64,000 nucleotides of DNA from Flavobacteriaceae bacterium PS02337 (GTDB taxonomy: Bacteria; Bacteroidota; Bacteroidia; Flavobacteriales; Flavobacteriaceae). Location of the stretch: the NCBI GenBank assembly GCA_029959285.1, contig JASCOE010000009.1, positions 124,001-188,000 on the forward strand, given 5' to 3'. The notes beneath the pieces were generated by a model. It saw nothing but the letters and a program-made list of their open reading frames with translations. It was not told the origin of the DNA and did not search any database. Both the position numbers and the translations under genes were made by a program. Of the stretch, positions 1 through 64,000 are shown one piece after another; positions within the stretch are counted from its first letter, which is position 1; each line of letters opens with the position of its first letter.

Positions 1-924
1 GATATTATCGAAAAACATAAAATCACACAATTTTATACTGCTCCAACTGCAATTCGTTCATTAGCAAAAGAAAGCTTAGATTATATTCAAAAATATCCTC
101 TAAAATCTCTTAAAGTTATTGGGTCTGTTGGAGAACCAATTAACGAAGAAGCTTGGCACTGGTTTAATGACCACGTTGGAGATAAAAGATGTCCGGTTGT
201 GGATACTTGGTGGCAAACAGAAACTGGCGGAATCATGATTTCTCCAATTGCTTTTGTTACTCCGACAAAACCAACTTATGCAACTTTACCATTACCAGGA
301 ATTCAACCCGTTTTAATGGATGAAAAACGTAATGAAATTGAAGGAAATCAAGTAGTTGGAAGTTTATGTATTAAATTTCCTTGGCCTGGAATTGCTAGAA
401 CAATCTGGGGTAATCACGATCGTTACAAAGAAACTTATTTCTCTGCTTTCCCTGGAAAATATTTTACAGGTGACGGTGCGTTAAGAGATGAAGTTGGATA
501 TTACAGAATCACGGGTAGAGTAGATGATGTTGTAATTGTTTCTGGTCATAATTTAGGGACAGCTCCAATTGAAGACGCAATTAACGAACATCCAGCTGTA
601 GCAGAATCTGCAATTGTTGGATTCTCGCATGATATTAAAGGAAATGCTTTATATGGTTTTGTAATTCTGAAAGAAACTGGAGAAGTTAGAAATAAAGAAA
701 ACTTGACAAAAGAGATTAATCAATATATTGCAGATCACATTGGACCGATTGCAAAATTAGATAAAATCCAATTCGTTTCTGGTTTACCAAAAACGCGTTC
801 AGGAAAAATTATGCGTAGAATTTTGCGTAAAATAGCAGAAGGAGATTTTTCTAATTTTGGAGATACTTCAACTTTATTAAATCCAGAAGTTGTGGAGCAA
901 ATTATGAAAGAAAGAATTTCTTAA
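1..924 (+). CDS. acs: Acetyl-CoA synthetase, C-terminal part (5' end outside window)
   Basis: Acetate-activating AMP-forming ligase (acetate + ATP + CoA to acetyl-CoA). The reading frame is open from base 1, so the gene enters from the left; about 307 codons are visible of a protein usually near 650. The frame shows the TPP-less ANL-family landmarks: GSVGEPI, then the WWQTETGG core, then YFTGDGALRDEVGYY and the hinge GRVDDVVIVSGHNLGT. Near the end, LPKTRSGKIMRRILRKI carries the C-domain lysine that is acetylated in Acs enzymes. It ends at a TAA just before a strong terminator. It converges on an exonuclease/DUF294 pair, a partnership also seen near acs in other bacteria. Confidence 0.96.
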   Translation, partial: DIIEKHKITQFYTAPTAIRSLAKESLDYIQKYPLKSLKVIGSVGEPINEEAWHWFNDHVGDKRCPVVDTWWQTETGGIMISPIAFVTPTKPTYATLPLPGIQPVLMDEKRNEIEGNQVVGSLCIKFPWPGIARTIWGNHDRYKETYFSAFPGKYFTGDGALRDEVGYYRITGRVDDVVIVSGHNLGTAPIEDAINEHPAVAESAIVGFSHDIKGNALYGFVILKETGEVRNKENLTKEINQYIADHIGPIAKLDKIQFVSGLPKTRSGKIMRRILRKIAEGDFSNFGDTSTLLNPEVVEQIMKERIS

Positions 925-947
925 GTAAAAATATAAATCAATAAAAA

Positions 948-978
948 ATGCCTCTTAATTTTAAGAGGCATTTTTTTT
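948..978. terminator. Intrinsic terminator after acs
   Basis: Perfect 11-bp stem (948-958 with 961-971, core GCCTCTTAA) with a 2-nt loop, followed by eight T on the plus strand and preceded by six A. It lies 23 bp after the acs stop. It could work in both directions between these convergent genes. Confidence 0.9.
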
Positions 979-987
979 GGTTTTAAA

Positions 988-1017
988 TGAAAAGACTTCG
1001 ACTTCGCTAAGTCTGAC
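988..1017. repeat. Short palindromic repeat remnant (GACTT...AAGTC)
   Basis: AGACTTCGACTTCGCTAAGT followed by CTGACA folds as a GACTT/AAGTC hairpin. Sequences of the type CTTCGACTCCGCTCAGTCTGACA are, from memory, common intergenic repeats in flavobacterial genomes. This copy is degenerate and lies between convergent genes. Confidence 0.45.
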
Positions 1018-1026
1018 AATTGTATA

Positions 1027-1623
1027 TTATTTAATTCCCAATCGAGATTTTAATTTAAGAAATAAAAGCCCGATTCTATAAGCATCTTCAGAAGATGAAT
1101 TTCTGTCGCTTTTCGGAATTTTATAAATTTCGCATAAATCATCTAGAGAAAACTGTTTATCATTTATATCGGTCAGTTTTCTGTACATCATGTCTACATC
1201 TAAAGCTTCATTTTTTAATCGGCCGCAATCCAAACGTTCCAAAGCGGCATTCAATATTTCGACATCAAAATTAATATGATGTCCAACTAAAATTGAATTT
1301 CCGATAAAATTAACCAAAGCTTCAAGTGCATCAGGTTCAGGCATTTTCATCATTTTGCTTTCAATGATAAATTCGTTAGAAAGTCCATTGTCTTGCAAAT
1401 ATTTGTATTGTAACAAAACAGTTTCGAAATTTTCTTTAATCACGATACTGTCGTCAATTACAGAAAATGCTCCAAGCGACAAAATAACATCTTTATCCGG
1501 ATTAAGACCAGAAGTTTCTGCTGATATAACAACAAACTTATTAGGTTTAGTCTCGAATTTAGTTAAATAATCTTTCCAGAATTCTGGATAGTCTTTGTTA
1601 ATGTTTTTTAACCAGTCTAGCAT
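1027..1623 (-). CDS. DEDD-type 3'-5' exonuclease-fold protein with substituted active site
   Basis: 198 aa, resembling the DnaQ/epsilon exonuclease domain. ExoI reads FVVISAETSGL (residues 30-40), where the usual DxETTG aspartate is Ser34 and Glu36 is kept. ExoII is present as GHHINFD. ExoIII reads NSSSEDA, so the expected histidine is Asn175 while Asp180 is kept. Two of five catalytic residues are therefore missing and activity is doubtful. The start lies 3 bp after the stop of the upstream DUF294 gene, so the two are surely co-transcribed. The N-terminal 25 residues (LDWLKNINKDYPEFW) are an extra helix not typical of DnaQ. It may be a nucleic-acid or nucleotide binder rather than a nuclease. 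Confidence 0.85.
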   Translation of the reverse strand: MLDWLKNINKDYPEFWKDYLTKFETKPNKFVVISAETSGLNPDKDVILSLGAFSVIDDSIVIKENFETVLLQYKYLQDNGLSNEFIIESKMMKMPEPDALEALVNFIGNSILVGHHINFDVEILNAALERLDCGRLKNEALDVDMMYRKLTDINDKQFSLDDLCEIYKIPKSDRNSSSEDAYRIGLLFLKLKSRLGIK

Positions 1624-1626
1624 ATT

Positions 1627-3540
1627 TTACGAGAATTGTGTCAATTGAAATTTACTCTTAATTAGTTCCTCAAGGTCTTTCATTGGGGCTAAAGCATTTT
1701 TTAATTTCTCTTTGTCAGTTTTTGACATTTCTCTTAAATTAATATATTGGCCAGAGTCGTCGTTTTTTAATCCTTCAACAGTTCTAAATTTTGAAAGTGT
1801 TAAGAAAGCTTCTGCACAGCTTAAATATATTTCTGCATTTTTAGAATCTGTTATTGCTAACTGCTTGAATCTTAGATAGGTGTTTTGAATTCCTTTTATA
1901 TTGGCATTTAATATCAGTAAACGAGCTCCATCAATTAATGGCATTAAGGCGCGAGTTTTAATATCGAACTTATCTTTGTGTGGTCCTTCTTCTTCAACAA
2001 TAAATTTTTTGAAAAAACTTAAAGGAGAATTTCTTTTTAAAGCATCATTTCCTAAAAAGTCAAAAAACAATGTATTGTTTACTGCATTTTTGAAAATTAC
2101 GTTTTCAATCGCTTCTTCAATTTTTCCTTCACCAAAAACAATTTCATAATCAAAGAAAATACTGCTTAGATCATTACTATTTTCACCAGGCGTATTCATC
2201 CAACTATTATATTGTTTTGTCCAGTCACTCAGTGATTTACACCAAAGCATATTGCTTCCCATGTGACCGTTTGGACAATATTCGTAACCTACTTTTTCTA
2301 AAATTGAAGTCGTACGTTTTGCTAATCTCAAGAAATAATCTTTTACTTCTCTATATTTTTCAGGAGTAACATCTTCAAAAATTAAAATACTATCTTGATC
2401 AGTAAGTAAAAGTTGTTCTTTACGTCCTTGACTACCAATGCTTAACCATGCAAAACGTGCAGGAGGAGAGCCTAAATCTAAAATTGAAAGTTCAACTGCT
2501 CTTTTTATGATCGCTAAATTAATTTCACTTGCAATATTACTAACATGCGAGATTGGAATATTCTTCTGAATCGAATTTTGAATTAAATCAGATAAACGAT
2601 CACGAATCTGTTTTAGATCTTTTGGAAGTTGTGAGCGCTTAATCTCTTTGATTAATACACCAGGGTTACTAGCTTGAGCTACAATAAGATCGTGTTCAGA
2701 AATAATTCCTTTTACAACTGATTTACTTGTACCGTCTTTAGTAACACATAAGTGCGTAACGTTATGTTTTAGCATCAGCAATTGTGCTTCGGCTAAAGAA
2801 ACATTTTCTATAACTGTTACAACTGGAGAAGACATGATCTTGTCTATTGTTTCAGTAATAGGATAGCGGCCTGTAGCAATTTTTGATGATAAATCTGCAT
2901 TTGTAACAATACCAATCGGGTGATTTTTTTCGCAAATTATAATGTTGTCAACCATAGAATCTGTCATCAAAATCGCAACATCTTTAATAATTGAACTGGA
3001 TTCAGTTGTTAAAGGCGAATTGTTGTAGTTAAGTGACTGAATATATTGCATTTCTGTCTGCTGATCTAAGAAATCAGTATCAGAAAGAAGCTTTCCATTC
3101 GTACTCATACTGTCTTTTGTATGACGCGAATTCACTGCAAAACTTTCTAAAAGAAAGTTTAAAACATCTGAATTATTAGCTACAAAAGGTCTAAATACAG
3201 CGATTGGAATAGCATAAATGATGCTTTCTTCACGTGCTTTTGCCGTCATCATGTAATTGTTTTTAGCAAAAAACGGACGTAAACCAAAAATATCTCCTTC
3301 GTGACATTTATTTAAAATAGTTTCCTCAGCGTCTGCAATCGTTGTTAGATTAACAACGCCAGAAGCTACAACATAAAAACTGTCGTGAAGCGGATCATTA
3401 TTTTGGAATAATACTGCATGTTTTTCTAAATTAATGACACGAATATTCGTAGCAATGTCCGATAATTCCTGAAAAGTCAAATTATCGAATGGTTTGTATT
3501 CTTTTAAAAAATCTGCAATATGTTCAGCAACTGTATTCAT
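1627..3540 (-). CDS. cNMP-binding/CBS-pair/DUF294 nucleotidyltransferase-like signalling protein
   Basis: 637 aa, probably a cytoplasmic signal-sensing protein. Order of domains: cyclic-nucleotide-binding-like domain (about 15-130), linker, two CBS motifs (about 175-300, a ligand-binding pair), then a DUF294 GlnD-like nucleotidyltransferase core with GSQGRKEQLLLTDQDSILIF (about 370-390), which keeps the GS and D-x-D metal-binding pattern, and a helical DUF294_C end. The ATG at 3540 fits the domain start. It is followed at 3 bp by the exonuclease-like gene and converges on acs. In gammaproteobacteria a DUF294 gene and an exonuclease gene also sit with acs and acetate transport genes, so a role in acetate metabolism is a reasonable inference, not shown here. 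Confidence 0.9.
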   Translation of the reverse strand: MNTVAEHIADFLKEYKPFDNLTFQELSDIATNIRVINLEKHAVLFQNNDPLHDSFYVVASGVVNLTTIADAEETILNKCHEGDIFGLRPFFAKNNYMMTAKAREESIIYAIPIAVFRPFVANNSDVLNFLLESFAVNSRHTKDSMSTNGKLLSDTDFLDQQTEMQYIQSLNYNNSPLTTESSSIIKDVAILMTDSMVDNIIICEKNHPIGIVTNADLSSKIATGRYPITETIDKIMSSPVVTVIENVSLAEAQLLMLKHNVTHLCVTKDGTSKSVVKGIISEHDLIVAQASNPGVLIKEIKRSQLPKDLKQIRDRLSDLIQNSIQKNIPISHVSNIASEINLAIIKRAVELSILDLGSPPARFAWLSIGSQGRKEQLLLTDQDSILIFEDVTPEKYREVKDYFLRLAKRTTSILEKVGYEYCPNGHMGSNMLWCKSLSDWTKQYNSWMNTPGENSNDLSSIFFDYEIVFGEGKIEEAIENVIFKNAVNNTLFFDFLGNDALKRNSPLSFFKKFIVEEEGPHKDKFDIKTRALMPLIDGARLLILNANIKGIQNTYLRFKQLAITDSKNAEIYLSCAEAFLTLSKFRTVEGLKNDDSGQYINLREMSKTDKEKLKNALAPMKDLEELIKSKFQLTQFS

Positions 3541-4015
3541 ATACGTGATAATTTAATTTTTAAAATATCGAATGTAAAAATACTAAAATAAAGTCTTACA
3601 ATGAAAGTATCTTTTGCAGAATCTAATTATTTTAAAGAAATGTTAAGAATTACTGATAATAAGGAGTTAAAAGGTTTTTTTTGATTTAAAAAAGCTGAAA
3701 TCTATAATGATGATTTGACAGATAATTGAAGATTCTTAAATCTTGTAAAATCAAATTTATTTCGTTTTGTCCGAATTATTAGAATCTGAAATTGGATAAT
3801 TTAGTATTTATTAATTAAAAGCGGATTCATGAGAATCGCATAAAAATAATTTTCCTTATCATATGCCGAAATATTGAATTCTCGTAAAGTTAGTTTTTTG
3901 GTTTTACTGTTGGAAAAGGATAAGGTACTAATCGACAATAATCGAAGTTTAAAGTTTTGCAGTATGGAAAGTATAATTTTCTATTTTACATAATATAAAT
4001 TATAGTTCAAAATGA
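3541..4015. other. Intergenic region without recognised gene
   Basis: About 475 bp of AT-rich sequence, upstream of the DUF294 gene and downstream of a small secreted-protein gene, both on the minus strand. I see only a small hairpin around 3822-3840 (GATTC-atga-GAATC) and no convincing ORF, tRNA or known RNA. It must hold the promoter of the DUF294 unit. A TACATTCG about 27 bp before its ATG on the minus strand is a weak -7 candidate. Confidence 0.5.
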
Positions 4016-4039
4016 AATAACTCTAAAATGAGAGTTATT
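4016..4039 (-). terminator. Hairpin overlapping the stop codon of the downstream-oriented small gene
   Basis: AATAACTCT/AGAGTTATT 9-bp stem with a 6-nt loop. The minus-strand gene's TAA (4035-4037) lies inside the stem. A T-rich tail follows weakly on the minus strand, so this is a probable terminator. Confidence 0.55.
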
Positions 4040-4415
4040 CGTATAATTTGCTTAAAATAATCTCTTTTGGAACTAAATCTGCACCGCCACGTTTTGAAAA
4101 CTGCAATGCTCCATCGTTTGCCATTAAAACAGCACTTGAAGAAATTCCGTCTTTATCTTTTAGTTTAATCTGCGCTTTATCGCCAAGCGGATAAACATAT
4201 CCGGAAACTTCTAAAATTCCAGAATTTAATTCTTTATGATCGCTTGTAATTTCTGCTGTACCAAAAATTGCAGAATTTGATTGTGCTATAGTAATTGTAA
4301 AAATATATTCTTTTTTGCAGTCTTTACATTTTTCATTTCCCCAAGTTCCTGAGAATCTATTTTGCGAAAATGATTTTGTGGCAATCAATAATATGATCAA
4401 AAGAAATTTTTTCAT
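4035..4415 (-). CDS. Small secreted protein of unknown function
   Basis: 126 aa. It starts MKKFLLIILLIATKSFSQ, a Sec signal peptide with likely cleavage after the SFSQ region, so the product is probably periplasmic or exported. The mature part begins with a GTWGNEKCKDCKKEY segment with a CxxC pair, followed by a beta-rich pattern (short strands separated by NS and DKDG turns), suggestive of a small beta-barrel or sandwich. No family was recognised. Its neighbour at 4503-4919 is another small secreted protein on the same strand, but a terminator separates them, so they need not be one operon. Confidence 0.75.
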   Translation of the reverse strand: MKKFLLIILLIATKSFSQNRFSGTWGNEKCKDCKKEYIFTITIAQSNSAIFGTAEITSDHKELNSGILEVSGYVYPLGDKAQIKLKDKDGISSSAVLMANDGALQFSKRGGADLVPKEIILSKLYE

Positions 4416-4455
4416 TGTAGAATTTTAATTTAAAAATTTAAACCAAATATAAACT

Positions 4456-4485
4456 AAAAAAGCACCATAAAATTATGATGCTTTT
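4456..4485 (-). terminator. Intrinsic terminator of the 4503-4919 gene
   Basis: AAAAAGCACCATAA pairs with TTATGATGCTTTTT around a short AT loop. The A run on the plus strand gives a T tail on the minus strand, after the stop of the upstream gene at 4503. Confidence 0.7.
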
Positions 4486-4502
4486 TCTAAATTAATTAAA
4501 AT

Positions 4503-4919
4503 TTATAATTTTTTCAAATAAACTGATTTTCCGTTTAATGAAACATCAATTTGGTTTGTTTTTTCATTAAATGTTGTTCTCAAAGCATTTCCGTTAAAAA
4601 TTGTAACATCGCCGTAAACGTGCCCAGCTTCAGTTGATACGTAGTCAAAAACTACTTGTTTATTGCCAGGTTCAATTCCTAGTTTATAACTTGAAAATTT
4701 AGTTCCTCTTAAATCAAAATCTTGTTGAGTATCAATAACTTTTCCGTCTGCATAGAAATTTGTTACAGATTTACTCAAAGAAATATCAGGATAATACTGA
4801 TTTACTTTTTTAAGGAGTTCATATTGCTCTACGCTTGCATCTTCTTGTTTAGATGTAATTGTTTGAGCAAATGAAATTGATGAGCATAAAATGGCTAATA
4901 ATAAAAGGTACTTTTTCAT
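4503..4919 (-). CDS. Small secreted protein of unknown function
   Basis: 138 aa with a Sec signal peptide (MKKYLLLLAILCSSISFAQ, cleavage after AQ likely). The mature part is predicted beta-rich, with segments such as FDLRGTKFSSYKLGI, KQVVFDYVS and HVYGDVTIFNGN. It lacks a lipobox, so it is likely soluble in the periplasm or secreted. No domain family was recognised. It is divergent from the MFS exporter at 5064; the two share a 144-bp gap holding an inverted repeat GTTACG/CGTAAC (4946-4951 and 4968-4973). Confidence 0.75.
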   Translation of the reverse strand: MKKYLLLLAILCSSISFAQTITSKQEDASVEQYELLKKVNQYYPDISLSKSVTNFYADGKVIDTQQDFDLRGTKFSSYKLGIEPGNKQVVFDYVSTEAGHVYGDVTIFNGNALRTTFNEKTNQIDVSLNGKSVYLKKL

Positions 4920-5026
4920 GTTTTTAATTTTAAGATTAATAATAAGTTACGGATACATTTTGCTTTTCGTAACAGTAATTTAATTTTATAAACTTTATAA
5001 AGTTCTACTACAAGATAAGAAATCTT

Positions 5027-5034
5027 TACCTTTG
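5027..5034 (+). promoter_or_regulatory. -7 promoter element TACCTTTG for the MFS gene
   Basis: Matches the Bacteroidota -7 consensus TAnnTTTG and ends 29 bp before the ATG at 5064. I see no clear TTG at the expected -33 distance. Confidence 0.6.
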
Positions 5035-5063
5035 CAAAAAATTATAAGCCGTTTTTTAAGAAA

Positions 5064-6293
5064 ATGACAACAAAAAAATATATTAAATTGATCCTTATTT
5101 TAGGTTCTCTTACTGCTCTTGGTCCTTTTTCGATTGATATGTATTTGCCTGGTTTCTCAGGAATTGCAAAAGATTTAAATACTTCTGTAGCAAAAGTTTC
5201 TATGAGTTTATCTAGTTATTTCATCGGAATTTCTGCTGGACAATTACTTTACGGACCATTATTAGATCGTTTTGGACGTAAAAAACCTTTATTTATCGGG
5301 CTTTTAGTCTATATTTTAGCTTCTTTAGGCTGTATTTATGTTGCTGATATAGATGCTTTTATATTCCTTCGTTTTATTCAAGCAGTTGGAAGTTGTGCTG
5401 CAACTGTCGCATCAGTCGCAATGGTTCGTGATTTATTTCCTGTAAAAGATATACCAAAAGTATTTTCTCTTTTGATGTTGGTTGTTGGGCTTTCGCCAAT
5501 GCTGGCGCCTACTATTGGCGGTTATGTAACCGAAGATTTAGGCTGGCATGCGGTATTCTTTATATTAATGTGCATGGGAATTGTTATTTTGATTGCCTCA
5601 CAAATCGGACTTCCAGATACTTACATACCAGATACTTCAATTTCTTTAAAACCAAAACCAATTATTACTAATTTCTTATTAGTTTTAAAAGAACCTCAAT
5701 TTTATACCTACGCTTTTACGGGAGCAATCGCATTTTCTGGATTGTTTTCTTACGTAGCAGCTTCTCCTCTAGTTTTTATGGATATTTATAAAGTTGATGC
5801 CAAAACTTATGGATGGATTTTTGCATTAATGTCGGTTAGTTTTATTGGTTCTAGTCAGTTGAATTCTATGTTATTAAAACGATTTTCAAGCGAACAAATG
5901 ATTTTTGGCGCTTTGATTTCGCAATCCGTTATTAGTATTGTATTCTTATTTTTGGCTTTGAATAATCTTTTAGGATTATACGAAACTATTGGAATGTTAT
6001 TCTTATTTTTGGCTTGTTTGGGAATTTCGAATCCAAATACGGCTGGATTAACATTGGCTCCATTTGCTAAAAATACCGGAAGTGCATCTGCATTAATGGG
6101 CGCTATTCAATTAGGATTAGGAGCTTTAGCTTCGTTTGCAATTGGAGTTTTTGTAAAAGATTCCGTTGCGCCAATGGTTGCTATTATGACGACTACAACA
6201 ATAACGGCATTTATTATTTTAAATATCGGAAAACGATTTATTAAAAATAAAGTAGAATTATCAGATAGTGATGATGTGATGATTGGTCATTAA
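5064..6293 (+). CDS. Bcr/CflA-family MFS drug efflux transporter
   Basis: 409 aa inner-membrane proton-driven exporter of the DHA1 class. About 12 hydrophobic segments are visible. The first loop carries the family signature GPFSIDMYLPG (residues 21-31), followed by YGPLLDRFGRKKPLFIG (MFS motif A, about 64-80). Motif C-like glycines lie in LVVGLSPMLAPTIGGYV (about 138-154), fitting an antiporter. Length and order are normal for Bcr/CflA. It stands alone between its own -7 element and a terminator. Substrate cannot be read from sequence; bicyclomycin, sulfonamide and chloramphenicol exporters belong to this family. Confidence 0.92.
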   Translation: MTTKKYIKLILILGSLTALGPFSIDMYLPGFSGIAKDLNTSVAKVSMSLSSYFIGISAGQLLYGPLLDRFGRKKPLFIGLLVYILASLGCIYVADIDAFIFLRFIQAVGSCAATVASVAMVRDLFPVKDIPKVFSLLMLVVGLSPMLAPTIGGYVTEDLGWHAVFFILMCMGIVILIASQIGLPDTYIPDTSISLKPKPIITNFLLVLKEPQFYTYAFTGAIAFSGLFSYVAASPLVFMDIYKVDAKTYGWIFALMSVSFIGSSQLNSMLLKRFSSEQMIFGALISQSVISIVFLFLALNNLLGLYETIGMLFLFLACLGISNPNTAGLTLAPFAKNTGSASALMGAIQLGLGALASFAIGVFVKDSVAPMVAIMTTTTITAFIILNIGKRFIKNKVELSDSDDVMIGH

Positions 6294-6314
6294 ATTAATT
6301 TGACATAAAATAGT

Positions 6315-6346
6315 AAAGCCTAAATCAAATGATTTAGGCTTTTTTT
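6315..6346. terminator. Intrinsic terminator after the MFS gene
   Basis: AAAGCCTAAATC / GATTTAGGCTTT stem with a 4-nt AAAT loop and a run of seven or more T. It sits between convergent genes and may also serve the minus-strand ndh gene. Confidence 0.88.
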
Positions 6347-6366
6347 ATTGCTAGCGTTTTATAATT

Positions 6367-7632
6367 CTAGATTTGTGTTTTTTTATCTGGTCTGATAATC
6401 ATTCTAAGAGATTGATCTTTTGCGAAATATGCAACCATCCAATTCCAGAAAGTATTCAATCTATTTCTGTATGTAATCAAAGAAATCAAGTGAATAAACA
6501 ACCAAATTATCCAAGCAAAAAATCCTTTAAAATGCCATTTTGGACTTGGTAAATCAACTACAGCTTTTGCTTTTCCGATAATTGCCATTGAGCCTTTATC
6601 TTTGTAAGCAAATGGTTTAAGCGGTTTATTTGCAACCATTGCTTTAAAGTTTTTAGCCAGATTTAATCCTTGTTGAATGGCAACTTGAGCAACCTGCGGA
6701 TGTCCATCAGGGAAGTTTTTATCTCCAGATGCAATTGCAGTATCTCCAATAGCATAAATATTTTCTAAACCATTAACTTTATTATAATGATCTGTCGCCA
6801 TACGTCGGCCACGACCATAACTTTCTTGCGGAATACCTTCGAAAATCTTTGCTGTAACACCAGCTGCCCAAATTAGGTTTCTGGTTTTTATCGTTTCGCC
6901 GTTTTCAAAAAATACCGTATCATCAACATAATCAGTTACTCTGTTGTTTAATTTTACAACTACTCCCAATTTTGTCAATGCTTCTAAAGTATCTTTTTGA
7001 GAATCTTTACTCATTGGTGCTAAAAGTGCATCACCTCCATCAACCAAATAAACATTACTTGCAGAAGTATCTAATTCTGGATATTCTTTTAGAAGAATGT
7101 TTTTACGCATTTCGGCAAACATTCCAGAAACTTCAACTCCAGTCGGTCCACCTCCGGCAACTACAATTGTCAATAATTTGCGTCGTTTACGCATGTCTTT
7201 ACATATTGCAGCTTTTTCTAGGTTTTTAAGCAATGTATTACGCATTACGATGGCATCATTTAAGGTTTTCATCGGAATAGCGTTTTTCATTACGTTTTCC
7301 ATGCCGAAATAACTCGTTTCTGCTCCAGTAGCAAAAACAAGATAATCGTAATCTAAATCTCCATTACTTAATGTGATTTTCTTTTCGGCTGGAGAAACAG
7401 AAATTAATTCGCCTAAACGAAATTGCAGATTCTTTTTACCCGCAAAAAATTTTCTAAAAGGATAACTAATACTCGAAGGCTCTAAAAAAGCCGTAGCAAC
7501 TTGATATATAAGTGGTGGGAAAAAGTTATAATTATTCTTGTCTACAAGGGTTACTTGTATTTGAGGCTGGTTTACAAGCTCTTTTGCTAAATTAAGACCT
7601 GCAAATCCACCTCCAATAATGACTATTTTCAT
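6367..7632 (-). CDS. ndh: Type II NADH:quinone dehydrogenase (NDH-2)
   Basis: 421 aa flavoprotein that passes electrons from NADH to quinone without pumping protons. The N-terminal FAD-binding Rossmann motif is VIIGGGFAGLNLAKEL (from residue 4). A second nucleotide-binding motif, VVAGGGPTGVEVSGMFAEM (about 159-177), binds NADH. YAIGDTA (about 293) is the C-terminal flavin contact. The last 60 residues (WHFKGFFAWIIWLFIHLISL onward) form the hydrophobic membrane-anchoring helices. Length is normal. It stands on the minus strand after the DEAD-box gene with a 77-bp gap that holds a 14-bp perfect palindrome. Confidence 0.93.
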   Translation of the reverse strand: MKIVIIGGGFAGLNLAKELVNQPQIQVTLVDKNNYNFFPPLIYQVATAFLEPSSISYPFRKFFAGKKNLQFRLGELISVSPAEKKITLSNGDLDYDYLVFATGAETSYFGMENVMKNAIPMKTLNDAIVMRNTLLKNLEKAAICKDMRKRRKLLTIVVAGGGPTGVEVSGMFAEMRKNILLKEYPELDTSASNVYLVDGGDALLAPMSKDSQKDTLEALTKLGVVVKLNNRVTDYVDDTVFFENGETIKTRNLIWAAGVTAKIFEGIPQESYGRGRRMATDHYNKVNGLENIYAIGDTAIASGDKNFPDGHPQVAQVAIQQGLNLAKNFKAMVANKPLKPFAYKDKGSMAIIGKAKAVVDLPSPKWHFKGFFAWIIWLFIHLISLITYRNRLNTFWNWMVAYFAKDQSLRMIIRPDKKTQI

Positions 7633-7693
7633 ATAGGTTGTATTAGGTAGGATTATATTATAATTCCTTATAAATATACAACTTTATAACGCA

Positions 7694-7707
7694 ATGACAA
7701 TTGTCAT
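7694..7707. promoter_or_regulatory. Perfect 14-bp palindrome ATGACAATTGTCAT upstream of ndh
   Basis: A self-complementary 14-mer 61 bp upstream of the ndh start codon and just past the helicase stop. It has the size and symmetry of a dimeric repressor site, but no regulator can be named. Confidence 0.35.
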
Positions 7708-7709
7708 GC

Positions 7710-9047
7710 TTATTTGTTTTTGAATTTTTTAACAGGTTTTTCAACTATATCGATTTTGTTCTGTAGGACATAACTTGCCATTAATTTCTCGATTAGTTCC
7801 TCTTTCGTTAAATGATGAAAAACTGTTTTTACTCTTGTTTTCAAATCACCAGAAAGTTCATGATTTGGTTTTGTTTTGAAGATTTGTTTGGCCCACAAAA
7901 GCATGTTGTTTTCTTCTAGACTTGCTGCAGATGGTTTTTTAAACTCAGAAAATTTGATTCCTAATTCTCTTTCAAAATCTGCAATTTCAAAAACCTCTTC
8001 TTGCTGTAATACCGTTAAAGAAAGTCCTTTTGCCCCTGCCCTTGCGGTTCTTCCACTTCTGTGAACGTAGTTTTCGTAAGTGTCAGGCAAATGATAATTA
8101 ATTACATACGAGATTTCTTTTACATCAATTCCTCTCGCAGCCAAATCTGTCGCCACTAAAATATTGATATGTCCTTCACGAAATTGTTCCATAATTCTAT
8201 CACGAATTCCTTGTGATAAACTACCGTGAAGTGCTCCAGATGAAAATTTATTAATCGCTAGATTTTTAGCTAATTTATTAACTGCTGCTTTAGTTTTACA
8301 GAAAATAATTCCTCTTTCGCCGTCTTTAGAATTTAAGAAATGCATCAAAACTTCCAATTTTTCAATTGGATCAACAACAATATATTCGTGATCAATTCCT
8401 TCATTACCAACAGTTTCCATATTGGCACTTATTTGAACTACATTTTTATTCAAATAATTCTGAATCAATTGTTTTATTGTTCCAGGAAGCGTTGCTGAAA
8501 ATAATAAAGTTCTATGCTTTTTAGGGATTTCCGCAATGATTTCATCTAAACTTTCTTTAAGAATAGCCACCATTTCGTCAGCTTCGTCTAAAACTAAATA
8601 TTCCGTTTGTTTTAGATCTATTGCTTGCCTTTTAATTAAATCAATCAAACGTCCAGGCGTCGCTACAACAATCTGTGCGCCTTCTTTTAATCTTTCTATT
8701 TGTGGTTTTATTGGAGTTCCTCCACAAACTGAAGCAATTGAAATATTCGGAATATGTTTTGAAAAATCTTCTAAATTTCTAAATATCTGTTGTCCTAATT
8801 CTCGTGTTGGAACTAAAATAACAGCCTGAACATCATTTGAGTCAGATTTTACCAATTGCAATAAAGGCAATCCAAATGCTGCAGTTTTTCCTGTTCCAGT
8901 TTTTGCTAAACCAACAACATCATGGTTTTCAGACAATAAAAGCGGAATTGTTTTTTGTTGAATTTCTGTTGCTTCAACGATATTTAATTCGCTTAAAGCT
9001 TTTAAAATTGGAGCTGAAATTCCTAATGTTGAGAATGATTTAGACAT
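7710..9047 (-). CDS. DEAD-box ATP-dependent RNA helicase
   Basis: 445 aa. All family motifs are present in order: Q motif region FSTLGISAPILKALSELN, motif I AKTGTGKT (about 48-55), Ia PTRELGQQ, GG, TPGRL, motif II DEAD (VLDEADEM, about 153), III SAT, IV IIFCKTK, V ATDLAARGIDV and VI HRSGRTAR. The C-terminal 70 residues after the RecA2 core are short and end in a basic KKFKNK tail, likely an RNA-binding extension. Such proteins unwind rRNA or mRNA structures during ribosome assembly or cold adaptation. RhlE/DbpA-type naming is possible but not resolved. Confidence 0.93.
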   Translation of the reverse strand: MSKSFSTLGISAPILKALSELNIVEATEIQQKTIPLLLSENHDVVGLAKTGTGKTAAFGLPLLQLVKSDSNDVQAVILVPTRELGQQIFRNLEDFSKHIPNISIASVCGGTPIKPQIERLKEGAQIVVATPGRLIDLIKRQAIDLKQTEYLVLDEADEMVAILKESLDEIIAEIPKKHRTLLFSATLPGTIKQLIQNYLNKNVVQISANMETVGNEGIDHEYIVVDPIEKLEVLMHFLNSKDGERGIIFCKTKAAVNKLAKNLAINKFSSGALHGSLSQGIRDRIMEQFREGHINILVATDLAARGIDVKEISYVINYHLPDTYENYVHRSGRTARAGAKGLSLTVLQQEEVFEIADFERELGIKFSEFKKPSAASLEENNMLLWAKQIFKTKPNHELSGDLKTRVKTVFHHLTKEELIEKLMASYVLQNKIDIVEKPVKKFKNK

Positions 9048-9067
9048 GTTCTTTAATTTTGTTTAAA

Positions 9068-9202
9068 GTTTCAGGTTTCAAGTTACACCAAAACTTAATA
9101 AGTTGAAAGGAGAAATTACATTTACTCTGAAATGCTATTTCTCCTTTTATTATTTATGATACTATTTTAGGTTTCAACAACTTGAAACATGAAACCTGAA
9201 AC
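9068..9202. repeat. Nested inverted-repeat element (TGAAAC units around a GGAGAAAT hairpin)
   Basis: Outer left arm at 9068-9084 (GTTTCAGGTTTCAAGTT) pairs with the right arm at 9179-9202, which is the same sequence inverted with one extra 7-nt unit (three TGAAAC units). Inside it, AAAGGAGAAAT (9106-9116) pairs with ATTTCTCCTTT (9137-9147). The whole intergenic space between two helicase genes is thus one nested stem, which could also act as a terminator for the upstream minus-strand gene. Confidence 0.65.
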
Positions 9203-9220
9203 AAATAAATTTTTAGATTA

Positions 9221-10759
9221 TCAATCTGGTTCATTCATGATTTTCTCACGATATTTTTTACCAATCAATAAAGTTAATCTTTGTTTATAATCGTCAACCA
9301 ACCATTCGCGATAGTTTTTACTACACTGACTCAAACATTTAGAATAACGTTTGATACGATCATCAATATCATCTTCTAATTCTTTAGCCAACTGTTTAGC
9401 TTCTTGAAGTGTTTCTGTATTGTCTACACACATTGAAGAATGCTGTTCCAGAGACTTGTCTAAAACTACTTTAGAACGTAAATTTTGTTTAATGATTAAT
9501 TTATGTTCTTCATCAACATCAAAACTTACATCGGCAGTTTTGCTAAATTTAGCACGTAATTCTGGTGGCATGCTGTATTTGAAAAACAACTCGATTTCGT
9601 GATCGTCGCGAAGGTTTTCAAGATAAAATTCTGGAGATTTGAAAATGTGTTGCCAGTTTACTGGATCGCTCCACAAACCAAAACGCGCGGCATTATTTCC
9701 TAAATCAATAACAGTAAATTCATCTTTTCCAGGTAATTTACGAGAACCACGACCAATCATTTGGAAATATAAAGTCAACGATTTTGTTGCTCTATTCAAA
9801 ATAATAGTTTCAACCGTTGGCTCATCAAAACCAGTTGTTAAAATTCCCACAGAAGTTAAAATCGCATCTGGAGTCTTTTTAAACCATTGCAAAATATCTT
9901 TACGTTCTTCAGAACTGCTTGTATTATCAAGATGTCTAATATCGTAACCCGCTTCTCTAAAAGTTTCATAAACGTATAAAGAAGTATGAATACCATTATT
10001 GAAAATCAACGTCTTTTTACCCAAAGAACGCTCTGTATAAGCATGTAAAAGTTTTTCTTGCATCAAAGTATTCGTATACAAATCATCTGAAGATTTTACG
10101 GTATAATCACCGTTGATACCTACTTTTAATGAAGTCAAACCAACATCATAACTATATGTTGTTGCTTTTGCCAAGAAACCTTTGTCAATTAATGATCCAA
10201 TTGTGTCTCCCACAATCAATTCATTATAACTTTGGTGCATTGGCAATTTTATATTCGAACTCAAAGGAGTTGCTGTTACTCCAAGAATAAAAGCATTTTT
10301 AAATGAGTTTAATAACTTTCTAAATGAATTATAATGTGCCTCATCAATAATTACCAAACCAATATTGTCTAAATGAAGTTTTTCATCGTTAATACGGTTT
10401 TTTAAAGTTTCAACCATCGCCACAAAACAAGAAAAATCATTTTGGTCTGGCAATTCTTTTACTTTACTATTGATTATTTTATTGGTTACACCAAAACCTG
10501 TAAGCATTTTTGAAGTTTGTTTACAAAGTTCGATACGGTGCGTTAAAACCACCACTTTTTTATCGTTATGAGATAAATAACGACGAACGATTTCAGAAAA
10601 TATTACTGTTTTTCCACCTCCCGTTGGAAGTTGATACAATAAATGATGTTTTGAAGGAGCATTGTCTAAACGTTCAAAAATAGCGTCGATGTCGCCTTTT
10701 TGGTATGCATAAAGTTCTTTCTTCTCTTCTCTTTGTATTTCTAAAGTGTTTTGAGACAT
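9221..10759 (-). CDS. SF2 DEAH helicase, RadD/YejH-like
   Basis: 512 aa. Starts with a Q-region YQKGDIDAIFERL, then Walker A LPTGGGKTVIFSEI (about 45-58), Walker B IIDEAHYNSF (DEAH, about 138), motif III GVTATP, and a RecA2 core with HLDNTSS, TSVGILTTGFDEP (motif V) and QMIGRGSRKLPGKDEF (motif VI). The C-terminal 110 residues are charged and helical, without an obvious zinc finger. The layout matches RadD-like DNA repair helicases, which help at crossovers or with SSB; a restriction-helicase role is less likely as no methylase is nearby. A -7 element TATTTTTG (minus strand, 10780-10787) lies 20 bp before the ATG. Confidence 0.82.
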   Translation of the reverse strand: MSQNTLEIQREEKKELYAYQKGDIDAIFERLDNAPSKHHLLYQLPTGGGKTVIFSEIVRRYLSHNDKKVVVLTHRIELCKQTSKMLTGFGVTNKIINSKVKELPDQNDFSCFVAMVETLKNRINDEKLHLDNIGLVIIDEAHYNSFRKLLNSFKNAFILGVTATPLSSNIKLPMHQSYNELIVGDTIGSLIDKGFLAKATTYSYDVGLTSLKVGINGDYTVKSSDDLYTNTLMQEKLLHAYTERSLGKKTLIFNNGIHTSLYVYETFREAGYDIRHLDNTSSSEERKDILQWFKKTPDAILTSVGILTTGFDEPTVETIILNRATKSLTLYFQMIGRGSRKLPGKDEFTVIDLGNNAARFGLWSDPVNWQHIFKSPEFYLENLRDDHEIELFFKYSMPPELRAKFSKTADVSFDVDEEHKLIIKQNLRSKVVLDKSLEQHSSMCVDNTETLQEAKQLAKELEDDIDDRIKRYSKCLSQCSKNYREWLVDDYKQRLTLLIGKKYREKIMNEPD

Positions 10760-10868
10760 TGTTTATTTTTGGATTTTTGCAAAAATACACCGAAAAAACA
10801 GTTATTCATCTTATTTTAACCTAAAATAAATGTTTTTTTAAAAGAAAGATTTTTTATGGGAAGTGCTT

Positions 10869-11402
10869 TTAGTAGTCGATTTTATCTAAAATTGCTTCAA
10901 AATCGTATTTATTTTTCCATTTTTGCTGCAAAGTTTCTTCATGAATGGCATTAATTCGCAATTTAAAATCATTAAAAATTCCATTTGAAATGATAAAATT
11001 AACAGCTTGTTCAAACGAATTAAAGATACTTTTGTAAAATAATTCTTGCTTGATGAAATTTTGAGAAGAAAACGTTTGCGCAATTTCGATATTATACAAC
11101 ATGATATCTGCCACAACATAAGAATCTACACCAAGCATTATAAAATGTTTGATTAATTTTTGAGCAACAGATCTTCGCATTTTGGCTTTTGGACGCCATT
11201 TTGCTCCCGGTTTTTTTATCGGAAAATATTCGTGCGAAATTTTGACTTTTGCTTCTTGCAATAATTTGTCTTCTTTCGGATTAAAAACAAAGTCGTAATA
11301 TACTTTTACAGGAGCAAATTTCTCGTACAATTCGATCAATTGTTCTTCTAATTGCTCTTTTGTCAATTCGCCTAAATATTTTTTTAAATCTCTTTTACTC
11401 AT
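10869..11402 (-). CDS. DUF6155 family protein
   Basis: 177 aa from the ATG at 11402; an upstream TTG two codons earlier is less likely. It begins MSKRDLKKYLGELTKEQLEEQ, a strongly helical, charged start, and contains KKPGAKWRPKAKMRRSVAQKLIKHFIMLGVDS, a basic segment. The rest is helical with aromatic residues (QELFYKSIFNSFEQAVNFI). It matches what I recall of DUF6155 in flavobacteria; function unknown. No signal peptide, so cytoplasmic. A TACTTTTG -7 element (minus strand, 11421-11428) lies 18 bp upstream of the ATG. Confidence 0.75.
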   Translation of the reverse strand: MSKRDLKKYLGELTKEQLEEQLIELYEKFAPVKVYYDFVFNPKEDKLLQEAKVKISHEYFPIKKPGAKWRPKAKMRRSVAQKLIKHFIMLGVDSYVVADIMLYNIEIAQTFSSQNFIKQELFYKSIFNSFEQAVNFIISNGIFNDFKLRINAIHEETLQQKWKNKYDFEAILDKIDY

Positions 11403-11507
11403 TATCAAAACTTAAGATTACAAAAGTAAATTACTTTCTTCATAAATATCCGAAAAATCAACGATTATACTTAATTTTGCTTCTATTAAAACTTAAAAAA
11501 TAATTAC

Positions 11508-11801
11508 ATGCTCAAGATTTTCAAAGTTACTGCCATTTTAGAAGGAATCTCTTATTTAGTTTTATTTGCTAATATGTTGATTATCAAAAACAATAATCCG
11601 GAACTTTATCATACATTATTACGTCCGTTAGGAATGACACACGGTGTTTTATTCATCGGATATATTATTTTAGCTTTTTTATTGAAAAAATCTCAAAATT
11701 GGGATTTGAAAACTTTTGGAATCATTTTAGTGGCTTCTCTTATTCCGTTCGGAACTTTCTACATCGAGAAAAAGTATTTAGAAACTAAAACAAATGCATA
11801 A
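11508..11801 (+). CDS. DUF3817 integral membrane protein
   Basis: 97 aa. Three hydrophobic segments (about residues 9-26, 47-62, 72-87) and the family-like start KVTAILEGISYLVLFANM plus GMTHGVLFIGYI place it in the DUF3817 (YdzA-like) group of small inner-membrane proteins with unknown function. It overlaps the next gene (an MscS channel) by 8 bp (ATGCATAA), so the two are translationally coupled. A TAATTTTG -7 element lies at 11472-11479, about 29 bp before the ATG. Confidence 0.85.
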   Translation: MLKIFKVTAILEGISYLVLFANMLIIKNNNPELYHTLLRPLGMTHGVLFIGYIILAFLLKKSQNWDLKTFGIILVASLIPFGTFYIEKKYLETKTNA

Positions 11802-13041
11802 GCTTTTGGATAAAATATTTAATTTTTTATATCCTGTTTTTAGAGATTGGGGAATGAGTCGCAACGTAGCGTCTTATACTAGCTTAATCTTTAATATTGC
11901 TATTTTAATAGCATTGGCATACATTATTTATTACATTGCCAAATTTCTTTTAGTCACTTTAACAGCGGTTTTTGCGCAACGAACAAAAACAAAATTTGAC
12001 GATTATTTAATTCAAAACAAAACCACAAGATACACGGCTTATTTAATTCCGTTTTTCTTTATTTATAAAGCGGTTCCCGTAATTTTAGATAAATACGAAT
12101 ATTGGGAATCTATTTTTGGAAAAATCGTCGGCATTTATATTGTTTTGCTTGGATTATGGATCGTTAGAACGGTTTTTAATTCGTTACGCGATTATTTAAA
12201 ACAAAAACCAGAATACAGCGACAAACCAATTGATAGTTTTGTTCAGGTAATTATGATTGTGCTCTGGATTTTCGGAGTTGCAATGATAATTTCAACTTTG
12301 TTCGGAATTAAAAAAGGCGAATTACTGACTATTTTAGGAACACTTTCTGCAATTATTATCTTAATTTTTAGAGATACAATTCTAGGATTTGTTTCGAGCG
12401 TGCAAGTTGCGATTAACGACATGGTTCGAATTGGCGATTGGATTACAATGGACAAATTTGGCGCTGACGGAGATGTTATCGAAATCAATTTAACAACCGT
12501 AAAAGTTCGAAATTTTGACAATACGATTACCACAATTCCGACTTATGCCTTGAGTTCTGATTCTTTTCAGAACTGGCGCGGTATGCAGAAATCTGAGGGA
12601 AGACGTATCAAAAGACATGTTTTAATAAAAAGTAGCACCATTCGTTTTTTGAATGATGAAGATTTGCATCAATTAAAAAAAGTGCAATTGATAACTTCTT
12701 ATATTGACAGCCGTCAAGCGGAAATTGAAAAATATAATGATCTGAGAGGAATTGATAAAACACTTTCTCTGAATGGCCGAAACATGACTAATTTAGGTTT
12801 GTTTAGAAAATACATTATGCAATATCTTATGGATCATCCAGGCTTGAATAAAGATATGCATATTATGTGCCGACAATTACAGTCAACAGCGCATGGAGTT
12901 CCGTTAGAAATTTATGTGTTTTCGAGTGATAAACGCTGGGCAAACTACGAATATATTATGTCTGATATTTTCGATCACGTTATGGCTTCAGTAAGATATT
13001 TTGATCTAGAAATATTTGAATTACCTTCAACATTGAATTAG
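11794..13041 (+). CDS. MscS-family mechanosensitive channel (YbdG/MscM-like)
   Basis: 415 aa inner-membrane channel that opens under membrane tension. Five hydrophobic segments fill residues 25-205; the pore helix region is LTILGTLSAIIILIFRDTILGF (about 178-200). The soluble beta domain has RIGDWITMDKFGADGDVIEINLTTVKVRNFDNTI (about 212-245), the MscS signature, followed by a long C-terminal cytoplasmic region. PTYALSSDSFQNWRGMQKSEGRRIKR resembles YbdG rather than MscS. Start overlaps the stop of the DUF3817 gene by 8 bp. Confidence 0.9.
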   Translation: MHKLLDKIFNFLYPVFRDWGMSRNVASYTSLIFNIAILIALAYIIYYIAKFLLVTLTAVFAQRTKTKFDDYLIQNKTTRYTAYLIPFFFIYKAVPVILDKYEYWESIFGKIVGIYIVLLGLWIVRTVFNSLRDYLKQKPEYSDKPIDSFVQVIMIVLWIFGVAMIISTLFGIKKGELLTILGTLSAIIILIFRDTILGFVSSVQVAINDMVRIGDWITMDKFGADGDVIEINLTTVKVRNFDNTITTIPTYALSSDSFQNWRGMQKSEGRRIKRHVLIKSSTIRFLNDEDLHQLKKVQLITSYIDSRQAEIEKYNDLRGIDKTLSLNGRNMTNLGLFRKYIMQYLMDHPGLNKDMHIMCRQLQSTAHGVPLEIYVFSSDKRWANYEYIMSDIFDHVMASVRYFDLEIFELPSTLN

Positions 13042-13069
13042 TTTTCTTTGTTTCAGGTTGGTAAAATTA

Positions 13070-13181
13070 ACCGCAAAGAGCGCAAAGATTTACGCAAAGT
13101 TCGCAAAGTTTTTTACACAAAGCTTTGCGAACTTTGCGTTTATATTCGGCTTAGCAAAAAAACCTTGCGTTCTTTGCGTTT
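13070..13181. repeat. CGCAAAG-type dispersed inverted repeat
   Basis: Four CGCAAAG units on the left (13070-13108) face CTTTGCG-type units on the right (13123-13181). The central arms ACGCAAAGTTCGCAAAG (13092-13108) and 13123-13139 are perfect 17-bp complements around a 14-nt spacer. Degenerate relatives occur at about 18250-18320 and 59953-59998. An open frame crosses this repeat but is an artefact of its composition. Confidence 0.8.
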
Positions 13182-13222
13182 AAAAAAAACTCATCGTAAG
13201 TCAAAACCTGAAACACACTCCT

Positions 13223-13639
13223 CTACTCTTCTATTCTTTCAAAAACAAATTGAGGATTTTTATAATCAATTGGAACTTCTGGAACAAAACAAGGAAGATT
13301 AAAATAAGTTCCGATTACACCTTTTCCTAAAAATAACTTTCCTTCTTTATTTAATAATGCCAACGGAACTCTTTTCCAACTGCCGCCAAAAGAGACATAA
13401 TGATAATCTCCACGTAAAGTATCGCCTCGCAAATCTCCTCTTACATCTCCAGAATCTTTTCCAGTTCCGTAATGCGATATTTCGTAGCGTCCATAAAAAC
13501 GTTTGTCGTTAATATGAATATCTAAAATGGCTGTATCTTTATTATTTACAGCACGATACAATTGACGGTTATATTTATCCTTATCTTCTTTTGAATTACA
13601 GGAAATAAACAACAAGCAGAAAAACAGAAATATACGCAT
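13223..13639 (-). CDS. Lipoprotein of unknown function
   Basis: 138 aa. MRIFLFFCLLFISCNSK gives a short signal peptide with lipobox LFISC, so Cys14 is the lipidation site; the following NSKED residues fit surface or outer-membrane sorting but do not prove it. The mature protein has DTAILDIHINDKRFYGRYEISHYGTGKDSGDVRGDLRGDTL, a beta-strand pattern with repeated RGD-type turns (GDVRGDLRGDTLRGDY), then a conserved-looking SFGGSWKRVPLAL. It looks like a small secreted beta-sandwich. No family recognised. A TATTTTTG -7 element (minus strand, 13658-13665) lies 18 bp upstream. Confidence 0.8.
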   Translation of the reverse strand: MRIFLFFCLLFISCNSKEDKDKYNRQLYRAVNNKDTAILDIHINDKRFYGRYEISHYGTGKDSGDVRGDLRGDTLRGDYHYVSFGGSWKRVPLALLNKEGKLFLGKGVIGTYFNLPCFVPEVPIDYKNPQFVFERIEE

Positions 13640-13720
13640 ATTTTATTTTTAGAAAAACAAAAATAGGTTTTTAGTTTTGGATTAATTCGCTAACTTTAAA
13701 GAAAACTAAAAACAAAAAAC

Positions 13721-14128
13721 ATGGAAGATAGAGACTCTTTTTTAAAAGAATTCAGAGGCGAAACTTTAGGAACCGTAAGTGCTCAATCTTCTCCAGATGA
13801 GTTATTTCAAAACCAGACCATCAGACCGATATTAAAACTCCAAAATGATTTGTTTATTGCTGTTTTTATTAATTATGTAAATAAAAACAAACGTGATTTC
13901 TATTCCTATTCAGTCGAGAAAAAATTGCAGGCGATTGAAAATTCAATTCAAAAAGACATCAAATTTAGAAATTCCCTAAAAGGAATTATAATGGGGCTTT
14001 TTACTATTGATGAATACGATACTTACATTCAAAATTCTTCCAATTTAAATAAACGCATGATGAATTTGTTGATAGAAAGATTAAAAAGTCAAGTGCAACT
14101 TTTTGAGGTAGAATCTAATTCTAAGTAA
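13721..14128 (+). CDS. Hypothetical helical protein
   Basis: 135 aa, cytoplasmic, no signal peptide. N-terminus MEDRDSFLKEFRGETLGTVSAQSSPDELFQNQTIRP, then a helical body (LKLQNDLFIAVFINYVNKNKRDFYSYSVEKKLQAI and RMMNLLIERLKSQVQLFEVE). From memory similar proteins are conserved in flavobacteria, sometimes named glyoxalase without a visible VOC motif; I would not use that name. The ORF that follows lies in the same reading frame, separated only by this gene's TAA. Confidence 0.7.
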   Translation: MEDRDSFLKEFRGETLGTVSAQSSPDELFQNQTIRPILKLQNDLFIAVFINYVNKNKRDFYSYSVEKKLQAIENSIQKDIKFRNSLKGIIMGLFTIDEYDTYIQNSSNLNKRMMNLLIERLKSQVQLFEVESNSK

Positions 14129-14137
14129 ATTTTTGAA

Positions 14138-14599
14138 GTGGAAATAGAGATTGTCGAAAATAAGAAGCAAAGTTTATATGTTTATAAAGCAGATGAATTA
14201 CTGTATTATTCTACTATAAAATTTAATTGGCTTAATAAGAATCTGATTAAAATTTTTAATTCTAATAATGATCTTGTTTTAGAAATTCAAAGGCATACAG
14301 GACCTTTTAGATCTACGACCTATAAAATTTTATTTCAAAATATAAAGATTAAAGATGTTACAGATGACTCTCTTAGTTTTGATGAGGATAAAATTTTGAA
14401 AAATATAAAAAATGATTTTTTATCTTTCAATCAAAATTCAATCTATTTGTGCAACGAGATTAAAGTGGCTGAAATAAAGCAAAAATTATGGAACTCGCCA
14501 CAAAAGATAATATTGAATGTAGATGAAAAATTTTTAGACTTTTTGAATTTTATTATTATTCATGTTTTATTGACAAAAACTGGACACAATTCAGATTAG
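14138..14599 (+). CDS. Hypothetical protein, possibly LURP-one/Tubby-like fold
   Basis: 153 aa from GTG at 14138; the ORF contains no ATG at all, so GTG (or another non-ATG) start is needed. It starts 9 bp after the previous stop, in the same frame. The pattern KADELLYYSTIKFNWLNKNLIKIFNSNNDLVLEIQRHTGPFRSTTYKILF alternates strands like a beta-barrel with a LURP-one type motif, which is a guess. The last 50 residues are strand/helix. Translation may be coupled to the upstream gene. A strong terminator follows at 14605. Confidence 0.6.
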   Translation: MEIEIVENKKQSLYVYKADELLYYSTIKFNWLNKNLIKIFNSNNDLVLEIQRHTGPFRSTTYKILFQNIKIKDVTDDSLSFDEDKILKNIKNDFLSFNQNSIYLCNEIKVAEIKQKLWNSPQKIILNVDEKFLDFLNFIIIHVLLTKTGHNSD

Positions 14600-14604
14600 G
14601 AAAT

Positions 14605-14640
14605 AAAAAAAGCGCTTAAATTTTCTTTAAGCGCTTTTTT
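14605..14640. terminator. Bidirectional intrinsic terminator
   Basis: AAAAAAAGCGCTTAAA / TTTAAGCGCTTTTTT with a 5-nt loop, A-run and T-run on opposite sides. It lies between the convergent 14138-14599 gene and the E1 gene. Confidence 0.92.
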
Positions 14641-14642
14641 GT

Positions 14643-16619
14643 TTAGTATTCTAACAATTCTTTCAAAACCTCTTCAAATCGATTTCTAGGCAAAAACTGA
14701 TCTTCTAATGCTTTTGTAAACGGAATTGGAGAGTCTAAACTTGCGACTCTTTTAACTGGAGCGTCAAGATATTCAAAACAATTTTCCATAATTAAAGCCG
14801 AAATATCACTTGCGATTCCACCGAACAATGTGTCTTCTTGGTAAATAATAGCTTTTCCTGTCTTTTTAACTGATTCAAAAATAGTTTCTGTATCTAAAGG
14901 CTGTAAAGTTCTTAAATCGATTAAATCGGCATCTATTTCTGGATTGTTTGCTAAAGTTTCTAAAGCCCAATGTATGGGCGCGCCAAACGAAATAATCGTA
15001 ACTGATTTTCCTTCTTTTAGCAAAGCTGCTTTACCTAAAGGAATAGTGTAATAATCTTTTGGAACTTCTTGATAAATACTTCTGTACAATAATTTGTGTT
15101 CAAAGAATAAAACCGGATTCGGATCGTTTATAGAAGAATTTAAAAGTCCTTTTGCATCATAAGGAAATGCTGGATAAACAACTTTTAAACCTGGAGTTTT
15201 AGTAAACCAAGCTTCATTGGTTTGTGAATGAAAAGGACCAGCTTGCGTTCCGCCGCCACAAGGCATACGAACGACAACATCAGCGTTTTCGCCCCAGCGA
15301 TAATGAGATTTTGCCAATAAATTTACAATCGGATTAAATCCTGTAGAAACAAAATCGGCAAATTGCATTTCAACAATTGATTTATAACCATTTATAGATA
15401 ATCCCATTCCTGTTGAAACAATAGCACTTTCGCAGATTGGTGTATTTCGTATTCTGTCTTTTCCGAAAGCATCGACAAAACCATCTGTAATTTTAAAAGC
15501 GCCACCATATTCAGCAATATCCTGACCCATAATCACAAGGTTTTTATGACGCCACATAGATTGCTCTAAACTATTTCGGATCGCATCTATAAAACGAATA
15601 TTCTCAGATTCAGAATTATGGCTATATTCTTCATATTGATAAGGTTTGTAAACATCATCTAATTCTCCGCTATAAGTTGGTTCGATTTCTGGTTCTGCAT
15701 TTGCTTTTGCCCAATTTTCATCAATTTCTTGTTTTATTTGAGCACGAAATTGTTCGTCGAATTCTTCAGTAAGAATTCCATTTTCGAGTAAATATTTTTT
15801 ATAATTAGAAACAGGATCTCTAAGTTCCCACTGATCCATTAATTCTTGCGGAACATATTTTGTACCGCTCGCCTCTTCGTGCCCGCGCATTCTGAAAGTT
15901 TTAAATTCCAGCAAAATCGGACGCGGATTTTCTTTCATTTCTTCTTTTAACTGCGAAAGCTTGTTAAAAACTTCCACAATATTATTTCCGTCAATAATCC
16001 AACTTTCAATTCCGTAGCCAATTCCTTTGTCAGCAAGGTTTTCGCAAGCGTATTGTTCGTTTGTTGGCGTTGAAAGTCCGTAACCATTATTTTCGATAAT
16101 AAACATTACAGGAAGTTTCCAAACGGCAGCAATATTTAAAGCTTCGTGAAAATCGCCTTCACTTGTAGCGCCTTCGCCAGTAAAAACTGCAGTGATTTTT
16201 TTATTGTCTTGCAGTTTATTCGCTAAGGCAATTCCGTCAGCAATTCCTAACTGCGGACCCAAATGCGAAATCATTCCTATAATATTGTATTCTTGAGTTC
16301 CGAAGTGAAAACTTCTATCGCGACCTTTTGTAAAACCGTTTGCTTTTCCTTGCCATTGCGAGAACAAACGATGCAACGGAATTTCTCTAGTTGTAAAAAC
16401 ACCAAGATTTCGGTGCATTGGAAGAATGTATTCCGATTGGTCTAAAACAGCTGTAACTCCAACCGAAATTGCTTCTTGTCCGATTCCAGAAAACCATTTA
16501 GAAACTTTTCCCTGACGAATCAGGATCAGCATCTTTTCTTCGATTAATCGTGGTTTTAATAACTTTTTGTATAGATCTAATAATTGAGCGTCGGTTAGGT
16601 TTTGTCGGTAAAAAATCAT
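14643..16619 (-). CDS. Fused branched-chain/2-oxoacid dehydrogenase E1 (alpha-beta)
   Basis: 658 aa thiamine-diphosphate enzyme of the 2-oxoacid dehydrogenase complex (probable 2-oxoisovalerate type). Residues 1-330 are the alpha part: GEGATSEGDFHEALNIAAVWKLPVMFIIENNGYG (about 148-181) is the TPP motif, and RMRGHEEASG is the loop that in mammals is phosphorylated. Residues 340-658 are the beta part with FIDAIRNSLEQSM, MGQDIAEYGGAFK and FADFVSTGFNPIVNLLAKSHYR. The fusion of the two chains is common in Bacteroidota. No E2 or E3 gene is adjacent, so partners lie elsewhere. Full length; start ATG fits. Confidence 0.92.
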   Translation of the reverse strand: MIFYRQNLTDAQLLDLYKKLLKPRLIEEKMLILIRQGKVSKWFSGIGQEAISVGVTAVLDQSEYILPMHRNLGVFTTREIPLHRLFSQWQGKANGFTKGRDRSFHFGTQEYNIIGMISHLGPQLGIADGIALANKLQDNKKITAVFTGEGATSEGDFHEALNIAAVWKLPVMFIIENNGYGLSTPTNEQYACENLADKGIGYGIESWIIDGNNIVEVFNKLSQLKEEMKENPRPILLEFKTFRMRGHEEASGTKYVPQELMDQWELRDPVSNYKKYLLENGILTEEFDEQFRAQIKQEIDENWAKANAEPEIEPTYSGELDDVYKPYQYEEYSHNSESENIRFIDAIRNSLEQSMWRHKNLVIMGQDIAEYGGAFKITDGFVDAFGKDRIRNTPICESAIVSTGMGLSINGYKSIVEMQFADFVSTGFNPIVNLLAKSHYRWGENADVVVRMPCGGGTQAGPFHSQTNEAWFTKTPGLKVVYPAFPYDAKGLLNSSINDPNPVLFFEHKLLYRSIYQEVPKDYYTIPLGKAALLKEGKSVTIISFGAPIHWALETLANNPEIDADLIDLRTLQPLDTETIFESVKKTGKAIIYQEDTLFGGIASDISALIMENCFEYLDAPVKRVASLDSPIPFTKALEDQFLPRNRFEEVLKELLEY

Positions 16620-16747
16620 TTAAATTTTTGTTTTTTAGTGTTTCAAATATAACAATTTGAGTTAATTTTATTGAATTCTGAAATAATTTTTTAATCAAAA
16701 ACCTACTTTTAATGGCTGAGCTTAAGATTATTTTCTAAAATATTATC

Positions 16748-16783
16748 TACCTTTGTTAGCGAAAGGTGGTTATGACGCCTTTC
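16748..16783 (+). promoter_or_regulatory. -7 element TACCTTTG followed by a 5'-UTR hairpin
   Basis: TACCTTTG at 16748-16755 lies 52 bp before the ATG of the oxygenase gene. Right after it, GAAAGGTG (16761-16768) pairs with CGCCTTTC (16776-16783) around a 7-nt GTTATGA loop, with one G-T wobble. The predicted transcript would begin with this hairpin. Possible control element or stability hairpin. Confidence 0.45.
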
Positions 16784-16807
16784 TTCTTAAAATAAAAAAT
16801 GTAAAGT

Positions 16808-17758
16808 ATGCAAAACATTCCTAGTGTAGACTTACGTGATTTCCTTTCGGACGACCCGAAACGTAAACAAAAATTTGTAAATGAAATCGGCAGTGCATTT
16901 GAAAACATTGGCTTCGTTGCCTTAAAAGGTCATTTTCTTGATGATCAATTGGTAAACGAACTTTATGGTGAAATTAGAAACTTTTTCGCCTTGCCAATAG
17001 AAACTAAGCATAATTATGAAATTCCTGGAATCGGCGGACAAAGAGGTTATGTTTCTTTTGGAAAAGAACATGCTAAAGGACGCAAAGAGGGAGATTTAAA
17101 AGAATTTTGGCATTTTGGTCAATACGTTGACAAAGATTCAAGATGGGCATCAGAATATCCAGATAATGTTGAAGTTACAGAATTGCCTCGTTTTAATGTG
17201 GTTGGTAAAGAAGCGTATCAAAAATTAGAGAAAACTGGAGTTTATGTTTTAAGAGCTTTAGCTTTACATTTAGGTCTTGATGAGTTTTATTTTGATAATT
17301 ATGCAAAAGAAGGAAACTCAATTTTAAGACCAATTCATTACCCGCCAATTACATCTGAACCAGAAAACGCAATTCGTGCGGCTGCTCACGGTGATATTAA
17401 CCTTATCACATTATTGATGGGAGCTCAAGGTAAAGGATTACAAGTTCAAAATCATAACGGCGACTGGATTGATGCCATTGCTCAAGATGACGAATTGGTA
17501 ATTAATGTTGGCGATATGTTATCTCGCCACACAAATAACAAATTAAAATCTACAATTCACCAAGTGGTAAATCCGCCGAGAGAATTGTGGGGAACTTCAC
17601 GTTATTCAATTCCGTTTTTCATGCATCCTGTAAGCGATATGCGTTTGGATTGTCTTGAAAATTGTATTGACGAAGAAAACCCAAAAAAATACGAAGATAT
17701 TTCTGCTGGCGAGTTCTTACACGAACGTTTAGTAGAGTTAGGTTTAATCAAAAAATAA
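16808..17758 (+). CDS. 2-oxoglutarate/Fe(II)-dependent oxygenase, isopenicillin N synthase family
   Basis: 316 aa non-haem iron enzyme. The iron ligands are visible: His194 and Asp196 in AAHGDINLITLL, and His251 in STIHQV. The 2-oxoglutarate-binding RxS is Arg265-Ser267 in SRYSIPFF. The N-terminal segment IGSAFENIGFVALKGH is the family DIOX_N start. Length is normal. It stands alone on the plus strand, divergent from the E1 gene with a 188-bp gap. Substrate cannot be read; bacterial members act on small molecules. Confidence 0.9.
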   Translation: MQNIPSVDLRDFLSDDPKRKQKFVNEIGSAFENIGFVALKGHFLDDQLVNELYGEIRNFFALPIETKHNYEIPGIGGQRGYVSFGKEHAKGRKEGDLKEFWHFGQYVDKDSRWASEYPDNVEVTELPRFNVVGKEAYQKLEKTGVYVLRALALHLGLDEFYFDNYAKEGNSILRPIHYPPITSEPENAIRAAAHGDINLITLLMGAQGKGLQVQNHNGDWIDAIAQDDELVINVGDMLSRHTNNKLKSTIHQVVNPPRELWGTSRYSIPFFMHPVSDMRLDCLENCIDEENPKKYEDISAGEFLHERLVELGLIKK

Positions 17759-17780
17759 ACTTAAATAAATTCTTATATGA

Positions 17781-17826
17781 AAATTCCAAATTCCAAGTTT
17801 TTCTTGGGGTTTGGAATTTAATTTTT
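17781..17826 (+). terminator. Terminator-like hairpin after the oxygenase gene
   Basis: AAATTCCAAA (17781-17790) pairs with TTTGGAATTT (17810-17819), extended by TTCCAAG against CTTGGGG, with a T-rich tail (AATTTTTAAAT). It is 20 bp after the stop at 17758. Confidence 0.65.
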
Positions 17827-17870
17827 AAATATCTTTATACTTGAAATTTATTTATTAGAATGAAAAAAAT

Positions 17871-18203
17871 ATGGACTTTAAAGATCAATTAAAAAATTTG
17901 TTTCCAGATCACGTTGAATCAAATGAACCAGAACAAGTTGAAGAACAAGAACACGTTCTTTACGTTCAGAAAGAGCCAATGATTTGCAAATTTGAAAAAC
18001 GTAAAGGAAAAGCAACTACTATTATTGAAGGTTATAAAGGCTCTGACGAAGATTTTAAAATCCTAGCCAAAGAAATCAAAACCAAATTGAGCGTTGGCGG
18101 AACTTTTAAAGATGATTCCATTATCATTCAAGGAGATTATCGCGATAAAATCATGGCAATCTTAAAAGATAAAGGATTTAAAACCAAACGCGTTGGAGGA
18201 TGA
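17871..18203 (+). CDS. SUI1/eIF1-like translation factor (YciH family)
   Basis: 110 aa. The core KRKGKATTIIEGYKGSDEDFKILAKEIKTKLSVGGTFKD (about 43-82) and DYRDKIMAILKDKGFK match the SUI1 domain of eIF1 and bacterial YciH, which act on start-codon fidelity. The N-terminal 40 residues are acidic (EPEQVEEQEHV). Single gene; its stop is followed by a repeat region that leads into the nucleoside phosphorylase gene, 193 bp away. Confidence 0.88.
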   Translation: MDFKDQLKNLFPDHVESNEPEQVEEQEHVLYVQKEPMICKFEKRKGKATTIIEGYKGSDEDFKILAKEIKTKLSVGGTFKDDSIIIQGDYRDKIMAILKDKGFKTKRVGG

Positions 18204-18215
18204 TGATTTCAGAAT

Positions 18216-18396
18216 TTAGATTTTAGATTTTAGATTGAAAAACGCTAAAAATTAACCGAAAAGTTCGCTAAGAATTTTAAAAATGAGGATTTAGTTTCAA
18301 AAAAGTTCGCAAAGCTTTATATCGAATTAAAATACATTTTTATGTAAACCTCAGTACCTTAGAACCTTTGCAACTTTGTACCTTAAAAAGAAAAAA
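18216..18396 (+). repeat. Composite flavobacterial repeat/promoter region before the phosphorylase gene
   Basis: Begins with AGATTTTAGATT units, then degenerate AGTTCGC(T/A)AAG units of the CGCAAAG type (18250-18320), then ACCTTAGAACCTTTG and CAACTTTGTACCTTA, which contain CTTTG cores resembling the Bacteroidota -7 element. It ends with a purine-rich stretch AAAAAGAAAAAAA before the ATG at 18397. It may supply the promoter. Confidence 0.5.
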
Positions 18397-19266
18397 ATGA
18401 TCCAATCATCAGAATTAATATTAAATCCAGACGGAAGTGTTTACCATTTAAACCTTCGTCCTGAACATATTGCGCACGACATAATTTTTGTTGGCGATCA
18501 AAATAGAGTAGAAAAAATTACTCAATTTTTCGATTCAATCGAATATTCAACTCAAAAAAGAGAATTTAAAACCCAAACCGGAATTTATAAAGGGAAAAGA
18601 ATTTCTGTAATTTCTACCGGAATCGGACCAGATAATATCGATATTGTACTCAACGAATTAGATGCTTTAGTAAATATTGATTTAAAAACTCGTGAGCCAA
18701 AAGAAAAACTAACTTCGTTAAATATTATCAGAATTGGAACTTCAGGTTCATTGCAAGAAAATATTCCAGTTGATAGTTTTGTAATGTCTAAATTTGGTTT
18801 AGGATTAGACAATATGTTACGCTCTTATTTAATTGATAATGTATCGATTACAGAAATTGAAGATGCATTTGTAACGCACACCAATTGGGATCCGAGAAAA
18901 GGAAAACCTTATGTAACTGAATGTTCTGAAAAATTAGAAAAACTAATTGAATCTGATAAAATATTTAAAGGAATTACAGCAACTGCAGGAGGATTTTACG
19001 GTCCGCAAGGAAGAGTTTTACGTTTGAACATACAAGACGAAGAACTGAATAACAAAATGGATAATTTTAGTTATAACGATACTAAAATTACCAATTTAGA
19101 AATGGAAACAGCAGCGATTTACGGGCTTTCTGCACTTTTAGGACATAACGCATTATCGCTTAATGCTATTATTGCCAATCGTGCTTCTGGAACTTTTAGT
19201 GAAGATCCTTATAAGGCTGTAGATGAATTGATTGCATATACACTTAATAAACTGGCAGGAAATTAA
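18397..19266 (+). CDS. Nucleoside phosphorylase (uridine/purine type, PNP_UDP_1 family)
   Basis: 289 aa from ATG 18397; the frame is open a further 7 codons to a TTG at 18376, but that extension is lysine-rich repeat sequence. Motifs: DIIFVGDQNRVEKITQFF, ISVISTGIGPDNIDIVLNEL (phosphate-binding GIG), IIRIGTSGSLQENIPVDSFV (the G-x-S/T-G-S core), and TNLEMETAAIYGLSALL (ribose-binding EMET). It converts nucleosides plus phosphate to base and ribose-1-phosphate (uridine phosphorylase most likely). Followed 14 bp later by a tiny membrane protein gene. Confidence 0.9.
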   Translation: MIQSSELILNPDGSVYHLNLRPEHIAHDIIFVGDQNRVEKITQFFDSIEYSTQKREFKTQTGIYKGKRISVISTGIGPDNIDIVLNELDALVNIDLKTREPKEKLTSLNIIRIGTSGSLQENIPVDSFVMSKFGLGLDNMLRSYLIDNVSITEIEDAFVTHTNWDPRKGKPYVTECSEKLEKLIESDKIFKGITATAGGFYGPQGRVLRLNIQDEELNNKMDNFSYNDTKITNLEMETAAIYGLSALLGHNALSLNAIIANRASGTFSEDPYKAVDELIAYTLNKLAGN

Positions 19267-19280
19267 TTTCGTATATAAAA

Positions 19281-19517
19281 ATGGGGCATTTGTTTAATTA
19301 TTTCTTTTTAGGAATTGGAGGATTATTCAGATGGAGTTTTTTTCAATTACTAAATGCTTCGATTGAAGAAAAATATGCGAAAGATTTAGAGTATTATTTG
19401 AATCAGAAAGACAAGAATGTTGATAAAAATGGGTTTACAACCGCCCAAAAGAACTTTCTTGCAGGAATATTCATTTTTATAGCGCTTATATTTTTAATTG
19501 AAAAAATAGAAGGCTAA
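19281..19517 (+). CDS. Small membrane protein of unknown function
   Basis: 78 aa. Two hydrophobic stretches: FNYFFLGIGGLFRWSFFQLL (about 4-23) and FLAGIFIFIALIFLIEKI (about 59-76), joined by a charged loop (EEKYAKDLEYYLNQKDKNVDK). No family recognised. Lies 14 bp after the nucleoside phosphorylase stop and 23 bp before the DUF4265 start, so co-transcription is likely. Confidence 0.65.
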   Translation: MGHLFNYFFLGIGGLFRWSFFQLLNASIEEKYAKDLEYYLNQKDKNVDKNGFTTAQKNFLAGIFIFIALIFLIEKIEG

Positions 19518-19540
19518 CTTTAAGCGAACAAAATTACAGA

Positions 19541-20017
19541 ATGGAACAAGAAACGCATAAAAAAATATTATTTAAATACTATAGTGATTATCTAGATGAA
19601 GTAGTGTCTGAAACCATGTGGGCAGAAATTATTGATTTAGAAAAAGGTCTTTTTAAACTGGATAACATTCCTTTTTTCGGACCATTGATTGCTACAGACG
19701 ATCTTTTTTACGCAGAATTTGACGAAACTGAAGCCAAATTCATGCATAAAAAAACAATTCAAAATTCTGGAAATTCGATTGTTCAGATTGCTATTTTAGA
19801 AAAAGGTTTTGATGCAGCAGTTATCAGAGAAAAATTAAAGGCAATTAATTGTTTATCGGAAGCTTTAAACGACACTTTTTTCGCAGCAGAAATCGGAAAG
19901 GACGTAGATTATGCACTGGTAAGAAGCTTGTTGAGCGAATACGAATCGAAAGATATTATCGAATTTGCAGAACCTTGTCTTTCGGAAAAACATCGGACAG
20001 ATTTATTAAAAAACTAA
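19541..20017 (+). CDS. DUF4265 family protein
   Basis: 158 aa, cytoplasmic. The segments KILFKYYSDYLDEVVSETMWAEIIDLEKGLFKLDNIPFFGPLIATDDLFYAE (residues 8-59) match my memory of the DUF4265 family, whose function is unknown. The remainder is mixed alpha/beta, ending KHRTDLLKN. Second gene after the nucleoside phosphorylase on the same strand, 23 bp from its neighbour. Confidence 0.8.
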   Translation: MEQETHKKILFKYYSDYLDEVVSETMWAEIIDLEKGLFKLDNIPFFGPLIATDDLFYAEFDETEAKFMHKKTIQNSGNSIVQIAILEKGFDAAVIREKLKAINCLSEALNDTFFAAEIGKDVDYALVRSLLSEYESKDIIEFAEPCLSEKHRTDLLKN

Positions 20018-20076
20018 ACTAACCAAACTCTAGAATACGCATACCAAGCAAAGAACTTAACTTAAACTTAAAATAA

Positions 20077-20928
20077 ATGAAAACTGTCAAAATTGCGGGT
20101 GTTCCGGAACACTTCAATTTGCCGTGGCATCTATGCATCGAAAACGGCGAATTTGAAGAAGAGGGCATCGACTTACAATGGACAAATGTTCCCGAAGGTA
20201 CTGGAAAAATGTGTCAAATGCTTCGTGACGGCGAAACAGATTTAGCGGTTATTTTAACTGAAGGTATTCTAAAAGATATCTCGGCAGGCAATCCGAGTAA
20301 AATCGTTCAGATTTATGTTCAGTCACCTTTAATCTGGGGAATTCACGTTGCTGCAAAATCTGATTTTAAAACTCTAAAAGATCTTAAAAACAAAAAAGTC
20401 GCTATTTCTAGAATCGGCTCTGGATCTCAATTAATGGCCTATGTAAATGCAAATGAGCAAGGCTGGAAAATGGATGATTTGGAATTCGAAATTGTAAATA
20501 CGATTGATGGCGCTGTAGACGCTTTAACCAACGAAAAAGCAGATTATTTTATGTGGGAACGTTTTATGACAAAACCACTTGTTGACAAAGGAGTTTTTAG
20601 ACGTATTGACGACTGCCCTACTCCTTGGCCATCATTTATAATCGCTGTTCGCGAAGAATTTCTAAAAAAGAATGGCAAGGTAGTTGAGAAAATTCTAGGA
20701 ATTATCAACAATACAACCACAGATTTTAAAGAGATTCCGGAAATAGACAAAAAATTATCCAAACTTTTTAATCAAAAAGCTGAGGATATAAAAGAGTGGC
20801 TTAAACTGACACAATGGTCACAAAAGAATTTAACCGAAAAGTCTTTTAATAAAATTCAAAATCAGTTATTTGATCTGGGAATTATTGATAAAAAAAGTAT
20901 TTTTGTAGAAACCGTAAAAGCACTATAA
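20077..20928 (+). CDS. Solute-binding-like protein without signal peptide (NMT1/Ca3427-like)
   Basis: 283 aa. Looks like a type-II periplasmic binding protein: KIAGVPEHFNLPWHLCIENGEFEEEGIDLQW (about 5-35) and DLAVILTEGILKD, then LKDLKNKKVAISRIGSGSQLMAYV (about 107-130). Yet the N-terminus MKTVKIAGVPEHF has no signal peptide or lipobox, so it is probably cytoplasmic. Comparable soluble members occur in fungi (Ca3427) and bacteria. No transporter permease or ATPase is nearby. It is followed 20 bp later by a membrane transglutaminase gene, whose function may or may not be linked. Confidence 0.75.
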   Translation: MKTVKIAGVPEHFNLPWHLCIENGEFEEEGIDLQWTNVPEGTGKMCQMLRDGETDLAVILTEGILKDISAGNPSKIVQIYVQSPLIWGIHVAAKSDFKTLKDLKNKKVAISRIGSGSQLMAYVNANEQGWKMDDLEFEIVNTIDGAVDALTNEKADYFMWERFMTKPLVDKGVFRRIDDCPTPWPSFIIAVREEFLKKNGKVVEKILGIINNTTTDFKEIPEIDKKLSKLFNQKAEDIKEWLKLTQWSQKNLTEKSFNKIQNQLFDLGIIDKKSIFVETVKAL

Positions 20929-20947
20929 TACTGCTTTTTTGATTCGT

Positions 20948-21880
20948 ATGATGAAATTCCCTAAAATTGACTTACCGTATTTAAAATCCAAACTGCAGGT
21001 GAAATCACCGTGGGACAGGATTATTATAATGCTGTTGAGTCTTTTTATTACCATTCCGATTTTCATCATACTGCATCAAAATTTAATCGATCTAGAATGG
21101 GCATTCAATTTAGATCGAGTATTTATATTTGTTTTCGTTTTTGCGGCCATATTTTTTCTTCTGATGAATCTCAGAACAATTATTATTTTGTGCATCGCAG
21201 TTTATTTATTGGTTTTATTTTACGGAACAGTGATTGGAAATTATGGTTTCAGCGAAATCTCAGAAGATTATAATTCGATGATTTATACCATGTCTGATAA
21301 TCCATATCCGCAAGATATAATTGTGGCGAAATTGTTGCCGTTTCCCAATAAGACAAAGATTATCAGTGCAATAGAATATCAGAATCCGAAAGTGCGAAAT
21401 TTTGCTATTATGGCAACTTCAAAGCATTTTAAAGGAATTAGAGGATATTCTGATTATCGTACCATAATTCAATGTTTTGCTGTTTTTAAAGAAATAAATG
21501 GCAGATGGAATTATGTAAACGATCCAAAAGAAGGTGATTATATTGCAACCGCCAGCGAATCTTTAGATTATTTTTCTGGCGATTGCGATGATCATTCTAT
21601 TTTAATGGCTGCGGCTGTACGTTCTATTGGAGGCACGCCACGACTTATTCACACCAAAGGACATATTTATCCAGAAATTTTAATTGGTTCAACGCTTGAT
21701 TTAGAAAAAGTCAATTACTTAATTAAAAATGTGCTTTTTCCTAAAGAAAGCCAAGGCAAAAAACTTCATTATCACATAGACGAACGCGGTCAGGTTTGGA
21801 TGAACTTAGATTATACTGCAACTTATCCAGGCGGCCCGTTTATGTACGAAGAAATTTTAGGAGCCTTAACTCTTAATTAA
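20948..21880 (+). CDS. Membrane-anchored transglutaminase-like cysteine protease
   Basis: 310 aa from ATG 20948 (a second ATG follows at 20951). Three hydrophobic segments in residues 25-105 anchor it in the membrane. The catalytic triad of the transglutaminase fold is visible: Cys213 in SGDCDDHS, His239 in TKGHIYPE, and an Asp in MNLDYTATYPGG (about 280). Such proteins often cleave or crosslink peptides in the periplasm. The start follows the solute-binding-like gene by 20 bp. Confidence 0.82.
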   Translation: MMKFPKIDLPYLKSKLQVKSPWDRIIIMLLSLFITIPIFIILHQNLIDLEWAFNLDRVFIFVFVFAAIFFLLMNLRTIIILCIAVYLLVLFYGTVIGNYGFSEISEDYNSMIYTMSDNPYPQDIIVAKLLPFPNKTKIISAIEYQNPKVRNFAIMATSKHFKGIRGYSDYRTIIQCFAVFKEINGRWNYVNDPKEGDYIATASESLDYFSGDCDDHSILMAAAVRSIGGTPRLIHTKGHIYPEILIGSTLDLEKVNYLIKNVLFPKESQGKKLHYHIDERGQVWMNLDYTATYPGGPFMYEEILGALTLN

Positions 21881-22027
21881 ATTTCAATCTCTTATTTTAT
21901 TTTGCAATTAGGCAAAAAAAACATTCTTTTTTATGAATAAAAAAATATTTATAAATATTTGATTACGAAAATTTTAATGTTATTTTTTTTTGTAACTTTT
22001 TCCTGTTTAACTTTTAATCACAAAATC

Positions 22028-22396
22028 ATGAAAAACTCTAAATTGGTTACCCTTCTTTTTGCAGTTGCTGTCGTATTAATGATTTCATGTCATGGTAAAA
22101 GAGACAGGTTAGTAAATTCTTGGAAAGTTTCGGCTGTCGAGCCTAAAACTTCAATTAATGATTCTACAAAAAATGCAATTTTAACTAATGGGATGCTCAC
22201 TTTTACAGAAGATGGACATGTGACAGGTTATCTGCTTCGTGAAATAACGGACGGTACTTACGCATTATCTCAAAAAGGAAAAAAACTCGTAATTAAAGAC
22301 GAAGTGGGTACGCCTTATGTTTGTGAAAGCACTATTACAGAAGATCAATTGATTCTGGATACCAAAGAAGCTAAACTAACATTTAAGAAAATTTAA
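22028..22396 (+). CDS. Lipocalin-like lipoprotein
   Basis: 122 aa from ATG 22028; the frame continues upstream but the signal peptide MKNSKLVTLLFAVAVVLMISCHGKR with lipobox MISC starts here. The mature part has RLVNSWKVSAVEPKT and GMLTFTEDGHVTGYL, then GTYALSQKGKKLVIKDEVGTPYVCES, typical of the small lipocalin-like domains common in Bacteroidota (often with an N-terminal W that starts a strand). Single gene; a terminator hairpin follows at 22424. Confidence 0.8.
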   Translation: MKNSKLVTLLFAVAVVLMISCHGKRDRLVNSWKVSAVEPKTSINDSTKNAILTNGMLTFTEDGHVTGYLLREITDGTYALSQKGKKLVIKDEVGTPYVCESTITEDQLILDTKEAKLTFKKI

Positions 22397-22423
22397 ATAC
22401 TTTTTATACTTACAGCATATACT

Positions 22424-22460
22424 AAAAAACCATTCTTTCCTTTGTGCAGAATGGTTTTTT
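22424..22460 (+). terminator. Intrinsic terminator
   Basis: AAAAAACCATTCT pairs with AGAATGGTTTTTT, loop TTCCTTTGTGC, T6 tail. It ends inside the -33 region of the next promoter. Confidence 0.85.
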
Positions 22461-22489
22461 GATTTTTAGAACTAAAATAAATATCTTTG
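22459..22489 (+). promoter_or_regulatory. Promoter for the ABC-F gene (TTG-N20-TATCTTTG)
   Basis: TTG (22459-22461), 20-bp spacer, TATCTTTG (22482-22489). The start codon is at 22602, so the predicted leader is just over 100 nt. The leader holds an ATG-TGA pair and several short possible peptides. Confidence 0.7.
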
Positions 22490-22601
22490 CATTCTTCAAA
22501 ATAAGCACTAACGTATGTGAAAAATAGTTTCTTTCAGAAAATTTAGTGAGTAACACAATTTGTGGCAGCTCTATTTTTTTAATATCTAAAAGAAAGGAAT
22601 T

Positions 22602-24188
22602 ATGCTTATTCTTCAAAATATCTCATATCAGCATGAGAATAAAGACATGCTGTTTCAAAACGTAAGTTTCAATTTAAATCATCACGATAAAACAGCATTA
22701 GTCGGAAATAATGGTATTGGAAAATCTACATTATTAAAAATTATTTCGGGTGAACTTAAAGCTTTTTCGGGGCAAATTAATCAAAAATCAAGGCCTTATT
22801 ATGTGCCGCAATTGTTTGGTCAATTTAACGAATTGACAATTGCTGAAGCTTTAAAAATAAAGGATAAAATCAAATCACTTAAAGAAATACTTGAAGGTAT
22901 TGTAACTGAAGAAAACCTGCTATTGTTAGACGATGATTGGACAATTGAAGAACGTTGTCATGAAGCCTTATCGTATTGGAATCTTCTAGATTTAGATTTG
23001 AATCAGAAAATGGAAACTTTAAGCGGCGGTCAGAAAACAAAAGTTTTTTTAGCGGGAATTATAATTCATCAGCCAGAATTGGTTTTATTAGATGAACCAA
23101 GCAATCATCTGGATTTTGAAGGAAGAAATTTATTGTACGATTTTGTAAAATCTACTTCAAGTTCATTATTGGTTGTCAGCCACGACAGAACTTTATTAAA
23201 TATTCTCAACAAAACTCTTGAATTGAGTAAAAACGGAATTTCAGTTTATGGCGGAAATTATGATTTTTATAATGAACAGAAAAAAGTTGAAAACCACGCT
23301 TTAGAGCAAGATGTTCAAAACAAAGAAAAAGCGCTCAGAAAAGCCAAAGAAAAAGAACGTGAAACTATTGAACGCCAGAATAAACTAGATTCTAGAGGTA
23401 AAAAGAAACAGGAAAAGTCGGGTGTTGCCAGAATTATGATGAATACACTTCGAAATAATGCAGAAAACAGCAGTTCGAAATTAAAAGATGTTCATGCAGA
23501 AAAAATTAGCGGTATTTCTGAAGATTTGCGACAATTAAGGTCTAATCTTCCGGCAATAGATCAAATGAAATTTGGATTTAATACGGCAACATTTCATAAA
23601 GGAAAAATATTTTTTAAAGCAAATGAAATCAATTATAGTTATGAAAATCAATTGCTTTGGAAAGAAAACCTAAGTTTTGATATTCTTTCTGGCGATCGAT
23701 TGGTTTTAAAAGGATTAAATGGTTCTGGAAAAACAACTTTGATTAAAATTATTTTGGGTGAATTAACTCCAAAACAAGGAAATATTGCTTCATTAGAAAA
23801 AAAATCTATATACATCGATCAAGATTATTCACTTCTTGATAATAATCTGAAAATCTACGAACAAGCACAGCTTTTTAATGATTGTGGTTTAGAAGAACAT
23901 GATGTAAAAATGAGATTGAATCGTTTTTTATTTTCTCAAAATGATTGGGACAAACCTTGCAAAGCATTAAGCGGTGGCGAAAGAATGCGACTAATGTTGT
24001 GTTGCTTAATCATTAGCAACGAATCACCAGAGATCATTATTTTAGACGAACCAACGAATAATCTTGATATTCAAAATATTGAAATTCTAACTGCAGCCAT
24101 CAATGAATACAGCGGAACTTTGATTGTTATTTCGCACGATCAATTTTTCTTGGAACAAATAAATATTCAAAAAAGCATTCAGCTTTAA
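22602..24188 (+). CDS. ABC-F family ATPase (ribosome-associated)
   Basis: 528 aa with two ABC cassettes and no membrane part. First cassette: Walker A GNNGIGKSTLL (about 36-46), signature LSGGQKTKVFLAG (about 140), Walker B LLDEPSNHLD. Second: GLNGSGKTTLIK (about 367), LSGGERMRLMLC, IILDEPTNNLD. Between them lies a long charged linker (EKALRKAKEKERETIERQNKLDSRGKKKQEKS), the interdomain P-site-tip region. Members relieve stalled ribosomes or protect from antibiotics (Msr/Vga/Lsa types) or act as EttA-like factors; which of these is not resolved. Long leader hints at attenuation. Confidence 0.9.
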   Translation: MLILQNISYQHENKDMLFQNVSFNLNHHDKTALVGNNGIGKSTLLKIISGELKAFSGQINQKSRPYYVPQLFGQFNELTIAEALKIKDKIKSLKEILEGIVTEENLLLLDDDWTIEERCHEALSYWNLLDLDLNQKMETLSGGQKTKVFLAGIIIHQPELVLLDEPSNHLDFEGRNLLYDFVKSTSSSLLVVSHDRTLLNILNKTLELSKNGISVYGGNYDFYNEQKKVENHALEQDVQNKEKALRKAKEKERETIERQNKLDSRGKKKQEKSGVARIMMNTLRNNAENSSSKLKDVHAEKISGISEDLRQLRSNLPAIDQMKFGFNTATFHKGKIFFKANEINYSYENQLLWKENLSFDILSGDRLVLKGLNGSGKTTLIKIILGELTPKQGNIASLEKKSIYIDQDYSLLDNNLKIYEQAQLFNDCGLEEHDVKMRLNRFLFSQNDWDKPCKALSGGERMRLMLCCLIISNESPEIIILDEPTNNLDIQNIEILTAAINEYSGTLIVISHDQFFLEQINIQKSIQL

Positions 24189-24194
24189 AGCTAG

Positions 24195-24227
24195 AAAGCG
24201 CTAAGATAATCTTGGCGCTTTTTTTAT
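24195..24227 (+). terminator. Intrinsic terminator after the ABC-F gene
   Basis: AAAGCGCTAAG pairs with CTTGGCGCTTT (one wobble), loop ATAAT, T8 tail. Confidence 0.88.
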
Positions 24228-24390
24228 TTAATTGCAAATCAAATCGGATTATTTAAACATTATAATTAATGTCTTGATTTTAAAAATGTTAGGTAAAATT
24301 CTTAAATTGCAGGTAAATCTTATAATTCCAAATCGTTATAACTCGACAATAGCATTTCAAAAACTAACATATAACTAAAATTTTTAGATT

Positions 24391-25443
24391 ATGAAGTTCA
24401 AATACAACATTCTGTCCTTATTTTTAGCCTTAAGTTTATTGTTTTCAGAAACGGTTCTTCCTTGTACCAGAATAGTTTATGAAGGATTAAATGGTACAAT
24501 TATCACGGCACGTTCGATGGATTGGAAAGGAGAAATTCCAGCAAATTTATGGATATTTCCGCGTGGAATAGAGCGATTTGGCGAAGCTGGCAGTAGTTCT
24601 ATAAAATGGAAATCTAAATATGGAAGTGTCATTACAAGTTCGTGGGATATCGCTTCTTCTGACGGAATGAATGAAAAAGGACTTGTTGGTAATCTTTTAT
24701 GGTTGGTTGAATCTCAATATCCAAAATTTGAGAAAAACGGCAAAGTAAAAGGTTTGGCTGTTTCTTTATGGTTGCAATATGTTTTAGATAATTTTTCGAC
24801 TGTTTCTGAAGCTGTTACAGCCTTAGAAAAGAAAGATTTTGTTATTGCTTCTTCTCATATTCCGGGAACAGATATTTTTGCTACGGTTCATTTATCCATA
24901 TCAGATGCGACTGGAGACAATGCTATTTTCGAATATATAAACGGAAAATTGGTTATTCATCACGATAGAAAATATGTGGCGATGACCAATTCTCCTCTTT
25001 TTGATGAACAATTAGCAATTAATTCGTATTGGAAAAGCATACCTGGAACTATTATGCTGCCAGGTACAAATCGTGCTGCAGATCGATTTGTTCGCGCTTC
25101 TTATTATATAGATGCGATTCCGAAAACGGATAATACGAGAACTGCTTTGGCAAGTGTTTTTGGTGTAATTCGAAATTGTTCTGTTCCATTGGGAATTTCA
25201 TCAGAAACTGAACCCAACATCTCCTCTACTCGCTGGAGAACGGTTGCTGATCAGAAAAATTTAGTTTATTATTTTGATAATGTATTAAATCCGAATGTGA
25301 TTTGGGTTGAATTTAATAAAATTGATTTTAGCGAAAAAGGAAAAATTAAGAAGCTAAGTTTGGCAAATCATGAAAATTATTCTGGTGAATCGTTAGCAAG
25401 TTTTAAAGAAACTAAGCCTTTTCAATTTGCTGGATTAGATTAA
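24391..25443 (+). CDS. Secreted Ntn-type linear amide C-N hydrolase (choloylglycine hydrolase family)
   Basis: 350 aa. Signal peptide MKFKYNILSLFLALSLLFSET with the Ntn nucleophile Cys25 in VLPCTRIVYEG directly after it, so exposing Cys25 as the new N-terminus completes the active site. Other family residues: ITARSMDWKGEIP (Arg/Asp near the active site), SDGMNEKGLVGNLLWL (the N-G-L-x-G-N core) and HHDRKYVAMTNSPLFDEQ. Substrates are amides such as conjugated bile acids, penicillin or N-acyl-homoserine lactones; nothing here decides. Periplasmic. Flanked by its own terminator at 25449. Confidence 0.88.
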   Translation: MKFKYNILSLFLALSLLFSETVLPCTRIVYEGLNGTIITARSMDWKGEIPANLWIFPRGIERFGEAGSSSIKWKSKYGSVITSSWDIASSDGMNEKGLVGNLLWLVESQYPKFEKNGKVKGLAVSLWLQYVLDNFSTVSEAVTALEKKDFVIASSHIPGTDIFATVHLSISDATGDNAIFEYINGKLVIHHDRKYVAMTNSPLFDEQLAINSYWKSIPGTIMLPGTNRAADRFVRASYYIDAIPKTDNTRTALASVFGVIRNCSVPLGISSETEPNISSTRWRTVADQKNLVYYFDNVLNPNVIWVEFNKIDFSEKGKIKKLSLANHENYSGESLASFKETKPFQFAGLD

Positions 25444-25448
25444 TTATA

Positions 25449-25486
25449 AAAAAAACTTCAAAATAATTATACTTTGAAGGTTTTTT
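25449..25486. terminator. Bidirectional terminator hairpin
   Basis: AAAAAACTTCAAA pairs with TTTGAAGGTTTTTT around an AT loop, with T tails both ways. It sits between convergent genes. Confidence 0.82.
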
Positions 25487-25517
25487 AAATCATGAATTAG
25501 AAATTTTTCTTTAAAAG

Positions 25518-26333
25518 TTATTTGCTTTTTATCATTTTCTCAAAAACTTTTTGAGTTACGACAGCTAATTCATCATTTTTGCAATTCCATATAGAAACAT
25601 AATTATTAGAGGTAACCATTACAGATTCCCAACCAGCAAATTTCTCATAAAGCATCGTAGTGCAAATATCGGTTGCTGTAATCAATTCGCCAGTACTTGG
25701 TAAATGACTGTGAATAGATGAGAGCATAATATCTTTTTCATTACCATAATTTACTGGAATAATGTTAGCATGAAGTACTTTCTTATTCAAGACATTATTA
25801 TTTTGATCAAATGAAATTAAATAATCATTTCCATAGATAACAACTCCTGTATTGCTTGGTCCTGTTAATACATATACTTTTTTCTCATTATTTGCTATTA
25901 ATGGAATCATGTTAAGGCTACTATTTTCATAATGCTTAAAAATTGTATCTGTTCTCATAAGATTTAAGGTCTTCTGACGAATAGCATAAAGGTCATTTTC
26001 ATTTTTAGAAAAGCCTCTTTCTTCAAGTTCCAATTTGGCAGATTTTATATTGTAAGTGTGATCAAAAATAATTGTACCAATTACGACTGGTTTTTCACTT
26101 TTTGAGAAAAAAATACATTTAGATATGTCATTTTCTGAATATGAAAAATAACCACCTATATTGTCTCTATTTTGGTATTTTTCTAAAAACAAATCTGTTC
26201 CATACCAAGAAGCCATTTCAGATCTGTATAATCTTTTACCTTCTTCAACAACTTCTTTAATTTGTAAGTCTAATTTTTTTTGAGAATAACAGTTTATTGT
26301 TAAAAATAATAAAAAAATTGATAGTTTTTTCAT
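25518..26333 (-). CDS. Secreted protein of unknown function
   Basis: 271 aa with Sec signal peptide MKKLSIFLLFLTINCYSQ; cleavage after YSQ is likely. The mature part has LDLQIKEVVEEGKRLYRSEMASWYGTDLFLEKYQNRDNIGGYFSYSENDISKCIFFSKSEKPVVIGTIIFDHTYN, a mixed alpha/beta pattern. HSHLPSTGELITATDICTTM suggests a buried polar site but no known catalytic triad. No family recognised. It is divergent from the ArsR operon with a gap of 131 bp holding that operon's promoter. Confidence 0.7.
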   Translation of the reverse strand: MKKLSIFLLFLTINCYSQKKLDLQIKEVVEEGKRLYRSEMASWYGTDLFLEKYQNRDNIGGYFSYSENDISKCIFFSKSEKPVVIGTIIFDHTYNIKSAKLELEERGFSKNENDLYAIRQKTLNLMRTDTIFKHYENSSLNMIPLIANNEKKVYVLTGPSNTGVVIYGNDYLISFDQNNNVLNKKVLHANIIPVNYGNEKDIMLSSIHSHLPSTGELITATDICTTMLYEKFAGWESVMVTSNNYVSIWNCKNDELAVVTQKVFEKMIKSK

Positions 26334-26416
26334 ATAAGATGGCTGAATTTTAAATCTCTAAAGTAATATTTTTTGACGTTTATTCTTATTTTTTACAAAA
26401 TATTTGATAAAAAACA

Positions 26417-26461
26417 TTGTGCAGTCAAATGACTTCATTATATTTGCAGTCAAATAACTGC
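26417..26461 (+). promoter_or_regulatory. Promoter and putative ArsR operator of the ArsR/AHSA1 operon
   Basis: TTG (26417-26419), 19-bp spacer, TATATTTG (26439-26446): an ideal Bacteroidota promoter, 18 bp before the ATG. Two 14-mers, GCAGTCAAATGACT (26421-26434) and GCAGTCAAATAACT (26446-26459), differ at one base, start 25 bp apart and flank the -7 box. The first has perfect 5-bp arms (AGTCA/TGACT); the second reads GCAGT-N6-ACTGC. ArsR-type dimers bind such sites, so autoregulation is expected. Confidence 0.75.
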
Positions 26462-26464
26462 GTA

Positions 26465-26782
26465 ATGGAAATTAGAAGAGATGTTTTTCAGGCCATAGCC
26501 GATCCGACAAGAAGAGCTATATTGAGTTTAGTTGCAATACAATCAATGACACCTGGTGCTATTGCAGAGAATTTTAATTCGTCGAGACAGACGATTTCAA
26601 AACATATTCAAATTCTTAGCGAATGTGAATTACTAAACCAAACACAAAACGGAAGAGAAATTTATTATCATTTAAATCCTTTGAAAATGAAAGAAATTGA
26701 CAATTTTATTGAGCCTTTCAGAAAAATGTGGGACGAGCGATTTAATAAGCTAGAAGCAATCATGAAAAATTATAAAAAATAA
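26465..26782 (+). CDS. ArsR/SmtB-family transcriptional regulator (SdpR-like)
   Basis: 105 aa from ATG 26465 ([22 protein letters not shown]); the open frame extends upstream through the promoter, which rules that extension out. The winged helix-turn-helix is residues 20-80, with [24 protein letters not shown] as recognition region and [11 protein letters not shown] as the wing. No metal-binding cysteines are seen, so this is the non-metal SdpR/AHSA1-associated branch. First gene of a four-gene operon (AHSA1 3 bp later, DoxX, DUF4256). Confidence 0.9.
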
Positions 26783-26785
26783 GAC

Positions 26786-27253
26786 ATGGAAAAGAAGACA
26801 AAAATTCACGCTGAAGAAAATAAACAAGATCTTGTTATTACAAGAGAATTTGATCTTCCGGTAGAACTTTTATTTAAAGCTTATATCGAGCCAGAAATTG
26901 TAGCGCAATGGATGGGAACAAAAGTAGTAAAGCTTGAAAATAAGAAACATGGCGGTTGGGAATTTGAAACTAGCGATCCTTCTGGAAATGTAGTTTTTAA
27001 AGCGCATGGAACTATTCACGATATAATTCCAAATGAGAAAATTGTACGCACTTTTGAAATGGATAATGTAAACTTTGCTCCTCAATTAGAGTTTTTAGAA
27101 TTTGAAAAATTAACTGAAAAAACAAGCAAATTAACGATGCAAATTATTTATAAATCTATCGAAGATAGAATGACACAATTAAAATTGCCATTTGCGCAAG
27201 GTTTAAATATGGCGCACAACAGACTGGAAGAAATTGTAACTAAACTAAGCTAA
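26786..27253 (+). CDS. SRPBCC/AHSA1 domain protein
   Basis: 155 aa, a START-like hydrophobic ligand-binding fold related to the Aha1 C-terminal domain. Typical start region LVITREFDLPVELLFKAYIEPEIVAQWMG (about 16-44) and the terminal helix MAHNRLEEIVTKL. It lies 3 bp after the ArsR stop and 5 bp before the DoxX start. Pairing of ArsR with an AHSA1 protein is frequent in bacteria; the regulator usually controls it. Ligand unknown. Confidence 0.9.
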   Translation: MEKKTKIHAEENKQDLVITREFDLPVELLFKAYIEPEIVAQWMGTKVVKLENKKHGGWEFETSDPSGNVVFKAHGTIHDIIPNEKIVRTFEMDNVNFAPQLEFLEFEKLTEKTSKLTMQIIYKSIEDRMTQLKLPFAQGLNMAHNRLEEIVTKLS

Positions 27254-27258
27254 GTATT

Positions 27259-27636
27259 ATGAATAAAAAGAATAAGATTATTTATTGGATTGCCAGGCTT
27301 TGGCTGTCTCTTGGAATGGCTTCTACTGGCTTTGTACAAATAGTACAGATGAAAGAAGAAGTCGAAATGATGAAGCATTTAGGTTATCCGCTTTATTTTT
27401 TGACGCTTTTAGGAGTTTGGAAAATTTTGGGTGTAATTGCCATTCTAATTCCTAAATTTGGTTTGCTGAAAGAATGGGCTTATGCTGGTTTTTTCTTTGC
27501 AATGTCTGGAGCTGTAGCTTCTCATTTGGCTTGCGGCGATGGCGCTGTAGCACTTTTTGGACCAATATTATTAATTGTTTTAACCATTTTTTCTTGGTAT
27601 TACAGACCTGCAGAAAGAAAATGTTTTACGAATTAA
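27259..27636 (+). CDS. DoxX-family membrane protein
   Basis: 125 aa with four hydrophobic helices (about residues 8-25, 47-66, 72-92, 98-116). LWLSLGMASTGFVQIVQ and GVWKILGVIAILIPKFGLLKEWAYAGFFFAMSGAVASHL match DoxX-like inner-membrane proteins. Function unknown, perhaps redox or organic-solute stress. Third gene of the ArsR operon, 5 bp after AHSA1. Confidence 0.86.
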   Translation: MNKKNKIIYWIARLWLSLGMASTGFVQIVQMKEEVEMMKHLGYPLYFLTLLGVWKILGVIAILIPKFGLLKEWAYAGFFFAMSGAVASHLACGDGAVALFGPILLIVLTIFSWYYRPAERKCFTN

Positions 27637-27648
27637 AACTTCATTAAA

Positions 27649-28206
27649 ATGAAAAAAGAATTGACAATAAACGAGCAAGATGAAATTTTAAGTACACTTG
27701 AAAAACGTTTCGAAAAACATAAAAATCGTCACGAAAATCTAGATTGGTCTAAAATTGAAGCCAAATTAAAGGCAAATCCAGAGAAATTATGGTCGCTTGA
27801 ACAAATGGAAATCACCGACGGTGAACCAGATGTTATTGGTTATGATAAAAATACCGATGAATATCTTTTTGTAGATTGCGTTTCAGAAAGTCCAAAAGGA
27901 CGCAGAAGTGTTTGTTATGATCACGAAGCGCTTGAAAAAAGAAAAGAACACAAACCGGCTAACAGTGCCATAAATATGGCTGAAGAAATGGGAATTGAAA
28001 TCTTAAATGAAGAACAATATAAAGAATTACAGAAACTAGGAAAATTTGATACCAAAACCTCTAGCTGGATTTTGACTTCGCCAGAAATTAGAAAACTGGG
28101 CGGTGCTATTTTTTCTGATTTTAGATATAACACCGTTTTTGTATACCACAATGGAGCAGAATCGTATTATGCTGCGAGAGGATTTCGTGGTTTATTAAGA
28201 GTTTAA
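27649..28206 (+). CDS. DUF4256 family protein
   Basis: 185 aa, cytoplasmic. LWSLEQMEITDGEPDVIGYDKNTDEYLFVDCVSESPKGRRSVCYDHEALEKR (about 47-98) carries the family features, with a conserved-looking D/E rich patch and RRSVCYDHEAL; the end has FSDFRYNTVFVYHNGAESYYAARGFRGLLRV. It has no known catalytic function. Last gene of the ArsR/AHSA1/DoxX unit, 12 bp after DoxX, closed by a strong terminator. Confidence 0.85.
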   Translation: MKKELTINEQDEILSTLEKRFEKHKNRHENLDWSKIEAKLKANPEKLWSLEQMEITDGEPDVIGYDKNTDEYLFVDCVSESPKGRRSVCYDHEALEKRKEHKPANSAINMAEEMGIEILNEEQYKELQKLGKFDTKTSSWILTSPEIRKLGGAIFSDFRYNTVFVYHNGAESYYAARGFRGLLRV

Positions 28207-28209
28207 AAA

Positions 28210-28246
28210 AATAAAACCTTCAAAGTATTTTTTGAAGGTTTTATTT
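28210..28246. terminator. Bidirectional intrinsic terminator
   Basis: AAAACCTTCAAA pairs with TTGAAGGTTTTA around a T-rich loop. Serves the ArsR operon (plus) and the DUF2200 gene (minus). Confidence 0.88.
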
Positions 28247-28251
28247 TTTAA

Positions 28252-28602
28252 TTATTCTCTTAAAATTTTTTCCATTTTTTTTCCTTTCGCTAATTCATCG
28301 ACTAATTTGTCTAAATATCTTAGTTTTTGAATTAACGGATCTTCAATTTCTTCAACGCGATAACCGCAGATAACTCCCGTAATTTTCGAAGCGTTCAGAT
28401 TGATTTGTGGAGCTTCTTCAAAGAAAGTTTGAAAATCTACTTTCTTTTCAATTTGTTCTTTAATCTGTTTATCATCATATCCTGTTAACCATTTAATTAC
28501 GGTGTCTAATTCTTCTTTCGTACGCTCTTTCTTTTCTACTTTTTGAATATATAAAGGATAAACACTAGAAAATAATATTTTGTAAATTCTGTCTGTTTTC
28601 AT
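28252..28602 (-). CDS. DUF2200 family protein
   Basis: 116 aa from ATG 28602 ([25 protein letters not shown]); the open frame extends 15 codons further upstream, but the family start is here. [78 protein letters not shown] is the DUF2200 core (helical, cytoplasmic). Function unknown. It faces the DUF4256 gene across a shared terminator. Confidence 0.85.
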
Positions 28603-28736
28603 GATCAACTGTTTTAGAATAAAAGCTTTCATGTAAATATAATTCAAAAGAATAAAAAAGGAAAATACATTGAATATTTTAATACCTTAGATTCGCTTTA
28701 ATAAAATTAATTTAGAAATTTTAAATAGTTATTTCT

Positions 28737-29138
28737 ATGGAAAATAATTCAAATGACACTACACCAAAAGTCACAGGAATTGGCGGAATTTTCTTTTTTC
28801 TTGACAATCCGAAAGAAACTAAAGATTGGTATGCCAAAAATTTAGGATTAGAAATAAACGAATGGGGTTCTGCAAGTTTTGAGTCACGAAATCTTGAAAA
28901 TCCAGAACAAATCGAATCGACTCAATGGTGTCCTTTTAAGAAAGGTGATGAATATTTTTCTCCTTCTAAAAAAGATTTTATGGTGAATTACCGTGTTCAA
29001 AATATCGAAGGACTTTTAGAGAAATTAAAAGCAAACGGAGTTACAGTTTTAGATGATATCGAAACTTACGATTACGGAAAATTTGTTCATATAATGGATA
29101 CGGAAGGCAATAAAATTGAACTTTGGGAACCAGCTTAA
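28737..29138 (+). CDS. VOC (glyoxalase/dioxygenase-fold) protein
   Basis: 133 aa. GIGGIFFFLDNPKETKDWYAKNLGLEINEWG (about 14-44) and VQNIEGLLEKLKANGVTVLDDIETYDYGKFVHIMDTEGNKIELWEP (about 86-131) form the two halves of a VOC metal-binding fold; the terminal HIMDTEGNKIELWEP has the usual glutamate ligand. Substrate unknown. Single gene between a DUF2200 gene and an acetyltransferase gene. Confidence 0.85.
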   Translation: MENNSNDTTPKVTGIGGIFFFLDNPKETKDWYAKNLGLEINEWGSASFESRNLENPEQIESTQWCPFKKGDEYFSPSKKDFMVNYRVQNIEGLLEKLKANGVTVLDDIETYDYGKFVHIMDTEGNKIELWEPA

Positions 29139-29185
29139 TTAATTATTAGTTGTTAATGATTAATGATTGAAAAATAAAACTATGT

Positions 29186-29716
29186 ATGTTTAATAAACTG
29201 GTTGAAATAAACTGCCATTCAAAAAATAAATTCTTAAGAAAAATCGCTTCTAATATATTAGAAAAAATGTATTGTTGCGAAATCAATTGTGCTGAAATGG
29301 ACAAAAGTGTTTTGTTTGCACATCACGGACGCGGATGCACAATTGTAGCTTCTAAGATTTGCGAAAATGTTGTGATTTTTCAAAACGTTTCAATCGGAGC
29401 CAATTTGAAGTATAATAAAATTAATAAAGAATGGGAAAATGTTGGAAATCCGATTATTGCTAAAAATGTTATAATTGCTGATGGAGCTAAAATTTTAGGT
29501 CCTATAGTAATTGGAGAAAATTCTGTTATTGGTGCTGGTTCTATTATTACAAAAGATATTCCGCCAAATAGTGTGGCGTATGGAGTAAATCAATTTAAGC
29601 CAAAAGATATAAACTATGATTTTATATTCAATCGAAATATGATACATCCAAGTAAGATAATTGAAGCCAATAAAAAACTAGTTACCGAATTTAATAAACA
29701 AAATAAATCTATCTAA
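29186..29716 (+). CDS. Left-handed beta-helix acetyltransferase (serine acetyltransferase-like)
   Basis: 176 aa from ATG 29186. Hexapeptide repeats are visible: ENVVIFQNVSIGANL, NVIIADGAKILGPIVIGENSVIGAGSIITKDIPPNSVAYGV (about 95-137). The AHHGRGCTIVASKICENVV part is like CysE's active-site His region. Lacks the long N-terminal helical domain of CysE, so it may instead O-acetylate a sugar or polysaccharide. An ATG at 29182 is out of frame. Terminator follows at 29723. Confidence 0.82.
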   Translation: MFNKLVEINCHSKNKFLRKIASNILEKMYCCEINCAEMDKSVLFAHHGRGCTIVASKICENVVIFQNVSIGANLKYNKINKEWENVGNPIIAKNVIIADGAKILGPIVIGENSVIGAGSIITKDIPPNSVAYGVNQFKPKDINYDFIFNRNMIHPSKIIEANKKLVTEFNKQNKSI

Positions 29717-29722
29717 AAATAC

Positions 29723-29753
29723 AAAAGCTCTATTATTTCTAATGGAGCTTTTT
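29723..29753. terminator. Intrinsic terminator
   Basis: AAAAGCTC-tATTA / AATgGAGCTTTTT hairpin, T5 tail; lies between the acetyltransferase and the convergent methionine aminopeptidase gene. Confidence 0.75.
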
Positions 29754-29767
29754 ACTTTATATTTTTC

Positions 29768-30532
29768 CTAATTCCAAATTTCATTCATTTCGGTCAGAAT
29801 AATTGGTTTTCCTTCTGTAACCACAATCGTATGTTCGTGCTGCGCCATAAATCCGCCTTTATTTCCGACCATTGTCCAGCCGTCTTGTAAAGTTTCTGCA
29901 TAAGTAGAAGTTGTAGAAATAAACGTTTCAATGGCAACAACAGAATTTTTCTTAAATCTTGTTTGATTAAAACGATCTCTATAGTTGCCAATTTCGTGTG
30001 GCGCTTCATGAAGACTTCTCCCTACTCCATGCCCAGTTAAATTCTTAATTACTTTATAACCACGTTTTTTAGCTTCAGTTTCAATTAAAAATCCTATGTC
30101 AGAAATACGAACGCCGCCTTTGATATTATAAATGGCTTTGTGTAAAATATCTTTTGAAGCTTCGACTAATTTTTGATGCTCATTTACATCGGATCCAATA
30201 ACGAAAGAACCGCCGTTATCTGACCAAAAACCGCCTAATTCTGCAGAAACATCAATATTAATTAAATCTCCTTCTTGTAGAATTCTTTTATCAGACGGAA
30301 TTCCGTGACAAAATTCGTTGTCAACACTAATGCAAGTCCAACCCGGAAAACCATAAGTCAAATAGGGCGCAGATTTAGCTCCTAAATCGTTGAGAATTTG
30401 TCCGCCATAATCGTCTAATTCTTTTGTAGAGATTCCGGGTTTGGCAAATTTTCTCATTTCTTTCAAAGTAAAAGCAACTGCTTCACTCGCTTTTTTCATT
30501 CCGATTAATTCTGCTTCTGTTGTTATTGACAT
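29768..30532 (-). CDS. map: Type I methionine aminopeptidase
   Basis: 254 aa cytoplasmic metalloprotease that removes the initiator Met. Metal ligands are visible: Asp in INIDVSAELGGF, Asp in WSDNGGSFVIG, His in GHGVGRSLHEAPHEIG, Glu in VVAIETF, and Glu in FMAQHEHTIVVTEG. The sequence VVAIETFISTTSTYAET departs from the usual TIEP pattern of the main housekeeping enzyme, so it may be a second paralogue. Normal length. Stands alone on the minus strand. Confidence 0.93.
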   Translation of the reverse strand: MSITTEAELIGMKKASEAVAFTLKEMRKFAKPGISTKELDDYGGQILNDLGAKSAPYLTYGFPGWTCISVDNEFCHGIPSDKRILQEGDLINIDVSAELGGFWSDNGGSFVIGSDVNEHQKLVEASKDILHKAIYNIKGGVRISDIGFLIETEAKKRGYKVIKNLTGHGVGRSLHEAPHEIGNYRDRFNQTRFKKNSVVAIETFISTTSTYAETLQDGWTMVGNKGGFMAQHEHTIVVTEGKPIILTEMNEIWN

Positions 30533-30616
30533 GTTATTTTCTTTACTAATTTCTATTCAAACTAATTGCGCACTAAAATACTAATTTTCTTGAAAAGTTA
30601 ACGTTATTTAAATGCT

Positions 30617-30652
30617 AAAACCCTCATAAATCTAATATTTATGAGGGTTTTA
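30617..30652. terminator. Terminator downstream of the SDR gene
   Basis: AAAACCCTCATAAA / TTTATGAGGGTTTT, perfect 14-bp stem with a 7-nt loop and T-rich flank; lies 18 bp past the SDR stop (minus strand) and before the map promoter region. Confidence 0.82.
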
Positions 30653-30669
30653 ATTTTTTTAGATTTTAT

Positions 30670-31404
30670 TTACCAAGGACTTTCTTCGCTTTCGTTTTCT
30701 ATATCGGGGCTGTAGAATTTTCCTGTTGGCCCGTTTTCATCTAAAGTATGTTTAATGATGAAATTTGCTGCGCTTTCTACACTCGCAGGTCCGCTATGAT
30801 GATTAAAGTCAGTTGCGGTATAACCAGGATCAATTGCGTTTATTTTAAAACCCAAATCTTTTAATTCGTGTGCCAAAGTAATGGTAAAAGCATTTAAAGC
30901 CGTTTTTGAAGAAACATAAGAAACTGCTTTAAAAGCATAATATTTCCACGTTGGATCACTGTGTAAAGTCAAAGAACCTAAACCAGAAGTAATATTGCTG
31001 ATTCTCGGATTATCTGATTTTTTTAATAGCTCAATAAAAGCTTGTGTAACTCTAATTACTCCAAAAAAATTGGTGTCAAAAACATTCTGAATATTTGCTA
31101 CAGAAGTTGTGGAAGAATCTTGCGGAACATCGCCTAAAATTCCAGCATTATTGATTAAAATATCTAATTTGCCTTGCTCCTTTTCGATGCTATTTTTTGC
31201 TGCTAAAACACTTTCGTCGTTTGTAACATCAATCTGAATCGCTTTTATGTTTTGAAATCCTTTTTCGTTTAGTTCTTTTACAACTTCTTCACCTTTTGCA
31301 AGATCACGACTTCCTAAATAAATAAAAAATCCTTTTTCTGAAAGTTGTTTTGCTGTTTCTAAACCTATGCTTCTATTTGCGCCTGTAATTAATACTGAAT
31401 TCAT
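30670..31404 (-). CDS. Short-chain dehydrogenase/reductase (SDR)
   Basis: 244 aa from ATG 31404. NAD(P)-binding motif SVLITGANRSIGLETAKQL (residues 3-21, TGxxxxIG), NNAG in ILINNAGILGD, and the catalytic region GLGSLTLHSDPTWKYYAFKAVSYVSSKTALNAF carries Ser, Tyr and Lys (YVSSK). C-terminus DENGPTGKFYSPDIENE resembles carbonyl-reductase-type SDRs. An upstream in-frame start is possible but the SDR start is at MNSVLITG. A 16-bp palindrome found again before the Crp/Fnr gene lies in its promoter, so it is a probable target of that regulator. Confidence 0.88.
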   Translation of the reverse strand: MNSVLITGANRSIGLETAKQLSEKGFFIYLGSRDLAKGEEVVKELNEKGFQNIKAIQIDVTNDESVLAAKNSIEKEQGKLDILINNAGILGDVPQDSSTTSVANIQNVFDTNFFGVIRVTQAFIELLKKSDNPRISNITSGLGSLTLHSDPTWKYYAFKAVSYVSSKTALNAFTITLAHELKDLGFKINAIDPGYTATDFNHHSGPASVESAANFIIKHTLDENGPTGKFYSPDIENESEESPW

Positions 31405-31429
31405 TTTCTGTTGTTTTAAATTATTGAAG

Positions 31430-31474
31430 CAAAGTTCTGTAGATAAAAAATAAAAACATTTGCCAAATGACAAA
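31430..31474 (-). promoter_or_regulatory. Promoter and putative Crp/Fnr operator of the SDR gene
   Basis: Plus-strand TTTGCCAAATGACAAA at 31459-31474 is a near-perfect palindrome. 21 bp away (minus strand) is GAACTTTG at 31430-31437, close to the -7 consensus TAnnTTTG. The ATG is 26 bp past the -7 box. The same 16-mer, at the same 21-bp distance, precedes the regulator gene. Confidence 0.65.
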
Positions 31475-31484
31475 AAGCGATTTT

Positions 31485-32054
31485 TTAGCGAATATTTTTT
31501 CTAATTCTGCTTAAAGAAGATTGTGTGATTCCTAAATAGGAAGCCAAATAAGAAAGCGGAACACGATTGATTACATTTGGGAACATTTCCATAAAAGACA
31601 AATAACGCGTTGTAGCATCTTCAGAAACCAGTGGACTTCTTCTTGCTACTTTTTGCATTAAAGCTTTGGAAATTATTTTGTGCACAATTGTATCCCAACC
31701 AATAATGGTGTTTAATAATTCTTGCCAATCTTTTTTAGAAAATACAATCATTTTACAATCTGTAACTGCTTGTACGTAGGCAGATGAACAAATATTATTA
31801 TCGAAACTCTCTAAATCTACTACTAGATTATTTTCGTCTATAAAGTATTTCGTGATTTCTTCGCCTTTGTTGTTGTAGTAACAAACTCGCAGAATTCCTT
31901 CTAAAATAAAACCAACTTCAACAGAAACTTTCCCAGCTTCAGAAAAATAATCTTCTTTACGGATTTCTCTTTCTTGGGCTTTAGATAAAATTAAATCAAT
32001 CTGCTGCTGATTTAAATTGCCAAATTGCAATATATAATTTACTAATTCTTTCAT
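31485..32054 (-). CDS. Crp/Fnr-family transcriptional regulator
   Basis: 189 aa. N-terminal cyclic-nucleotide-binding-like fold (about 15-120, with EAGKVSVEVGFILEGILRVCYYNNKGEEITKYFI) lacking iron-sulfur cysteines, and a C-terminal winged helix with VPLSYLASYLGITQSSLSRIRKNI as recognition helix (about 164-187). Effector unknown. The -7-like TAACTTTC lies only 4 bp before the ATG, suggesting a leaderless mRNA unless another promoter is used. Followed at 80 bp by the SDR gene, which shares its operator sequence. Confidence 0.88.
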   Translation of the reverse strand: MKELVNYILQFGNLNQQQIDLILSKAQEREIRKEDYFSEAGKVSVEVGFILEGILRVCYYNNKGEEITKYFIDENNLVVDLESFDNNICSSAYVQAVTDCKMIVFSKKDWQELLNTIIGWDTIVHKIISKALMQKVARRSPLVSEDATTRYLSFMEMFPNVINRVPLSYLASYLGITQSSLSRIRKNIR

Positions 32055-32058
32055 GCAC

Positions 32059-32103
32059 GAAAGTTAGGAATAAGTTTTTATTGAGAATTTGTCATATGGC
32101 AAA
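32059..32103 (-). promoter_or_regulatory. Promoter and putative autoregulatory operator of the Crp/Fnr gene
   Basis: Plus-strand TTTGTCATATGGCAAA (32088-32103), minus TTTGCCATATGACAAA. On the minus strand it differs at one base of 16 from the plus-strand SDR site. The -7-like TAACTTTC is at 32059-32066, again exactly 21 bp from the palindrome. Confidence 0.65.
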
Positions 32104-32109
32104 AAAAAA

Positions 32110-32505
32110 CTACATTCCCGGCCAATACAAAAAATTAAATTTATGTCCGTCAGGATCTGTAAAACCAAAAGTATAACCAACTTCATAATTTTCTGGTTCA
32201 GAAAAAATGGTTCCTCCAATTTCTTTTATTTTTTTGTACCAAAGATCAACTTCCTCTCTACTATTTGCTGATAAAGAAAAGATAATTTCGTTTTCTATTT
32301 TGGCGTTTGCCAATTTTCCTTTTACTGCAACTTCTAATCTTTTGGGAACAAAAAAGTTGATAATGAAATTGTTTTCAGCGAAAATAAAACTCACTAAATC
32401 TTCTGTTTCTTTTCCATTTTGTTTGAAACCTAAATCAGTGTAAAATTGAATTGTTTTTTGTAAATCATTAGAAACAAGATTTCCCCATATCATTTTAGTT
32501 TTCAT
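32110..32505 (-). CDS. VOC family protein (PhnB/glyoxalase-like)
   Basis: 131 aa from ATG 32505. KMIWGNLVSNDLQKTIQFYTDLGFKQNGK is the first VOC half and NSREEVDLWYKKIKEIGGTIFSEPENYEVGYTFGFTDPDGHKFNFLYWPGM the second, ending in the typical D-P-D-G-H. Function unknown. It lies 55 bp upstream of the Crp/Fnr start on the same strand. A perfect 11-bp inverted repeat lies 12 bp upstream of its ATG. Confidence 0.84.
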   Translation of the reverse strand: MKTKMIWGNLVSNDLQKTIQFYTDLGFKQNGKETEDLVSFIFAENNFIINFFVPKRLEVAVKGKLANAKIENEIIFSLSANSREEVDLWYKKIKEIGGTIFSEPENYEVGYTFGFTDPDGHKFNFLYWPGM

Positions 32506-32516
32506 AAACTTTATTT

Positions 32517-32548
32517 TTAATTGATTATTATCCAAGTTAATCAATTAA
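32517..32548. promoter_or_regulatory. Inverted repeat TTAATTGATTA-N10-TAATCAATTAA
   Basis: Perfect 11-bp arms (32517-32527 and 32538-32548) with a 10-bp spacer, centred about 28 bp upstream of the VOC start codon. It resembles an operator for a dimeric regulator, but could also be a chance AT-rich hairpin. Confidence 0.4.
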
Positions 32549-32574
32549 TCTATAAGTTTCTGAATTTAAAATAA

Positions 32575-33072
32575 TTATCCTTTTAGAATTAATATTCCAT
32601 GTCCTTTTTCTGATGACTTTTGAAAAGCTTTTTGAATGGTTTCCACATGATGTAAAATATATTCAAGACTATTATTTATAGTAAACCATCCAGCTCTGTA
32701 AATACCATCTTTTATCATTTTTTCTTGGTCATACGAAGCTAAAATTTCGTTTGTAGTAATATTTTTCATTACGTTATTTATTAACTCAACATCTTTTGAT
32801 TTAATAAAGTTTAACCCTTCAATCTTCTTTGAAACTTGAATGCCATCTATTTTATTAAGAATTTTATCTTTAGAGCAATCGTTACTTTGTAATAAATAAA
32901 TGGCAATATCCCAAGCTTTGTCAGTATAAAAAAAATTATCTCCTTCTTGATGAAATTCACCATCTGGGTTTACATAGAAATCATAGAAATATCTTTCGAA
33001 TTGCGCAGGTTTGTCAATGAATTCATCAATTATTTTATCTTCAACTCTATAAAATTCACAAATAATTCCCAT
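32575..33072 (-). CDS. DUF1877 (YfbM-like) family protein
   Basis: 165 aa cytoplasmic. Starts MGIICEFYRVEDKIIDEFIDKP, and contains FYTDKAWDIAIYLLQSND (about 49-66), a DKAWD core I associate with DUF1877. It ends YILHHVETIQKAFQKSSEKGHGILILKG. Function unknown. Divergent from the endonuclease V-like gene across a 133-bp gap. No terminator was clear on the minus strand. Confidence 0.82.
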   Translation of the reverse strand: MGIICEFYRVEDKIIDEFIDKPAQFERYFYDFYVNPDGEFHQEGDNFFYTDKAWDIAIYLLQSNDCSKDKILNKIDGIQVSKKIEGLNFIKSKDVELINNVMKNITTNEILASYDQEKMIKDGIYRAGWFTINNSLEYILHHVETIQKAFQKSSEKGHGILILKG

Positions 33073-33205
33073 ATTATGCTGGTAAAAATTAAATGACTAA
33101 AATAATATTTTTCCAATTTGATTGTTCATACAAGAATGTTTTTTTTTATATATTAGCTTATCTGCATTATTCAAAATTAACATTACCAGTAAATATTTTA
33201 ACCAC

Positions 33206-33709
33206 ATGATTTTAGCTTTTGACACTTACTATTTTGACGATAAAGCAAAAACAGTTTGCCTTGAATTTGAAAAATGGAATGAAGACAAAAATTTTAAAGT
33301 TTATTCTGAAATCATTGAAAACGTTGAAGAATATATTCCTGGCGAATTTTATAAAAGAGAATTACCTTGTATTTTAAGTTTGCTGAAGCAGATTGATTTA
33401 TCTAAAATTGAAGTAATTGTAGTTGATGGTTTTGTTTATTTAGATGATGAAAAGAAATATGGTTTAGGCGGTTATTTGTATGAGAAATTAAACAAAGAAA
33501 TTCCAATTATTGGCGTTGCTAAAACAAATTTTGCGTCGATCGAAGAAAATAAAAAAGCTTTATTTAGAGGTGACAGTAAAAAACCGTTGTACATCACTTC
33601 TATCGGAATTGATTTAGAAGAATCATATAATAAAGTTGAAAGTATGGCTGGTGAATTTAGATTTCCTACTTTACTAAAAGAATTGGATCGATTAACTAAA
33701 GAAATATAA
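33206..33709 (+). CDS. Short endonuclease V-like protein
   Basis: 167 aa from ATG 33206; the frame runs 28 codons further upstream through low-quality sequence without an ATG, so this start is chosen. MILAFDTYYF supplies the first catalytic Asp (residue 6), YIPGEFYKRELPCIL is the Y-x-P-G...E segment, VIVVDGFVYLD has the second Asp, and IPIIGVAKTNF the GVAK motif. Classical endonuclease V is about 220 aa, so the N-terminal part is shortened. It would cleave DNA or RNA next to inosine; activity unproven. Confidence 0.75.
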   Translation: MILAFDTYYFDDKAKTVCLEFEKWNEDKNFKVYSEIIENVEEYIPGEFYKRELPCILSLLKQIDLSKIEVIVVDGFVYLDDEKKYGLGGYLYEKLNKEIPIIGVAKTNFASIEENKKALFRGDSKKPLYITSIGIDLEESYNKVESMAGEFRFPTLLKELDRLTKEI

Positions 33710-33834
33710 AAATCGAGGAGCTTTGATGTTTGCAGAACAGAACTTAGTCTAAAAGCATAAAATCTTTTTTATGAATTAGAAATAAAGAAATTCGTTGCGA
33801 AAGTATAGAAATAAAATAAACTTATTAAAAATAA

Positions 33835-33869
33835 AAAAGCCTGTACATCTTTCGATTTACAGGCTTTTA
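33835..33869 (-). terminator. Terminator of the tRNA cluster
   Basis: AAAAGCCTGTA pairs with TTACAGGCTTTT; T run on the minus strand, just past the tRNA-Tyr 3' end. Confidence 0.75.
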
Positions 33870-33875
33870 CTTTTG

Positions 33876-33956
33876 TGGGGAGAGCAGGATTCGAACCTGC
33901 GAAGTTCACACAGCAGATTTACAGTCTGCCCTCGTTGGCCGCTTGAGTATCTCCCC
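33876..33956 (-). tRNA. tRNA-Tyr (anticodon GTA)
   Basis: Folds on the minus strand with acceptor GGGGAGA/TCTCCCC (33950-33956 and 33877-33883), D arm, anticodon stem-loop CAGACTGTAAATCTG with anticodon GTA, a long variable arm and T loop GGTTCGAATCC. Length about 81 nt is right for tRNA-Tyr. No encoded CCA: the discriminator A is followed by CAAAAG. Confidence 0.97.
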
Positions 33957-34000
33957 AAAGTTGAGTGTTGATTATAATTCATAAGCACTCAAAAAGCGAA

Positions 34001-34032
34001 AAAAAACTCCCTAATTTCTTAAGGAGTTTTTT
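34001..34032 (-). terminator. Hairpin between tRNA-Val and tRNA-Tyr
   Basis: AAAAAACTCC / GGAGTTTTTT with extended TAA/TTA pairing; T-run on the minus strand. Either a terminator for the upstream tRNA-Val genes or an inter-tRNA processing hairpin. Confidence 0.7.
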
Positions 34033-34033
34033 G

Positions 34034-34108
34034 TGGGCGATGAGGGGTTCGAACCCCCGACCCCCTCGGTGTAAACGAGGTGCTCTGAACCAGCTGAGCT
34101 AATCGCCC
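34034..34108 (-). tRNA. tRNA-Val (anticodon TAC), copy 1
   Basis: 75 nt on the minus strand: acceptor GGGCGAT/ATCGCCC, D arm TAGCTCAGCTGGTTCAGAGCA, anticodon stem CCTCG-TTTACAC-CGAGG giving TAC, T arm GGGGGTTCGAACCCC. Identical to the second copy 162 bp away. CCA is not encoded. Confidence 0.97.
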
Positions 34109-34144
34109 TATTTTACTAGGTTGCCATCTTTATGATAGCGTGTG

Positions 34145-34174
34145 CAAATATACACTTAGAATTTGTATTTGCAA
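34145..34174 (-). promoter_or_regulatory. Promoter of tRNA-Val copy 1
   Basis: Minus strand: TTG (34172-34174), 19-bp spacer, TATATTTG (34145-34152), about 36 bp upstream of the tRNA 5' end at 34108. A clean Bacteroidota promoter. Confidence 0.75.
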
Positions 34175-34195
34175 GCCTTTTTTTGAAAAAATTTG

Positions 34196-34270
34196 TGGGC
34201 GATGAGGGGTTCGAACCCCCGACCCCCTCGGTGTAAACGAGGTGCTCTGAACCAGCTGAGCTAATCGCCC
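34196..34270 (-). tRNA. tRNA-Val (anticodon TAC), copy 2
   Basis: Same 75-nt sequence as copy 1, with the same flanking sequence (ACTAGGTTGCCATCTT on the plus strand) and its own promoter. Tandem duplication with a 162-bp unit. Confidence 0.97.
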
Positions 34271-34306
34271 TATTTTACTAGGTTGCCATCTTTGTGATTG
34301 CGGGTG

Positions 34307-34336
34307 CAAAAATACGTTTAGATTTTGTATTTGCAA
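34307..34336 (-). promoter_or_regulatory. Promoter of tRNA-Val copy 2
   Basis: Minus strand: TTG (34334-34336), 19-bp spacer, TATTTTTG (34307-34314), at the same distance from the tRNA as in copy 1. The two spacers differ at several bases but keep length 19. Confidence 0.75.
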
Positions 34337-34480
34337 GCCTTTTTTTGAAAAAAGTGAAAAATAATTTCAATAAATTATTTATAAATCTATTTTTCAGCAA
34401 TTTAAAAAAATAAAAAAAGTTTGATTTTCTTAATTTTAGTTAAATATTCAATACTCAAAAGCTATTTCATAATATTCCTT

Positions 34481-34510
34481 TTGTATTAATTTGCTATAAT
34501 CATACCTTTG
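34481..34510 (+). promoter_or_regulatory. Promoter of the ABC transporter gene (TTG-N19-TACCTTTG)
   Basis: TTG 34481-34483, 19-bp spacer, TACCTTTG 34503-34510, 22 bp before the ATG at 34533. Confidence 0.8.
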
Positions 34511-34532
34511 CGTACCTTAATTGTATATTCAA

Positions 34533-36323
34533 ATGGCAAGATTTCAAGAAAATGATTTACCGAAAGCTAAATTAAACTCTAATTCCCTTCAAAAAGCACT
34601 CCGAATTTTTAAATATGCTAAAAACCATAAATGGAAATTTTTTGTTGGTTTGATTTTCCTCTTTTTAACAAGCGCAACTGCCCTAGCCTTTCCTAAGTTA
34701 ATGGGAATGCTTGTAGATTGCGTAACTAATAAAGATCTTTCTAAAGCAAACGAAATTGCATTAGGATTAATGGCAATCTTGGTTCTTCAAGCCGTTTTCT
34801 CTTTTTTCAGAATTTCATTATTTGTCAATTTTACAGAAAATTCGCTTTCTAACATTCGTTTTGCTTTATATGAAAATTTAATAAAATTGCCGATGTCGTT
34901 TTATTCTCAAAAACGTGTTGGTGAACTTAATAGCCGAATCAGCGCTGATATTTCGCAATTGCAAGATACTTTCAGCACCACAATTGCTGAGTTTCTGCGT
35001 CAATTTATTTTAATCATTGGTGGATTTATTATTTTAGGAAGCATTAGTCCGAAACTAACTTTTATGATGTTGGCAATTGTACCTGTTGTAGCAATTGCAG
35101 CCGTAATTTTTGGAAGATTTATTCGTAAATACGGAAAGAAAACTCAAGATAAAGTTGCCGAAAGTCAAGTTATTGTTGAAGAAACTTTACAAGGAATTAG
35201 CAATGTGAAAGCTTTTGCTAACGAATGGTACGAAATTCAGCGTTATAAAAATAAAATCAGAGAAATTGTAAAAATTGCTATTAAAGGAGGTCAATACAGA
35301 GGTTATTTTGCTTCGTTTATTATTCTTTGTCTTTTCGGATGTGTTGTTGCCGTAGTTTGGTACGGAATCACTTTGACAATTAAAGGTGAGGTTGAAGGCG
35401 TTGGAGATTTAATTTCATTTGTTTTATATACTACTTTTATCGGTGCTTCTTTTGGTGGAATTGCCGAAATGTATGCTCAAATCCAAAAAGCGGTTGGAGC
35501 AACAGAACGTGTTTTTGAATTATTAGAAGAAACTCCAGAAGCAATTAATGCGAATTTGAAAACTTCTCCAATTGAGAAAATAAAAGGAAATGTAGCGTTC
35601 AAAAATGTTGCTTTTAGCTATCCTTCAAGAAAAGAAGTTCAGGTTTTAAAAGACGTTAATTTTAATGCCGATTTCGGGCAGAAAATTGCAATTGTTGGAC
35701 CAAGTGGTGCCGGAAAATCTACCATTTCTTCTTTATTATTACGATTTTACGATATTACTTCTGGAGAAATATTAGTTGATGGAAAGAATATTCATGACTA
35801 TGATTTGGAAGATCTTCGTGGAAATATGAGTATTGTACCGCAAGATGTTATTCTTTTCGGCGGAACTATTAGAGAAAATATTGCATACGGAAAACCGAAT
35901 GCTTCTGAAGAAGAAATAATTGCTGCAGCAAAACAAGCAAATGCTTTCAACTTTGTAGATAGTTTTCCAGAGAAATTTGAAACTTTGGTTGGAGAACGCG
36001 GTGTTAAACTCTCAGGCGGACAACGTCAGCGTATTGCAATTGCAAGAGCTTTGCTTAAAAACCCAAGTATTTTAATTTTAGATGAAGCTACATCTTCTTT
36101 AGATAGCGAAAGCGAAAAATTGGTTCAAGAAGCTCTAGAAGTTTTAATGGAAGGAAGAACGAGTATTATAATCGCACACAGACTTTCTACAATTAGAAAC
36201 GCTGATAAAATCTTGGTTTTAGACAACGGAAAAATTTCTGAGCAAGGAACGCATCAAGAATTAATAAATCTTGAAAATGGGATTTATAAAAATTTAAGCA
36301 ATCTTCAATTTAGTAATTCTTAA
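34533..36323 (+). CDS. ABC exporter, fused permease-ATPase (MsbA-like half transporter)
   Basis: 596 aa from ATG 34533 (a TTG four codons upstream is less likely, as the promoter ends near it). Residues 20-320 hold six membrane helices; the ATPase domain has Walker A GPSGAGKST (about 389-397), signature LSGGQRQRIAIARALL (about 496-511), Walker B ILILDEATSSLD, and H-loop IAHRLSTI. Such homodimers flip lipids or export drugs or peptides. Single gene with its own promoter; a repeat element and a terminator follow. Confidence 0.93.
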   Translation: MARFQENDLPKAKLNSNSLQKALRIFKYAKNHKWKFFVGLIFLFLTSATALAFPKLMGMLVDCVTNKDLSKANEIALGLMAILVLQAVFSFFRISLFVNFTENSLSNIRFALYENLIKLPMSFYSQKRVGELNSRISADISQLQDTFSTTIAEFLRQFILIIGGFIILGSISPKLTFMMLAIVPVVAIAAVIFGRFIRKYGKKTQDKVAESQVIVEETLQGISNVKAFANEWYEIQRYKNKIREIVKIAIKGGQYRGYFASFIILCLFGCVVAVVWYGITLTIKGEVEGVGDLISFVLYTTFIGASFGGIAEMYAQIQKAVGATERVFELLEETPEAINANLKTSPIEKIKGNVAFKNVAFSYPSRKEVQVLKDVNFNADFGQKIAIVGPSGAGKSTISSLLLRFYDITSGEILVDGKNIHDYDLEDLRGNMSIVPQDVILFGGTIRENIAYGKPNASEEEIIAAAKQANAFNFVDSFPEKFETLVGERGVKLSGGQRQRIAIARALLKNPSILILDEATSSLDSESEKLVQEALEVLMEGRTSIIIAHRLSTIRNADKILVLDNGKISEQGTHQELINLENGIYKNLSNLQFSNS

Positions 36324-36355
36324 ACGGATTTCATTTTTAATCTAATATTTATTTA

Positions 36356-36458
36356 AACTGGACTAAAGTCCAGCTCTACAATATTCTTTGTTCCTTCGGA
36401 ACTCTAATTAAGAGCCTTTGGCTCGATACATATTGTAGGGCTGGACTTTAGTCCAGTT
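36356..36458. repeat. Multi-arm palindromic repeat element (CTGGACTAAAGTCCAG type)
   Basis: Left arm 36356-36383 and right arm 36431-36458 are inverted copies with one mismatch over 28 bp. Each arm contains a 16-mer palindrome (CTGGACTAAAGTCCAG, left). Between them, GTTCCTTCGGAAC (36390-36402) and GAGCCTTTGGCTC (36412-36424) form two more hairpins. Folded, it gives a four-way junction with a long stem and two short arms. It follows the ABC gene and precedes the terminator. Confidence 0.78.
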
Positions 36459-36470
36459 TGCAATAAATCG

Positions 36471-36502
36471 AAAAAAGCTCCAATTTTCATTGGAGCTTTT
36501 TT
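36471..36502. terminator. Bidirectional intrinsic terminator
   Basis: AAAAAAGCTCCAAT / ATTGGAGCTTTTTT, 4-nt loop TTTC; lies between the ABC transporter and proline dehydrogenase genes. Confidence 0.92.
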
Positions 36503-36537
36503 ATGTCAACTGTAAACCGAGACCGAAAACTTAAAAA

Positions 36538-37707
36538 TTATTTTCCTTTTCTACGTTTACGTTCTGCTTTAATCATAGATAATTCGCGGCTTGTTTGCCC
36601 TGCAACCGAAGTATTTTCTTCAGCACGACGAATTAAGTACGGCATAACATCTTTAACTGGCCCAAATGGTAAATATTTAGCATCATTATAACCGTTTTCA
36701 GCCAAGTTGTAGCTAATATTGTCGCTCATACCATACAATTGACCAAACCAAATTCTTGGATCGTTTTTGCCAATTCCTTTCTGAGCCATCATTTCCATCA
36801 ATTTGTAAGAACTCAACTCGTTGTGAGTTCCAGCAAAAATGGCCATTTTATCAAGATGCTCTAACATATAATGTACAGCATTATCGTAATTTACATCCGT
36901 AGCTTCTTTTGAAACACAAATTGGAGAAACATAACCTTTTTCTTCCGCTCTTTTATTTTCTTTTTCCATGTAAGCGCCACGAACCAGTTTCATTCCGATA
37001 TAAAAACCTTCAGTTTTAGCAACTTCGTGAAGTTTTTTCAAATAATCTAAACGATCCCAACGATACATTTGTAATGTGTTAAATACAATAGCTTTTTCTT
37101 TATTGTATTTGCGCATCATATCGGTAACTAAATCGTCTGCTGCATCTTGCATCCAGCTTTCTTCACCGTCAATCAATAATGCAACATCTTTTTTATGTGC
37201 TTCGCCACAAACTTTATCAAAACGAGCTACTACTCTATCCCATTCTGCTTGTTCAGTTGAAGTTAAAGTTTGTTTTTCTCCCAATTTTTCATACAACTCA
37301 AAACGTCCTAAACCAGTTGGCTTAAAAACTGCAAACGGAATTGCCAAACGTTCTTTAGCAAAATCGATAGTTCGTAAAGTCATTTCTAAAGCGGCATCAA
37401 ACTGCTCTTCTTCTTCTTTTCCTTCAACAGAATAATCCAAAACAGACGAAACTCCTTTTGTAAACATCTTGTCTACTACACTAAGACAATCATTTTCGTT
37501 TACACCACCGCAAAAATGGTCAAAAACAGTTGCACGAATTAGTCCTTCTACTGGTAAATGAGCTTTAATTGCAAAATTAGTTACAGCAGTACCAATTCTT
37601 ACTAATGGCTCACTGTCAATCATTTTGAAAAGAAAATAGGCTCGATCAAGTTCTGTATCACTTTTTAGTGAAAATGCAACTTGAGTGTTATCGAATATTT
37701 TTTCCAT
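36538..37707 (-). CDS. Proline dehydrogenase (monofunctional, PRODH domain)
   Basis: 389 aa FAD enzyme that oxidises proline to pyrroline-5-carboxylate, the first step of proline catabolism. Motifs include the barrel strand KLVRGAYMEKE (about 242-252), ATDVNYDNAVHYML, IFAGTHNELSSYKLMEM and FGQLYGMSDNISYNLAENGYNDAKYLPFGPVKDVMPYLIRRAEENTSV, the conserved C-terminal R-R-x-E-E-N. Length is typical of monofunctional PRODH. A TATCTTTG -7 element on the minus strand (37725-37732) lies 17 bp before the ATG. Faces the broken ligase gene. Confidence 0.93.
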   Translation of the reverse strand: MEKIFDNTQVAFSLKSDTELDRAYFLFKMIDSEPLVRIGTAVTNFAIKAHLPVEGLIRATVFDHFCGGVNENDCLSVVDKMFTKGVSSVLDYSVEGKEEEEQFDAALEMTLRTIDFAKERLAIPFAVFKPTGLGRFELYEKLGEKQTLTSTEQAEWDRVVARFDKVCGEAHKKDVALLIDGEESWMQDAADDLVTDMMRKYNKEKAIVFNTLQMYRWDRLDYLKKLHEVAKTEGFYIGMKLVRGAYMEKENKRAEEKGYVSPICVSKEATDVNYDNAVHYMLEHLDKMAIFAGTHNELSSYKLMEMMAQKGIGKNDPRIWFGQLYGMSDNISYNLAENGYNDAKYLPFGPVKDVMPYLIRRAEENTSVAGQTSRELSMIKAERKRRKGK

Positions 37708-37865
37708 TAAGTTTAGTTTTTGTGCAAAGATATAGACTGTTTTGAATATTATTTACGAAATCGAGTGATATTTTTTAATATCTTTAAATTGTTTCAGAAT
37801 ATTTTTTATTTAAAAAGTAGGATTTTACTTCGTTATTTTTGTAATTTTGCAAAAAAATAAAAATC

Positions 37866-39575
37866 ATGAAGGAGAAGAGTGTAGACAAGATACTTAATGA
37901 GGCTAAAGAAAAAAAAAGCTTTCCTAATTTTGTTATATTATTTTTTATAATATCATTATTGATTATTGATTTCTTTCCGTATTTTAAAAGTATTGAAATT
38001 ATCAACCCTCAGTTCTTGTATTTGTCATTAATAAATTTGATTATTTCAGTTTATATTTACTTTAATACAAGCTTGATTTTTCATTCGATTTTTTCAATTT
38101 TAAAAAAGAGTTATCTTTTTAAGCTTTATTTACTATTTATTGTTTTATGCGCTATAACATTTTTCTTTGCTAAGAATACTTCACTTGTTCTCACCAAAAT
38201 AACCGAAATTATAATTATATTTTGTTTAACTATAAATCTGACGATTTTACTAAAAAATAAGCTAGATCTGTTTTATAAAATAATGTTTATTGTTAGCATT
38301 AGCGCTTTTTTTCAAGCTTGGCAACAATTATATGATTTTATTATTGTTCCAAAACAAACTACAATAATTGATCTATTGAATAATATTAAAGGTAATACTG
38401 GAAATATCAATATTTTAGCTGTTAGTTTAACTATAAAAATTCCGTTTATATTACTAGGAATAACACATTTTAAAAGCTTTAAAAAATTTTTTTTAGTCAT
38501 CGCTTTATTTTGTGTTCTTACAGTTGTATTCCTGACAGGAGCTCGTACAGCAATGATTAATATAATTTTAATTTTTACTGTTTATTTAATACGAGAGCAT
38601 TCTTTAAAAAAATCTATCATAAAAAAATCTTTAAGTTTTACAATTCCACTGATTTTAGCAATTTTATTCTCTAATTCGATTTTTAAAATATCAAAAAATA
38701 ATGATCGATATACCTCATTAGAAAATAGAATTAGTCAAATAAATACAAAAGATGAATCTGTCCAGGCACGTCTATCATTTTGGTGCAATGCTTTAAAAAT
38801 GACTCAAAAAAGCCCATTTTTCGGGATTGGATTGGAGAATTACCAAGTTGAATCTGTTTCTTATGAAAAGACAACTGAAAATGATTCTTGGGTCTCTTTA
38901 CATGCACACAATGATTTTCTTGAAATATTAGCTGAAACAGGAATAGTTAATGGTTTGATTTATTTATCAATATTTATATATCTACTTATCATTAATTTAA
39001 GGAATATTTTAAAATCAAAAAATAGAGAGAAGAAAACTATTGCATTATTGGTTTTAATGTTGCTTATTGTCTATGGCATAGATTCATTTTTCAATTTTCC
39101 AATGTACAGGCCGACTGTAGCAATATTTTTTAGTTTATTGATTGCTTTGACATTAACTAATGAATCTAGAGAAGAATATTCTTTTTCATTGAAAAATAAT
39201 TCATTAAAACCTATAATACTAGTTTTAATATTAATTGCATCATTGACTAGCTATTCTGCATATATCATTTATAAATCATCGAATTTAGAATTTCTAATAA
39301 AAAGGGATAATATTAATGATAATAAAAAAGGATTTTTAACTGGAGATGATGTGGTAAATAAAATGGCAGCATACCCAAATGTATTGTCATCATCAGAATC
39401 ATTTTATGAATATGCAGGAATTTATTACATTAGAGAGAAACAATATGAAAAGGCACATAAATGTTTTTCTAAAGCGAAGAAAATTAATGGCTTTTCTGGA
39501 CGTATTGATTTTTACAAACAAGTAATTGCTAGAGAAAAAGGTGATTTGGATAGTGCCTATGTTTATGCTAAGTAA
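37866..39575 (+). CDS. O-antigen ligase/polymerase-family membrane protein with start of a TPR tail, truncated by stop
   Basis: 569 aa. Around 11 hydrophobic helices fill residues 20-450. The periplasmic loop QARLSFWCNALKMTQKSPFFGIGLENYQ followed by HAHNDFLEILAETGI (about 352-366) is the Wzy_C/WaaL signature. The C-terminal end, FYEYAGIYYIREKQYEKAHKCFSKAKKINGF, is the first TPR-like helix pair. Translation ends at TAA (39573-39575), but the same frame is open beyond it (see the next entry), so this looks like a gene truncated by a nonsense mutation. It may still act if the tail is not essential. Two overlapping -7 boxes TATTTTTG and TAATTTTG lie at 37834-37849. Confidence 0.85.
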   Translation: MKEKSVDKILNEAKEKKSFPNFVILFFIISLLIIDFFPYFKSIEIINPQFLYLSLINLIISVYIYFNTSLIFHSIFSILKKSYLFKLYLLFIVLCAITFFFAKNTSLVLTKITEIIIIFCLTINLTILLKNKLDLFYKIMFIVSISAFFQAWQQLYDFIIVPKQTTIIDLLNNIKGNTGNINILAVSLTIKIPFILLGITHFKSFKKFFLVIALFCVLTVVFLTGARTAMINIILIFTVYLIREHSLKKSIIKKSLSFTIPLILAILFSNSIFKISKNNDRYTSLENRISQINTKDESVQARLSFWCNALKMTQKSPFFGIGLENYQVESVSYEKTTENDSWVSLHAHNDFLEILAETGIVNGLIYLSIFIYLLIINLRNILKSKNREKKTIALLVLMLLIVYGIDSFFNFPMYRPTVAIFFSLLIALTLTNESREEYSFSLKNNSLKPIILVLILIASLTSYSAYIIYKSSNLEFLIKRDNINDNKKGFLTGDDVVNKMAAYPNVLSSSESFYEYAGIYYIREKQYEKAHKCFSKAKKINGFSGRIDFYKQVIAREKGDLDSAYVYAK

Positions 39576-40567
39576 GCGTTTTACATTCGTCCTAGAAATT
39601 ATAACATTTATAAAGTATCTGTTGGTTATGCTATTTCAAAAAGAGACACTTTAGAAATACTAAAAGAACACAAGTTATTTAATAAATACAGACCGATGAG
39701 TGAAACATGGTTGCAAGCAGCTAAAGGACTTCAATCTTCAGGATATAATTATGAGAGTTTAATAAATTTTGTAAATAAAGCACTAAAAGAATTCCCTAAA
39801 GACAGTGCTTTAATAAAAGAAAAAATGATCTTTTAATTACAAATTTTTTAATTAGAGGGCAGGATTTCGAGAGCAAATCTGATTTAAATACTGCTTTGCA
39901 ATCATACGAAAAAGCTTTAAACATCGACCATAAAAACGTGTACATATCGCAAAATATAGGATTTAATTACTTAAAACAAGGTCAAATTGAAAAAGCAATA
40001 AAAGCTTTAGTTGAAGCATTAAATTATCCAGGGTTAGATGACGGTAAAACCGAGTTTTATCTAGCTATTTGTTATTTAAAATTGAATGATAAAGTAAACG
40101 CTCTTAAATATTTTAGTTTATCAAAAAATAAAAATTATTCAGAAGCAAAACAATTATTGACACAGATTCAAAATACTAATATCGTAGATGAACAAGCAAT
40201 AAAAAAGCGTAAAAACGATCTATTAATAGCAGATATACTTACTGAAGGTCAAAAGTTTGAAGAACAAAAAAAATTAGATAAAGCTTTAAAGTCCTTTCAA
40301 AAGGCCTTGAAAATTGATCCCAAAAGTATTTATGCAGCACAAAATATTGGTTTTTATTATTTAAAAAATGGTCAATCAAAAAAAGCAATAAATTATTTAT
40401 TAAATGCTTTGAAATACCCAGGATTAAACGACGGCAAAACAGAATATTTTCTTGCAATCTGTTATCTACAAGATAATGATAATTCTAATACTTGTAAATA
40501 TCTAAATATTTCTGAAACAAAAAACTATCCTGAAGCTAGTAAAATGATTGAAAGAGTCTGCAAATAG
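39576..40567 (+). pseudogene. Detached TPR tail of the O-antigen-ligase gene (stop plus frameshift)
   Basis: After TAA 39573-39575 the same frame continues with AFYIRPRNYNIYKVSVGYAI and on to KEKMIF before TAA at 39834-39836. The protein repeats then continue in another frame from about 39824 (KNDLLITNFLIRGQDFES) to 40567. Adding one A to the A6 run at 39820-39825 restores KEKKNDLL and joins the frames. The tail has two homologous repeats with a 130-codon period, both starting KNDLLI (codons at 39824 and 40214) and both with a TPR pattern (ALQSYEKALNIDHKN / ALKSFQKALKIDPKS). The frame from 39896 lacks an internal ATG start, so independent translation is unlikely. Confidence 0.8.
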
Positions 40568-40696
40568 TTGTTGTTAATACACCAATAATAATATTTACTA
40601 ACAACAATCATTCATTTTAAAACAAATTAGAGTTAAAGTTTGAATATTATTTAGCTTAAAATGCCTTATTTTGCGGTTTCAAATAACTAAAGTATT

Positions 40697-41764
40697 ATGC
40701 AATCTATTCAAGCCAATAATTACCTCGTACATTTCAACCAAAATGCATACGAAGCTTTAAATAAACATTTAAAAGAAAATAAATACTCAAATATATTTAT
40801 TATTGTTGATGATCAGACAAATGAATATTGCCTTCCTAAATTCATTCCGCATTTAGAAACTGAATTAGCAATAGAAATCATTGAATTTGAAGCTGGAGAA
40901 GCAAATAAAAATATTGAAACTTGTATTGAAATCTGGAATATATTGACCGAACTTGGTGCAGATAGAAAATCACTTGTTATTAATGTAGGCGGTGGTGTTG
41001 TTACTGATTTAGGCGGTTTTGTTGCTTCTACTTTTAAAAGAGGTGTTGACTTTATTAATGTTCCGACAACTTTATTATCTATGGTTGATGCTTCTGTTGG
41101 AGGAAAAACAGGAGTTGACTTAGGAAATCTTAAAAATCAAATTGGTGTAATCAATGTGCCTCAAATGGTATTAATTGATACAGAATATCTAGAAACTTTA
41201 CCTCAAACCGAAATGCGTTCTGGTTTAGCCGAAATGCTAAAACATGGTCTTATTTACGATGCACCATATTGGAGACAATTTTCAGACTTAAAATCTATTG
41301 TTTTTGATGAATTAGATCAATTAATTTATCGTTCGGTTGAAATTAAAAATGAAATTGTTATTCAGGATCCGACAGAAAAAAATATTCGTAAAGCTTTGAA
41401 TTTCGGACATACTTTAGGACATGCAATTGAAGGTTATTTTTTAGAAAGTGAAGAAAAAACGACTTTATTGCATGGAGAAGCAATTGCTGTGGGAATGATT
41501 TTGGAAAGTTATATTTCTTTACAGAAAAATCTAATTTCGCCTGAAGAATACAGAGAAATAAAAACGATCATTAAAGGAATTTATGAAGATATTATTTTTG
41601 AAGAAAATGACATTGATCCGATCTTAGAATTGCTGATTCACGACAAAAAAAATGAATACGGTTTGATTCAATTTGCATTGATTGAAGGAATCGGAAAAAT
41701 AAAAATTAACCAATCCGTTGAAAATAAATTAATTCTAGACGCGTTTCAAGATTATAAATCTTAA
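40697..41764 (+). CDS. aroB: 3-dehydroquinate synthase
   Basis: 355 aa, second step of the shikimate pathway (DAHP to dehydroquinate). The NAD-binding and active-site core VINVGGGVVTDLGGFVASTFKRGVDFINVPTTLLSMVDASVGGKTGVDLGNLKNQIG (about 95-150) is intact. Later, FGHTLGHAIEG (about 237) and HGEAIAVGM bind zinc. Full length. It is followed 56 bp later by a small ORF and then the arginine decarboxylase gene. Confidence 0.97.
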   Translation: MQSIQANNYLVHFNQNAYEALNKHLKENKYSNIFIIVDDQTNEYCLPKFIPHLETELAIEIIEFEAGEANKNIETCIEIWNILTELGADRKSLVINVGGGVVTDLGGFVASTFKRGVDFINVPTTLLSMVDASVGGKTGVDLGNLKNQIGVINVPQMVLIDTEYLETLPQTEMRSGLAEMLKHGLIYDAPYWRQFSDLKSIVFDELDQLIYRSVEIKNEIVIQDPTEKNIRKALNFGHTLGHAIEGYFLESEEKTTLLHGEAIAVGMILESYISLQKNLISPEEYREIKTIIKGIYEDIIFEENDIDPILELLIHDKKNEYGLIQFALIEGIGKIKINQSVENKLILDAFQDYKS

Positions 41765-41784
41765 ACTTTTTTTAATCGAAAGCG

Positions 41785-41816
41785 TTGCATTTGGTATATT
41801 TTATTTTTTACATTTG
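41785..41816 (+). promoter_or_regulatory. Promoter TTG-N21-TACATTTG
   Basis: TTG 41785-41787, 21-bp spacer, TACATTTG 41809-41816. It ends only 4 bp before the ATG of the 59-codon ORF at 41821, so transcription would start at or next to the ATG. It may instead drive the arginine decarboxylase gene, with an about 250-nt leader. Confidence 0.55.
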
Positions 41817-41820
41817 CCCC

Positions 41821-42000
41821 ATGAAAACAAACAAGCAGCAAAGACAATTTAGCTCTTACAGAAACCGCCTCAACAGTTCTTTACTTAGAATGTTGAATCG
41901 TTTTTATAATAGTAAAAGTCCGCTTTGTTTTGATGTTTTCCAATGTTCAAAAGCCGAGCACGAGAAGCTGCCGATTATATTTGCCAATATTAGGGTTTGA
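41821..42000 (+). CDS. Small basic ORF, possible leader or leaderless gene
   Basis: 59 aa, MKTNKQQRQFSSYRNRLNS, rich in Arg, Asn and Ser with two Cys (PLCFDVFQCSK). No family recognised, no signal peptide. The ATG follows the -7 element directly, and the speA start is 71 bp after its stop. Could be a real small protein, a leader peptide or chance. No RBS can be assessed as the transcript may be leaderless. Confidence 0.4.
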   Translation: MKTNKQQRQFSSYRNRLNSSLLRMLNRFYNSKSPLCFDVFQCSKAEHEKLPIIFANIRV

Positions 42001-42070
42001 ATTTTAGATTTAGCACCGAAAAAACACTAAATTTAAGTTATAAATACAATCTCTAAAAGTTGACAAATAA

Positions 42071-43474
42071 ATGAATACAAAATATTCTGATCTAATAAAC
42101 CAAACATACTACTTTCCACAAGAGGAATTTAAATTAAACAAAGACAATCTTCAGTTTCATAACATCGATTTGATGAAACTTGTTGAACAATATGGTACAC
42201 CATTAAAGTTTACTTATTTACCTCAAATTTCTGAAAATATCAACAAGGCAAAATCTTGGTTCAGAAAATCAATGGAAAAGAATAAATACGACGCAAAATA
42301 CTATTATTGCTATTGTACAAAAAGTTCTCATTTTGAGTATATTATGAATGAGGCTTTCAAGAATAACATTCACATAGAGACATCATCTGCTTTTGATGTT
42401 AATATTGTAGAAAACTTACTTGAAAACGGTAAAATCAATAAAAGTACGTACGTTATCTGTAATGGTTTCAAAAGAGACGAATACATCAGCAATATTGCGA
42501 GATTAATCAATAGTGGACACAAAAATACTATTCCGATTATTGATAATTACGAAGAATTAGATTTGCTTCAGGCAGAAATTAAAGGAAAATTCAAAATTGG
42601 AATCCGTATTGCTGCAGAAGAAGAGCCTAAATTTGAGTTTTATACTTCAAGATTAGGTATTGGTTACAAAAACATTGTTTCTTTCTATAAAAAACAAATT
42701 CAGGAAAATGATAAATTAGAGCTTAAAATGCTTCACTTTTTCATCAATACTGGAATCAACGATACATCATATTACTGGAATGAGCTTGTAAAATGTATTA
42801 AAGTTTACATTGCTCTTAAAAAAGAATGCCCTACTCTAGATGGTTTGAACATTGGTGGAGGTTTTCCGATTAAGAATTCACTTGCTTTTGAATATGATTA
42901 CCAATATATGATTGATGAAATTATCAATCAGATTAAAATTGCCTGTGATGAAGCTGAAGTTGATGTTCCTAATATTTTTACGGAATTTGGATCATTTACT
43001 GTAGGCGAAAGCGGTGGTGCAATCTATCAGATTTTGTATCAAAAACAACAAAATGATAGAGAAAAATGGAATATGATCGACTCATCTTTCATTACCACTT
43101 TACCAGATACTTGGGCTATAAACAAACGTTTTATTATGCTGGCGGTTAATCGTTGGAATGATACTTACGAACGGGTTCTGTTAGGAGGTTTGACTTGTGA
43201 TAGTGACGATTATTACAATTCTGAACAAAACATGAACGCCATTTATTTGCCAAAGTACAATAAAGAAAAACCTTTATATATTGGTTTCTTTAATACTGGC
43301 GCTTATCAGGAAACAATTGGAGGATACGGAGGTTTGCACCACTGTCTAATCCCGCAACCAAAACATATTTTAATTGACAGAGACGAAAATGGAATTTTGG
43401 CAACTGAGGTTTTCTCAGAACAACAGACTTCAGATGACGTTTTAAAGATTTTAGGATATAAAAAAAAGTTGTAA
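42071..43474 (+). CDS. speA: Arginine decarboxylase, alanine-racemase-fold type
   Basis: 467 aa PLP enzyme that makes agmatine from arginine. The PLP lysine lies in YYYCYCTKSSHFEY (about 76-89). The PLP-phosphate loop is GLNIGGGFPIKNSLAFEYDY (about 256-275), and the C-terminal catalytic cysteine region is TCDSDD. It is shorter than the E. coli SpeA (about 630-660) but matches the flavobacterial members I recall. Substrate specificity (arginine over diaminopimelate) rests on family memory and on the neighbouring polyamine-type gene. Confidence 0.82.
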   Translation: MNTKYSDLINQTYYFPQEEFKLNKDNLQFHNIDLMKLVEQYGTPLKFTYLPQISENINKAKSWFRKSMEKNKYDAKYYYCYCTKSSHFEYIMNEAFKNNIHIETSSAFDVNIVENLLENGKINKSTYVICNGFKRDEYISNIARLINSGHKNTIPIIDNYEELDLLQAEIKGKFKIGIRIAAEEEPKFEFYTSRLGIGYKNIVSFYKKQIQENDKLELKMLHFFINTGINDTSYYWNELVKCIKVYIALKKECPTLDGLNIGGGFPIKNSLAFEYDYQYMIDEIINQIKIACDEAEVDVPNIFTEFGSFTVGESGGAIYQILYQKQQNDREKWNMIDSSFITTLPDTWAINKRFIMLAVNRWNDTYERVLLGGLTCDSDDYYNSEQNMNAIYLPKYNKEKPLYIGFFNTGAYQETIGGYGGLHHCLIPQPKHILIDRDENGILATEVFSEQQTSDDVLKILGYKKKL

Positions 43475-43583
43475 AAAAAACGACAAATTAAGTAATGTAT
43501 ATCTTTAGAAAATTCTTAATTTGCATTAACATCCAAAAAGGTTAAACTTTTTAATTCAAAAAAAAAAAACAAAAACAAAAGAA

Positions 43584-44552
43584 ATGAAAGGACCAATCAG
43601 TCAGTTTATTGAAAAACATTATTTGCATTTCAACTCTGCTTCATTAGTAGACGCTGCAAAAGCTTATGAGCAGCAATTAGCCGATAGCGCAAAGATGCTT
43701 GTGAGTATGGCTGGCGCAATGAGTACAGCTGAAATTGGTAAAATTTTTGCCGAAATTATTAGACAAGACAAAGTACATATTATCTCATGTACTGGTGCGA
43801 ATCTAGAAGAAGATATCATGAATTTAGTGGCTCATTCTCACTATGAAAGAGTACCTAATTACCGTGATTTAACTCCAGAAGACGAGTGGGCTTTATTAGA
43901 AAGAGGATTAAATCGTGTTACAGACACTTGTATTCCTGAGCATGAAGCTTTCCGTCGTTTACAAAAACACATTTACAAAATCTGGAAAGATGCAGATGAT
44001 AAAGGAGAACGTTATTTTCCGCATGAATTCATGTATAAAATGTTGTTATCTGGTGTTTTAGAAGAATATTACGAAATTGACTTAAAAGATAGCTGGATGT
44101 ATGCAGCTGCAGAGAAAAATTTACCAATTATCGTTCCAGGATGGGAAGATAGTACAATGGGAAATATCTTTGCTTCATACGTAATTAAAGGTGAATTGAA
44201 AGCATCTACCATGAAATCTGGTATTGAATATATGACTTACCTTGCGGATTGGTATTCAAAAAACAGTTCTAACGGAATTGGATTTTTCCAAATCGGTGGT
44301 GGTATAGCTGGTGACTTCCCTATCTGCGTTGTACCAATGTTGTATCAAGATATGGAAATGCACGATGTTCCATTTTGGAGTTATTTCTGCCAAATCTCAG
44401 ATTCAACAACTAGTTATGGTTCTTATTCTGGAGCAGTTCCAAATGAAAAAATCACTTGGGGTAAATTAGACATCAAAACCCCTAAATTTATTATTGAGTC
44501 GGACGCTACAATTGTTGCTCCGTTAATTTTTGCATATTTATTAGATTTATAA
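43584..44552 (+). CDS. Deoxyhypusine synthase-like protein
   Basis: 322 aa, NAD-dependent. The family's N-terminal FNSASLVDAAKAYEQQL, the nucleotide-binding SCTGANLEEDIMNLVAHSHYERVPNYRDLTPEDEW and the C-terminal catalytic lysine Lys294 in KITWGKLDIKTP (the enzyme-intermediate Lys of human DHS is in WGKI) are all present. Bacteria lack eIF5A, so the real reaction is different, probably transfer of a butylamine group to a polyamine, as suggested for bacterial homologues. Adjacent speA supports a polyamine role. Agmatinase is not found in between. Confidence 0.88.
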   Translation: MKGPISQFIEKHYLHFNSASLVDAAKAYEQQLADSAKMLVSMAGAMSTAEIGKIFAEIIRQDKVHIISCTGANLEEDIMNLVAHSHYERVPNYRDLTPEDEWALLERGLNRVTDTCIPEHEAFRRLQKHIYKIWKDADDKGERYFPHEFMYKMLLSGVLEEYYEIDLKDSWMYAAAEKNLPIIVPGWEDSTMGNIFASYVIKGELKASTMKSGIEYMTYLADWYSKNSSNGIGFFQIGGGIAGDFPICVVPMLYQDMEMHDVPFWSYFCQISDSTTSYGSYSGAVPNEKITWGKLDIKTPKFIIESDATIVAPLIFAYLLDL

Positions 44553-44560
44553 AATAATTT

Positions 44561-44971
44561 ATGAAAAGAGTTATAGTAGACTACGCTAAACTTACCAACG
44601 AAATTTTGAACCTTTTGGTTGAAAAATTTCCTGATGGTTATGACGACTCGGATGTAATCCGTTTTAGAAATGCTAAAAACGAATTGGTTGAAGCTGTTGA
44701 AGTTCGTACTGAAGATACAATTTACTTGGTAAAAATTAGTACTAAGCTTGCTGACAGAATTGAAAACTACGATGAAGATGATGACATTGATTTGGATGTT
44801 GATACAATCGAACCAGTAAAAGGTCTTGATCTTGACGATGATAGCGATGACGATGACGACGATGATGCAGTTGATAAACCAGATACTGATGGCGGAGATG
44901 ATGATGACGATGAAGACAGAGACCCGGATGATATTGCTGACGAAGACGATGATGAAGATGATGAAGATTAA
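44561..44971 (+). CDS. Small protein with long acidic Asp/Glu tail
   Basis: 136 aa, 8 bp after the DHS-like stop (likely one operon). The N-terminal 70 residues (RVIVDYAKLTNEILNLLVEKFPDGYDDSDVIRFRNAKNELVEAVEVR) form a compact alpha/beta domain; the last 65 are nearly all Asp and Glu with a few Gly, Pro and Lys. It has been called DNA primase in flavobacterial genomes, but there is no primase motif. The tail resembles that of RNA polymerase delta or other chaperone-like acidic tails. Real function unknown. Confidence 0.75.
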   Translation: MKRVIVDYAKLTNEILNLLVEKFPDGYDDSDVIRFRNAKNELVEAVEVRTEDTIYLVKISTKLADRIENYDEDDDIDLDVDTIEPVKGLDLDDDSDDDDDDDAVDKPDTDGGDDDDDEDRDPDDIADEDDDEDDED

Positions 44972-44993
44972 TTCATTTTCTTTAAAATAAATA

Positions 44994-45022
44994 AAAGGAA
45001 CTCAACTTGGGTTCCTTTTTTT
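44994..45022 (+). terminator. Intrinsic terminator after the acidic gene
   Basis: AAAGGAACTC / GGGTTCCTTTTTTT hairpin with an AACTT loop; T7 tail. Confidence 0.8.
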
Positions 45023-45109
45023 ATACCTATAAATACTTACTAATATTAAATTTTTATATTTATAAGATTATTCTTATTTTTAAACTTACGATATAAAAAT
45101 TACGCGCCC

Positions 45110-47227
45110 ATGACTTCAGAAATTTTACATGCAACGTTAAAAGAAAATTTTGGTTTTGAAAAATTCAGACCAAATCAGGAAACCATAATAAATACAATTC
45201 TTTCGGGGCAAGATACATTAGCAATTATGCCAACGGGAGGAGGAAAATCAATATGTTTTCAACTTCCGGCTTTAATTTTACCTGGAATTACGATTGTAAT
45301 TTCACCACTAATTGCTTTGATGAAAGATCAAGTAGACAGTTTAAAAACAAACGGAATTTCTGCTTGTTTCATAAATAGTTCACAATCATCACAAGAACAG
45401 CAATATTATATTGACAATTTAAAATCCAATACTTTTAAATTGGTATATATTGCTCCAGAAAGTCTTTCATATTTAGATATGGCTTTTAATGAATTGAATA
45501 TTAGTTTAATAGCAATTGATGAAGCGCACTGTATTTCTTCTTGGGGTCATGATTTTAGACCAGCTTATACAAATCTTGGTTATTTAAAAAGTCGCTTCCC
45601 TTCTACTCCAGTTTTGGCATTAACCGCAACTGCAGATAAAGCAACTAGTACAGATATTGTAAAACAGTTAAATTTAAAAAGGCCTAAAACTTTTATTGCT
45701 TCTTTTGATCGTAAAAATCTTAGTTTGGAAGTTCGTCCGGCATTAGATCGTGTTAAACAGATTATTGATTTTATTGAAGACAAACCCAATGAGTCAGGAA
45801 TTATTTATTGTTTGAGTCGTAAAACAACTGAAGAACTGGCTGAAAAATTAAGGAAAAATGGTATTTCTGCAAAAGCATATCATGCTGGTTTAGACAATGA
45901 AACTCGTGCTAAAACTCAAGATCAATTTATTAATGATGATTGTCAAGTGGTTTGTGCAACAATTGCTTTTGGAATGGGAATCGACAAATCGAATGTTCGT
46001 TGGGTTATTCATTACAATCTTCCCAAAAATATTGAAGGTTATTATCAGGAAATTGGACGTGCGGGACGTGATGGTTTGCCAGCCGAAACTCTTTTGTTTG
46101 AAAGTTACGCAGATGTAATTCAACTTCAGAAGTTTGCTTCAGATGGTTTGAATTCTGATATTCAATTAGCAAAATTAGATCGTATGAAACAATATGCGGA
46201 TGCCGTAAGCTGCCGTAGAAAAATCCTGCTTTCTTATTTTGGGGAATTGGTTACCGAGAATTGTGGAAACTGCGATATTTGCAAAAATCCGCCAACTTTT
46301 TTCGATGGGACGATTCTCGCGCAAAAAGCATTGTCGGCAATAACTCGTTTACAGGAATCTGAGCCTTTGACTGTAATTGTAGATTTTTTAAGAGGATCGA
46401 GAAACGCGTATATCTACGAAAAAAATTATCAAACGCTAAAAACGTACGGAATTGGCGATGATATTTCTTGGTACGACTGGAATCAATATCTAATTCAGCT
46501 AATAAATTTAGGTTATTGTGAAATTGCTTTTCATCAGCATAATAAAATCCTCCTTACTCCTTTTGCAAAAAAAGTTTTGTTTGAAGGAGAAAAAGTAAAA
46601 CTGACAACTGTTGTCAAAAAGGTCATTGATAAAAACGAAATTAAAGAATCAAAAGCCAAAACAGCTAAAAATTCGCTTTTTGAAACACTTCGAAAATTAC
46701 GTTACGAAATTGCTCAAGAAGAAGAAGTTCCTGCTTATGTAATTTTTAGTGATGCTTCATTAAGACAAATGGAAGTTTTAAGACCAATGACTGATGAAGA
46801 TTTCCTTGCGGTAGAAGGAGTTGGTAAAGCTAAATTAGAAAAATATGGAACTGAATTTATTAACGCGATAATTGAATTTCATAGAAATAAATCTGTAGTT
46901 AAAAAAGATAAGAAAGACAGTACTTATAAAAAAACGCTAGAATTATTTGAAAGCGGAATTTCTGTAGAAGAAATTGCAGAAAGAAGAAGCATTAGTCAAA
47001 CAACAGTTATTTCTCATCTTGCCAAATTATTTGTTGATGGTCATGATTTAGATTTGAGTCAATTTGTTTCTGATGAAGAAATTTCTAAAATTGAGAAAGC
47101 TCAAATTGAATTAGAAAAACCAAGTGCATTGAAACCGTACTTCGATTATTTTGAAGAAAAAATGTCTTATGATAAAATTCGATTTGGTTTGGCGTTTTTA
47201 GAGAGAAAGAATCAAACTATTGCATAA
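45110..47227 (+). CDS. recQ: ATP-dependent DNA helicase RecQ
   Basis: 705 aa. Motif 0 FEKFRPNQETIINTIL, Walker A PTGGGKSICFQLPAL (about 43-57), DEAH in LIAIDEAHCISSWGHDF (about 137), motif IV/V YAFGMGIDKSNVRWVIHYNLP-like IAFGMGIDKSNVRW, VI YYQEIGRAGRDGLPAETL. The RQC zinc-binding cysteines are C-x2-C in CGNCDIC. The C-terminal part includes HRDC-like and wing segments (MTDEDFLAVEGVGKAKLEKYG). Full length. Second RecQ paralogues are common in the phylum. Single gene; a repeat element follows. Confidence 0.95.
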   Translation: MTSEILHATLKENFGFEKFRPNQETIINTILSGQDTLAIMPTGGGKSICFQLPALILPGITIVISPLIALMKDQVDSLKTNGISACFINSSQSSQEQQYYIDNLKSNTFKLVYIAPESLSYLDMAFNELNISLIAIDEAHCISSWGHDFRPAYTNLGYLKSRFPSTPVLALTATADKATSTDIVKQLNLKRPKTFIASFDRKNLSLEVRPALDRVKQIIDFIEDKPNESGIIYCLSRKTTEELAEKLRKNGISAKAYHAGLDNETRAKTQDQFINDDCQVVCATIAFGMGIDKSNVRWVIHYNLPKNIEGYYQEIGRAGRDGLPAETLLFESYADVIQLQKFASDGLNSDIQLAKLDRMKQYADAVSCRRKILLSYFGELVTENCGNCDICKNPPTFFDGTILAQKALSAITRLQESEPLTVIVDFLRGSRNAYIYEKNYQTLKTYGIGDDISWYDWNQYLIQLINLGYCEIAFHQHNKILLTPFAKKVLFEGEKVKLTTVVKKVIDKNEIKESKAKTAKNSLFETLRKLRYEIAQEEEVPAYVIFSDASLRQMEVLRPMTDEDFLAVEGVGKAKLEKYGTEFINAIIEFHRNKSVVKKDKKDSTYKKTLELFESGISVEEIAERRSISQTTVISHLAKLFVDGHDLDLSQFVSDEEISKIEKAQIELEKPSALKPYFDYFEEKMSYDKIRFGLAFLERKNQTIA

Positions 47228-47232
47228 TTTGC

Positions 47233-47326
47233 CATTTCGACGAAGGAGAAATCTCACTCGCGACTCTACACAGATTGTTAGTTGTCATTACGGAAATTCT
47301 AGTGTAATTTCTCCTTCATCGAAATG
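47233..47326. repeat. Palindromic repeat element (CATTTCGACGAAGGAGAAAT arms)
   Basis: Arms at 47233-47252 and 47307-47326, 20 bp each with one mismatch, separated by 54 nt. This type of repeat (TTTCGACGAAGGAGAAATC) is, from memory, frequent in flavobacterial intergenic DNA. It follows the recQ stop. Confidence 0.7.
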
Positions 47327-47352
47327 ACAAGATTGCGAAATATTATTCAAAC

Positions 47353-47386
47353 AAAAAAACCTGTGAAAAAGTTCACAGGTTTTTTT
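47353..47386. terminator. Bidirectional intrinsic terminator
   Basis: AAAAAAACCTGTGAA / TTCACAGGTTTTTTT; lies between recQ and the convergent DinB gene. Confidence 0.9.
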
Positions 47387-47410
47387 GTTTGTATTTATAA
47401 ATTTTAAACT

Positions 47411-47926
47411 TTACAAATATCTTTCTTCAAAAACTTTTTGATGATGCTTTTGATGTCCGATTATTACAAAACCTAAAGCACGAACAGAAATTTGATTGTT
47501 TGAAGCAATTCCAATTCGCTTAAGTTGTTCTTCAGATAAACTTTTATAAAACAATAAAGTTGACTGTCTTAGCGCAGAAAGTTCTGTCAATAAATCTTGA
47601 ATACTTCTTTTATTTGAATCCGTACTATTCGCATAATCATCTTCTTCAAAACTTGGCAATGGTGTTTTATCATTTCTTGAAAAACGCAAAGCGCGATAAG
47701 CAAAAATTCGTTCACAATCTAAAATATGCTGAATAATATCTTTAATCGTCCACTTTCCTGGAGCGTATCGATAGTCAAATTTATCCATTGGGATATTCTG
47801 AACAAATCGAATAAAAGCATGAAGTGAAATTTCTAGTTCTTCAATCAAATCGCCGTCACCAGCTTCCTTGATATAATTTCCAAAATTACCCGAATATTCA
47901 TTTTCTACTAATTCTGCTACTTTCAT
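47411..47926 (-). CDS. DinB-family metal-dependent protein
   Basis: 171 aa from ATG 47926. A four-helix-bundle hydrolase fold; metal-binding His residues appear in KDIIQHILDCERIFAYRALRF and FVIIGHQKHHQKVFEERYL (H-x3-H type). Length normal. It lies 11 bp after the ppc stop on the same strand, so the two are probably co-transcribed; the functional link is unclear. Members often transfer thiols such as bacillithiol, with no proof here. Confidence 0.85.
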   Translation of the reverse strand: MKVAELVENEYSGNFGNYIKEAGDGDLIEELEISLHAFIRFVQNIPMDKFDYRYAPGKWTIKDIIQHILDCERIFAYRALRFSRNDKTPLPSFEEDDYANSTDSNKRSIQDLLTELSALRQSTLLFYKSLSEEQLKRIGIASNNQISVRALGFVIIGHQKHHQKVFEERYL

Positions 47927-47937
47927 AACTTTCAAAT

Positions 47938-50523
47938 TTAAGCTGAATTTCTACTAGCATTTGTATTCCCAAAAAGAGATCTCGTTACGATTTTCTCATA
48001 CACTTTAACCAATTCTTCGTCTGGAGTTTCTGATTTATTTAACTCATTGATTCTCAATAATGCATATTGCTGAATTGTCAATAATGGCAATACAATACGC
48101 TCTCTAATTTGAATCGATGCTATACCGTCAGGATAATTTTCCATCAAAGTTTTGTGATCTGCAATTTTCAACAAAAGACGTTTTGTTTCTGAGAATTCAT
48201 CGTAAATAATTTGCCAGAACTCACCAAATTCAGGATCGTTTCTCATATATGCTGTCAATGGCAGGAATGATTTTGCCAATGACATCATACTATTTTCTAA
48301 CAATGTTTTGAAAAACAATGAATTGTGATATAAATTACTCACTTTATCCCATTGTCCAGATTCTTCAAAATGTTTTAAAGCTGAACCAACTCCAAAGAAA
48401 CCTGGAACGTTTTGTTTCAATTGACTCCAAGAACCAACAAAAGGAATTGCTCTTAAATCAGCAAAATCTAAAGATTCAGATTTGCTTCTTTTTGAAGGAC
48501 GGCTTCCAATATTTGTTTTTGAGTAATATTTCAACGTACTCATTTTTTCCAAGTAAGGAATAAACTTTGGATGATTTTTAAAACTTAAATATTTCTCGTA
48601 ACCTAAATTCGCTAAATCAGTTAAGATTTGAGTTTCATCTGCGGTTAATTCGTTTTTACCTTTACTGAAAACCTGATTTGTAACACCAGCACTCAATAAA
48701 TTTTCAATATTATAACGGCAAGAATCTAAAGTTCCGAAATTAGAACTAATTGTCTGACCTTGAACAGTAATTTGAATTTCGTTATTCTCAATTTTTGGTC
48801 CTAATGAAGCGTAGAATTTATGTGTTTTTCCACCACCACGTGCTGGAGGTCCACCACGTCCGTCGAAGAAAATAGCTTTAATTCCGTATTTTCTAGAAAT
48901 TTCCGTTAAAGAAATTTTAGCCTGATAAATACTCCAGTTTGCCATTAAATAACCGCCATCTTTTGTTCCGTCAGAGAAACCAAGCATAATAGTTTGTTTG
49001 TTTCCTCTTTCTTTCAAGTGTTTAGAATATTCTGGATTCGTATACAATTGCTCCATAATAGAATGAGCATTTTGCAAATCGTCAACAGATTCAAAAAGCG
49101 GAATAATATCAACTGTAGGATTTTCCCAATTATTCAAACGAATCATTGCGAAAGTTTCCATTACGTTTAAGGCACTTTCATTATTACTAATAATGTAGCG
49201 GTTTGCACCTTCTTCTCCATTATTAGTTTGAATAGTTTTAATTGCTTGAACAGATTCTAAAGTTGATCTTGTAATTTCATTTTCAAAATCAGCAGGATTT
49301 AAATTTCCTTTTACTTTAGATAAAACATTGATTTTTTCATCTTCTGTTAATTCATAGTAATTTTCAGGAAAAATTGCTGAACCAGAATTCAGGTAATAAT
49401 TTACAACATCTTTAAAAACTGCATTATGGATTTTACTATTCTGACGAATATCTAAAGTCGCAAAATGAAATCCAAATAAGTTGATTTTTACTAAAAATGC
49501 TTCCAATTCATCTAAATATAAAGACTGATGTTTCTCAATAATTATAGTTCGGATTTTATCTAATTGAGTAAGCAATTCTTCTAGAGTGATAAAAATTTCT
49601 CCTTTAGAATAGAAAACAGAACGGTAAAGTTTATTTTCAAGTTCGGCTACCAAAGTGTCTACACCTGAGAAAGTTAACTTACGTTTTAGATTTCTCATTT
49701 CAACATAATAACACTTTAAAATTGAAGTACGCAAACGATCTGCAACTTTTAGTGTAATCTCTGTAGTAACAAACGGATTTCCATCACGGTCACCTCCTGG
49801 CCAGAAACCAAGTTTTATTAATTGGTTCTGAATTGGATTTCCTTCCATTATATTTTTTTGAAGGTAATGTACAATTTCCCCAGCTGTAGCGTAAAATACA
49901 TTTTCCAAATACCAAATCAAACTTACCGCTTCATCATACGGATTAGGTTTTTCGTTTTGAATAAAAGGAGTTTTACCAAGCTGCGCTAGTAATTGTTTGA
50001 TCTGCAAAAGATCATTTTGACGAATAGCTTCCGTCAAATCATTTATAATTCCTAAAACAGGTCCAGGATAAAACTGAGTCGGGTGAGCTGTTAAAACCGT
50101 ACGAACATTGAAATCTTCAAGAAATTGAATTAATTCGTCGTCTTTTTCTTTAGCATCCGATTTTTCTTTAATATCACGCAAAGATCCGCGTCCTTCCATG
50201 TTGTTAACTTCTGGAAAAGCAGCATCTTCAATAGCATCAAACAATACAATCTGACGCTCGATATATTGAATAAATCGAAACATTAAGTCGATTTTCTCCG
50301 TTTCTGAAGCGTTGTTTAGAAATTTATTTGAAAAGAAATCTACAATTTCTTTCGGTGTTTCTTGTTTTTTAAAGCCCGTTTCGCAAGTTTCTGTAAATAA
50401 AGGAAGTAAGACTCCCGTATTATCTATAGAATCAAAAGGTAATGTTATAAAAACACTATTATAAATGTGGTATTTTGAGAGAACATCTTGATTAAAACGT
50501 TCAATTTTTGGCAACGTATACAT
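47938..50523 (-). CDS. ppc: Phosphoenolpyruvate carboxylase
   Basis: 861 aa, makes oxaloacetate from PEP and bicarbonate, an anaplerotic step. The catalytic histidine region is VLTAHPTQFYPGPV (about 140-153), and the flexible active-site loop is FFDGRGGPPARGGGKTHKFYASLG (about 555-578). C-terminus ends with GNTNASRNSA (the family's conserved TxN-G tail is NTxxGxxxN; here SLFGNTNASRNSA). Full length. Distant from other TCA genes here. Downstream DinB gene is coupled. Confidence 0.96.
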   Translation of the reverse strand: MYTLPKIERFNQDVLSKYHIYNSVFITLPFDSIDNTGVLLPLFTETCETGFKKQETPKEIVDFFSNKFLNNASETEKIDLMFRFIQYIERQIVLFDAIEDAAFPEVNNMEGRGSLRDIKEKSDAKEKDDELIQFLEDFNVRTVLTAHPTQFYPGPVLGIINDLTEAIRQNDLLQIKQLLAQLGKTPFIQNEKPNPYDEAVSLIWYLENVFYATAGEIVHYLQKNIMEGNPIQNQLIKLGFWPGGDRDGNPFVTTEITLKVADRLRTSILKCYYVEMRNLKRKLTFSGVDTLVAELENKLYRSVFYSKGEIFITLEELLTQLDKIRTIIIEKHQSLYLDELEAFLVKINLFGFHFATLDIRQNSKIHNAVFKDVVNYYLNSGSAIFPENYYELTEDEKINVLSKVKGNLNPADFENEITRSTLESVQAIKTIQTNNGEEGANRYIISNNESALNVMETFAMIRLNNWENPTVDIIPLFESVDDLQNAHSIMEQLYTNPEYSKHLKERGNKQTIMLGFSDGTKDGGYLMANWSIYQAKISLTEISRKYGIKAIFFDGRGGPPARGGGKTHKFYASLGPKIENNEIQITVQGQTISSNFGTLDSCRYNIENLLSAGVTNQVFSKGKNELTADETQILTDLANLGYEKYLSFKNHPKFIPYLEKMSTLKYYSKTNIGSRPSKRSKSESLDFADLRAIPFVGSWSQLKQNVPGFFGVGSALKHFEESGQWDKVSNLYHNSLFFKTLLENSMMSLAKSFLPLTAYMRNDPEFGEFWQIIYDEFSETKRLLLKIADHKTLMENYPDGIASIQIRERIVLPLLTIQQYALLRINELNKSETPDEELVKVYEKIVTRSLFGNTNASRNSA

Positions 50524-50556
50524 AATCGTGTTATAGTTGGTTGGTTAATTAGTCAT

Positions 50557-50585
50557 AAAAAAACCCCAAGAATAAACTTGAGGTA
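50557..50585 (-). terminator. Terminator of the Lrp-family gene
   Basis: Minus strand: ACCTCAAG - tttatt - CTTGGGGT followed by T7. It lies 29 bp after the stop of the 50615 gene. Confidence 0.82.
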
Positions 50586-50614
50586 TATTTTAATATAGCA
50601 TTCAAGAAAAGTTA

Positions 50615-51094
50615 TTACATATTTTTGAAAATAGTATGCATCAAACGCTTCTTATCGTTTATACTTTCCTCTAATGAAATCATTGTTTCTGTTCTGTAAA
50701 CACCTTCGATATCGTCAATCATAAAGATAACTTCTTTCGCGTGTTTAGTGTCTTTTGCTCTAATTTTGCAAAAGATGTTGAATTTTCCTGTAGTTACAGA
50801 AGCTACAGTTACGAATGGAATTTGATTAATTCTTTCTAATACAAATTTAGTTTGAGATGTATTATTAAGGAAAACCCCAACATAAGCAATAAATGAATAA
50901 CCTAATTTATCGTAATCTAAGGCTAATGAAGACCCCATGATGATACCGGCATCCTCCATCTTTTTTACTCTAACGTGTACTGTACCAGCAGAAATCAATA
51001 GTTTTTTTGCAATGTCAGTAAACGGAACTCTCGTATTGTCTATTAACATATCTAAAATCTGGTGATCTACTTCATCTAAACGAAATTTACTCAT
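50615..51094 (-). CDS. Lrp/AsnC-family transcriptional regulator
   Basis: 159 aa. The N-terminal winged helix FRLDEVDHQILDMLIDNTRVPFTDIAKKLLISAGTVHVRVKKMEDAGII (about 4-52) and the RAM ligand-binding domain FIAYVGVFLNNTSQTKFVLERINQIPFVTVASVTTGKFNIFCKIRAKD (about 68-115) are both complete. Members sense amino acids. Single gene with its own terminator; the carboxypeptidase gene upstream lies 78 bp away on the same strand. Confidence 0.93.
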   Translation of the reverse strand: MSKFRLDEVDHQILDMLIDNTRVPFTDIAKKLLISAGTVHVRVKKMEDAGIIMGSSLALDYDKLGYSFIAYVGVFLNNTSQTKFVLERINQIPFVTVASVTTGKFNIFCKIRAKDTKHAKEVIFMIDDIEGVYRTETMISLEESINDKKRLMHTIFKNM

Positions 51095-51171
51095 AATTGT
51101 TTAATTAATATTACTAATTGCTATTACAAAGTATAAAATTATATATAAAAAACAACAAATTCACAAAAAAA

Positions 51172-52326
51172 TTAACTTTTTATTAATCCGTTAACAAATT
51201 TAACATTTTTATTTAAATAAAAATTTGCTTTTTGTCCCACTTTCGGAAAATTCGAGAAATCGTCTGAATATTCTTGCCCTTTTGCATCGTATTCATAATG
51301 TCCAAAATATTTTTCCAATTCGCCTACTTCAACTATGTAAGCGTTAAAATGAATCTTATTTTCGATTAATTCTTCTTTGTATTGTGCGACAAAATTCGTA
51401 ATAATTTCGATACCATCATAATTTATTTTGACATTTTTATACATAAAATCATAAAAAACCACATTATTTTGTGAAATATTCAAATATTCACCAAATCTAT
51501 TATCAACTAAATCGTTTTCGGAAATCAATTTGAAGCTCAAAATTAACGAGAAAAAGATGAATTTACGTGTGATTTCTCTCTCGTAGTCATCTGGAAAGTG
51601 CCCTGCTTCAAATAAAATGGTCGGAACCCCCAAAAACTGAAAAGTGTCTCCAATACAATTAATATTAAAAGAATCATCAAAACGTCCAACTTGACCTGGA
51701 ATGTATTTTTGAAGTTCTTCATTAATTCCAGCAATGACATTTATAGCCTTTAAACGATTATCATTTACTTCTCTTTCTTCATTATATGAAGGTGCTAAAA
51801 AGGAAACAGTTGCGGGTTTTCCTGTAGTTCCTGCTCCAAAAATAGTACGCTGATCATGAAGATTAAAACAGTAATGAGGTTTAAAAGTTTCGAAAACTTG
51901 ACGTAAAACATTGCTTTCTGGCTGTGTTAAATCTTGAGAATCACGATTTAAATCTATCTCATTTGCATTTGCACGTGTATAAAGTCTTGCACCATCAGAA
52001 TTTAAAATCGGAATACTATAAAAGGTAAAAGTTTCAAGTAGTTTTTTTGATAAGTCGGTATCGTCGTTTAATAGATTTATAAAATCAAAAAGAGCTTTTG
52101 TTGTAGTGCTTTCGTTACCGTGCATTTGTGACCATAAATACACACGGATTTTTCCTGTTCCAATTTGGTAACTATATATAGGTTCACCTAAAACCGATTT
52201 TCCTATTGTTTGAACTTGGTTATCGGTATTGAGTTTATCTAAAAGCGGTTTAATATGATCTAGTGTTAGATATCTTCCAGATATTGATTGCTCTTTGTAC
52301 TGAGTAAAAAGTTGTTCTAAATTCAT
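51172..52326 (-). CDS. M14-family zinc carboxypeptidase-like protein
   Basis: 384 aa. Zinc ligands: HGNE in WSQMHGNESTTTKALFDF (His and Glu, about 69-72) and His in PHYCFNLHDQRTIFG (about 155). The catalytic Glu lies in ILFEAGHFPDDYERE (about 242). No signal peptide, so it would be cytoplasmic, acting on peptides with unusual tails. Its promoter region carries TTTAC-N4-GTAAA sites that also cover the adjacent XRE gene, so that regulator probably controls it. Confidence 0.88.
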   Translation of the reverse strand: MNLEQLFTQYKEQSISGRYLTLDHIKPLLDKLNTDNQVQTIGKSVLGEPIYSYQIGTGKIRVYLWSQMHGNESTTTKALFDFINLLNDDTDLSKKLLETFTFYSIPILNSDGARLYTRANANEIDLNRDSQDLTQPESNVLRQVFETFKPHYCFNLHDQRTIFGAGTTGKPATVSFLAPSYNEEREVNDNRLKAINVIAGINEELQKYIPGQVGRFDDSFNINCIGDTFQFLGVPTILFEAGHFPDDYEREITRKFIFFSLILSFKLISENDLVDNRFGEYLNISQNNVVFYDFMYKNVKINYDGIEIITNFVAQYKEELIENKIHFNAYIVEVGELEKYFGHYEYDAKGQEYSDDFSNFPKVGQKANFYLNKNVKFVNGLIKS

Positions 52327-52340
52327 TGTGTTTTGATTAG

Positions 52341-52354
52341 TTTACAAAAGTAAA
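52341..52354 (-). promoter_or_regulatory. XRE operator site A overlapping the carboxypeptidase -7 box
   Basis: TTTACAAAAGTAAA. On the minus strand it contains the -7 box TACTTTTG (52345-52352). It is 14 bp before the M14 gene's start codon. Confidence 0.75.
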
Positions 52355-52364
52355 CATCTTTATT

Positions 52365-52378
52365 TTTACAATTGTAAA
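52365..52378 (-). promoter_or_regulatory. XRE operator site B
   Basis: TTTACAATTGTAAA, fully palindromic, 24 bp (start to start) from site A and over the -33 region of the carboxypeptidase promoter. Confidence 0.75.
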
Positions 52379-52397
52379 TTATTAAAAACAACAATAA

Positions 52398-52411
52398 TTT
52401 ATAAATGTAAA
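52398..52411. promoter_or_regulatory. XRE operator site C (one mismatch)
   Basis: TTTATAAATGTAAA, 9 of 10 consensus positions. Lies between the two promoters. Confidence 0.5.
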
Positions 52412-52576
52412 CACCTTTTCTGTCTTTTAAGTTCAATAATGTGTATAAAGAGTTAGTAAAGAAAAAGCTGTGTTAAAAAATAAATTATTTTATTTAATTT
52501 CAATAACTTATGTATGTTTATTTAAATTATCACTTTGCAATTAAACACCATCAATTGTCTTATTGTTATCCGTAAT

Positions 52577-52607
52577 TTGCTATAGTTAAACTTTTTATTT
52601 ACATTTG
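52577..52607 (+). promoter_or_regulatory. Promoter of the XRE gene (TTG-N20-TACATTTG)
   Basis: TTG 52577-52579, 20-bp spacer, TACATTTG 52600-52607, which lies inside operator site D, 31 bp before the start codon. Confidence 0.72.
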
Positions 52608-52611
52608 TAAA
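52598..52611 (+). promoter_or_regulatory. XRE operator site D over the -7 box
   Basis: TTTACATTTGTAAA. It covers the -7 box TACATTTG of the XRE promoter, a position typical for repression. Confidence 0.75.
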
Positions 52612-52632
52612 TAGATAATTTTCTAACAATAA

Positions 52633-52646
52633 TTTACAATGGTAAA
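52633..52646 (+). promoter_or_regulatory. XRE operator site E overlapping the start codon
   Basis: TTTACAATGGTAAA, with the ATG start codon (52639-52641) inside the spacer and right arm. 35 bp (start to start) from site D. Confidence 0.7.
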
Positions 52647-53091
52647 CATAGACGATTTTGTAAAAAGACTCGAAGTTTTAATGGATTATTACAGCTTGAG
52701 TACTTCTGCTTTTGCAGATAAAATTGGTGTGCAACGTTCGAGTATGTCGCATTTATTATCTGGAAGAAATAAACCTAGTTTAGATTTTGTAATGAAAATT
52801 ATAGAAGTTTTTCCAGAAGTAGATTTATATTGGATCTTACTTGGAACTGGAAATTTTCCAAAAAGACATGAAGATGTTTCTTTAAAAAATGAAAAAACCA
52901 TCTCTTCTATTTTACCAAATGAAAATTTTGGAGAAGATTTATTTTCTCCAATCGAATCAAAAGAAGAGAAAAAAGCAGAAACTAAAATTTCATCAGAATT
53001 AGAAAACTCAATTTTTAGTTTAACAAATAAAGAAATTGAGAAAATCGTGATTTTTTATAAAAACGGAAGGTTTAAGGCTTATTCTTCATAA
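52639..53091 (+). CDS. XRE-family helix-turn-helix regulator
   Basis: 150 aa. Residues 4-65 form the HTH_XRE domain, with VKRLEVLMDYYSLSTSAFADKIGVQRSSMSHLLSGRNKPSLDFVMKII; the QRSSMSHLL helix is the recognition helix. The C-terminal 80 residues are flexible and charged (KEEKKAETKISSELENSIFSLTNKEIEKIVIFYK), ending with a helix that may help dimerise. Its start codon lies within an operator copy, so autorepression is expected. No phage or toxin partner is seen. Divergent from the M14 gene. Confidence 0.9.
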   Translation: MVNIDDFVKRLEVLMDYYSLSTSAFADKIGVQRSSMSHLLSGRNKPSLDFVMKIIEVFPEVDLYWILLGTGNFPKRHEDVSLKNEKTISSILPNENFGEDLFSPIESKEEKKAETKISSELENSIFSLTNKEIEKIVIFYKNGRFKAYSS

Positions 53092-53160
53092 TTGAAAAAT
53101 TAGCGCGTATTTGAATCTTGGTACAGAAAATTTTTATTTACGCGATTCTCACGCGTTTCA

Positions 53161-53194
53161 AAAAAAAGCCTGATTCTATATCGGAATCAGGCTT
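53161..53194 (-). terminator. Terminator after the 53214 gene (minus strand)
   Basis: AAAGCCTGATTC / GAATCAGGCTT with an A7 run on the plus side (T run on the minus strand). It also lies past the XRE stop. Confidence 0.8.
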
Positions 53195-53213
53195 AATAGT
53201 AGTTTATTATAAA

Positions 53214-54218
53214 TTATTTTCTAAAAACAAAAACAGATGTTACGCCTGCTTCCAATCTCACATTTGTTGGAGCAAAATCCCCAGATGCAGTTGGATATGT
53301 ATAAGTTAGAACTTCTCCACTAGCATTTAATCTTTCAGCAACATAAATCTTTTTTGTTACTTGATCATAAGCAACATCAACTGGATTTCCTAGAAGCGAA
53401 TTTGGACCATAAATTCTTATTTGGCTCGTTTGTGCAATTGTTCCTGCCGCAGCAGTTGAATTAAATACAGATGTGAAATTCTTTATAAAAATTAATCCAC
53501 CATCAGTTCCCGAAGTTGCACTTCCAACATCTGTAAGAATCATAGTATCATCTGAAGCTGAATATGTAATTCCGTGTGTGCGAACCAAACCTGCAATTGT
53601 AACTCTTTTTGTAGCTGTAATATTTCCAGATGCATTATTCATATAATCTTTAAATAAAACAATATCACCCGTTAAATCGGCTACAGCATATAAATCATTT
53701 CCATTTAAATGAATTCCCCATAACTTAAAATCGGTTGTAAATGTTTTTACTAAAGTAAAACCTGTAGCAGTTTTGTTATAAACAAAAAGTTTATTAATCA
53801 TACCGTTTGAAGCTAACTGATCTTGTGCAACAATTACAACATTACCCGAAACGGCAGTTTCTCTTGCATTATTAAATTCGGTATTCAAACCACTCAAAGT
53901 CAACTTTAAGTTATCCGTTCCAGCTTTAACAGCTTCTTTTATGCCTGTGTAAGTTTCTAATTTATTATTAGTTCTAGAAGCGACAATAACTGCGTCGGTA
54001 TCGCTATTATAAGATATTCCCTCAGCATCTAATGATGCTATAGTAAAAGATTTAACCATTGCAGAAGATGATAATAAATCTTGGTAAGTAATTTTTCCAG
54101 AAGTATTACTAGATGTCAATAAGACTGCTTCACTAGAATTTGTTTTTTCAGAATCGCTACTGTCGCATGATGCAAGAATAGCTACTAAAAAGGCCGATGT
54201 AATAATTATTTTTTTCAT
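53214..54218 (-). CDS. Lipoprotein, predicted beta-propeller
   Basis: 334 aa. MKKIIITSAFLVAILASCDSSDSEK gives a lipobox LASC with Cys19 and a Ser/Asp-rich start that suggests membrane sorting. The mature part has repeated strand patterns such as VIVASRTNNKLETYTGIK, NVVIVAQDQLASNGMINKLFVYN, GNDLYAVADLTGDIVLFKDYMN, DDTMILTDVGSATSGTDGGLIFIKNF and KIYVAERLNASGEVLTYTYP. These look like propeller blades (NHL/YVTN type), often carbohydrate or ligand binding. Not assigned to a known function. Confidence 0.78.
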   Translation of the reverse strand: MKKIIITSAFLVAILASCDSSDSEKTNSSEAVLLTSSNTSGKITYQDLLSSSAMVKSFTIASLDAEGISYNSDTDAVIVASRTNNKLETYTGIKEAVKAGTDNLKLTLSGLNTEFNNARETAVSGNVVIVAQDQLASNGMINKLFVYNKTATGFTLVKTFTTDFKLWGIHLNGNDLYAVADLTGDIVLFKDYMNNASGNITATKRVTIAGLVRTHGITYSASDDTMILTDVGSATSGTDGGLIFIKNFTSVFNSTAAAGTIAQTSQIRIYGPNSLLGNPVDVAYDQVTKKIYVAERLNASGEVLTYTYPTASGDFAPTNVRLEAGVTSVFVFRK

Positions 54219-54301
54219 ATATATAATTTTTGAAAGTTAATTATACTTACGAGAAAAATGTTAACTCGGTTTTAATGAGAAAATTCTTTTGTTCTTTTTT
54301 T

Positions 54302-54853
54302 CTAAATTGAATAAGCATTTTCAGGAATTTTTCCCAAAACACCTTTGTAATGTTTTTTTAAAACTTCAAAATCGGCCTCATAATTTCCAGTTGGAAAAAA
54401 TGGTTTTCCTAAATTCACTTCTTTCTTTCCCCAATCAAAAGTTACAGGTACAATCGGCACATTCGCTTTAAGCGCTATAAAATAAAAACCTGTTTTTATC
54501 TCGGTTACTTTTTTGCGTGTTCCTTCTGGAGCAACTGCCAAACGAAAAACTTCTTTTCGATCAAAAATGGCCGCAATAGAATCTACTTTATTTAATCCGC
54601 CAGAACGATCTAAAGGTTCACCTCCGACACTTCTAAAATAATAACCAAACGGAAATTTAAATAATTCCTTCTTTCCTACCCAATTCATTTCCAATCCAGA
54701 AATTCCACGTGTAAAAAGTCCGATGTAAAAATCGTGATTACTCGTATGTGGCATAACCATTAAGATACATTTTTTTACTTCGGCATTTTCTATTCCTACT
54801 ATTTTCCAGCCCATTAGCTTAAAAAATAAGAATTTGTATAATAGTTTTTTCAT
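54302..54853 (-). CDS. PlsC-like glycerolipid acyltransferase
   Basis: 183 aa. HTSNHD in MPHTSNHDFYIGL (residues about 36-41) is the HX4D acyltransferase motif, and EGTRKKVTEIKTGFYFIA with APEGTR is motif III. FGYYFRSVGGEPLDRSGGLNK resembles the substrate-binding loop. The N-terminal short hydrophobic part may anchor it to the inner membrane. Probable 1-acylglycerol-3-phosphate or related lipid acylation; shorter than PlsC (about 240). Confidence 0.84.
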   Translation of the reverse strand: MKKLLYKFLFFKLMGWKIVGIENAEVKKCILMVMPHTSNHDFYIGLFTRGISGLEMNWVGKKELFKFPFGYYFRSVGGEPLDRSGGLNKVDSIAAIFDRKEVFRLAVAPEGTRKKVTEIKTGFYFIALKANVPIVPVTFDWGKKEVNLGKPFFPTGNYEADFEVLKKHYKGVLGKIPENAYSI

Positions 54854-54917
54854 TAATCATTCAAAATTTGATGCAAAATAAAAGATTTAATGCTAAATTT
54901 GAGTAAAAGCATTCAAA

Positions 54918-55583
54918 ATGATTCAAAAAATTTTCAGTTATATTATCCCAATAAAAATATTCAAAAAGAAATCTGCAAGAAGCAAAATAATTGAAGTTAC
55001 ATGGGCAAATGGTGAATTAGTATTGGATTCTGAAAATACTAATTATTCATACGGAAGTTTGCAACGCATTTTAAGATACGGACTTAGAAATATCGGTTAT
55101 GATAAAATTTTAGAAATGGATCATATTCTATTATTAGGAGTTGCCGGCGGAAGCGTCGTAAAAACATTGGTAGATGAAATTGAATATAAAGGAAAAATAA
55201 CTGGAGTTGAGATCGACTCAGAAATGATTCAAGTTGCTAATCAATATTTTAACTTAAACAAAATTGAACAATTAGAACTTGTAATCGACGATGCATTTGA
55301 ATTTGTTTTAAAAACCAAAGACAAATACAATCTTATTATTATAGATGTTTTTGAAGATACAAACATGCCAAATTTTTTATTTGAAAAATTCTTTTTAGAT
55401 AGAATTTGCACGTTGCTAAAAGACGAAGGATTTATTTTATTTAATACCATGATTTTGGATGAAGCCCACAACGTTCGAAATAGAAAATATATTTCTGAAA
55501 TAAACCCAAAAATGTTTAAAGCCAAAATGCTGCCCCGAATAGAAGTACACAACGAATTAATAATTATAAACAAAGTTGCTTAA
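54918..55583 (+). CDS. Spermidine synthase-like SAM methyltransferase-fold protein
   Basis: 221 aa. HILLLGVAGGSVVKTLVDEIEYKGKITGVEIDSEMIQVANQYFNL (about 73-117) is a class I SAM-binding region; the second motif DDAFEFVLKTKDKYNLIIIDVFE (about 126-148) has an acidic residue typical of spermidine synthase-like folds. Without a typical putrescine-binding loop, a spermidine synthase claim is not secure. The M23 peptidase gene starts 6 bp after its stop, so they form an operon. Confidence 0.8.
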   Translation: MIQKIFSYIIPIKIFKKKSARSKIIEVTWANGELVLDSENTNYSYGSLQRILRYGLRNIGYDKILEMDHILLLGVAGGSVVKTLVDEIEYKGKITGVEIDSEMIQVANQYFNLNKIEQLELVIDDAFEFVLKTKDKYNLIIIDVFEDTNMPNFLFEKFFLDRICTLLKDEGFILFNTMILDEAHNVRNRKYISEINPKMFKAKMLPRIEVHNELIIINKVA

Positions 55584-55589
55584 ATTTTT

Positions 55590-56267
55590 ATGAAACCCCT
55601 TAGCTCCATATTAAACGCCTTACCGCCTACTAAAGTTATAGATGCTGAAATTTTGATTTCAGAATATACACCAGTCAATTTATCAAATTCGAATCAAGAA
55701 TTAGTCAATGCAAAATTGGAAACTTCTGAAGATTTTGAAAAATACATTTCAAATTATTTAAAAGAAAACAGTGCAAAAGTTGCCTTTGGCGGTTACATCG
55801 AAGGTCGGTTTTTATACCAGAGAAGTTCTATTTTTTTAAATGAATTTGCTCCTGAACGTAACATTCATATTGGTTTAGATTTATGGACAGAAGCCGGAAC
55901 GAAAGTACTAGCAGCACTTGACGGAAAAGTTCATAGTTTTAAAAATAACGAAGGTCTGGGCGATTATGGTCCAACTATTATTTTAGAACATGAAGTAGAA
56001 AACGAGAAATTTTATACTTTATACGGACATTTATCGTTAGAAAGTATAGAAAATTTAAATGTCGGAGACAATTTTAAGAAAGGTGAAAAAATCGCCACTT
56101 TAGGAGAAGCCTCAGTAAATGGAGATTATGCACCCCATGTCCATTTTCAAATCATTCACAATATACAAGATTATTGGGGAGATTATCCTGGTGTTTGCAA
56201 TACAAAAGATCTAAACTTTTATATAGAAAATTGTCCCGACCCAAACTTATTATTAAAAATTACTTAA
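55590..56267 (+). CDS. M23-family (LytM) metallopeptidase without signal peptide
   Basis: 225 aa. Zinc ligands of the LytM core: HIGLD (H-x3-D, about 91-95) and HVHFQ (H-x-H, about 189), with TILEHE-type strands between. There is no signal peptide or lipobox, unusual for a peptidoglycan hydrolase. The gene is 6 bp after the methyltransferase-fold gene and 6 bp before a lipoprotein gene, so it is likely translated in one unit with both. Confidence 0.85.
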   Translation: MKPLSSILNALPPTKVIDAEILISEYTPVNLSNSNQELVNAKLETSEDFEKYISNYLKENSAKVAFGGYIEGRFLYQRSSIFLNEFAPERNIHIGLDLWTEAGTKVLAALDGKVHSFKNNEGLGDYGPTIILEHEVENEKFYTLYGHLSLESIENLNVGDNFKKGEKIATLGEASVNGDYAPHVHFQIIHNIQDYWGDYPGVCNTKDLNFYIENCPDPNLLLKIT

Positions 56268-56273
56268 ATAGTT

Positions 56274-56750
56274 ATGAAGAAAGCGGGATTGATTATATGT
56301 TTGTTGTTATTAATTGGATGTAAATCTAAAACAGTTAGCAGAGATACAGAAGATTTAAAAATTAAAAAAGTTTCTACAGCAGAAGTAAATGCAAATCAGC
56401 AGCGAAAGGCTTATGATTTAGGAAAGAGAGTTTTAGAAACTTGTAATACTTCAAAATTTAAACCTTTTAATGAAACCGAAGTAACTAAATCGGTAATGGA
56501 AAACACTACAGAAGAGCGTTTAACCAAAACCTGTCAAAGATTTAGACAATACTACGGAAGTTTTATAGATTTAAAATTAGATGGAGTTTACAAAACCAAG
56601 CAAGAAGTCATTTATCGTTATCACGCATTGTATTCTAAAAAAATAGCAAACAAAGAATTACGCATTTTTGTAAATGAAGACAATCTTGTTTCAGCAATAA
56701 AATCAATGGATTGGGATGAAAAATTTGACGCCAAATTAGCCGATCAATAA
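56274..56750 (+). CDS. Lipoprotein of unknown function
   Basis: 158 aa. MKKAGLIICLLLLIGCKSK gives a clear lipobox LIGC with Cys16. The rest is helical and basic (ANQQRKAYDLGKRVLETCNTSKFKPF, SVMENTTEERLTKTCQRFRQYYGSFIDLKLDGVYKTKQEVIYRYHALYSKK), which looks like a small alpha+beta domain with an antiparallel sheet. No family recognised. Gene sits directly between the M23 gene and another secreted protein. Confidence 0.75.
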   Translation: MKKAGLIICLLLLIGCKSKTVSRDTEDLKIKKVSTAEVNANQQRKAYDLGKRVLETCNTSKFKPFNETEVTKSVMENTTEERLTKTCQRFRQYYGSFIDLKLDGVYKTKQEVIYRYHALYSKKIANKELRIFVNEDNLVSAIKSMDWDEKFDAKLADQ

Positions 56751-56761
56751 ATATAAAAACT

Positions 56762-57286
56762 ATGAATTTTAAATTACCGCTTCTTCTTTTATTGTTTGTT
56801 TCAACTTTTGCCATCGCACAGCAAACTATAAGTGTAAAAGGTTCTGCGCCTTATTCTGCAACCCAAGAATATACATTTATATGTGAAAAATATGCTTACA
56901 CAGGCGAAATAAAAGTTCAAATAGCAAAGACAGACAAAGGCGGTATTTTAAAATTGACAGTTTTAACAGCAAATGACAAAGCTAGAATTGCAGGTGGCGT
57001 TTACGTAGACTTAGCAAATGCAGACGTTATAGCTTGCACAGACAAAAATGTAAAAGAATCTGCAGATGGCTCAACAACAGCTTATTATTACTTTACTCCA
57101 GCAGAATGGCTAAAGCTAAAAAAGAATGATATTTATGCTGTAAGATTCATAATTGCTGGAGGTCCAGATAATTTTGGCAATCAAACCGGACATTTTACCG
57201 CGCATAACAAAATGAACTTTTTTTCGACCGCTTACGATAAATCAAAAAAATCTTTCGATACAGCTAAAGAAATTAGTGTATTGTAA
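56762..57286 (+). CDS. Secreted protein of unknown function
   Basis: 174 aa. Signal peptide MNFKLPLLLLLFVSTFAIAQ, cleavage after AIAQ. Mature part is beta-rich (QTISVKGSAPYSATQEYTFICEKYAYTGEIKVQIAKTDKGGILKLTVLTANDK). It looks like a single beta-sandwich domain; a Ca-binding or carbohydrate-binding role cannot be read. Located 11 bp after the lipoprotein gene, so possibly one operon with the M23 gene. Confidence 0.72.
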   Translation: MNFKLPLLLLLFVSTFAIAQQTISVKGSAPYSATQEYTFICEKYAYTGEIKVQIAKTDKGGILKLTVLTANDKARIAGGVYVDLANADVIACTDKNVKESADGSTTAYYYFTPAEWLKLKKNDIYAVRFIIAGGPDNFGNQTGHFTAHNKMNFFSTAYDKSKKSFDTAKEISVL

Positions 57287-57335
57287 TATACATTTAGTAT
57301 AATTAATCTTATATTTATCGGAAATATATTTTTTT

Positions 57336-57806
57336 ATGAATGCAAATGAAGCTTTAATTGCTAAATTTTATACCGCTTTCGCGAATGCCGATGCCAAAAC
57401 AATGATTGAATGTTATCATCCAAAAATTCATTTTATTGATCCCGCTTTTGGCTTACTAAAAGAAGATCAAGTTGCTAAAATGTGGGAAATGCTCATTCTA
57501 AAAAGCAAAGGAAATATCAAAATTGAATTTTCAAATGTAAAAGCAGACGACTCAACTGGTTCTGCAAACTGGGTTGCTACTTATAATTTCAGTAAAACAA
57601 ACAGAAAAGTAATCAATAGAATTGCTGCCGAATTTGTTTTTCAAGATGGTTTAATCATCAAACATACAGATAATTTCGATATTTGGAAATGGTCAAAGCA
57701 AGCCTTTGGCATCACTGGTTATTTATTAGGCTGGACAGGATTTTTCCAGAAGAAAGTTCAAAGCCAAGCTTTATTATCCTTACAAAAGTTTCAAGAAACC
57801 AAATAA
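57336..57806 (+). CDS. NTF2-like (SnoaL-type) protein
   Basis: 156 aa. MNANEALIAKFYTAFANADAKTMIECYHPKIHFIDPAFGLLKEDQVAKMWEMLI and NVKADDSTGSANWVATYNFSKTNRKVINRIAAEFVFQDGLIIKHTDNFDIWKWSKQAFG fit the SnoaL/NTF2 cone fold. Proteins of this type are often small-molecule isomerases or epoxide hydrolases. Possibly last in the M23-containing cluster, but a 49-bp gap follows the previous stop. Confidence 0.82.
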   Translation: MNANEALIAKFYTAFANADAKTMIECYHPKIHFIDPAFGLLKEDQVAKMWEMLILKSKGNIKIEFSNVKADDSTGSANWVATYNFSKTNRKVINRIAAEFVFQDGLIIKHTDNFDIWKWSKQAFGITGYLLGWTGFFQKKVQSQALLSLQKFQETK

Positions 57807-57936
57807 AATCCTTAAATTGAATATCCATAAAACACAAAAGTATATAATGGAGTTTCAATTTAATATCTGCCTTTTCGCCCGATTATAATTATTTGTTACT
57901 TATTGTTTTTTACTAAAAGTGTTAATCTAAATACTG

Positions 57937-59679
57937 ATGAAAGAAATCGTACACAAAAAATTAAATCAATTACAGGCAACTGCAATTTGTGGAAACGACA
58001 TTAGCTCTTCTTGCCTCTATGTTTCTGCTCTAACCATTTTATATGCAGGACAATACGCTTGGATTTCATTGTTAATCGTGGGCGTTGTTTTATTTCTTTT
58101 CAGAAAAATTTACGGAGAAGTTGTTGGGGCGATTCCATTAAACGGAGGTGCTTACAATGTTTTATTAAATACTTCAACAAAACGTTTAGCATCTCTGGCT
58201 GCAACTTTAACGGTTTTGTCTTATATGGCAACGGCGGTAATTTCTGCTTCAGAAGGAATGCATTATTTGCACGGAATTTTCGAAGGATTAAACGTAACCA
58301 TCGCAACGGTTGTCGTTTTAATTTTATTTACAGGACTAGCCATTTTAGGAATTGGAGAATCTGCATTTGTTGCCGTTGTTATTTTCCTAACGCACATTGG
58401 AACGTTGACTTTATTAGTTCTCGCCTCCATTTGGTTTGTTTTAAATCACGGTTTAGATACTTTTCATATCAATTGGGAAACTCCAATTGCTTCCGGAAAT
58501 TTTAAAACAGCTCTTTTTCTTGGTTTCTCAGCCGCAATGCTTGGAATTTCGGGTTTCGAAAGTTCAGCAAATTTCGTAGAAGAACAAGAACATGGCGTTT
58601 TTCCAAAAACACTTCGTAATATGTGGGGAATCGTGAGTTTCTTCAATCCCGTAATCGCCATATTACTAGTCAGCGTTATTCCGTTAGCTCAAGTGGGAGA
58701 AAATAAAGAATCGCTTTTAGCACATTTAGGACAAACAACCGGCGGATCCTGGTTAGCATGGTTAATTTCTATAGATGCCGTTATGGTACTTTGTGGAGCT
58801 GTTTTAACTTCTTTCGTGGGTGTTTCGGGACTTTTAAACCGAATGACATTAGATAGAATTCTCCCAAACTATTTTCTAAAACAAAACAAAAGAGGTTCAC
58901 ATTATAGAATAATTATAAGCTTTTTAATTCTTTGTATTTCAGTGCTTTTTGCTACAAAAGGACATTTAGAATCGCTGGCAGGAGTTTATACTTTTTCATT
59001 TTTAGCTGTAATGGCTTTATTCGGAATTGGAAATTTATTGCTAAAATACAAACGCAGAAAATTACCAAGACCAGAACGTGCTCGCGGAATTGCCGTACTC
59101 GCTGCAGTTTCTTTCGTAATCGCCGCTTTCGTTGGAAATATGCGTCTGAATATCAATTCGTTTTACACATTTCTCCAATATATGGTTCCAGCTTTAATCT
59201 TTATCGGAATCATGCTCAACCGTGTTATTTTAATTCGTTTATTGATTGAAGCTTTAGAATATTTTTATCAGCCATTGCGTAGAATAGTAATTTTGAGCAA
59301 TCGTTATCTTCAGAATTTAAGTTCTGAAATCAATTCACAAGAATTTGTGTTTTTCACAAAAGGCGATGATATCACTATTTTAAATAAAGTTTTACAATAT
59401 GTAGAGGACAACGAAACAACCAAAAAGCTAAAAATTGTTCACGTTAAAAAAGGAGACGTAGACAACGAAGCACTTAAAAAAGATCTTGAAGTTTTAGACC
59501 GTGCTTACGATAACCTCGATATAGAATTTATAGAAATCGACGGCGTTTTCGGCCCCGAAATCATCAACGAACTTTCTGAAAAATGGAAAATTCCAAAAAA
59601 CTTTATGTTTATCTGTTCTCCCGGAAATAGATTTTCTTACAGAGTTTCAGATCTTGGAGGTGTCCGATTGATTATGTAA
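57937..59679 (+). CDS. APC-superfamily amino acid permease
   Basis: 580 aa. About 12 membrane helices occupy residues 15-440, starting KLNQLQATAICGNDISSSCLYVSAL (first unwound helix with a GNDI pattern) and including GAIPLNGGAYNVLLNT and LGISGFESSANFVEEQ (substrate-binding part, like the FGFE motif). The last 120 residues (FVFFTKGDDITILNKVLQYVEDNETTKK onward) form a soluble cytosolic domain with alpha/beta alternation, perhaps a regulatory domain. Substrate unknown. Single gene, followed by an array of repeats. Confidence 0.85.
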   Translation: MKEIVHKKLNQLQATAICGNDISSSCLYVSALTILYAGQYAWISLLIVGVVLFLFRKIYGEVVGAIPLNGGAYNVLLNTSTKRLASLAATLTVLSYMATAVISASEGMHYLHGIFEGLNVTIATVVVLILFTGLAILGIGESAFVAVVIFLTHIGTLTLLVLASIWFVLNHGLDTFHINWETPIASGNFKTALFLGFSAAMLGISGFESSANFVEEQEHGVFPKTLRNMWGIVSFFNPVIAILLVSVIPLAQVGENKESLLAHLGQTTGGSWLAWLISIDAVMVLCGAVLTSFVGVSGLLNRMTLDRILPNYFLKQNKRGSHYRIIISFLILCISVLFATKGHLESLAGVYTFSFLAVMALFGIGNLLLKYKRRKLPRPERARGIAVLAAVSFVIAAFVGNMRLNINSFYTFLQYMVPALIFIGIMLNRVILIRLLIEALEYFYQPLRRIVILSNRYLQNLSSEINSQEFVFFTKGDDITILNKVLQYVEDNETTKKLKIVHVKKGDVDNEALKKDLEVLDRAYDNLDIEFIEIDGVFGPEIINELSEKWKIPKNFMFICSPGNRFSYRVSDLGGVRLIM

Positions 59680-59748
59680 ATTTTTAGAAGCAGAAAAAAA
59701 CGTTTTTTTAAGACCGTTTGTCCCGCTATCCGTTTCAATTTTTTATGC

Positions 59749-59768
59749 AGTCCCGAGGCTTCGGGACT
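59749..59768. repeat. Hairpin AGTCCCGA-GGCT-TCGGGACT within a flavobacterial repeat
   Basis: Perfect 8-bp stem with a GGCT loop. It is flanked by TCCCGCTATCCGTTTCAA (59721-59738) and GATTTCCACTTCTATCGGGGCT (59780-59801), sequences that, from memory, form a widespread repeat unit in Flavobacterium. Confidence 0.7.
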
Positions 59769-59849
59769 GGCACAAAAAGATTTCCACTTCTATCGGGGCT
59801 AGATTAGAAATTATATTTTTCATAAGAACTAAAAAAATGGTTTTCCGAA

Positions 59850-59882
59850 AACTTTGTCAAAGTTTAAAACTTTGACAAAGTT
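59850..59882. repeat. Palindrome AACTTTGTCAAAGTTT / AAACTTTGACAAAGTT
   Basis: Perfect 16-bp arms (59850-59865 and 59867-59882) around a single A. A typical composition-biased repeat of the phylum. Confidence 0.7.
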
Positions 59883-59902
59883 GCAAATTAAACTTAAATA
59901 AA

Positions 59903-59936
59903 AAACCCGACAAGTTTTAAAAACTGTCGGGTTTAA
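59903..59936. terminator. Repeat or terminator hairpin CCCGACA / TGTCGGG
   Basis: AAACCCGACA and TGTCGGGTTT pair, with GTTTT/AAAAC extension and one bulged A. It can act as terminator after the APC gene or on the other strand, and is also part of a repeated unit type. Confidence 0.6.
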
Positions 59937-59952
59937 TTTAAAATTTTATAAG

Positions 59953-59998
59953 AAATCTTTGCGTTCTCTAGCGTAAATCTTTGCGAGCTTTGCGGTTA
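59953..59998. repeat. Degenerate CTTTGCG-type repeat
   Basis: AAATCTTTGCGTTCTCTAGC, GTAAATCTTTGCGAGCTTTG and CGG units, related to the element at 13070-13181. It lies just before the convergent aminotransferase end at 60013. Confidence 0.6.
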
Positions 59999-60012
59999 GA
60001 AAAAAAATCCTT

Positions 60013-61500
60013 TTAAGACTTAAACCATCCCTCTACCAATTCATCTTCAAAAGAAGTTGCATTTTTATGAATAAACTCATTTCTCATTTTATCATAAGAA
60101 TAATCTAAAGCCCAAGTTTTATGATTTGCCGCCATTTCTTTAATACTTTCACAAACAAAAGCAATTTCTTTATCTGTAGTTGTTGGGTGAATTGACATTC
60201 TAATCCATCCTGGTTTTTTGATTAAATCACCAATTGTAATTTCGTTAACCAATTTATTAGAAGTTTCCTGATCAACGTGCAATAAATAATGTCCATAAGT
60301 TCCTGCGCAGCTGCATCCTCCTCTAGTCTGAATTCCAAAACGATCATTTAGAATTTTCACACCAAGATTAAAATGAAGATCATCAACAAAAAACGAAATT
60401 ACACCAAGACGCTCTTTATGTTGTCCAGCTAAAATTTTAATATTCGAAACTGGATCTAATTCACTAAAAATATAATCTACAATTTCGTGTTCGCGCTCCA
60501 TAATGTTTTCAATTCCCATTTCTTCCTTCAGCTCAATTGCAAGCGCAATTTTTATAACTTGAAGAAAACCAGGTGTTCCACCATCTTCACGATCCTCAAT
60601 ATTGTCGATATATTTATGTTCTCCCCAAGGATTTGTCCAGCTTACCGTTCCTCCGCCCGGACAATCAGGAATCATATTATTGTATAATTTCTTGTTGAAA
60701 ATTAAAACTCCAGAAGTTCCAGGACCTCCTAAAAATTTATGAGGTGACATAAATACAGCATCCAAATACGATTCTGGATCTGCTGGGTGCATGTCAACTT
60801 CTACGTAAGGCCCAGAACAAGCAAAATCAACAAAACAAACTCCATTATGTTTGTGCATCATTTTTGCAGCTTCATGATAAGGCGTTCTTAATCCCGTAAC
60901 ATTAGAACAAGCAGTAATTGACGCAATTTTAATCGTTCTGTCTCTATATTTTTCTAATAAAATTTCAAGATTTTCAACATTAAAAAGTCCTTTCTCGCAA
61001 GACGGAATAATCTCAACATCTGCAATAGTTTCCAACCAAGAAGTTTGATTAGAATGATGCTCCATGTGTGAAATAAAAACGATTGGTTTTTTTTCTGCCG
61101 GAACATTCGTAAAAGATTTCAAATTCTCTGGAACTTTTAATCCTAAAATACGCTGAAATTTATTGATAACTCCCGTCATTCCAGTTCCGTCTGTAATTAA
61201 AACATCATCGTTATTAGCATTCGCGTGACGTTTAATAATATGTCTAGCATGGTGATATGCTTTTGTCATCGCCGTACCTGACACAGTAGTTTCTGTATGT
61301 GTATTGGCAACAAAAGGTCCAAATTCGTTTAAAAGCTTTTCTTCAATCGGACGATATAATCTTCCACTGGCAGTCCAGTCTGTATAAATGATTGATTTTC
61401 TGCCACAAGGTGACGTAAATTCTTGGTTTATACCGACAATATTCTGTCTAAATTCCTGAAAGTAAGTTTCAAGAGTGATGGTACTATTTTTGCTATTCAT
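60013..61500 (-). CDS. Class V PLP-dependent aminotransferase/cysteine desulfurase-like protein
   Basis: 495 aa. The PLP lysine is in FMSPHKFLGGPGTSGVLIF (about 252-270). Other sites: SFFVDDLHFNLGVKIL near the C-terminus, GGCSCAGTYGHYLL (about 397) with cysteines, and a TETTVSGTAMTKAYHHARHI region near residue 71. The length is longer than SufS or NifS (about 400), and the N-terminal 40 residues are extra. Real substrate unknown. Single minus-strand gene. Confidence 0.88.
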   Translation of the reverse strand: MNSKNSTITLETYFQEFRQNIVGINQEFTSPCGRKSIIYTDWTASGRLYRPIEEKLLNEFGPFVANTHTETTVSGTAMTKAYHHARHIIKRHANANNDDVLITDGTGMTGVINKFQRILGLKVPENLKSFTNVPAEKKPIVFISHMEHHSNQTSWLETIADVEIIPSCEKGLFNVENLEILLEKYRDRTIKIASITACSNVTGLRTPYHEAAKMMHKHNGVCFVDFACSGPYVEVDMHPADPESYLDAVFMSPHKFLGGPGTSGVLIFNKKLYNNMIPDCPGGGTVSWTNPWGEHKYIDNIEDREDGGTPGFLQVIKIALAIELKEEMGIENIMEREHEIVDYIFSELDPVSNIKILAGQHKERLGVISFFVDDLHFNLGVKILNDRFGIQTRGGCSCAGTYGHYLLHVDQETSNKLVNEITIGDLIKKPGWIRMSIHPTTTDKEIAFVCESIKEMAANHKTWALDYSYDKMRNEFIHKNATSFEDELVEGWFKS

Positions 61501-61682
61501 TAGTTGTGCCTTGTGTTCGACTGCAAATATATCGTTTTTTTATAAAATTGCGAATTTATCAATAGTAAAGTTCAAACATTACATTACTGTTTGGTATCTT
61601 TAGTTAAAAGATCTTTTTTTTAATAAATTATCACAATATCCTATCGAATTAATAGGCAATAAACTAATAGAAAGTATTATTT

Positions 61683-62216
61683 ATGGGAAATTTATCAGTA
61701 GCTACCTTTGGTGGCGGTTGTTTTTGGTGTATAGAAGCTGTAATTCAGCGTTTAAAAGGTATAGAATCAATAAAATCGGGTTATTCAGACGGATTCATCA
61801 AGAATCCAGCTTATCGTGAAGTTTGTACAGGAAGAACTGGACACGCAGAAGTGATTCAAGTTACTTTTGACCCTGACATAATTTCATATCATGACTTAAT
61901 TTTCATCTTTATGACAAGTCATGATCCAACAACTTTAAATCGTCAAGGCGGTGACAGCGGAACACAATATCGTTCTATTGTCTTGTATCATGATGACGAA
62001 GAAAAAGAAATCGCAGAAAAAGTGTTTGAAGAAGTTCAACCTGCATACGCCGATCCGATTGTGACGCAATTAAAACCTCTTGAAGTTTTTTACGAAGCAG
62101 AAGATTATCATCAAAATTATTATAATGAAAATCAAGAAGCTGGATATTGCCAAGTTGTAATTGATCCGAAAATTCAAAAACTTAAAAAATTATACGCTGA
62201 TCGATTAGCTGACTAA
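61683..62216 (+). CDS. msrA: Peptide methionine sulfoxide reductase A
   Basis: 177 aa. GGGCFWCIEAVIQRLKGIESIKSGYSDG (residues about 10-37) contains the catalytic Cys in GCFWC. Other motifs: HAEVIQVTFDP, TSHDPTTLNRQGGDSGTQYRSIVLYHDDEE and YFYEAEDYHQNYY-like FYEAEDYHQNYYNENQEAGYC. The final Cys may be the recycling Cys. Reduces (S)-Met sulfoxide. Full length, no signal peptide, so cytoplasmic. A nested repeat and selO follow. Confidence 0.96.
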   Translation: MGNLSVATFGGGCFWCIEAVIQRLKGIESIKSGYSDGFIKNPAYREVCTGRTGHAEVIQVTFDPDIISYHDLIFIFMTSHDPTTLNRQGGDSGTQYRSIVLYHDDEEKEIAEKVFEEVQPAYADPIVTQLKPLEVFYEAEDYHQNYYNENQEAGYCQVVIDPKIQKLKKLYADRLAD

Positions 62217-62227
62217 TTTTTAGTTTA

Positions 62228-62387
62228 GCCACAGATTAAACAGATTAAAAGGATTTTTGTTTGCCACGAATTACACGAATTTTCACTAATTTTATTTAGT
62301 TGAATTTGAAAAACATTCGTGGAAATTCGTGTAATTCGTGGCAAAAAGACAAAGTAGAAAATCTTTTTAATCTGTTTAATCTGTGGC
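62228..62387. repeat. Nested two-level inverted repeat (CACAGATTAAACAGATT outside, CCACGAATTACACGAAT inside)
   Basis: Outer arms 62228-62257 and 62358-62387 match over 29 of 30 bp. Inner arms 62263-62280 and 62325-62342 are a perfect 18-bp match. The transcript could form one long stem topped by a second stem with a small loop. Another unit of the inner type begins at 63989 at the right edge of the window. Confidence 0.78.
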
Positions 62388-62410
62388 AAAAAAAAAAAGA
62401 AAGTAATAAA

Positions 62411-63979
62411 ATGAAAAATCTTAAAATAAATAATCGATTTACAGCAGAATTAACCGCCGATCCTGATTTAACGAATGAAATTCGTCAGGTAAAAAACACG
62501 CTGTTTTCATATGTAAATCCAACAAAACCTTCAAGCCCTAAATTGATTCATGCTTCAGAAGAAGTCGCTGAATTAGTTGGAATTTCAAAAGACGAAATTC
62601 AGTCAGAAGAATTTTTAAATACCTTTTCAGGAAAAGAAATTTATCCTGAAACACAGCCTTTTGCCATGTGTTATGCAGGACATCAATTTGGAAATTGGGC
62701 TGGACAATTAGGCGATGGACGAGCAATAAATTTAACTGAAGTAGAACATAATAATCAGTTTTTTACACTTCAATTAAAAGGCGCTGGAAAAACACCTTAT
62801 TCTAGAACCGCAGATGGTTTGGCAGTTTTACGTTCTTCAATTAGAGAATATTTATGCGCCGAAGCAATGCATAATTTAGGCGTTCCTACTACTCGATCGC
62901 TTTCGCTGATTCTTTCTGGAGATCAGGTTTTAAGGGATATTTTGTATAACGGAAATCCTGCTTACGAAAAAGGCGCAATTGTTTGTCGAGTTGCTCCTTC
63001 ATTTATTCGTTTTGGAAGTTTTGAAATGCTTACTTCTAGAAATGAATTAAAAAATTTAAAACAATTTGTAGAATTTACAATCAAACAATATTTCCCTGAA
63101 ATTACAGGAGAACCAAAAGAGCAATATTTGCAGTTTTTCAAAAAAGTTGCCGATACCACTCGCGAAATGATTTTACACTGGCAACGCGTTGGGTTTGTTC
63201 ATGGCGTGATGAATACCGATAATATGTCGATTCACGGAATCACGATTGATTACGGCCCTTACGGTTGGCTAGAAAATTATGATCCAGATTGGACACCAAA
63301 TACAACAGATAGTCAAAATAGAAGATACCGTTTTGGAAATCAGCCTCAAGTGGCGCAGTGGAATTTGTTTCAATTGGCCAACGCACTTTATCCGTTAATT
63401 AATGAAGCTGCTCCTTTAGAAAAAATATTAGAATCGTTTATGACTGATTTTGAAGAAGATTATAAGGTGATGTTTTTAAGCAAATTAGGAATATTTACTT
63501 CAAGTGAATCTGATGATAAAATTATTAAAGGTTTAGAAGAAATTTTGCAGTTATCAGAAACGGATATGACAATCTTTTTTAGAAATTTAAGCCAGATTAA
63601 AAAAGAAAATTCTGTTGAACAAGCATTCGAAAAAATTGAATATGCGTTTTATTTGCCAGAAGAAATTAAAGACAAAATTCTTGATGCATGGCAAAAATGG
63701 CTTTCTGTTTATTTGAAAAGATTAAATGCAGAAACATATTCTGATGAAGAACGCGCTTCAAAAATGAATCTTATAAATCCGAAATATGTGTTGCGAAATT
63801 ATATGGCTCAATTAGCAATTGATGCTGCTGACAAAGAGGATTATTCTTTAATTGATGAATTATTTCAACTTTTAAAAAATCCTTATGATGAACAACCAGA
63901 ATCTCAAAAATGGTTTGCCAAACGCCCAGATTGGGCAAGAACTAAAGTAGGTTGTTCTATGCTTTCTTGTAGTTCTTAA
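62411..63979 (+). CDS. selO: Protein adenylyltransferase SelO (YdiU family)
   Basis: 522 aa from ATG 62411; an open frame runs 37 codons upstream through the repeat, but those residues are repeat translation. The pseudokinase-fold sites are visible: AGHQFGNWAGQLGDGRAI (glycine-rich loop, about 93-110), KGAGKTPYSRTADGLAVLRSSIREYL, and the catalytic loop FVHGVMNTDNMSIHG with YDYGPYG-like IDYGPYGW following. The C-terminus is CSMLSCSS, matching the Cys/Sec tail (SCSS) of this family. It transfers AMP to proteins under stress. Complete. Confidence 0.94.
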   Translation: MKNLKINNRFTAELTADPDLTNEIRQVKNTLFSYVNPTKPSSPKLIHASEEVAELVGISKDEIQSEEFLNTFSGKEIYPETQPFAMCYAGHQFGNWAGQLGDGRAINLTEVEHNNQFFTLQLKGAGKTPYSRTADGLAVLRSSIREYLCAEAMHNLGVPTTRSLSLILSGDQVLRDILYNGNPAYEKGAIVCRVAPSFIRFGSFEMLTSRNELKNLKQFVEFTIKQYFPEITGEPKEQYLQFFKKVADTTREMILHWQRVGFVHGVMNTDNMSIHGITIDYGPYGWLENYDPDWTPNTTDSQNRRYRFGNQPQVAQWNLFQLANALYPLINEAAPLEKILESFMTDFEEDYKVMFLSKLGIFTSSESDDKIIKGLEEILQLSETDMTIFFRNLSQIKKENSVEQAFEKIEYAFYLPEEIKDKILDAWQKWLSVYLKRLNAETYSDEERASKMNLINPKYVLRNYMAQLAIDAADKEDYSLIDELFQLLKNPYDEQPESQKWFAKRPDWARTKVGCSMLSCSS

Positions 63980-63988
63980 TTTTTTTTC

Positions 63989-64000
63989 GCCACGAATTCA
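63989..64000. repeat. Start of another CCACGAATT-type repeat at window end
   Basis: GCCACGAATTCA at the edge matches the start of the inner arm at 62263 (GCCACGAATTACACGAAT). Only the first bases are visible, so the full element cannot be shown. Confidence 0.45.

Follow-up and report, generated by a model that had tools for sequence, protein, structure and literature searches.

A conserved array of predicted operators between an XRE regulator gene and a divergent M14 metallopeptidase gene in Flavobacteriaceae

XRE-family autorepressors with a divergent target gene are a known general kind of regulatory circuit. The lambda CI repressor is described as linking two sets of three operators that lie ~2.3 kb apart (PMC5880393), and the operator of CopY had been given as TACANNTGTA (PMC7253601). 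For the primary sigma promoters of Bacteroidota, one account locates the -7 box between -12 and -5, gives TAHHTTTG as its revised consensus, and finds the -33 motif to be far less obvious in F. johnsoniae (PMC6847099). The locus presented here, in which a gene for an XRE regulator (XRE hereafter) and a gene for an M14 metallopeptidase (M14 hereafter) diverge from a gap filled with palindromes, is a circuit of known kind that is unusually deeply conserved, and it is distinct by a start codon lying inside a predicted operator and by sites that fall into two groups, each of three at most. No account of this operator, protein or gene pair was found in the open-licence literature, which is weak evidence of absence. 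That XRE stays beside one peptidase while its operators are near-fixed suggests a core, uncharacterised process, perhaps (and this is speculation) the turnover of peptides or wall fragments. The predicted operator and target are defined well enough for direct tests in a tractable laboratory Flavobacterium, with the species lacking XRE as natural controls.

Layout of the locus and clustering of the motif

The window, i.e. the whole stretch of 64,000 nucleotides that was analysed, lies on contig C56 of a 5.7-Mb genome (G000), and the best matches to its XRE protein among the named genomes compared are found in Flavobacterium. A first-pass annotation of this DNA had described a five-copy array in the gap between M14 and XRE, and our motif scan recovered it as four exact copies and one near copy of TTTAC-N4-GTAAA (Table 1). 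The same annotation had placed the minus-strand -7 box in site A, the plus-strand -7 box in site D and the ATG of the regulator in site E, all of which is borne out by the sequence. Both boxes, as read from the sequence, fit the TAHHTTTG consensus, and assigning them to -12 to -5 gives a predicted leader of ~14 bases for M14 and ~27 for XRE. An in-frame TAA at 52630-52632 means that XRE has no ATG earlier than 52639.

Table 1. Genes, promoter elements and predicted operators at the M14/XRE locus, in window coordinates
Feature	Position	Strand	Match or spacing	Basis or remark
M14 metallopeptidase, 384 aa	51172-52326	-		ORF; divergent from XRE; predicted target gene
Operator A (predicted), TTTACAAAAGTAAA	52341-52354		exact TTTAC-N4-GTAAA	motif scan
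Minus-strand -7 box of M14, TACTTTTG	52345-52352	-		inside operator A
Operator B (predicted), TTTACAATTGTAAA	52365-52378		24 bp from A	over -33 region of M14 promoter
Operator C (predicted)	52398-52411		one mismatch, degenerate left arm; 33 bp from B	
Operator F (predicted, sixth, decayed)	52562-52575		36 bp before D	defined from relatives' gaps
TTTG, candidate -33 element of XRE promoter	52576-52579	+	20 bp before -7 box	read from sequence
Operator D (predicted), TTTACATTTGTAAA	52598-52611		exact	motif scan
Plus-strand -7 box of XRE, TACATTTG	52600-52607	+		inside operator D
Operator E (predicted), TTTACAATGGTAAA	52633-52646		exact	contains XRE start codon 52639-52641
XRE regulator, 150 aa	52639-53091	+		ORF; divergent from M14

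When the gap was shuffled 20,000 times with its dinucleotide counts preserved, one exact copy of the motif arose in 134 cases and two copies in none, versus the four observed, and the five copies with at most one mismatch compare with a maximum of three in 20,000 shuffles. A weaker, pattern-blind test that accepts any repeated 5-4-5 palindrome yielded at least four copies in 33 of 20,000 gap shuffles. Locally, the gap shuffles thus agree with the earlier statement that four exact copies in ~300 bp are far above chance. The first-pass annotation had also listed one other 9/10 match, at 11417-11430; this match does exist, but it is not the sole one, as eight other matches with at most one mismatch are present in the window. 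A fifth exact match lies at 53746-53759, inside a 334-aa ORF (53214-54218). Over the whole window the 14 matches with at most one mismatch are mildly high with respect to a shuffle mean of 8.0, 14 being reached in 2 of 100 shuffles.

Over the whole genome there is no excess of the exact motif (34 occurrences versus 38 for the reversed pattern), and the exceptional feature is the clustering of the sites in the M14/XRE gap, not their genome-wide abundance. Four of the 34 exact sites lie in the gap, one in the 334-aa ORF of the window and 29 elsewhere. A wider regulon is unsupported by the 27 of these 29 that were surveyed (the two left out being C53:209683 and C56:84748): 24 lie in long open frames, two (L222 and L226) are apparently non-coding and one (L232) is ambiguous. 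A pattern describing two neighbouring sites matched this genome twice, each time inside the M14/XRE gap. Similar clustering elsewhere, which had been named beforehand as a result that would speak against the array, was looked for with both exact sites and the paired-site pattern, and was not found. The sites of 40 other genera (see below) refine the predicted operator to TTTACA-N2-TGTAAA, and this refined motif, at one mismatch or less, is twice as common genome-wide as its reversal (140 versus 73). Part of this excess may consist of promoter boxes; as it stands, it counts against a single target for XRE. Among the matches listed for relatives, paired sites outside the gap number at least two in G008 and at least one in each of G010, G024 and G036, and among those listed for XRE-less relatives at least one in G013 and at least five, of another kind, in G002. 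In the latter genome, TTACCGCGGTAA palindromes come in pairs, spaced by 22 bp, at C1:117979-118034, C14:49210-49243 and C57:4931-4986, forming another regular operator-like or repeat array.

Conservation of the sites and their fate after loss of XRE

Within Flavobacterium we gathered 80 + 30 XRE loci from two genome sets, the window's own included, one of which (L051) ends before M14. Dropping identical gaps left 100 distinct ones of 268-314 bp, again with that of the window. The alignment of gaps across relatives that the first-pass annotation had called for finds the sites kept in all 100, each gap carrying 2-5 exact sites and 4-7 sites with at most one mismatch, at nearly fixed offsets. Site A has the highest exactness of the six (exact in 98 gaps, at most one mismatch in 100); E is exact in 90 and within one mismatch in 100, B in 87 and 99, F in 48 and 66, D in 28 and 97, and C in 4 and 86, respectively. 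In site D each column of the core TTACATTTGT is 100% conserved, and site C keeps its right arm GTAAA at 99-100%. Sites A and B form a 24-bp pair in 99 gaps, and C and F are 164 bp apart in 51. Position F in the window shows no match to the motif, either in the motif scan or among the aligned genus gaps, and F is probably an ancestral site that has decayed there. The mean majority-base frequency across the 100 gaps is 0.937 in site columns (n=84) versus 0.633 in other gap columns (n=236). Codon 2 of XRE is GTA in 96 gaps and codon 3 is AAC in all 100; such near-invariance of codons in or beside site E is what a constraint by DNA binding would predict. With identical gaps counted as well, 79 loci give 291 exact copies of the motif over 26,670 gap positions versus two over 473,334 flanking positions, which makes the motif more than 2,500 times as dense in the gap as in the flanks.

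In a sample of 199 genomes drawn from across the family, 181 gave an XRE match (E <= 1e-15), corresponding to 180 of 198 genera. We fetched 40 of the 179 extra-genus matches, one per genus, picked from the match list before the gaps were seen, and M14 diverges from XRE in all 40 of these other Flavobacteriaceae genera. Their gaps hold 56 exact sites versus a shuffle mean of 0.18 and a maximum of 2, and 144 sites with at most one mismatch versus a mean of 3.47 and a maximum of 10 (300 shuffles each). Loss of the sites from orthologous gaps, the other outcome named in advance as contrary to the array, is not seen in any of the 40, all of which have at least one site within one mismatch; at least two are found in 36 and an exact one in 32. 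The XRE start codon lies inside a site with at most one mismatch in 33 of these genera, and the 24-bp A-B spacing is found in 18.

In 20 loci from other families of the order, the 400 bp upstream of the XRE match contain a site with at most one mismatch in 17 cases (none in the other three) and an exact one in 7. The exact upstream sites number 8 versus a shuffle mean of 0.07, and 2 in an equal length inside or after the gene; M14 was seen in 7 of these 20 fetched stretches. When genomes across the class were searched with a profile, 30 of 119 gave a match (E <= 1e-12). Among 26 XRE-match loci from other orders, an exact site lies in the 400 bp upstream (just 117 and 150 bp in two of them) in 10 and a site with at most one mismatch in 16, the remaining 10 showing none in the upstream stretch; there are 15 exact upstream sites versus a shuffle mean of 0.05 and a maximum of 2, and 1 in an equal length inside or after the gene. 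M14 was not found in any of the 26 fetched stretches, and the upstream neighbours vary in the 11 loci inspected. Since the palindrome often precedes XRE relatives that show no M14 in the fetched stretch, the bond of this kind of XRE to its predicted operator seems older than its bond to M14. In two class-level genomes (L287 and L288), the XRE relative lies ~200 bp after a gene that we take to be RecF-like, with several such palindromes in between.

Fifteen of 60 genus genomes lack an orthologue-level XRE match (13 have none, G016 and G042 weak ones), five of the fifteen being less than 90% complete, and all fifteen keep M14. In 11 of them one of the two genes found beyond XRE in the window, presumably an acyltransferase-like and a YncE-like gene, now lies directly upstream of M14; of the other four loci, three are cut off by the end of the contig and the fourth (L131) is flanked by other genes. 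The scoring covered 75 M14 loci, taken from the genus as well as the rest of the family and its sister families, of which 73 were used; the two dropped had less than 190 bp upstream (L130, and L136, for which XRE is found on a different contig of the genome). At least two sites are present in 49 of the 50 loci with XRE, the exception being L246, which has no site, and in 2 of the 23 without it (L115 and L117, with two sites of at most one mismatch each), leaving 21 without. At least 10 changes between presence and absence of XRE fall on the M14 tree. The association of the sites with XRE stands on seven well-supported independent pairs, of which mostly 5 agree with it, none opposes it and 2 show no difference (median p = 0.0625), a limit to its weight. 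A deletion of XRE can mechanically remove adjacent DNA and so mimic joint loss, and that several of the XRE-less genomes are incomplete assemblies likewise counts against this argument.

A TAHHTTTG box within 60 bases of the M14 start is retained in 14 of the 23 loci without XRE versus 48 of the 50 with it, and a palindrome with at most one mismatch sits at the retained box in two of these 14 (L115 and L117) and at none of the other 12. The -7 box thus often outlives the palindrome, which indicates that the operator is distinct from the promoter, and that the two, albeit overlapping, can be separated by their fate after loss of the regulator. This answers in part the caveat attached to the original description, namely that -7 boxes resemble the motif: loci without XRE often keep the box and mostly lose the palindrome. 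A second, longer M14 paralogue (open frame of 470-499 aa) occurs in 6 of 18 XRE-less family genomes (L249-L254), with no site of at most one mismatch within 500 bp upstream.

The two proteins and the proposed regulation

XRE matches the Pfam family HTH_3 (27 bits versus a cut-off of 23), and its score for the CI-repressor HTH PF07022 lies right at the border (22.3 bits versus a cut-off of 22). Its AlphaFold2 model (mean pLDDT 66.3, pTM 0.47) has a confident helix-turn-helix domain at 1-74, with five helices in residues 4-68, a disordered linker at ~78-131 with almost all pLDDT <50, and a low-confidence C-terminal beta hairpin at 135-149; neither the Pfam search nor the model reveals a C-terminal S24/LexA-like domain. 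The conserved parts are the helix-turn-helix and the tail, and S37, H38, R43, N44 and S47 of the former are invariant in 61 sequences. M14 matches Peptidase_M14 (44.7 bits versus a cut-off of 21.6) and shows no signal peptide by eye. Its H69, E72, R118, N127, R128, H157 and E240 do not vary across 37 aligned sequences and, going by known M14 chemistry, are presumably the zinc and catalytic residues. The nearest named relatives, MpaA among them, appear only weakly similar: M14 scores 29.5 bits against MpaA NF007897, with a cut-off of 157, and weakly matches PDB 4axv (E 0.026), whose 243-residue chain it exceeds by 141 residues. On the same strand, 77 bp beyond M14 (gap 51095-51171), lies a gene that we take to be of Lrp/AsnC type; its identity among the loci in which it was seen is 94-100%, and it might be co-controlled with M14.

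We consider it likely that XRE is a dedicated autorepressor that also represses M14, acting from operators on the -7 boxes of both genes and from an extra operator over its own start codon. XRE would bind the TTTACA-N2-TGTAAA palindromes as a dimer. On the M14 side, A would cover the -7 box and B the -33 region, and on the XRE side D would cover the -7 box and E the start codon, at ~+22 to +35 of the transcript, while F, where present, would sit just upstream of the -33 region of XRE. These positions would suit both exclusion of RNA polymerase and a road-block, neighbouring dimers possibly cooperating, so that a single gap could provide negative autoregulation and repression of M14, to be released by a signal. 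Two observations speak for XRE as the binder: gene and sites tend to be lost jointly, and palindromes lie upstream of XRE relatives without M14 in the fetched stretch. The direction of the effect, repression, we infer from site position only. More ambitiously, and tentatively enough that we would rather doubt it than not, the pair may be as old as the class: XRE proteins with an SGRNKPS helix would bind TTTACA-N2-TGTAAA at their own promoters across Bacteroidia, and Flavobacteriaceae would have built from this a lambda-like switch with two clusters and up to six sites, dedicated to one core peptidase and perhaps involving a short DNA loop.

Some phage repressors activate at one promoter, and XRE might similarly repress its own gene only and activate M14, or B and C might aid RNA polymerase there. 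The position of B and C upstream of the M14 -7 box, the 24-bp A-B spacing in 99 of 100 genus gaps, and the retention of M14 in all 15 XRE-less genus genomes, which implies that it is usable without the regulator, can be read in this way. Yet A, the top site of the six with 98 exact copies in 100 gaps, covers the M14 -7 box, which fits polymerase exclusion, and a -7 box is kept in 14 of 23 loci without XRE, so that expression may need no activator; we thus regard activation as unlikely. Whether another regulator, e.g. of the BlaI/MecI/CopY type, binds the sites was considered because the core palindrome is identical, the CopY core TACA-N2-TGTA being contained in the refined motif, and the window's genome has three matches to PF03965 (BlaI-type). 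However, none of the 34 exact sites lies within 50 kb of these three genes on the same contig, and of seven XRE-less genomes searched five have PF03965, all five without an exact site upstream of M14 (in L126 over 194 bp only). The sites follow XRE, not the PF03965 genes, and we set aside such a binder as very improbable.

Least credible of all, to our mind, is that the palindromes are promoter parts only, with TAnnTTTG -7 boxes resembling half of the motif. Two sites do coincide with -7 boxes, but B, C, E and F, four of the six positions, are not -7 boxes on the present reading, with B, C and E well conserved; 12 of the 14 XRE-less loci with a box have no palindrome of at most one mismatch at it, and a density in the gap more than 2,500 times that of the flanks is hard to reconcile with such an artefact. 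We therefore rejected it, given also how often the box outlives the palindrome without XRE. A phage origin of XRE finds no support in a comparison with phage records, which gave six weak matches, the longest 23% identical. The record with this longest match, labelled Bacteriophage sp. (L275, MT836585.1 9974-13426), carries an XRE relative alignable over its full length, an exact TTTACAGATGTAAA that precedes the matched region by 108 bases, and what we take to be a HIT-family gene; with this content it is probably a bacterial contig.

Comparison with known systems

Predicted autorepression of XRE together with M14 recalls several described systems. The likeness to lambdoid CI/Cro lies in an XRE protein with, by sequence, an HTH_3/CI-type DNA-binding domain, and in palindromes over divergent promoters, with up to two groups of three in the relatives that keep F. 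Yet this XRE is chromosomal and keeps one and the same neighbour gene across the family, no prophage genes were noticed among the ORFs listed at 48000-57000, its two groups of sites are ~165 bp apart, looping here being speculation, and in place of a peptidase-type C-terminal domain it has a linker and a probable hairpin. The BlaI/MecI/CopY operators, given as TACANNTGTA in PMC7253601, have an identical core palindrome, whereas the DNA-binding protein differs and the sites described here track XRE. On the side of the predicted target, the murein tripeptide amidase MpaA shares the M14 family and the weak NF007897 and 4axv matches, but M14 stays far under the NF007897 cut-off and is 141 residues longer than the 4axv chain. 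XRE-family autorepressors share the arrangement of a divergent regulator and target around a common gap with sites over both promoters; this locus differs from them in the number and strict conservation of its sites, in a start codon that lies within a site, and in the depth of its conservation.
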